This document shows, piece by piece, positions 1-29,482 of a stretch of DNA of 29,482 nt. Positions within the stretch are counted from its first letter, which is position 1, and each line of letters begins with the position of its first letter. The notes beneath the pieces are model-generated. The model saw only the letters and a program-made list of their open reading frames with translations, was not told the origin of the DNA and made no database searches. The translations under genes were made by a program, and so were the position numbers. The DNA is from a bacterium (GTDB taxonomy: Bacteria; Bacillota_I; Bacilli_A; Mycoplasmatales; Mycoplasmoidaceae), in assembly GCA_017645255.1 (NCBI GenBank), contig JAGCPI010000026.1, positions 1 to 29,482 of the forward strand, written 5' to 3'.

Positions 1-1860
1 AATTAAACTTAATTTGGGATTAAAACCTTGTAAGTGACTAGTGTATGGTTCAGGTACCATCACTCCAGTTGAAGTACATTGAATAGTAAAGTTGGTGCTA
101 GCATTATAGCCAGTTCCAATGTTTAAACTAGCATTAAAAGTCCCATCATTATTGGTGCTAAATGATCCAACCTTATTTCCACTGATGTAAATACCAAAAT
201 TTAAGTTTGGTAGGCTATTACCACTAATATCAAGTGCACCACTACTTGGAGCATAACTTACATTACTTAAACTAGTAACACCTAAAGTATGATAAATACC
301 AGTTGGCTTAATGGTGAAATAAGTTGGTAATTGTTGCTTTTCAGTAAAACTATAAGGATAACTTCATTGACTAGGATCATTCATTAAATCACTATAATTT
401 AGTTGATTAGGGTTAAAACTTTGGTTCATATACTTATTAAGCACTCCCCCATTAAAAAGAGGAGAACTAGAATATAACATGTCACTGTTAAAATTGGATG
501 CTACATAAGCACGACAACTAGATTGAAAATTAGTTGTACCAAATCTTAATACATCCCCTTCATGATAAGTTCAACTAGTAGTTGCTAAAGTTTGGGTAGA
601 AGCACTAATATTTTGCAAGTTCACATCATAAGAACCTGTATGAGGATCTCATAATGATAAACTAAAAGTAGAACTTACGCTATTTCCAAATAAATATTGA
701 TCATTATTGCGAATATATAAATTTAAAGTATGATTACTTGGATTAAAGTAAAATACTCATCCCACTCCCCCTCATTGGTTTTGGGTGTAAATACAAAAAT
801 CACTTAAAGTAGTATTATTTGCTTCAGCATAAGTGAAATCACTAAAATTACCTAAAGAACTAATTGAAGAATAAGAGTGTTGACTGCCATTGGAAATTGG
901 ATCTCGTTCCCAATCAGTTTTATCAAGGGAATCAGTGACTTGAGTGTTCTTTGATGAGGAGGCAGTATCAACATTGTAACTAGTAATTACTCATGCATAT
1001 TGATCAGGTTGATAACAATATGCAGCGGTGCCTTGAATAACTCATTGAATTCCATTCATTAATTTATTCATGTTGTCTTTACAACCAAAAGGGCAATTCA
1101 ATCAATCTTTGTTTCAAGTAGTATTGTTAGGTAAATATACTGCATAAGCATGTGGAAATTGGTTACTAATAAAAGCTTTATCACCAATTGATTGCAAGTC
1201 ATTAGGAAAACTTAAACTTGTTAAATCATTATTAGCAAATGCCAAGGCACCAATCGATTGTAAATTGGTATTGAAGTTAACTTGGGTTAATCCTTGACCA
1301 TAAAAAGCACCAGCATTAATTTGCGTGATAATATAAAACGAATTATCGTGAATTACAATGTTAGGAATATTCAATACTGAGTTTTTCATACTTCCACTAA
1401 ATCCTAATAAGGTTAAAGTACCAGCATTACTATTATTAATAGTTAAGTTTAAAACATTCCCATTAGGACAAGTAAAAGCAAAAGTGCTTTCATTTGCTAA
1501 AGAAGAGCTTGATAAATCAGTGATTTGAAAAGCAGTTGGAGTGGGTGCTTGACTACTAAAAGTATTAGTTGCAGAAGCAACTGAACTTTGGGAATTATTG
1601 CTCGTTGGCAAAGTATTTGCATTACCTAAACTAGCATTGTTAGAAGAAGCAGTTGAGTTTGTTTTATTGCTATTTGCAACTAAATTGGTGCTAGCAGTAT
1701 TACTATTTGTTACTGAATTAGCAACCGCATCATTGGTAGCACTATTGCTCACAGGTTGAGTTTTAGTGCAACAAACAGCAGGGGTAATTATACATGCAGT
1801 CATTGCACTTAATCCAACAACTGTACCGATTCATAATTTAGTTGATTTCTTTAATTTCAT
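1..1860 (-). CDS. Surface lipoprotein with BspA-like leucine-rich repeats (3' end outside window)
   Basis: A single minus-strand frame runs from an ATG at 1858-1860 off the left edge (at least 620 codons) once TGA is read as Trp. The start is supported by an AAGAAGGAAAA ribosome binding site about 8 nt upstream. The N-terminus has a Lys-rich start, a hydrophobic stretch and the lipobox-like TPAVCC around residues 26-31, so it is probably a membrane-anchored lipoprotein. Residues ~32-115 are an Asn/Ser/Thr/Ala-rich low-complexity linker. Residues ~140-235 carry LRR_5/BspA-type repeats with the pattern 'IGxxAFxxNxLTSLxFPxxLQSIG'. The rest is a large secreted region rich in aromatic residues and Asn that I cannot assign to a family. 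The LRR call rests on pattern only. It is likely a surface adhesin or antigen, by analogy with BspA-like proteins. It is divergent from the tRNA genes. Confidence 0.8.
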
Positions 1861-1972
1861 GGCTAATTTTCCTTCTTGCAAAATTCAATATATAGGTTAT
1901 TATTTTATTAAAATAATGTTTGTTTTTTTATTTCCTTAATAAATATTTAAATAAGCAGCAAAATAATTTAAG

Positions 1973-1978
1973 TATAAT
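1973..1978 (+). promoter_or_regulatory. -10 box of the tRNA operon
   Basis: A perfect TATAAT lies 24 nt before the first base of tRNA-Arg, in an AT-rich intergenic stretch between divergent units. No convincing -35 hexamer is visible at the expected distance. Confidence 0.6.
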
Positions 1979-2002
1979 ATCATTATTATGTTTACAATCC
2001 AT

Positions 2003-2077
2003 ACGGCATTAGTTCAATGGATAGAACAAAAACCTCCTAAGTTTTAAATGCCGGTTCGATTCCGGCATACCGTGCCA
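2003..2077 (+). tRNA. tRNA-Arg (anticodon CCU)
   Basis: The sequence folds as a full cloverleaf with an encoded CCA. The D arm is GTTC/GAAC. The anticodon stem AAAAC/GTTTT closes a CTCCTAA loop, giving anticodon CCU (reads AGG). The T arm is GCCGG-TTCGATT-CCGGC and the discriminator is G. The acceptor stem ACGGCAT/ATACCGT has one C-A mismatch at the fifth pair. It lies 4 nt upstream of tRNA-Ser, so the two are almost certainly one transcript. Confidence 0.92.
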
Positions 2078-2081
2078 ATTT

Positions 2082-2172
2082 GGAGAGTTGACCGAGTGGT
2101 CGATGGTATTAGTCTCGAAAACTAACGTACAATAACCTTGTACCAGCAGTTCGAATCTGCTACTCTCCTCCA
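2082..2172 (+). tRNA. tRNA-Ser (anticodon CGA)
   Basis: This is a class II tRNA with a long variable arm. The acceptor GGAGAGT/ACTCTCC is perfect. The anticodon stem TTAGT/ACTAA closes loop CTCGAAA, giving anticodon CGA (reads UCG). The variable arm is about 19 nt, the T arm is AGCAG-TTCGAAT-CTGCT, and CCA is encoded. The discriminator base is T rather than the usual G of bacterial tRNA-Ser. A hairpin terminator follows 15 nt later. Confidence 0.93.
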
Positions 2173-2187
2173 TAATTAAGATTGATA

Positions 2188-2222
2188 AATAATGTACTTG
2201 CTAAACAGTACATTATTTTTTT
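2188..2222 (+). terminator. Rho-independent terminator of the tRNA pair
   Basis: An 11-bp stem AATAATGTACT/AGTACATTATT with an 8-nt loop is followed by a T run. Confidence 0.9.
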
Positions 2223-2257
2223 ATCATTTAAACACTTAAATATATTTAAAATATTTT

Positions 2258-2263
2258 TATAAT
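2258..2263 (+). promoter_or_regulatory. Candidate -10 box of the glycosyltransferase gene
   Basis: TATAAT sits about 75 nt upstream of the glycosyltransferase start, downstream of the tRNA terminator. The -35 region is not recognisable. Confidence 0.45.
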
Positions 2264-2336
2264 TATCAAATCATTGCTCTTAAATTAATGTAAATTAATC
2301 AAAATTAATTAATGATCTGCAAAGGAATAATGAAAA

Positions 2337-3713
2337 ATGAAAAGTAATAAGAAACACCATGGTCACGTTAATCCTAATAGCAAGCAAAAACAACCAAATA
2401 AGCAATTAAACCAACCAACTAATTCTCAACCCAATTTAGCATTAGATGCTAATAATATCCAACCAACTAATACTGCATCAGTTGTTCAAGATTCTAAGCA
2501 AACTAAAATAGTAACTAATAATGAAGATGAAAATCTACCCGTAGTTAGTGATGATCAAACCATTGCTAACATCATTAATGAAAAAAACGAAGAAACAAAT
2601 AAGCATGTACCATTAGAACCAACTGATGATTTAACATTGCAAAATAAAGAAAAAGAAGCACAAGTTGCTCAAACACCAACTAACGAAGAACCAATCCCAG
2701 TTTATAAAGAAGTGCATATTAATGCTGTTGCGAAACCAAAGAAATTAGGCATTGTCATTGTGGAACACAATGCCCAAACAAAAATTAAGGATTTAATGAT
2801 TGGACTTGAATCAGCCCAAGGCTTTAGCAATGATGATATTAATATTTACATTTGGGATGACTATAGCACTGATAACTCAAGAGCATATGTTGCTGGCTTA
2901 AGCAAGCGGTTTGAAATTCATTACATACTTAATGAAAATCAAGAAGGAGTAGTGTGTGCAAGAAACAACATGTTGAAATGAGTAGATGATGATTACATCA
3001 TCTTTATTGATTACCGGGACGAAATTGTCGCTCCTGCATTAAAAGAATTCTTTCAACACTACAATAAGAATGACTTTATGATGTTGCGACGAAACATCAT
3101 GCACTCCTTAAGCAAACAAATTGTTGATGTGGGCGTTTATCATGATAAAGGTAGCAAAGCTGCTACTTTTGTTACCAAAACTCCTTATTCATTTGTCACT
3201 GGTATTTTTGTGGCAAAAAGTATTTACCAAAAGGTTCGCGATCTAATTACTCAAAACTATGAATATACCAAAGATATTCGGTTTTACGAAGATATGGTGG
3301 TTTATCCATTTTGAGTTTATTATGCAAAAACACCGTGCTTCCTTGATTCATACTATAACTACAACATCATGGGTCATGACTGATATTTATTAACTGATGT
3401 ATGCAAAGAAGAACAACACCAAAATTCTTTAAAGGCAATTTATGCCATTGATAAGTTGCAAAAAGATGCTGGCATTCACGACGATGAATTTGCTGGTATC
3501 AAATACGTCATGGATATTAGATTAATTAATACATACTTTAAAACTGCAAATGCTAAGGAAAAGAAAGATACTGATAAAAAAGTCCAAGAATTAATGGATG
3601 AATTTATTAAGCCAGTTGCTAATCCTCCAGCATTACTTGAAAAAGATAAATCAAAACTGCGATTTATTTCTAATTTATTCTTGCAACGAATGTACCGCAT
3701 TATTCATAAATAA
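2337..3713 (+). CDS. Family 2 glycosyltransferase with disordered N-terminal extension
   Basis: This 458-codon protein is read through TGA Trp codons at 2979, 3312 and 3381. An AAAGGAAT ribosome binding site precedes the ATG; a nearer upstream ATG is out of frame. Residues 1-130 are hydrophilic, Asn/Gln/Lys/Thr-rich and probably unstructured. A GT-A fold follows: 'KKLGIVIVEHN' (first strand), 'YIWDDYSTDNSR' (the nucleotide-binding DDxSTDNS motif), 'VCARNNML' (ARNxG-like), 'YIIFIDYRDEI' at the usual DxD position, and 'RFYEDMVVYPF' matching the late ED motif. There is no transmembrane segment, so it is a cytosolic sugar transferase, perhaps for glycolipid or capsule synthesis. The DxD is unusual: D-Y-R-D replaces the common D-A-D-D, so metal binding may be altered. 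The acceptor and donor cannot be told from sequence. Confidence 0.85.
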
Positions 3714-3733
3714 ATAAAGAAATCACGAAGAGA

Positions 3734-3766
3734 AAATATGAAGTTAATTGCTTCATATTTTTTTAT
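3734..3766 (+). terminator. Terminator after the glycosyltransferase gene
   Basis: A 10-bp stem AAATATGAAG/CTTCATATTT with a short loop and a following T-rich tail lies 21 nt after the stop codon. Confidence 0.9.
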
Positions 3767-3773
3767 TTTTATT

Positions 3774-3782
3774 TGTTATAAT
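3774..3782 (+). promoter_or_regulatory. Extended -10 promoter of RNase III-like module 1
   Basis: TGTTATAAT is an extended -10 element (TGn plus perfect TATAAT). It lies directly after the upstream terminator and 40 nt before the first module gene, so the leader would be roughly 33 nt. Confidence 0.65.
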
Positions 3783-3786
3783 TAAT

Positions 3787-3809
3787 TTCACCCCCATGAA
3801 GGAGGTGAA
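3787..3809 (+). promoter_or_regulatory. 5' leader hairpin enclosing a perfect Shine-Dalgarno
   Basis: TTCACC (3787-3792) can pair with GGTGAA (3804-3809), and CC/GG pairs inside it. This would sequester an unusually complete Shine-Dalgarno, AAGGAGGTGA (3799-3808). A second, weaker AAAGGA lies at 3808-3813, nearer the ATG at 3822. The predicted transcript begins at or just before the hairpin. Translational control is an inference. Confidence 0.4.
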
Positions 3810-3821
3810 AGGAAAAGAAAA

Positions 3822-4286
3822 ATGACTTGAGAAGAACTACCAATTACCAAAATTGAACAAGTAATTGGCTATGAATTTAAAAATAAAGACTTGCTAAGAC
3901 AAGCATTTACTTCAACGTGGTATTGATATGATAAAACTGGTCATGACCATAATTTACCATACTTTATTGGAAATGCGATTATTAAAGCCCAACTTAAATA
4001 TTTGCACAATCACAAGCAACTAAACGATGAGGAATTTAATGAAATAAATAAACTTTATTACGTTGCTTGACATGACATCATAGAAAAACTAGGTTTTAAT
4101 GATTACATTATTAAAAGTAGTAAAGATGGAATTAATCCTAGACAAGATTATTATGATTTAGGTAATATTTTCCCCTTACTTGTGTGTGCAGTTTATTTTG
4201 ATCAAAACCAAGTACGAACCAATAAAGTAAATGAGATCGTAACAAAAATAATAATGCAAGGAAAGGAAGAAAAACAAAATGCTTAA
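3822..4286 (+). CDS. Catalytically degenerate RNase III-like domain protein, small subunit, copy 1
   Basis: This 154-codon protein is read through TGA Trp codons. It follows the RNase III N-terminal domain end to end. 'IEQVIGYEFKNKDLLRQAFT' (residues ~10-29) matches the family's 'LExxIGYxFxxxxLLxxALT'. 'HNLPYFIGNAII' matches 'HNERLEFLGDAVL'. 'LGFNDYII' matches 'LGLGDYLL'. 'LGNIFPLLVCAVYFDQ' matches 'LADAFEALIGAIYLDG'. The catalytic acids are replaced: the FLGD Asp is Asn, the LEF Glu is Tyr, and the second-motif Asp and Glu are Asn and Pro. It should therefore not cut RNA. There is no dsRBD. Its stop overlaps the start of the next gene in ATGCTTAA, suggesting translational coupling and a joint complex. 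It is closely related to the gene at 5654-6130. The family assignment is by remote motif match, not a search. Confidence 0.75.
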
Positions 4287-5505
4287 TAACCAAGCAATTG
4301 AAGAAATTGAACAAATAATTTGCTATCATTTTAAAGATAAGCAATTATTAGTTAATTTGTTTAATAAAGATTCGCAAATTAATCATCAATGATTAATTGA
4401 TGGTGAAATAATATTCGAAAATACCTTACATGATTTAATTGATAAAGTGTTGCCTGTTTCTAATTCAACTTCGATGGAACAACAAGAAATTTTTAATTAT
4501 CGAAAAGAATGATTATTGCAAGATGAACCATTTTTTTATTATCAATTTAAACGGTTAGGACTAACAAAATACTTACCATTTGATGGAAATGATTTAAATA
4601 ACGCAAAATTAGTATACCAATTTGTTTTTTTATTATTTAACGCAATTGCTCTTGATAGTAAGTTGAATCAACAAGCAATTGAAATTACTTTTAGCAAATT
4701 AACTTATTTTGCTTATTGAAAAGAAGCAATTAAGAATCATGATCATGCTGATTATTTAGATCAATTTTTTAAAGTCGATTGAGATTTTGCTACCCGAAGA
4801 ACTCCATGTTGCAAAAATCTCATCATGGAAATTAATTCTTCATTATTGACTACTTATTATGAACAAGATGCTCTTGAATTATATTCTTATCTTTATCATT
4901 GCTTTATTGATGTAACCGAAAAATCATTTGATAATGATGAAAGATATAAAGATTTATTTTCCAATGTTGATTTTAATCAAGATTTAATTGCCCAATTTGA
5001 AGAAATTACAACTGCTAAATCATTAAGTACGGGCTATTTATACTTGCATGATGAATACTATTGATATTGTTTAGTAATGGTTGATAAGTTTGAATATGCT
5101 TGCTTTGCTCGCAGCGAAAAGAAAGAAGAAGCTAAAAAACAAGCCGTGATTGAATTTTTAAAATTCTACCAAAAACCAATGAGCAATCAATTATCAACAA
5201 ATGATAATATTCATCTTACAATATGAAACGCTTTTAATTGAATCAAAATTTCTTTAGATTTTGAAATTTTTCCAACTAACAACGCATTAAAATTTGACTT
5301 CAAGAATAAGAAAGCAAACCACTTAAAAGCGGAATTAAATGATGACAATATTTTTACTTGATCAATTTTTCAATCAAGAAAAAATCAAACTAAATGTACG
5401 TTGATTATTGCAAAATGTCCGGTTGCTTTTAGTGCCAATGGTACTAATGAAATTAATGCATTAACTAAAACCTGTGAATTACTAATTAAGCACTATACTT
5501 GCTAA
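4279..5505 (+). CDS. Degenerate RNase III-like protein with dsRNA-binding domains, large subunit, copy 1
   Basis: This 408-codon protein starts at the ATG overlapping the upstream stop (ATGCTTAA), with AAGGAAAGGAAG just upstream. Residues ~8-140 resemble the RNase III domain ('IEQIICYHFKDKQLLVNLF', 'WLIDGEIIF', 'LGLTKYLPF', 'VYQFVFLLFNAIALD'). The FLGD position is G-E, and the second-motif Asp and Glu are Gln and Phe, so no complete active site remains. Residues ~233-298 are a dsRNA-binding domain, ending in 'ARSEKKEEAKKQAVIEFL', which keeps the KKxAK RNA-contact motif. Residues ~318-407 look like a second dsRBD ('AFSANGTNEINALTKTCELL') that lacks those lysines and may serve protein contact. 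The region between (~146-230) is unassigned. It is probably the RNA-binding partner of the small subunit. A terminator follows. Confidence 0.75.
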
Positions 5506-5533
5506 TATCCATTTTACAAAACCTGACAAGAAT

Positions 5534-5566
5534 AAATATGAGATGCAAAAAAGTCTCATATTTTTT
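5534..5566 (+). terminator. Terminator of RNase III-like module 1
   Basis: A 10-bp stem AAATATGAGA/TCTCATATTT, a loop of about 10 nt and a following T run lie 28 nt after the stop. Confidence 0.9.
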
Positions 5567-5601
5567 CTTATCTATCTTAAGTTAAATAACTTATAACAAT
5601 T

Positions 5602-5607
5602 TATAAT
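5602..5607 (+). promoter_or_regulatory. Candidate -10 box of RNase III-like module 2
   Basis: TATAAT lies 46 nt upstream of the start at 5654, in the AT-rich gap after the module 1 terminator. An AAAGGAG ribosome binding site (5641-5647) follows in the leader. Unlike module 1, no leader hairpin over the ribosome binding site is seen. Confidence 0.5.
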
Positions 5608-5653
5608 TAATTTAAGATACTGAAATTACATGACAGTTAAAAAGGAGAATTAA

Positions 5654-6130
5654 ATGGAATGAGATGAATTACCAATTGCTAACATTGAAAAAACAATTGG
5701 TTATAGTTTTCTTGATAAAGATCTTCTTAAACAAGCATTTACTACAGTTTGATATTGATATAAGAAAACTGGTTATGACCACAACCTACCAAATTATATT
5801 GGTAACGCCATTATCATGGATGAAGTTGATGCTTTAGTTAAAGAAGGTAAATTAACTAATGAACAAGCGAATGAAATTAAAACTAAATTTTATGCCAAAT
5901 GACACCAACTAATGGTTGACTTAGAATTTGATACGTACCAAATTAAACTATTTCCTAGTCCTGATGATGAAAATGAACGGCAAGAATATTTTGATGTTGC
6001 TAACATTTTCCCATTACTTATTTGTGCAGTTTATTTTGACCAAAAGAAACAATGCACTGATGAAGTTAAGCACGTTGTAGACACAATTTTAGGAGTAAGA
6101 AAGGAATTTAATTTTGATTATTATGCTTAG
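5654..6130 (+). CDS. Catalytically degenerate RNase III-like domain protein, small subunit, copy 2
   Basis: This is a 158-codon paralogue of the gene at 3822-4286. About 38 of the first 54 residues are identical between the two, including WYWY, KTG, DHNLP and IGNAII. The ATG has AAAGGAG 6 nt upstream. RNase III helices are present ('IEKTIGYSFLDKDLLKQAF', 'NLPNYIGNAII', 'VANIFPLLICAVYFDQ'). The same catalytic losses occur as in copy 1: Asn for the GD Asp, and Asn and Pro for the second-motif Asp and Glu. Shared loss in both copies means the inactive state is old and kept, not decay of one copy. The middle (~residues 85-115) is more divergent and acidic. The stop overlaps the next start in ATGCTTAG, the same arrangement as in module 1. 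Confidence 0.75.
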
Positions 6131-7304
6131 AAACGATGATATTGAAAAAGTAGAAACCATTATTTGCTTTCCATTTACCAAAAAGCAATTATTAGTTAAT
6201 CTATTTAATGCTAACAAACCTTATTCACAACAAGCCATCAATAATGGTCAAGAAATTTTTAAATCACTATTGCAATTAGTAATTGCTAATGATAAGCAAA
6301 TTAATAAGCAAGAACAACAAGAATATTATGATGATTTTTTAAGTCGAATTGGTAAGAATAGATATTGAGTCAATCAATTAAATAAACTTGGTTTAGCTAA
6401 GTATTTACCAAATGACGATGAAAATAAAATTGATTTTGTTTATTGCTTAATTGATGCCATGGACAATGATGTGGCTCATGACCAACATAAATTATTAACT
6501 GCTTTTAAAAAATTAATCTACTATGATCACTCATTAAATAATCCATTGTTCATGGATTATAACGAACTAGATTGAAATTATTTATTAACTTCTAATTACG
6601 GCAAAAATTTAACGTTAGAAATTACCTGTCCAAGATTTGTCACTTATCATCACCAAAATTTAGGCGAATTGTATAGTTATTTATATTACTCATATATTGA
6701 CCTATTTGGTAAATATGCTGATGATGATGTAAATCTAAAAGACATTTGGACTACGATTAATTTAAATAAGAATCCAATTAACCAATTTAACCAAATTTGC
6801 ACTGAACATCAATTAAATGTTGGTACGTTCTTTTTAAAAGATCAATATTATTGATATTGCGTTAGCTTTGTTGGCAAATTTAAATATTGCTTTGCATCCA
6901 AGAGTGAAAAGAAAGAAGATGCTAAAAATGCATCAATTATGCAATTCTTAACTTATTATCACGATAAAAATCGTATGCCATTAGATTTAAAGGACCATAA
7001 TCATAAAGAATTAGCATCCTTATTTAGTCATGTCCAAACCCAACTTGGTTTACCGTTTGTTAATGAAGACGAATTAAAGAAGATTGCATGAGCAAAAGTT
7101 AAAGCAACTAGTTTAGTTCATGAATTAAATAAGAATGACTTCTTTACTTTATGCATCTATCATTATGATAAGAAACAATCTAATTGTACTGTGTGCGTAA
7201 CGGGATGTGAACAAGCATTTAGTGCAAATGGTAGTGGGGAAACAAATGCCCAAGCTGCTGCTAACCAACTATTAATTAATTATTGCAAAGATTTTAATAA
7301 ATAA
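6123..7304 (+). CDS. Degenerate RNase III-like protein with dsRNA-binding domains, large subunit, copy 2
   Basis: This is a 393-codon paralogue of the gene at 4279-5505. A TTG at 6114 is in frame, but the ATG at 6123 matches the conserved ATGCTTA overlap and is preferred. Residues ~7-135 are RNase III-like ('VETIICFPFTKKQLLVNLF', 'INNGQEIFKSLL', 'LGLAKYLP', 'DFVYCLIDAMDNDV'). The FLGD Asp position is Gln and the second-motif Asp is Cys, so no intact acidic centre is seen. Residues ~218-285 are a dsRBD ending 'SKSEKKEDAKNASIMQFL', with KKxAK kept. Residues ~305-390 are a dsRBD-like domain ('AFSANGSGETNAQAAANQLL') without the lysine pair. The two large subunits agree best in the dsRBD and around 'LYSYLY'. 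It lies in an operon with the gene at 5654 and is followed by a terminator. Confidence 0.75.
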
Positions 7305-7323
7305 TCATTAATCAAAATTAAAG

Positions 7324-7355
7324 AAAATATGAGCCTTAAAACTCATATTTTTTTC
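7324..7355 (+). terminator. Terminator of RNase III-like module 2
   Basis: Stem AAATATGAG/CTCATATTT with a following T run lies 20 nt after the stop codon. Confidence 0.9.
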
Positions 7356-7451
7356 TTTGCTTTATAAATTAATGAGGATTTTTAATAAGTAAGATTTTTA
7401 GTAAACTTTTATACTAATAATGAATAGAAAAATAATGTGCATAATGACAAT

Positions 7452-7489
7452 AAAAAAATTAACTCTCATTTTAGAAAGTTAATTTTTTC
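7452..7489 (-). terminator. Terminator of the MBL-fold gene (possibly bidirectional)
   Basis: A 12-bp stem AAAAAATTAACT/AGTTAATTTTTT has A/T tracts on both sides, so it can end transcripts from either direction. It lies 17 nt past the stop of the minus-strand gene at 7506. Confidence 0.8.
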
Positions 7490-7505
7490 TTAGTTATTTA
7501 TTTAA

Positions 7506-8192
7506 TTATTGCTTAATGATGATTCGGCTACATGGATCTAGCACAATTGGGACAATGTGCAATTCATTTTGCTTTAGTAATGTGTCTCTAAATGCTGTCA
7601 CATATTCCTTTTCAATTTCATGATATTGCATTGGAATGAAGTATTTAGGTTTAATGTCTTGCAACGTTTTAAATACTTCAGCAATATCCTTACTAGTTCA
7701 TTGACCCATACTAATTAATGCATAATCAATGTTGTATTCTTTTAGTAACTTTAAATCACTGTAGTAAGCAGTGTATCCATCATAGTAAATCTTGACCCCA
7801 TTAATGTCAATGACTGCTCCCATGGCTAGTGTACCAGGTAAATTTGAATTAGAAATACTTGGGACAAATTTGATTAAAATCTTGTTACCAAAATGACCGT
7901 AGAATTGACCAACATAAACTGGTTCAATCCGATTGCGTTCAATTCCATTATTAACTAATAAGTCAACCATTCCTTGACCGCAAATTACCTTTGCATCCGT
8001 TTCATTTAATAGTAATAATGCATCAGAAAACATTTTTTTGCTGTATTTCGTTAATAAAATTAAATCAATTTTATTTTTATTTAGTAATACGTAATCTAAA
8101 CTAGTTTGGGATAGATCAGGATTAATTAAAATTCCACAATTATCATCATAAAAGCAAAAGCAACTTTTGCCATAATATTGTAATCACATCAT
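7506..8192 (-). CDS. Metallo-beta-lactamase-fold protein lacking metal ligands (UlaG/UPF0173-like)
   Basis: This 228-codon protein has two ATGs in tandem at its start; the first is used here, with AGGTG about 8 nt upstream. The order of strands matches small MBL hydrolases: 'DLILLTKYSKKMFSDAL' where the family has 'DAVLLTHxHxDHxGDA', then 'ILIKFVPS', 'MGAVIDINGVKIYYDGYTAYYSDL' where it has 'GFVIEFxGKTIYHAGDT', 'IDYALISMGQWT', and 'KPKYFIPMQYHEI' where it has 'PKxVIPMHYNT'. Each metal-binding His or Asp is replaced (THxHxDH to TKYSKKM, GDT to GYT, MHY to MQY). It should be catalytically dead, or at least not a zinc hydrolase. It faces the RNase III-like modules across a double terminator. No partner is visible. 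Confidence 0.72.
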
Positions 8193-8214
8193 CTTATTTA
8201 CACCTATCACTTTA

Positions 8215-8224
8215 ATTTTATATA
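8215..8224 (-). promoter_or_regulatory. Candidate -10 region of the MBL-fold gene
   Basis: On the minus strand TATATAAAAT lies about 25 nt upstream of the first ATG, leaving a short leader that contains the AGGTG ribosome binding site. Confidence 0.4.
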
Positions 8225-8304
8225 AAAACAAATAAATTAAATATTAATCTCAGCAAAAGCAAGTTAAGCAATTATTATTTATGATTATTTACTAACACAC
8301 AAAC

Positions 8305-8346
8305 AAATAAAAAATTAACCTGATTTGAAAAACCAAGTTAATTCTT
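8305..8346 (-). terminator. Terminator of the large Ig-like lipoprotein gene
   Basis: Imperfect stem AATTAACCTG/CAAGTTAATT (one mismatch) with an A/T-rich tail in the minus direction lies about 60 nt after the stop at 8402. Confidence 0.55.
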
Positions 8347-8401
8347 TAATGGGAAATGTTTATTTTATTACGATTAAATTAAAGGAGGTAAGGGAAAACA
8401 A

Positions 8402-11400
8402 TTAATCAACAGTATAAGTAGGACCAGGGATGTTCATGTAATAATAGTTAGAATAATAACTAGCGTATGGAGTAGTTACTTGAGCACAAATCCGCATGTT
8501 AGTAATTGATGAAGTATTAATACCATCAATAGTCGAAGGAACTACTTCAACACCACCATAGCCATTTTCATAATCATAGTTGTAATTATTAATTCATTGA
8601 GAAGTAAGTGGAAAGAATTCTTTTAATGTTCACGAACTAGTGGAATTCAATAATCCATTTTCGACAGGTAAACTATATTTATTATTTTCTCCACCCGCAT
8701 TTTTATTCATTGCTTTATAAATTGATGAGTAAATTGTATTGTAACTAGCTAATGATGATCATTGCTTAGCATTATAGAATGAAACATATCAGTTCACCTT
8801 ATATTCATTACTGTTAGTATTAAAGTCTTTATAGGTAGCTGATAATGCTTGACCATTTTGATAAATGTTTAAACTTAACGATGGGTAAGTTTGTATATTA
8901 GTTCCGTTTCCTTGATTGTCAGCATACATTCAAAGATTATAACTATTTAAGAAATAGTATTCATTGGCTCCACCACTATCTTGCATGTAAAAATCGCTAT
9001 TTATTGCATTAGCGTTATTTAATGTAATGTTAATAACATAATTACTATTATTACTTGAATCAATTGTTATTGGATTAGTGGTAGTAGTTTGTTGAGTAGT
9101 GCCAACATCATTATTAGTTCAAGTAATTTTGGCATAGTATTCTCCCCCATTTGTAACAGAGAATGGACAATACGGATAATCAAAATAAGTATTGCCAATG
9201 TTTTCATTTGAATAGTAGGTAGCCAATGGTGTTGAAACACCTTCTTCGTATCAAGTTATTGAATAAATTGAATACAAACTTTGTCTAGTTAAAGCAGGAT
9301 TAGATAATGTTAAACAAGCATTACTACCATAATTATATGTATATGTATTACCATTTTGCTTAATGTAATCATTAGCATTATCATTGGAGTTTAAGCCACT
9401 AACTGGCACTATAGTTGGATCAATTTGGTAAATAGTTAAAGTATTTGAATAAGAAACAATTGAGTTATAAACATATTTTAAGCGAATATTAATCGTTCCT
9501 GTTTGACTAGGGGTATAACTTCACAATAATGATTGACTAGTTAGTGGGTTACCATTATTATAATTTGTTCAAGTTCCACCATTAACTTGATATTGATAAG
9601 TAACTTGTACATCATTACTGCTTACTAAAGAATTTCCATTTTGTGTAAAATTACCATTTAAAACAATTGCGTTATCATTAGTTACAACATCAACTGAAGG
9701 TGAGTTAGTTGAATTAGTAGGAGTTGCAACGAATTGGATTTTTCCTGTTGGTACACTTGGATCAAAGTGAATAACATTACTTACAATTTGCACTGCTCCC
9801 ATTTGGGTTTCGCCTGCAACCATTCGGTAGTAAATGTTACTATCTAACGTAACTTGTAAGGATGGGCCAGTAGCATTATCAACATTTGTTCAAGTCGTAC
9901 CATTAGTACTAGATTGCCAAGTATAAGTAGTTGTTGATGGGAATGATAAAGAAGAATTACTTGAATCCAAAGTTACTTTTTGACCATAAGTACAATAATA
10001 AGTGCCTTTAACAAGATTAAAATAATTAGTGCTACTTAAATTAATTGATGCTTGTTCAGGAGTAAAAGTAAGGGTGTTAGTGTCAATGCTATTGCCATTT
10101 TGACTCATACTTAAATAGATTGAAATTGGTTCTCATTCAGTGCTAGTCGTGCCGTAATTACTGTTATATTCTGAAATTACATTATTTTCAAAATTAACTA
10201 AATCACTTGTACTAATTGGTAACACAATGGAATTTGTTTTAGCATCATAGTATGAGCTTAAACTATTAAAAGTGCTAAGTTCATAAGAACCGATTTGAAG
10301 ATTAGAATAATCTTGGTTGGTGATGTAAATCGTTCCACTTAATTCGCTCAGCAATTTAGAGTTGGTGGTAGCACTACCAAATTGACTTAACGAAATAGTT
10401 AAGTCAACACTAGCTGGAGTAGTTGACACTAATGCTCCTCAAGTTTTACTAGAAGTAAATTCATTTTGATAAGTACTATTAGTAAAACTAATGGTAGGAG
10501 TAACTAAATCATCATTAGCACTTAAAACATTGGAATAGAATAGTTCACTTGGATTATTTGCATCAACTATTTCTAAACGATAAGAATTATTATTTGATTC
10601 TTCTTTATTAACGGTATATGAAGCTTCATTAGCAAGTGAAGTTAAAGAAGTTAGTTCACCAGTTTGATTAGGGATGTTAGTTCACGATTTACCATTATCG
10701 CTTGATACTTGTCAGTAATAATTAGCATTAGTTCAATACGAAGTACCTGCAGTAAGTTCAATGGTGGAAGAACCACCATATTGAACTGCACTTGGATTTC
10801 AAGCAATTGTTGCATATTGACACACAACTTGGTAACTAGTACCATTGTTACTAATGGCATTTCCACTAGTTGTATAAACTACATTACCATTTGAATTGTA
10901 AATATTTACACTTACATTTCATAAACCTGGAGTAACATCAAAAGTATAACTTCAAGAAGAAGATTGACTTAAATCAAGTTGGTTGGAGGTAACAGTTTGG
11001 GAATAATTATTTGGATTATTAAAAACATATTCAACATAGTATTCGCCACTACTAAAACTTGAAGCAGTTAAATTACCACCACTACTTGAATAAAGCGAAA
11101 GAGTAAAACTCACTTTTCCTCCATTACTTGCTTCAATGTCAGTATATCCATTTGTAGTAACTGAAGTAGCATCACTTGAAGTACTTAATGCATAGTCACT
11201 AATTGCTAATGGATTATTAGCTTGTGAAGATGAACTTGTTGAACCTGATGAACTGTTTGAAGAATTAGTTGTAGCAGTTGCAGAGGTTCAAATTCAAATT
11301 ACTTTTGAATAATATGTACCAGTACTGTTACTAATTTCACACACAAACATATCACTGCCAGTAATGGCACCATTTCAAGTATATGTTTGACCAGTTCCCA

Positions 11401-11848
11401 ATACAGTACCATTTTGATTAATTAAATTAGCAACTGCTTCAGTATAACCATTTGTTCCACTTGGTGCATATGAACCAGAACTGCTAGAATTAAGACTATA
11501 TCACGTGTAAGTACCCGTGATGTTTTGATTTAAAGAAAATGTGTAACTAGCTTGATTAGCAGTTGAAGATTGTCAAATACTATAGACTGAGTTCATTTCA
11601 GAACTATCTTGGCTAGATAAACCTTGTCCATCAATTGATTGCATCATTTGGTTAAATGAACTTTGTGTAACAGTAGCTGTATTGGAACTGACGTTAGTTC
11701 CTACTAAATTATTACCTGTGATAATATTACTTGTTGGGGTTGATGATGATCCACATGATACTACACACGCAGGAATAATACAACAAATTGCTGCTACTCC
11801 AAAAGTCGCACCGATAATTTTCCAAATTTTCTTTTTATTATTTTTCAT
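8402..11848 (-). CDS. Large Ig-like-repeat surface lipoprotein
   Basis: One minus-strand frame of 1148 codons is read through many TGA Trp codons. The start ATG (11846-11848) has AAGGAAA about 17 nt upstream. The N-terminus is 'MKNNKKKIWKIIGATFG', then a hydrophobic core, then 'IIPACVVSCGSSS'. The VVSC lipobox predicts lipidation at Cys32 and export to the outer face of the membrane. Several Ig-like or PKD-like beta repeats follow, with signatures such as 'YYWQVSSDNGKSWTNIPN', 'YTWQSSTNGTTWTNVDN' and 'VTYQYQVNGGTWTNYNN' (roughly one per 100-150 residues). Composition is Ser/Asn/Thr/Tyr-rich. The signal peptide is close to those of the three lipoproteins upstream, but the body is different. 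It is likely an adhesin or antigen; the ligand is unknown. Confidence 0.85.
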
Positions 11849-11881
11849 AAATATAATTTTTTAAAATTTCCTTCCAGTTTA

Positions 11882-11887
11882 ATTATA
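11882..11887 (-). promoter_or_regulatory. Candidate -10 box of the large lipoprotein gene
   Basis: TATAAT on the minus strand lies 33 nt upstream of the ATG, with an AAGGAAA ribosome binding site in the leader. The -35 is weak. Confidence 0.5.
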
Positions 11888-11931
11888 AATCAACTAATTA
11901 AGATTTTTATTTACTGCAAAAACACCTGGCA

Positions 11932-11964
11932 CAAAAAAGATAATGCTTTTTTGAGCATTATCTT
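11932..11964 (-). terminator. Terminator of lipoprotein paralogue 1
   Basis: An 11-bp stem AAGATAATGCT/AGCATTATCTT with a T run in the minus direction lies 48 nt after the stop at 12012. Confidence 0.9.
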
Positions 11965-12011
11965 GGTAATGATTGCAAACTAGAAAAGAATAAATAACTT
12001 AATTAATTTAT

Positions 12012-13523
12012 CTAATTACTTGCATTAATAATGGCATTTGGATTTTGATATAGTGGATATAGACCATTATAAACTCCAACATTAAAATAATATTTACCTG
12101 CTGGAACTGTTATTGTAAATGCTCAAGCATTTTCATTTGACAATGGAAGCATTTTGATAATTTCAGTTTGATTATAAACTGAACTAGATTCAGTTTCATC
12201 ACTTTGTAAACTTCATATTATGTAGTAATCAGTATTGGTAAAATCACTAACATCAAAATTATTAATTTTTAAAGTAAAAGTAAGTTGGGAATTAACTTTA
12301 ACGTTATATACTTCTTGTACATCAGAATTAGTAGTTGCTTTAAGGGAAGTATTAACTGTACACTTTGCATTCGCAATCTTTAATGGATCATAGTTTTTAA
12401 CACCAACTTCAAATTCATTACTGTTGGAATTAGAAATTGAATCTAAATTTAATATTTGCCCATTTTGATTAAGAATTACAGCTTCCATGTCTGCATATGA
12501 TGTGTTTCAGGTAATACTTTGGTTTCATGCATCCATATTACTTAAATTCGTTGCTAAATAAACTGGAGCCGGATTTACTCCTTCAATCGTATTTGAATAA
12601 TAACCCCCATTTCAGTTAAAGTTGTAAAGAATATAATATGGATTAGTATCATTAAAGTCTTGATAACTTAATGGTTCATTATTACCATTTAGCATGCTTA
12701 AATTAAAATCAATTTTCGTGTTATTTGGAATTACAGTACTGCTAATATAAGTATCTTTACCTGTACTTTCAATGGTGGTAATACTTTGACCATTATTAAC
12801 CAATTCATTGATGCCATAAGTTGTATTACCTAAAGTATTAGTGGGATCTTTTTGTTGTAGTCAAGTTACTTCGGAATAAAAAGTATTATTACCATTATTT
12901 ATTTTGCAAAAGTAAATGGCATCGTTTAACATTGCACCATAATTAAATTGATAAGTAGAACTAGTTGCATTAGCAATTGCATTTGATTGTTTAGCTAATG
13001 CAATCATAAAATTAATACCACTTGCTTTTACTGGCAATGTACTTTGACTATTATAAATACTTAGAGTAGACTTAACAATTTCGCTACCAAAGACGTTATA
13101 TAAACTTGTAACTGGTACTTGGTACCATTGATAAGTATACATATTAGAATCAGTGCTTAATGAAATTGTATATTTACTATTTGTTTCATTTAAATAGTAA
13201 CAAGATACTCAAGGAAATGTTAAGTCTTCTTGATAATTAAATAGAAGGTCACTAGTAGAATAATTACCAGTTTGATTGCTATTAATAGTTTGTAGTGTTG
13301 CAGCTCCATCAACATTAGTTGCAATTAAACCAACATCATTTGTTTTAGGATTTGGATTGTTAGTAGTTGACGTTGAAGATGATGAAGAAGAATTAGCATT
13401 TGAGTTTGTATCATCTGTTGAACTTGAACCACATGACACTACACACGCAGGAATAATACATGCAATGGTAGCTATTCCTGCTAAGCCACCAATAATCTTT
13501 CAAATTTTTCTTTTATTTTTCAT
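12012..13523 (-). CDS. Tandem lipoprotein paralogue 1
   Basis: This 503-codon protein (TGA as Trp) has the N-terminus 'MKNKRKIWKIIGGLAGIATI' followed by 'ACIIPACVVSCGSSS'; the VVSC lipobox predicts a lipidated, exported protein. A Ser/Asn/Thr linker of ~40 residues follows. The body shares three blocks with the paralogues upstream: 'YQWYQVPVTSLYNVFG', 'LNDAIYFCKINNGNNTFY' with 'SEVTWLQ' (~residues 190-215), and C-terminal 'AVILNQNGQIL' with 'LTFTLKINNFDVSDFTNTDYY'. I do not recognise the family. No Shine-Dalgarno is seen before the ATG. The signal peptide and upstream region are nearly identical to those of paralogue 2, so the block was duplicated recently. It is the most divergent of the three in the body. 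Confidence 0.85.
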
Positions 13524-13655
13524 AATTTATTATTTTTATATTTTTAACTACGTATTTTAATTTTATAAAAACAACTTATTTTTAAATAAAATAAATAGTG
13601 ATTTTAGAAAAATTTAAAATTACTTGGTTATTCTCTTAATAAAATACCTGATTTT
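13430..13655. repeat. Direct repeat, copy 1: signal-peptide coding end plus promoter region
   Basis: About 226 bp nearly identical to 15073-15300. It covers the lipobox and signal-peptide codons of lipoprotein paralogue 1, the ATG and the AT-rich upstream region, which contains a TATAAAAT-like -10 at 13559-13567. Scattered substitutions increase towards the outer end. Confidence 0.85.
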
Positions 13656-13689
13656 TGTCATTAAACTTACTTAAATATAATCAAAGTTA

Positions 13690-13721
13690 ACTAAAAATTA
13701 TAACGCTTTAATGGCGTTATA
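13690..13721 (-). terminator. Terminator of lipoprotein paralogue 2
   Basis: Stem TATAACGC/GCGTTATA with an A/T tail in the minus direction lies about 35 nt after the stop at 13756. Its sequence resembles the terminator of paralogue 3. Confidence 0.85.
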
Positions 13722-13755
13722 TTTGGTTGTTTATTGTGAATAAATACTTTATCTT

Positions 13756-15168
13756 TTAATTAGTTGCGTCAATAATATATGAAGCGTTAAGGTCTGATAG
13801 AACAATTGGAGTAGAACCATTTTCAATTCCAATTGAAAAATCACTTTGTCCACTTGGTGCATTAAAAGTAAATGTTCAAGATGACGCATTTGACAATAAA
13901 ACAATGCTTTCTAATTCATCTTGAAACGTATTTGGATTTTGGACATACCAATTAATGTAGTAATCACTATTAGCAAAATCTTTATAAGTTAATTTATTAA
14001 TGTTTAGTGTAAAAGTAAGTTTAGTACCTGGTTTAACATTAATTTGGTAAGCATTTTCACCAAATGAATTTGTGGTAGCAACTGTTTTAGCAGTAGTTGA
14101 TAAAGAGATACTGGTATTAGATAAATTTAATGGATCATCATTACTTATATTCATAGTTATATAACTATCATCAGCTGAATTAGGGGCAATAATTTGTCCA
14201 TTTCGATTCAAAATAGCAACTGATACACCATTATTTAAAATATTTACATTATAAGTATAATTTCATGCATTACTATTACTTAAGTCAAATACTTGATATT
14301 CATTTGCTGAATCTAATTGACTGCAAACATTAAAAGTATATAAAGCATAATAATTTTCATTTGTAAAATTATCACTTGTCATTTCATAATTATTCGAATC
14401 AGCCACTGATAAATTTAATGAAACTTTCGTATTATTAGTTATATTTATGGTGTTAGTGTTAGTGCTTTCTTGATTTTGGCCATTATTGGAAGTAACTGCT
14501 AACGTGTAAGATGAAACATCTAATGGATTAAAGGGAGTTTTTGCTTGCAATCAAGTTACTTGGGAATAAATGCTATTATTACCGTTGATAATTCTGCAAA
14601 AATAAATTGCGTCATCTAACGTTACACCATATTTGAATTGGTAAGTAGGTGAATTCGCACCATTAATCATATTTGAATTGATTGCTAACGAAGTAAGAAA
14701 GGAAATGGCACTTTCATTTGCTTTAATAGAACTAGGATAGCTTTTAGCTGTTGCCACATAAAAATTATCAGCTGCAATTCCAAAATCGCTATAAATAGTT
14801 TTAATAGGTACTTGATATCATTGATAACTATAAAGATTAGAATCAGTTGAAAGTGAAATTGTGTAATTAGTATTTGGTTTATTCAAATAATAGAAATTAA
14901 ATCAAGGGATGCTGACCGTACTATTAGCTTCTCCATAAAAATAAGTAGAACTAGTTGAACCATTTTTAGTATCTTCTTGCGTTGCATTACCATTAACACT
15001 GGTGGATACTAAATTGGCATCGTTTGTTGCTGGATTAGGATTAGTGGTACTAGTAGGTGGGTTAGTCGATGATCCACATGACACTACACACGCAGGAATA
15101 ATACATGCAATGGTAACTATTCCTGCCATTCCACCAATAATCTTTCAAATTTTTCTTTTATTTTTCAT
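13756..15168 (-). CDS. Tandem lipoprotein paralogue 2
   Basis: This 470-codon protein has a signal peptide 'MKNKRKIWKIIGGMAGIVTI' ending in 'CVVSCGSS' (VVSC lipobox). Shared blocks with paralogue 3 are strong: 'SPTYQFKYG', 'LDDAIYFCRIINGNNSIY' with 'SQVTWLQAKTP', 'NPLDVSSYTL', 'EMTSDNFTNENYYALYTF', then 'GVSVAILNRNGQIIAPNSA', 'NDDPLNLSN' and 'LTFTLNINKLTYKDFANS'. It is predicted to be surface-exposed. No Shine-Dalgarno precedes the ATG. Its own promoter block and terminator suggest separate expression. Its relation to paralogue 3 is closer in the body, while its relation to paralogue 1 is closer in the signal peptide and promoter. This is a mosaic pattern that suggests gene conversion. Confidence 0.85.
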
Positions 15169-15300
15169 AATTTATTATTTTTATATTTTTAACTACGTAT
15201 TTTAATTTTATAAAAACACTTTATTTTTAAATAAAATAAATAGTGATTTTAGAAATATTTAAAATTACTTAGTTATTATCTTCATAAAATACTTATTTTT
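15073..15300. repeat. Direct repeat, copy 2: signal-peptide coding end plus promoter region
   Basis: Second copy of the block at 13430-13655, in the same orientation and about 1.64 kb away. The region upstream of lipoprotein paralogue 3 (from 16911) does not share it. Confidence 0.85.
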
Positions 15301-15334
15301 TACCATTAAGTTCAATTAATTATCATTTAATTTA

Positions 15335-15370
15335 CTAAAAAATATAACGCTTGCAAAGACGTTATATTTT
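15335..15370 (-). terminator. Terminator of lipoprotein paralogue 3
   Basis: An 11-bp stem AAAATATAACG/CGTTATATTTT with a T-rich tail in the minus direction lies 32 nt after the stop at 15402. Confidence 0.9.
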
Positions 15371-15401
15371 GTTATATAAAAGCATTAATTTTATTTATTA
15401 A

Positions 15402-16910
15402 TTATGAATTGCTGCTGGAACTAGTCGAAGCACTAGAAGCATTAATTATTCAATTACTGTTAGTTAAATTTAAATTTATTAAACTTGATCCATTAGTAAT
15501 AACTATGGAAAAATTACTTATTCCACTTGGGGCGTTAAAACTATATGTTCATGAAGATGCTTGTGATAAGGGAACAATACTGTAAATTTCATCAGCGTAG
15601 GTAGTATTATTTTGCACGTATCATTCAATGTAATAATCAGTATTCTTAAAATCATTGGAGTCAAACTTGTCAATATTTAAAGTAAAAGTAAGTTTGGTAT
15701 TAGGTTTGACTTTAATTTCATTTGCACTTTCGCCAATAGAATTAGTTACTGGGGTGCTTGATGCAGTGGTACTTAATGAGACTTGAGCATTAGCTAAATT
15801 TAGTGGATCATTATTAGTAATATCCATTGTTAGATAACTACTATTAGCTGAATTAGGAGCCATAATTTGACCATTTTGATTCAAAATAGCCACTGATACT
15901 CCGCTGTTTAAAGTGCTAGCATTAAATGTATAATTTCAAGCACTACTATTATTTAAATTAAAAATTTGGTAGATATTAGTTGATGTTAATTCACTAAAAA
16001 CATCAAAGATATATAAAGCATAATAATTTTCTTTAGCAAAATCATCACTGGTCATTTCATTATTACTGCTATCAGCCATTGATAAATTTAGTGTTACGTT
16101 AGTGTTATTGGTAATACTTAAGGAATCATTAATTGGATTTTCTTGATTTTTATTTTGATCAGAACTAGCACTCATACTGTATGATGAAACATCTAAGGGA
16201 TTAGAGGGAGTTTTTGCTTGCAGTCATGTTACTTGGGAATAAAACGTGTTAGTCCCATTGGTAATTTTGCAAAAATAAATGGCATCATCTAAAGTTGTTC
16301 CATACTTAAATTGATAAGTAGGTTTAGTGGCATTTGGAATAGCAGTTGAACTGGCAAGTGGATGCGGAGTAAACATCGCAAATGTCGGAGCAGTTACATC
16401 TGACACCGCTGTTGAACCTGATACTAATGACGCAAGAAATGACACCCCACTAGCGTTCGCTTTAACAGCCGCAGGATAATTAGTACTAATTGCCTTATAT
16501 AAATTATCATCAGCAATCCCAAACTCACTATATAAAGTACTAACTGGCACCTGGTATCATTGGTATGTATAGCTATTAGAATTAGTCGAAAGGGAAATCG
16601 TATAAGTACTATTTTGCTTATTTAAGTAAACAAAATTAAATCATGGTAAATATCCGGCTGGATCATTACTATCAAAAAAATATTCATAGGAATTAGAGAC
16701 ATTTTTACCACTTTGCACCGTGCTATCACCACTAACACTAGTAGTTACTAAATCTGATTCATTTGTAGTTGGATTAGCAATAGTTGGAGTAGTTGAACTA
16801 GCATTTGCCGAAGATCCACAAGAAACTACACAAGCTGGCACAACACAAGATAGTGCAACAACTGCAGTCATGGCACTAACAATCTTTCAAATTTTTTTCT
16901 TATTTTTCAT
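15402..16910 (-). CDS. Tandem lipoprotein paralogue 3
   Basis: This 502-codon protein has the N-terminus 'MKNKKKIWKIVSAMTAVVAL' then 'SCVVPACVVSCGSS' (VVSC lipobox), predicting export and lipidation. Its body is closely related to paralogue 2: 'YQWYQVPVSTLYSEFGIADD', 'LDDAIYFCKITNGTNTFY' with 'SQVTWLQAKTP', 'AILNQNGQIMAPNSA' and 'LTFTLNIDKFDSNDFKNTDY'. It has an extra ~24-residue segment before 'KPTYQFKYG' (16341-16412), absent from paralogue 2 and GC-richer than its surroundings. The upstream region differs from that of paralogues 1 and 2, so its regulation may differ. Function unknown; probably a surface antigen. Confidence 0.85.
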
Positions 16911-17035
16911 AATTTTTAGGTTAGTTTTTTTAATTTAAAGTACCTATTATTTTATATAAACAAGTTCCCTGGTTCACCAAACTAAAAAAATATCAAAATA
17001 GCAAGATTTTTCTAAGCATTTTTACCAAAAAAATG

Positions 17036-17073
17036 ATATAAAAAGAACACCTCGTTTCGAAGTGTTCTTTTTT
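17036..17073 (-). terminator. Terminator of the catalase gene
   Basis: Strong stem AAAAGAACAC/GTGTTCTTTT with inner TCG/CGA pairs and A/T tails on both sides lies about 50 nt after the catalase stop. Confidence 0.9.
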
Positions 17074-17120
17074 ACTTGTTTAAAAAATATTAAGTTAATT
17101 AATTATTTAATGGGAAGCAA

Positions 17121-18656
17121 TTATTTGCAGCACTTGCATTGACCGCATTCGCACTTGCCAGATCCACCACAGCATTCGCATCAATTCATTGCTTTCTTAA
17201 CGTCTGCTGCAAAGTTTGGATCAACCTTGGCAAAGTGATCTAGCATTCTTACAATGCTTTGCTTACGTGCTAGTTTCAAACTACCAGAAATGTTATCAAC
17301 GAAATCTTGATATTCAGTTCCACCTTGTCTCTTTAGAACTTGGATGAATGCTCTTGGTTGTGAGTAATAGTCTTCATCTTGGTCATAATAACCTGGCGTA
17401 AACTTTTCTTCAATTTCAGCTGATAAGTCATCATATGGCTTAAATTCGTAGTTAGCTAGACTGTTTGGTTGATAATTGATTCCATCATGTAGGTGAGAAT
17501 TGTTTGCCATTGGGCCGTCAGCCATGTAATTGTAAATTGGGCAACCATGTGGACGGTTAACATCTAGTTGCATGTAGTTTGGACCAATCCGGTAACGTTG
17601 AGTGTCACTGTAAGAGAATAGTCTTCCTTGTAACATCTTGTCGCTACTAAAACCAATACCTGGAACAATATTAGCAGGACTTAGTCCAGCTTGTTCAACT
17701 GATTCAAAGTAGTTTTCTGGGTTGCGGTTTAATACCATTTCTCCAACTTCAATTAGTGGGAAGTCTTTGTGTGATCAAACTTTAGTTGCATCAAAAATGT
17801 TGTAACGGTAATTCTTAGCTTGTTCTTCCGTCATTACTTGGATGCAAAGTTTTCACTTTGGATAATCGCCTCTTGCAATTGCATCATATAAATCTTGCTT
17901 TGCAAATTGTGGATTTTCACCAGGAATTCTTGCTTGTTCTTCTTTGTTCAAGTTGCGAATTCCTTGTTGACATCTTCAGTGATACTTAATGAAGAACCGT
18001 TCGTTCTTATCATTAATGAAGGTAAAGGTGTGGGTTCCATAACCGTGCATGTGTCTGAAACCATAAGGGATACCCCGGTTACTAAATAGAATAAATACTT
18101 GGTGTAAAGATTCAGGGCATAGACCTCAGAAGTCTCATTGAGCGTCTGGGTTCTTGCAGTCAGTCTTTGGATCCATCTTTTGGGTGTGAATGAAGTCTGG
18201 GAACTTCTTAGCATCCCGAATGAAGAAAACTGGGGTGTTGTTACCAACAATATCTAGGTTTCCTTCTGTAGTATATAGCCGAATAGCAAAACCACGTGGG
18301 TCTCTTACTTCATCACTAGAACCTCTACTACCAGCAACAGTTGAGAACCGTGCAAATACTTCAACTGGCTTTGCTTCAGTAAATACTTTTGCGTACGTGT
18401 ATTTCTTGATTTCTTCAGTGTTTGTGGCTACAAAATAACCAAATGCTCCGCCACCGACAGCGTGAACCACTCTTTCAGGAATTCTTTCCCGGTCAAAGTG
18501 GGCTAACTTTTCAACGAATTGATAATCTTCAAGTAATGCAGGACCTTTTGGACCAGCAGTCTTAGTGTTATCATCGTCAACAACTGGACAACCGTTATTG
18601 TTTGTATAAACGTGTTTTTCCTTGTCGTTCGTGTAAACTTGTTTTTCCTTTTCCAT
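17121..18656 (-). CDS. katA: Monofunctional haem catalase with a cysteine-rich C-terminal tail
   Basis: This 511-residue protein converts hydrogen peroxide to water and oxygen and is cytosolic. It shows all catalase landmarks: '[13 protein letters not shown]', the catalytic His in '[18 protein letters not shown]' (His65), the catalytic Asn in '[13 protein letters not shown]' (~139), and the haem-ligand Tyr in '[17 protein letters not shown]' (~349). Length and motifs fit small-subunit (clade 3) KatA. The ATG at 18656 gives a family-like start; an upstream ATG at 18680 would add eight residues without a better ribosome binding site. Two oddities are seen. The N-terminus repeats 'EKQVYTN' and 'EKHVYTN'. 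The last ~20 residues are '[20 protein letters not shown]', with eight Cys. It is followed by its own terminator. Catalases are exceptional in Mollicutes, so gain by transfer is likely. Confidence 0.97.
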
Positions 18657-18699
18657 AAATAAAATTCTTTCTCTTACCATGTAAATGGGTAAGGATTTT

Positions 18700-18705
18700 A
18701 TTATA
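18700..18705 (-). promoter_or_regulatory. -10 box of the catalase gene
   Basis: A perfect TATAAT on the minus strand lies 43 nt upstream of the catalase ATG. The leader between them contains a small inverted repeat CTTACC/GGTAAG. Confidence 0.55.
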
Positions 18706-18713
18706 AGGTATTT

Positions 18714-18728
18714 TTATAATAATTATGG
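18714..18728. promoter_or_regulatory. PerR-box-like inverted repeat over the catalase -35 region
   Basis: TTATAATAATTATGG matches the PerR box TTATAATNATTATAA at 12 of 14 fixed positions. It lies where the -35 hexamer would be for the TATAAT at 18700-18705. PerR represses katA in Firmicutes. The match is in AT-rich DNA and could be chance. Confidence 0.4.
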
Positions 18729-18753
18729 TAAAAAATAACCCAAATATCTTACT

Positions 18754-18786
18754 TAAAAAATATGCTGGGAAAAAAGCATAAAAATA
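18754..18786 (-). terminator. Candidate terminator downstream of nagB
   Basis: Stem TATGCT/AGCATA with a T run in the minus direction lies about 100 nt beyond the nagB stop and before the catalase promoter. Confidence 0.5.
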
Positions 18787-18887
18787 CCGATTTAAAACTA
18801 ATTTCCTTTAAAATAAACTATTTAATTGGGGGCTTATTTAGAAAATAAATAAAAAAAGTAAATGTGTTTTTTCTTTAATTCATTTAG

Positions 18888-19622
18888 TTATTTATTAATG
18901 TTAGTATCTAAATCAGTAATAAGGATTAATTCTTTTGCATCAATTAAACTGGTTACAGGTCAGTTTGGATCAAATTCTTTTGCCTCTAATAAGTGCATTA
19001 AGGCCTCTTTTTTGCTTTCCCCACTTACTAATAATAAAATCCGCTTGGATTTTAAAATCGTTTCTAATCCCATGGTAACTGCAAATTCGGGAACATTTTT
19101 AATGTCATCATTAAAAAATCGCGAATTGTCTTTACGAGTTTGATAGGATAGTTTAACTAATCTTGTAATGCTATTTAATTCAGAACCTGGTTCATTAAAC
19201 GCGATGTGTCCATCAGTTCCAACCCCTAAAATCGTCAAATCTAATCCACCCATGCTACTAATAAGACTATCGTAATTACTAATGTCTAATTCATTCATAC
19301 CTTGGTGGTAAGGAAAATGGATGTTTCCTTTTTCAATATTGATGAAATCAAAGAGGTTTTCGTCCATAAAATGGGCATATGATTGATTAGCATATAATGA
19401 AGATAAATTATAGTATTCGTCTAAATTAAAAGTATTAACTTTATCTCAATTAAAGTTAGTTAGTTTTGATCAACTAACTATTTTTTTGTACATAGGAATC
19501 GGAGTAGATCCAGTTGGCAAACCTAAAATAGCATTATTTTTAGTTAATAATAATTTTGCCACGTAATCAGCTGCTACTTCTCCGACTTCAATATTATTGT
19601 TACAATGAATAATTTTCATCAT
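18888..19622 (-). CDS. nagB: Glucosamine-6-phosphate deaminase
   Basis: This 244-codon enzyme turns glucosamine 6-phosphate into fructose 6-phosphate and ammonia, feeding amino sugars into glycolysis. Motifs are 'ILGLPTGSTPIPMYKKI' (phosphate-binding loop, ~residue 33), 'FNLDEYYNL' (the catalytic base Asp region), and 'LTILGVGTDGHIAFNEPG' (~residue 128, the family signature). 'TRLVKLSYQTRKDNSRFF', 'VTMGLETIL' and 'SGESKKEAL' follow at the expected spacing. Length fits the family. Two ATGs are adjacent; the first is taken because AAAGGAG lies 7 nt before it. The gene stands alone, between the terminator of rpsI and the catalase promoter. No nagA or transporter is nearby. Confidence 0.96.
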
Positions 19623-19642
19623 TGTTTTTCTCCTTTTTTGTT

Positions 19643-19674
19643 AAAAAAAAGAGCGTTATGAATAACACTCTTTT
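19643..19674 (-). terminator. Terminator of the rplM-rpsI operon
   Basis: Stem AAAAGAGCGTTAT/ATAACACTCTTTT (one mismatch) with a T run in the minus direction lies about 20 nt after the rpsI stop. Confidence 0.9.
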
Positions 19675-19693
19675 CTTTATTAATTGAAAATAA

Positions 19694-20086
19694 TTACCGT
19701 TTAGTAAATTGTGGGCTTACACGAGCACCATAGTGTCCGAATTTCTTGCGTTCTTTCACTCTGGAATCTCTAGTTAATAATTTTTGAAGTTTTAGTTGTT
19801 TGCGAAGTTGTTCATCGTAAGCCAATAATGCCCGTGCAATTCCTAATCTAATTGCACCAGCTTGACCAGAAAAACCTCCGCCTTCAACTTTAACAAAAAT
19901 ATCAAATTTTTTTAGATTGTCGGTTGTTACTAATGGTAATTCCATCCCTTGAATTACTAATGGGTTAGGAAAGTAGGTTTCAGGAGTTTGATTGTTAACT
20001 AAAATCTTACCTGAACCAGGTACCATTTTTACTCTAGCGGTCGAACTTTTGCGACGGCCAAGACCTTTATATTCAACTTTTTCCAT
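19694..20086 (-). CDS. rpsI: 30S ribosomal protein S9 (uS9)
   Basis: This 130-codon protein has the S9 landmarks '[20 protein letters not shown]' at the N-terminus, '[20 protein letters not shown]' in the centre, and the conserved C-terminal tail '[19 protein letters not shown]', which reaches the P-site tRNA in the ribosome. Length is normal. It starts 7 nt after the rplM stop with an AAGGAC ribosome binding site inside the end of rplM, the conserved L13-S9 operon. Confidence 0.99.
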
Positions 20087-20093
20087 AACTTAA

Positions 20094-20558
20094 TTAGTCC
20101 TTCATTTCTGTTCTTGCATCAACTGCATATGGGATTGGCTTTTGTGCCATTTTGTTATGATTTTCATCCGTGAAAATGTATAACTTCTTTAGTAATGCTC
20201 TTGATAGTTTATTCTTTGGTAGCATTCCCCATACGCTGCGACGTAATAGTTCGTTTGAATAGTGATTCAACATGGTTTTACCATTGCGAGCCCGTAGCCC
20301 TACTTTAATATAACCAGAGTGGTTATATCAAATTTCATTTTGTTCCTTATTGCCAGTAAGAATCATGTCCTTACTGTTGATAACAACTACAAAGTCACCG
20401 CAATCTTGGTTGTAGGTAAAGGTGGGTTTTTCTTTACCCCTTAAAAGGTCAGCAATCACTACTGCTAACCGACCAAGTTGCAATCCCTTTGCATCCACTA
20501 GATATCACTTTCGTTCTTCTCTTGCACCCTTAATGGTTTGCATCGATGTGTTTTGCAT
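20094..20558 (-). CDS. rplM: 50S ribosomal protein L13 (uL13)
   Basis: This 154-codon protein is read through TGA Trp codons at conserved positions ('ERKWYLVDAKG', 'NEIWYNHSGY'). Motifs are '[15 protein letters not shown]', '[10 protein letters not shown]', '[18 protein letters not shown]' and the end 'AQKPIPY'. It is an early-assembly protein of the large subunit. The ATG at 20556-20558 gives the usual ~17-residue lead to 'ERKWY'; an internal ATG at 20543 is less likely. It heads the rplM-rpsI operon. Confidence 0.98.
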
Positions 20559-20612
20559 TGTTATAATGTTTTTTCTCCAAAAAATTTGAATTACAAATAA
20601 TAAATATTACTT

Positions 20613-20618
20613 ATTATA
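20613..20618 (-). promoter_or_regulatory. -10 box of the rplM-rpsI operon
   Basis: TATAAT on the minus strand lies 55 nt upstream of rplM in the gap after rpoC. No hairpin terminator is visible in that ~80-nt gap, so some read-through from rpoC is possible. Confidence 0.55.
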
Positions 20619-20639
20619 TTACAAGCAAGCGTTAAAAAA

Positions 20640-24500
<3,861 letters not shown>

Positions 24501-24533
24501 TTTCGCTCCTTTCATTAATGATTAAATCAATTA

Positions 24534-27500
24534 TTAAACTGTGACATCAGTTTCATAGTTATAGTTGTTTTCGTTTGCTGATTCATCTTCAAGTTCAGTA
24601 ATCTTGTCTTCTTTGTCTTGTTCACTAGCAGTATTGCGATCAACTGACAAGTTATTTAAGTCAAACTTCTTACCTTCTTTGGTAATACCTTCTAACTTAA
24701 CTCCTAAACCTTGTAGTTGTTTAACTAACAACTTAAATGATTCAGGCAAACCAATATTTTGAATTTCTTTACCTTTAATGATGGCATTATACGCTTCATT
24801 TCGACCCGCTACGTCATCGGATTTAATGGTTAAAATTTCCCGTAAGTTGTATGCAGCTCCATACGCTTCAAGTGCTCATACTTCCATTTCACCAAACCGT
24901 TGACCACCGTTTTGTGATTTACCACCAAGTGGTTGTTGAGTAATCTTAGAATAAGGACCCACGTTTCGAGCATGAATCTTATCATTAACAAGGTGGTCAA
25001 GTTTTAGCATGTACATCACCCCAACACTAATTGGAGCATCAAATGGATCACCAGTTCTTCCGTCATAAAGAGTAAACTTACCTTTATCTTTTAAATCAAA
25101 ACCAGCTTCAGTCATGATGTTACGTAAGTCATCCATCTTGATTCCACTAAACACAGGAGTAGCAACTTTATAATCAAGGTCATCAATCGAAACTCCGGCG
25201 TGGTTAAAGACAATTAGTAAATCATCAATCGTATATTTACTTAAAGCAGTCTTTTTGTCTTTAAAACGAGTTGGGAAATATAAAGTAGCTTGGTTCATTA
25301 AGTTAAATGCTTTATAGTATGGAATTCCCAGAATTTGTTGAATTTCCTTCGCTTTTTCTTCACAAGGAACTTCTTTAAACGAAGTAGAAATAATTAGTTT
25401 TTGGCCAATCTTTCTAGCACTGATACCAGTGTGTAATTCCATTACTTGACCCATGTTCATCCGCGAAGGAACCCCTTCTGGAGTTAACATGATATCAATT
25501 GGTGTACCATCAGCAAGGTGTGGCATGTCTTCAATCTTGACAATCCGGGAAACAATTCCCTTGTTACCGTGCCGACCTGACATCTTATCTCCAACTTGAA
25601 TCTTGGATTTTTTAGCAATTAAGATTTTTACTACTTCAAGCACATCATCACCAAAACTACCATCATTAGCAGTAAAGTGGTGAACAGCAATTACTACGCC
25701 TTCGCCCCCGTAAGGAACTTTTAGGGATGAATCACGTAAACTTTTAACTTTTTCACCAAAGATTGATTGCAATAACTTTTCTTCAACCGTTAATTCAACG
25801 CGACCTTTTGGTGTTACTTTACCAACCAAAATATCCCCTTCTTGGACATCAGCACCCACAATGACGATTCCGTTTTCGTCAAGATAACGTTTTGCATCTT
25901 CAGAAACATTAGGAATATCCCGCGTAATTTCTTCATCACCATTTTTGGTTCGTAAGCAGTTAATGATCTTTTCTTCAATATGAATAGAAGTAAATAAGTC
26001 TTCGTTCACAACCCGTTCTGAAATTACAATCGCATCTTCGAAGTTATAACCATCAAAACTACTAAACGCAACTAAGGCATTTTGGCCTAATGCTAGTTCC
26101 CCATTTTGCATCGCAGGTCCATTAGCAATCACTTCACCTTTCTTGACTTTTTGATTTAGCGAAACAATCGCAGTTTGGTTAAAGCAAGTATTTTGGTTTG
26201 AACGGTGATATTTCATTAAAGTGTAGTCATATTTTCGTTTTCCATCATCACTTGTTAGCACAATGTGACTACCATCAACTTCAGTTATGGTTCCATCTTC
26301 ATCAGCAATAATGGCAAAACTAGAATCATAAGCAATCTTGTATTCATTACCAGTTCCTACACTTGGTGCGTGTGGATATAGTAATGGAGTAGCTTGCCGT
26401 TGCATGTTTGCACCCATCAAAGCCCGGTTCGCGTCATCGTTTTCAAGGAAAGGAATCGAAGAAGCAGCAACTGAAACAACTTGGTTGGGGTTAACGTCAA
26501 TGTATTCAACCATATCACGTGGATATTGCTTTTGTTCCGCTTTAAATCTACACATTACATTTTCAGTTAGAATGTGACCTTTATCATCCATTGGCGTAGA
26601 AGCATTAGCAATAATGTGTTCAGTTTCTTTTAAAGCATCAAGTCATTCAACTTTGGCTTCTCTAATTCCATTTTTAACTTCATAAACTAAACTACCATTT
26701 TCAACCACGAAATAAGGGGTAATCAAGAAACCATTTTGATCAACACGCACGTAACTTGCTAAGGACATGATTAAACCAATATTCATTCCTTCAGGAGTTT
26801 CAATTGGACAAATCCGACCATAGTAAGAAGAGTTAATATCCCGAATTCCTAGGTTAGGGTCTTCCCGACTAATTCCACCAGGACCCATCGCACTAATCCG
26901 CCGCTTATTAGTTAATTCTGATAATGGATTTTGTTGGTCAATAAATTGTGTTAATTGATAAGAGTTAAAGAATTCTCGCACAATTTGTTGCAATGGTTTA
27001 GTGTTGATAATTGATTTAACGGTGATGGTGCGACCTTTTTTCGTAGCAACAAAGTCAGTAGCTTCAATGTCATCAAAGTTATTTTGACTATTAACAACTG
27101 CCCCGTCATTCTTCATGTTTGGATCACTTGGTAGTTGATTTTCTGGTGATAAAGAAGCAGAACTTGACGCAATAGCTAATTTTTCCCGAATGAACTTGTC
27201 AACTCTAATCATGCCCACGTTCATTTTTCCGTAAAGAAGTTCACCAACTAGTTTTAACCTTTTGTTACCAAGGTGATCAACTTCATCATATTGACCAACC
27301 CCATAATTCAAGTTAATGACATAGGAAATAAAAGAAATGATATCACTCATCGTTAGATTAATGACATCGGGTTTAACAGTGGTACCAATAATCCGTAATT
27401 CTTTTTGTTCACTTGATGTCTTAGGAGCATGCACATAAATGCTGTTAACTGTGTTATCAACTACAATTCCACTCTTAGTTTTTGCTTTAGTACCAGGAAT

Positions 27501-28973
27501 GAAAATTGGATCATAAGTACTTTTGACATCAATTCGTTCATCTTTAATGGCGTCAACAATGATGTCAACTTCTTTTTTAAATAGTTTACTATCAGCATTC
27601 ACTAAGACGTGACCATTTTTATCTTCAATTGGTCTTGATAAAACTTGATCAAACAACCGTTCGTTAACTTGCATTTTTTGGTTAATTTTGTACCGACCAG
27701 CTAAACTCATATTGAAGGTATTAGTATTAAAAAAGTGGTATCAAATGATGGTTTGGAAACAAAATTCATCTTGGTCACTAATTCGTTCTGCTAAGTTATC
27801 TAAGGTCTTTTGGGAAATATTTAGACCTTCAACAAAACTACGTGCAGCGTGTTCAACAATGATGATGTCAAGATATTTTTGTTGTTCAACTTTTAATTTA
27901 TCAATTTGATCTTGCAATTTGGTAATCACCGCACTACTTGCATCATCCTTTTTAGCTTGTTCGTCAACTAATTTTGTTTCTAATTCATCAATTTGGTCAG
28001 TGACAGTCTTGTAATCAAATAATGCCACGCGAATCTTATAGTCAGGAGTTAAAATTTTCTTGCGAATTTCGGCCTTCGTTTTGATTTTCTTCAAATCATT
28101 AACCATGTCATTGATGTCTGTAAAATCAAAAATTTCCTTTTCGTTGTATTTTTCGTTCTTGTAAGAATTAGCAATTAATTCTTCATCACCATAAATTTCA
28201 TCAATGATCTTTTTGGTATAACCTAATGCCTTTAAAAATTGGGTAATTGGTACTAGCATTGATTGATTACCAAGCACGTCTCTTAACATGATTTGAATAT
28301 ATTTATTTGGTTTATTGTGCTTATCTTTAGGTTCATCTTTTTGAACATAAATTGAGAACATTGTTCCTTTAATTGGTAGAACTTCACAAATTAAACCTTC
28401 CAAGATACGTCGGCGTGAATTACTTAATTTTAATTGTGCTTTATGCAAAATATAACTACCAGGTGAACGAACAATTTGCGAAATAATAAACTTTTCCGTA
28501 CCATTAATTAAAAAAGTACCACGTTTAGTCATCTTTGGTAATCACGTTAAAAAGATTCCGTCAGGAACTGGTTTGTCGTTTTTACCTTTCGTCTTTTTAG
28601 TTTTTTGCTTCTTGCTTTTATAAATTTGACCGGTTTCGTTATCCTTTAGTTGGACATCAATATAAACATTGCAAGCATAACTTAACGAACGAAGTTCCGC
28701 TTCTTGTTCACTACATAGTGGTTCAGTAATCTTTAAACCATTAAATTCAAGTTGATATTTACCATTGGTTGAGACAATGGGAAAAAATCCTTTAATTAAG
28801 CCTTCTAATTCACTGTTAATAAATTTATCATAAGATTTACTTTGAATATCGGCATAATTAGGAAAATCAAACATCCGTTTAATTTTTCCGTAGTTACGAC
28901 GTTGAACTAAATTAGAATATTCAACAATGGAATAATCCTTGGCTTCTGGCTTTGGTTCTTTGCTTTCTGGCAT
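24534..28973 (-). CDS. rpoB: DNA-directed RNA polymerase subunit beta
   Basis: This 1479-codon protein is longer than E. coli RpoB (1342). Landmarks are '[21 protein letters not shown]', '[20 protein letters not shown]' with 'ISAMGPGG' (rifamycin pocket, residues ~671-700), '[18 protein letters not shown]', '[13 protein letters not shown]' and the C-terminal '[19 protein letters not shown]'. Two extra segments are visible: a charged coiled-coil-like stretch (~residues 325-368) and a Ser/Asn/Asp-rich insertion (~residues 601-648) just before the rifamycin region. The position equal to E. coli His526 is Asn (residue 689), a change linked to natural rifampicin insusceptibility in Spiroplasma citri. 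The ribosome binding site is AAAGGAAG. The usual rplJ-rplL neighbours are absent; an IS30 element lies upstream instead. Confidence 0.99.
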
Positions 28974-29195
28974 ATTTCTTCCTTTGTGATAATTTTTTTT
29001 AATAAAACATAAAAATAAAAAATAAAATACAGTAAACTTGTATTAGTTGGTACTATACCCCCTTACTCTATCTTATTTTTTATATGTAATATCTTATTAT
29101 TTTATCATATTCATGTTGATTTTCTAAAAATCTTAAAATTAATTATTTTATTAAAAAATTCCTAAAAAGATGAAGATTTCATTTTGAATTAATTA

Positions 29196-29230
29196 AATAA
29201 AAAAAATATAGGTTTTTCCAACCTATATTT
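29196..29230 (-). terminator. Hairpin terminator outside the IS30 end
   Basis: A 10-bp stem AAATATAGGT/ACCTATATTT with a long T run in the minus direction. It would block read-through from the IS or beyond into the rpoBC promoter region. Confidence 0.8.
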
Positions 29231-29233
29231 CCC

Positions 29234-29260
29234 GAATTGCAAGTTCAAGTGCAACACTTG
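29234..29260. repeat. Candidate terminal inverted repeat of the IS30-family element
   Basis: GAATTGCAAGTTCAAGTGC followed by AACACTTG lies about 45 nt past the transposase stop, where an IS30 end is expected. It contains a perfect CAAGTG-CAA-CACTTG palindrome. The other end is outside the window, so this cannot be matched here. Confidence 0.45.
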
Positions 29261-29282
29261 TATTTCGAGAAAATTATACAAG

Positions 29283-29314
29283 AAATAGGAGATTTTTTAC
29301 TCCTATTTTTTTAT
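29283..29314 (+). terminator. Hairpin overlapping the transposase stop codon
   Basis: A 9-bp stem AAATAGGAG/CTCCTATTT is followed by a T run on the plus strand. Its position inside the IS end suggests it blocks outside transcription from entering the transposase gene from the rpoB side. In the minus direction the tail is weak. Confidence 0.65.
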
Positions 29315-29482
29315 TTCATCAAAAATTTGATTGCTTGTTTTTCAATTAAACATTTGACGTGGCATGTTGTTAATTTTTTCTTGTAAGTTGTAAATATCTT
29401 CATCAGTAATTTCATTGAAATTTGTTTTCTTTTTGTACATCCTTCTGACTAACCCATTTAGGTTTTCATTTGAGCCTCGTTG
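29303..29482 (-). CDS. IS30-family transposase, C-terminal end (5' part outside window)
   Basis: The minus-strand frame enters from the right edge and ends at TAG 29303-29305, giving 59 residues. 'QRGSNENLNGLVRRMYKK' matches the IS30 family DDE end 'xRGxNENxNGLIRxxxPK', including the catalytic Glu of the DDE triad in NEN. 'LNxxPRxxFNWKTSNQIF' style residues ('INNMPRQMFNWKTSNQIF') match the typical IS30 end 'LNxRPRKxLxxxTPxEVF'. A TGA is Trp here. It probably belongs to a complete element continuing to the right. Confidence 0.93.

Follow-up and report, generated by a model that had tools for sequence, protein, structure and literature searches.

Two tandem units of overlapping genes for RNase III-like proteins with lost catalytic residues, a possible non-cutting pair in a mycoplasma-like bacterium

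Among RNase III relatives, Mini-III consists of an active RNase III domain without a dsRNA-binding domain (dsRBD), and the mitoribosomal proteins mL44 and mL57 are, we assume, RNase III-like, the paper cited next for them writing 'exonuclease III'. In passages of that paper, mL44 and mL57 of the yeast mitoribosome are described as a vestigial nuclease-family pair bound to each other and to an rRNA expansion (PMC11345376), and a passage of another states that mL44 homologues are not found in bacteria (PMC4519308). Non-catalytic RNase III domains, partly in pairs, are also described for trypanosome KREN/KREPB and for KREPB4, 5, 9 and 10, which carry a zinc finger and RAM and whose endonuclease pairs have one live subunit (excerpts of PMC12936278 and PMC9508840); according to an excerpt of the 2022 paper, the use of several RNase III heterodimers that combine catalytic with non-catalytic parts has seemed, so far, to be confined to kinetoplastids (PMC9508840). 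RNC1 of plant chloroplasts likewise has catalytically inactive RNase III domains (section of PMC8708148), two of them within one chain, and is a group II intron splicing factor (PMC11241334).

In the window, by which we mean the whole 29,482-nt stretch of DNA that was analyzed, positions 3822–7304 read with TGA as tryptophan contain two tandem units, each encoding a small protein, S (154–158 aa), and a large one, L (393–408 aa), with an S–L gene overlap of 8 nt in both. The tandem two-gene module reported by the first-pass annotation is thus confirmed.

3730..3764, forward strand: terminator-like hairpin 3' of the upstream glycosyltransferase gene (z −6.6)
3786..3810, forward strand: hairpin with the S1 Shine-Dalgarno in its 3' arm (z −1.3, for the surrounding 91 nt)
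3822..4286, forward strand: S1, 154 aa, RNase III domain only; D45 to N, D114 to N, E117 to P; TIGR02191 E 4.7e-5
4279..5505, forward strand: L1, 408 aa, RNase III-like with C-terminal dsRBD-type domains; 8-nt overlap with S1
5530..5567, forward strand: terminator-like hairpin and U run 3' of L1 (z −5.8)
5654..6130, forward strand: S2, 158 aa, RNase III domain only; D45 to N, D114 to N, E117 to P
6123..7304, forward strand: L2, 393 aa, RNase III-like; 8-nt overlap with S2
7321..7354, forward strand: terminator-like hairpin and U run 3' of L2 (z −4.5)

Because a terminator-like hairpin ends the upstream glycosyltransferase gene, S1–L1 looks like a separate unit; the hairpin at 3786..3810 is a possible, weak candidate for an autoregulatory site of S1. 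Chance reading frames or a pseudogene were ruled out by the four long frames under one code and by conserved relatives. Homologues of S2, L2, and L1 (87, 82, and 88% identity) are reported with one longest contig size, 10,927, and S2- and L2-type homologues share another, 5,970; as the equal sizes suggest, homologues in each set presumably lie on the same contig. Six of the seven S proteins end in [NHY]A, while 12 of 14 L proteins start with ML (9 of 14 with ML[KNRS]), and these protein ends fit an 8-nt overlap, which would place the overlap in relatives as well. Five relatives (P0018–P0022), possible orthologues of L1, join L1 at 98/98 in a tree of the domain, a placement that the full-length tree does not settle. 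Relatives retain both units, and the presence of two diverged copies side by side suggests a real function.

Beyond these relatives, an L profile had no match in 385 genomes of the order of G002 and weak matches alone in 298 genomes of the order of G631 (G937, G939, G950, and G965). Nothing was found with it in genome contigs or IMG/VR, where the patterns contained Trp, which a TGA genome could hide. An S profile gave seven weak matches in 95 genomes of the family of G631, the best of which (G814, 7.9e-4) was that genome's ordinary rnc. A phage or plasmid protein was also considered and rejected, L2 being without a tblastn match in plasmids or phages; PHROGs matches were weak (E 0.018 or worse).

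The predicted fold of L comprises an RNase III domain and dsRBD-type domains (pLDDT 90). For S, RNase III homology comes from sequence, structural support being weaker: S1 and S2 match the NCBIfam RNase III family TIGR02191 (E 4.7e-5 and 0.0017), with a best score of 23 bits, far under the 166.25 cut-off of curated RNase III. S1 resembles L1 (BLASTP E 3.6e-4), and S2 and L2 have no significant BLASTP similarity (E 0.57). The RNase III fold claimed for all four proteins is supported by these results. The domains of L1, mapped from L2 by alignment, and those of L2 are as follows.

4279..4770, forward strand: L1 RNase III-like domain, residues 1–164
4966..5184, forward strand: L1 dsRBD, residues 230–302, with the YYWYC hairpin and SEKKEEAK
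5296..5502, forward strand: L1 C-terminal dsRBD-like domain without KKxAK
6123..6563, forward strand: L2 RNase III-like domain, residues 1–147 (predicted structure)
6564..6755, forward strand: L2 residues 148–211, strand-strand-helix (predicted secondary structure), probably a decayed dsRBD from its position relative to RNase III-B, a related enzyme described below
6756..6974, forward strand: L2 dsRBD, residues 212–284, with an invariant LxDxYYWYC hairpin (0 of 300 shuffles reach its score against RNase III-B)
7086..7301, forward strand: L2 C-terminal dsRBD-like domain, residues 322–393, alpha-beta-beta-beta-alpha, without KKxAK (predicted structure; weak sequence support, 3 of 300 shuffles reaching the score)

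A dsRBD and a second dsRBD-like end in L, as initially annotated, are therefore borne out by the predicted fold; the KKxAK motif said to be kept has one lysine replaced in all 14 L proteins. The aromatic residue at the position of Escherichia coli F42 is kept in S and absent from L, so that L may fail to dimerize in the standard way.

Neither S nor L has the catalytic acid set of bacterial RNase III (E38, E41, D45, D114, and E117). All seven S proteins carry N at D45, N at D114, and P at E117; all 14 L proteins have Tyr or Phe at E117, and none has Asp at D45. By comparison, in 44 ordinary rnc sequences D45 is Asp in every case and E117 is Glu in 43, with one gap. The register of helix alpha3 in L differs between an alignment that places Gly42 on Gly44 and the alignment with RNase III-B, and in both E117 is lost and Asp is missing from D45. 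Replacement of catalytic acids in all four proteins thus holds, D45 and E117 being lost from S1, L1, S2, and L2, although other catalytic acids may, from the alignments, remain in L. In E. coli, sections of one paper describe E117K/A/Q mutants as having lost cutting while keeping dsRNA binding, and rnc70 as still acting on lambda N mRNA (PMC8708148).

Compared with the described systems, S and L share the fold of bacterial Rnc, but they have lost catalytic residues and score far under the NCBIfam cut-off; S, like Mini-III, has no dsRBD, yet it is without the acids and falls outside the definition of Mini-III. mL44 and mL57 are mitoribosomal proteins. The VIA match of L to mitoribosome chains, presumably mL44, is at the level of fold only, and the mL44 endonuclease-domain family PF22935 gave no match in a Pfam scan at E ≤ 10 within HMMER filters. 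L differs from the KREPB proteins in having dsRBDs in place of zinc finger and RAM, the Pfam scan finding no zinc-finger family in S or L, and thus no U1-like zinc finger of KREPB type. Inactive domains lie in separate chains here, unlike in RNC1. No description of a dead RNase III pair in bacteria was found in the open-access papers searched, and S and L match no described bacterial pair in these papers or in the libraries searched, in line with the first-pass annotation, to which no such arrangement was known.

The nearest relatives found for S and L are not ordinary rnc but what we label RNase III-B, an additional RNase III that appears to be active and ends in one or more dsRBDs; S matches it at P 9.2e-11 and L at 7.3e-10. 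It was found in five genomes of the same order (G950, G965, G964, G888, and G577, the copy in G577 being broken), two of which, G950 and G965, account for weak matches of the L profile; of ten genomes with matches in one search, G944, G814, and G936 matched through ordinary rnc, and G877 and G583 were also among the ten. Fourteen IMG/VR contigs also carry RNase III-B relatives, and the Ruminococcus albus plasmid pRUMAL01 has a more remote one. At L187, the one locus among the 14 contigs whose neighbours were read (the L187, L197, and L198 proteins are identical and count as one observation), the RNase III-B gene has recombinases and candidate defence genes of GmrSD/HEC-05 and HEC-07-like type in its neighbourhood. 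S scores 58–74 against RNase III-B and 27–47 against ordinary rnc sets; homology covers the RNase III domain and dsRBD of L and the RNase III domain only of S. The dsRBD Trp is common to 14/14 L and 11/11 RNase III-B, and a DSNW motif after the second signature is shared by two L (P0015 and P0016) and several RNase III-B. Against ordinary rnc, the L RNase III domain is marginal (2 of 500 shuffles reach its score) and its dsRBD gives no sequence signal against rnc dsRBDs (206 of 500 shuffles score as high). RNase III-B differs in keeping E38, E41, D45, D114, and E117 in all 11 aligned sequences. By eye, no S-like partner was seen around the five genome copies of RNase III-B in the frames listed there, for which the minimum length was 100 aa (80 in L167). 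In the RNase III tree, S, L, and ordinary rnc come out as one group apiece, and the RNase III-B sequences do not stay together (44/0); stem branches of 2.9–3.4 changes per column carry a long-branch warning, and we therefore draw nothing from the order in which S, L, and RNase III-B branch.

S and L probably descend, to judge from these sequence comparisons, from a mobile-type RNase III that, through duplication, reshaping, and loss of activity, gave rise to two proteins encoded together, an origin that the first-pass annotation did not name. The ancestor would have been an active enzyme of RNase III-B type with C-terminal dsRBD(s); one descendant would have dropped the dsRBDs to become S, the other would have retained and extended them as L, both would have lost residues needed for cutting, and the S–L pair would then have been duplicated in tandem. 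As products of overlapping genes, S and L would most likely dimerize by way of the RNase III domain of each, the dimer serving as a platform and the dsRBDs of L as contacts to RNA or protein, and together they would keep hold of a structured RNA or RNA–protein particle without cleaving it. We give a probability of roughly 0.55 to this reading, in which S and L have the RNase III fold but act as pseudoenzymes, likely a heterodimer holding structured RNA or RNP without cutting. A more specific form, which we regard as rather doubtful, is that a fully inactive heterodimer, which the lineage would have recruited from an RNase III of mobile elements and maintained as two diverged copies, is a stable RNP part, possibly of the ribosome, as a bacterial parallel to mL44/mL57.

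Since RNase III domains work as dimers, S, L, or both could instead be inactive subunits that dimerize with a working RNase III of the same cell, the mixed dimer nicking one strand or being restrained. Trypanosome KREN/KREPB heterodimers with one live subunit, KREPB6–8 with KREN1–3, offer a precedent (excerpts of PMC12936278 and PMC9508840), and of the 95 genomes in the nearest family, 83 have an rnc above the Pfam cut-off. However, the partner encoded alongside S is L rather than a live RNase III, of which the window has no copy, and we consider this arrangement unlikely.

It is likewise unlikely, in our estimate, that S–L is a protein scaffold that has lost RNA binding, its nuclease domains and dsRBDs turned into protein–protein modules. 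All four proteins are acidic (net charge −3 for S1, −14 for L1, −11 for S2, and −5 for L2), while 25 of 30 ordinary rnc proteins of the nearest family are net positive, and this acidity speaks against strong dsRNA binding, in the main reading as well. The short beta1–beta2 loop of the L dsRBD and the replaced lysine of KKxAK, a motif that one dsRBD has in altered form and the other lacks, likewise count against it. Acid loss can also cost binding, because the E. coli single mutants D45N and D114A bind dsRNA poorly, with weak activity in excess magnesium (Table 1 of PMC8708148). Loss of RNA binding nevertheless sits poorly with the two conserved lysines that open dsRBD helix 2 in L (14/14 and 13/14) and with the YYWYC hairpin, since no invariant run in L is longer than this part of the dsRBD.

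A function in defence or counter-defence, with the pair sensing or shielding dsRNA of viruses or mobile elements as a role inherited from RNase III-B, would agree with the IMG/VR and plasmid occurrence of RNase III-B and with the neighbours at L187. We hold it to be improbable: none of the four S and L proteins has a PADLOC-DB match at E ≤ 1, none of three RNase III-B sequences scanned matches PADLOC, no defence gene was recognized in the window, and the neighbours come from the single locus read among the 14. It is most improbable that L2 or an S2–L2 dimer still cleaves RNA through a metal site rebuilt with D104 and other acids, for although L has Asp at the D114 site in 9/14 and Glu aligned with E38 in 5/14 and E41 in 6/14 in the RNase III-B alignment, or with D45 in 3/14 in the other register, E117 is replaced throughout, D45 is never Asp, and neither S nor L supplies the full set.

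The published dead RNase III pairs that we found come from eukaryotes and organelles, with mitochondria and trypanosomes as the main sources. The finding draws attention, in addition, to an RNase III of mobile type that carries C-terminal dsRBD(s) and was on one occasion seen close to candidate defence genes. Because the bacterial pair has an active relative that can be identified, the route from a nuclease to a complex that does not cut becomes open to experiment, and the pair suggests that an RNA-cutting enzyme has here become a complex of two parts that holds RNA.

The module is real and unusual: two tandem pairs of RNase III-fold proteins that lack key catalytic residues. Each unit encodes a small protein (S; RNase III domain only) and a large, RNase III-like one (L) with C-terminal dsRBD-type domains, arranged as follows.

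2337–3713, + strand, GT2-type glycosyltransferase gene, upstream flank
3730–3764, hairpin with U run after the glycosyltransferase gene
3822–4286, + strand, S1
4279–5505, + strand, L1
5530–5567, hairpin with U run after L1
5654–6130, + strand, S2
6123–7304, + strand, L2
7321–7354, hairpin with U run after L2
7506–8231, − strand, metallo-beta-lactamase-fold gene, downstream flank

In both units, the S and L genes share 8 nt (unit 1, ATGCTTAA; unit 2, ATGCTTAG), and a purine-rich stretch lies 5' of L1 and of L2. For each of the three U-run hairpins, 0/200 shuffles folded as well; given their positions after the glycosyltransferase gene, L1, and L2, each S–L pair looks like its own transcription unit. 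A further hairpin just 5' of S1 (3786–3810) has a near-perfect Shine–Dalgarno sequence in its 3' arm; the hairpin could be a self-regulatory site, but this region folds only slightly better than shuffles (z −1.3). When the 17 window proteins were compared with the window by tblastn, no further S or L copies were found. The glycosyltransferase begins with ~130 low-complexity, Asn/Gln/Pro-rich residues.

We compared 7 S and 14 L sequences at the catalytic positions of Escherichia coli RNase III. D45 and D114 are Asn and E117 is Pro in 7/7 S sequences, while E41 is Asn in six and Tyr in one, and E38 is Asn in three (including both window copies) and Asp in four. In L, E117 is Tyr or Phe in 14/14, and the D114 site is Asp in 9/14, including L2, and Gln in L1. 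Residue assignment in the first signature of L depends on the alignment register: with Gly42 set on Gly44, the D45 position is occupied by Gln, Ser, Leu, or, in three sequences including L1, Glu; when aligned with RNase III-B, our label for a second, apparently active RNase III with C-terminal dsRBD(s), a gap spans F42–D45, and Glu stands at E38 in 5/14 and at E41 in 6/14. In E. coli, D45A and E117K/A/Q abolish cutting in vivo, E117 mutants retain dsRNA binding, and D45N and D114A bind poorly, with weak activity left in excess magnesium (PMC8708148). Taken with these mutant data, the residue losses make RNA cutting by S or L very unlikely; the mutants also offer a bacterial precedent, not a guarantee, for binding without cutting. 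The first-pass annotation had described S and L as RNase III-like proteins without key catalytic acids, and both the homology and the D45/E117 loss are well supported.

The homology rests partly on RNase III-B. Against an 11-sequence RNase III-B profile, L matched over 271 columns (P 7.3e-10, probability 96.5) and S over 137 (P 9.2e-11, probability 97). L, and likewise its dsRBD alone, scored above 300/300 column shuffles, as did S against a 4-sequence profile (all 300); the C-terminal domain of L was weaker, with 3/300 shuffles reaching its score. Residues 148–211 of L align opposite the part of RNase III-B that precedes the C-terminal dsRBD, so they are probably a decayed dsRBD.

TGA encodes tryptophan in the window: table 4 keeps all 17 listed genes open, including rpoB, rpoC, catalase, and nagB, and table 11 breaks most of them, with uS9 staying intact. 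By RpoC, which matched in 381 of the 395 genomes searched, the nearest genome found was G631 (0.9 Mb; 60% identity, 7 TGA codons within the match); further TGA genomes had 53% identity or less among the matches listed. Together, the code and this nearest relative mark the window, on sequence grounds, as Mollicutes-type, and the order of G631 is presumably Mycoplasmatales. Catalase is uncommon in Mollicutes-type genomes; the window gene (17121–18680, −) gives an HPII-like match and has a Cys-rich C-terminal tail. Four related large lipoprotein genes (about 30–58% identity) lie in a row at 8402–16910 (−), and the two scanned had no Pfam match.

Profile searches gave only weak matches and no clear ortholog of S in 95 genomes of G631's family or of L in 298 genomes of its order. 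The tree of 14 L sequences contains an L2 group of seven (support 100/99), an L1 pair (P0002, P0017; 100/100), and a separate group of five (P0018–P0022; 100/99) that joined L1 at 98/98 in the domain tree, a link not settled in the 14-sequence tree. Relatives of S2 (P0005), L2 (P0011), and L1 (P0017) type share a longest-contig size of 10,927, and P0007 and P0016 share one of 5,970, so the S–L layout is probably common to these relatives.

In the same 298 genomes, the S profile (E ≤ 0.01) matched ten, five of which (G950, G965, G964, G888, and G577) encode RNase III-B besides a higher-scoring rnc. The four intact copies keep E38, E41, D45, D114, and E117; three have Pfam RNase III domains plus dsrm, which occurs twice in P0025, and in P0026 Pfam recognises the RNase III domains only. 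An in-frame stop close to the first signature interrupts the G577 copy (L166, 5400–6500), which appears decayed. Among 59 genomes of G950's family, near-full-length matches to the RNase III-B profile were limited to G950 and the broken G577 copy, so RNase III-B is patchy in the order; the other 43 matching genomes scored at most 44 bits versus 565 and were taken for ordinary rnc. Relatives are encoded in 14/136 candidate IMG/VR stretches, and a more distant one (28% identical) on the Ruminococcus albus plasmid pRUMAL01. By sequence, the S–L module is close to a mobile-type, apparently active RNase III. RNase III-B type loci comprise L163–L167, L185–L198, and L199. In L187, three recombinase-like frames (one Pfam-confirmed) share the stretch that contains the gene; a GmrSD-type gene (PADLOC HEC-05, 4.7e-148) is nearby and a HEC-07-like gene (5.9e-8) adjoins it, both candidate defence genes. 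In G631 (L098) and three relatives (L097, L099, L102), ordinary RNase III sits inside a long open frame of 443–818 residues; the one scanned had RNase III at its C-terminal end and no Pfam domain in the remainder.

RNase III domains act as dimers, with F42 supplying the ball in their ball-and-socket junction; the residue at this position is aromatic in 7/7 S sequences, and L lacks such an aromatic in both registers. In E. coli, the G, D, and R mutants of F42 are inactive and the M and W mutants active (PMC8708148). An asymmetric dimer, with the ball on S and the dsRBDs on L, would fit. The most conserved part of L is the YYWYC run in the dsRBD hairpin, and all RNase III-B sequences share its Trp (11/11). 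In the KKxAK motif, earlier called kept, one Lys has become Glu/Asp; this change, a short dsRBD loop, and the net charges (S1 −3, L1 −14, S2 −11, L2 −5) all count against strong dsRNA binding.

We found no description of a bacterial dead RNase III pair in the open-access literature, in agreement with the earlier remark that none was known. The mitoribosomal proteins mL44/mL57 are two vestigial nuclease-family proteins bound to each other and to rRNA (PMC11345376). By the features tested, S–L belongs neither with these nor with the KREPB proteins; we infer a heterodimer that binds RNA and may work most like mL44/mL57 or, alternatively, like the non-catalytic KREPB proteins (PMC12936278, PMC9508840). 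Because of the acidic charges, short loop, and altered KKxAK, its target would be a specific structured RNA or RNP rather than generic dsRNA.
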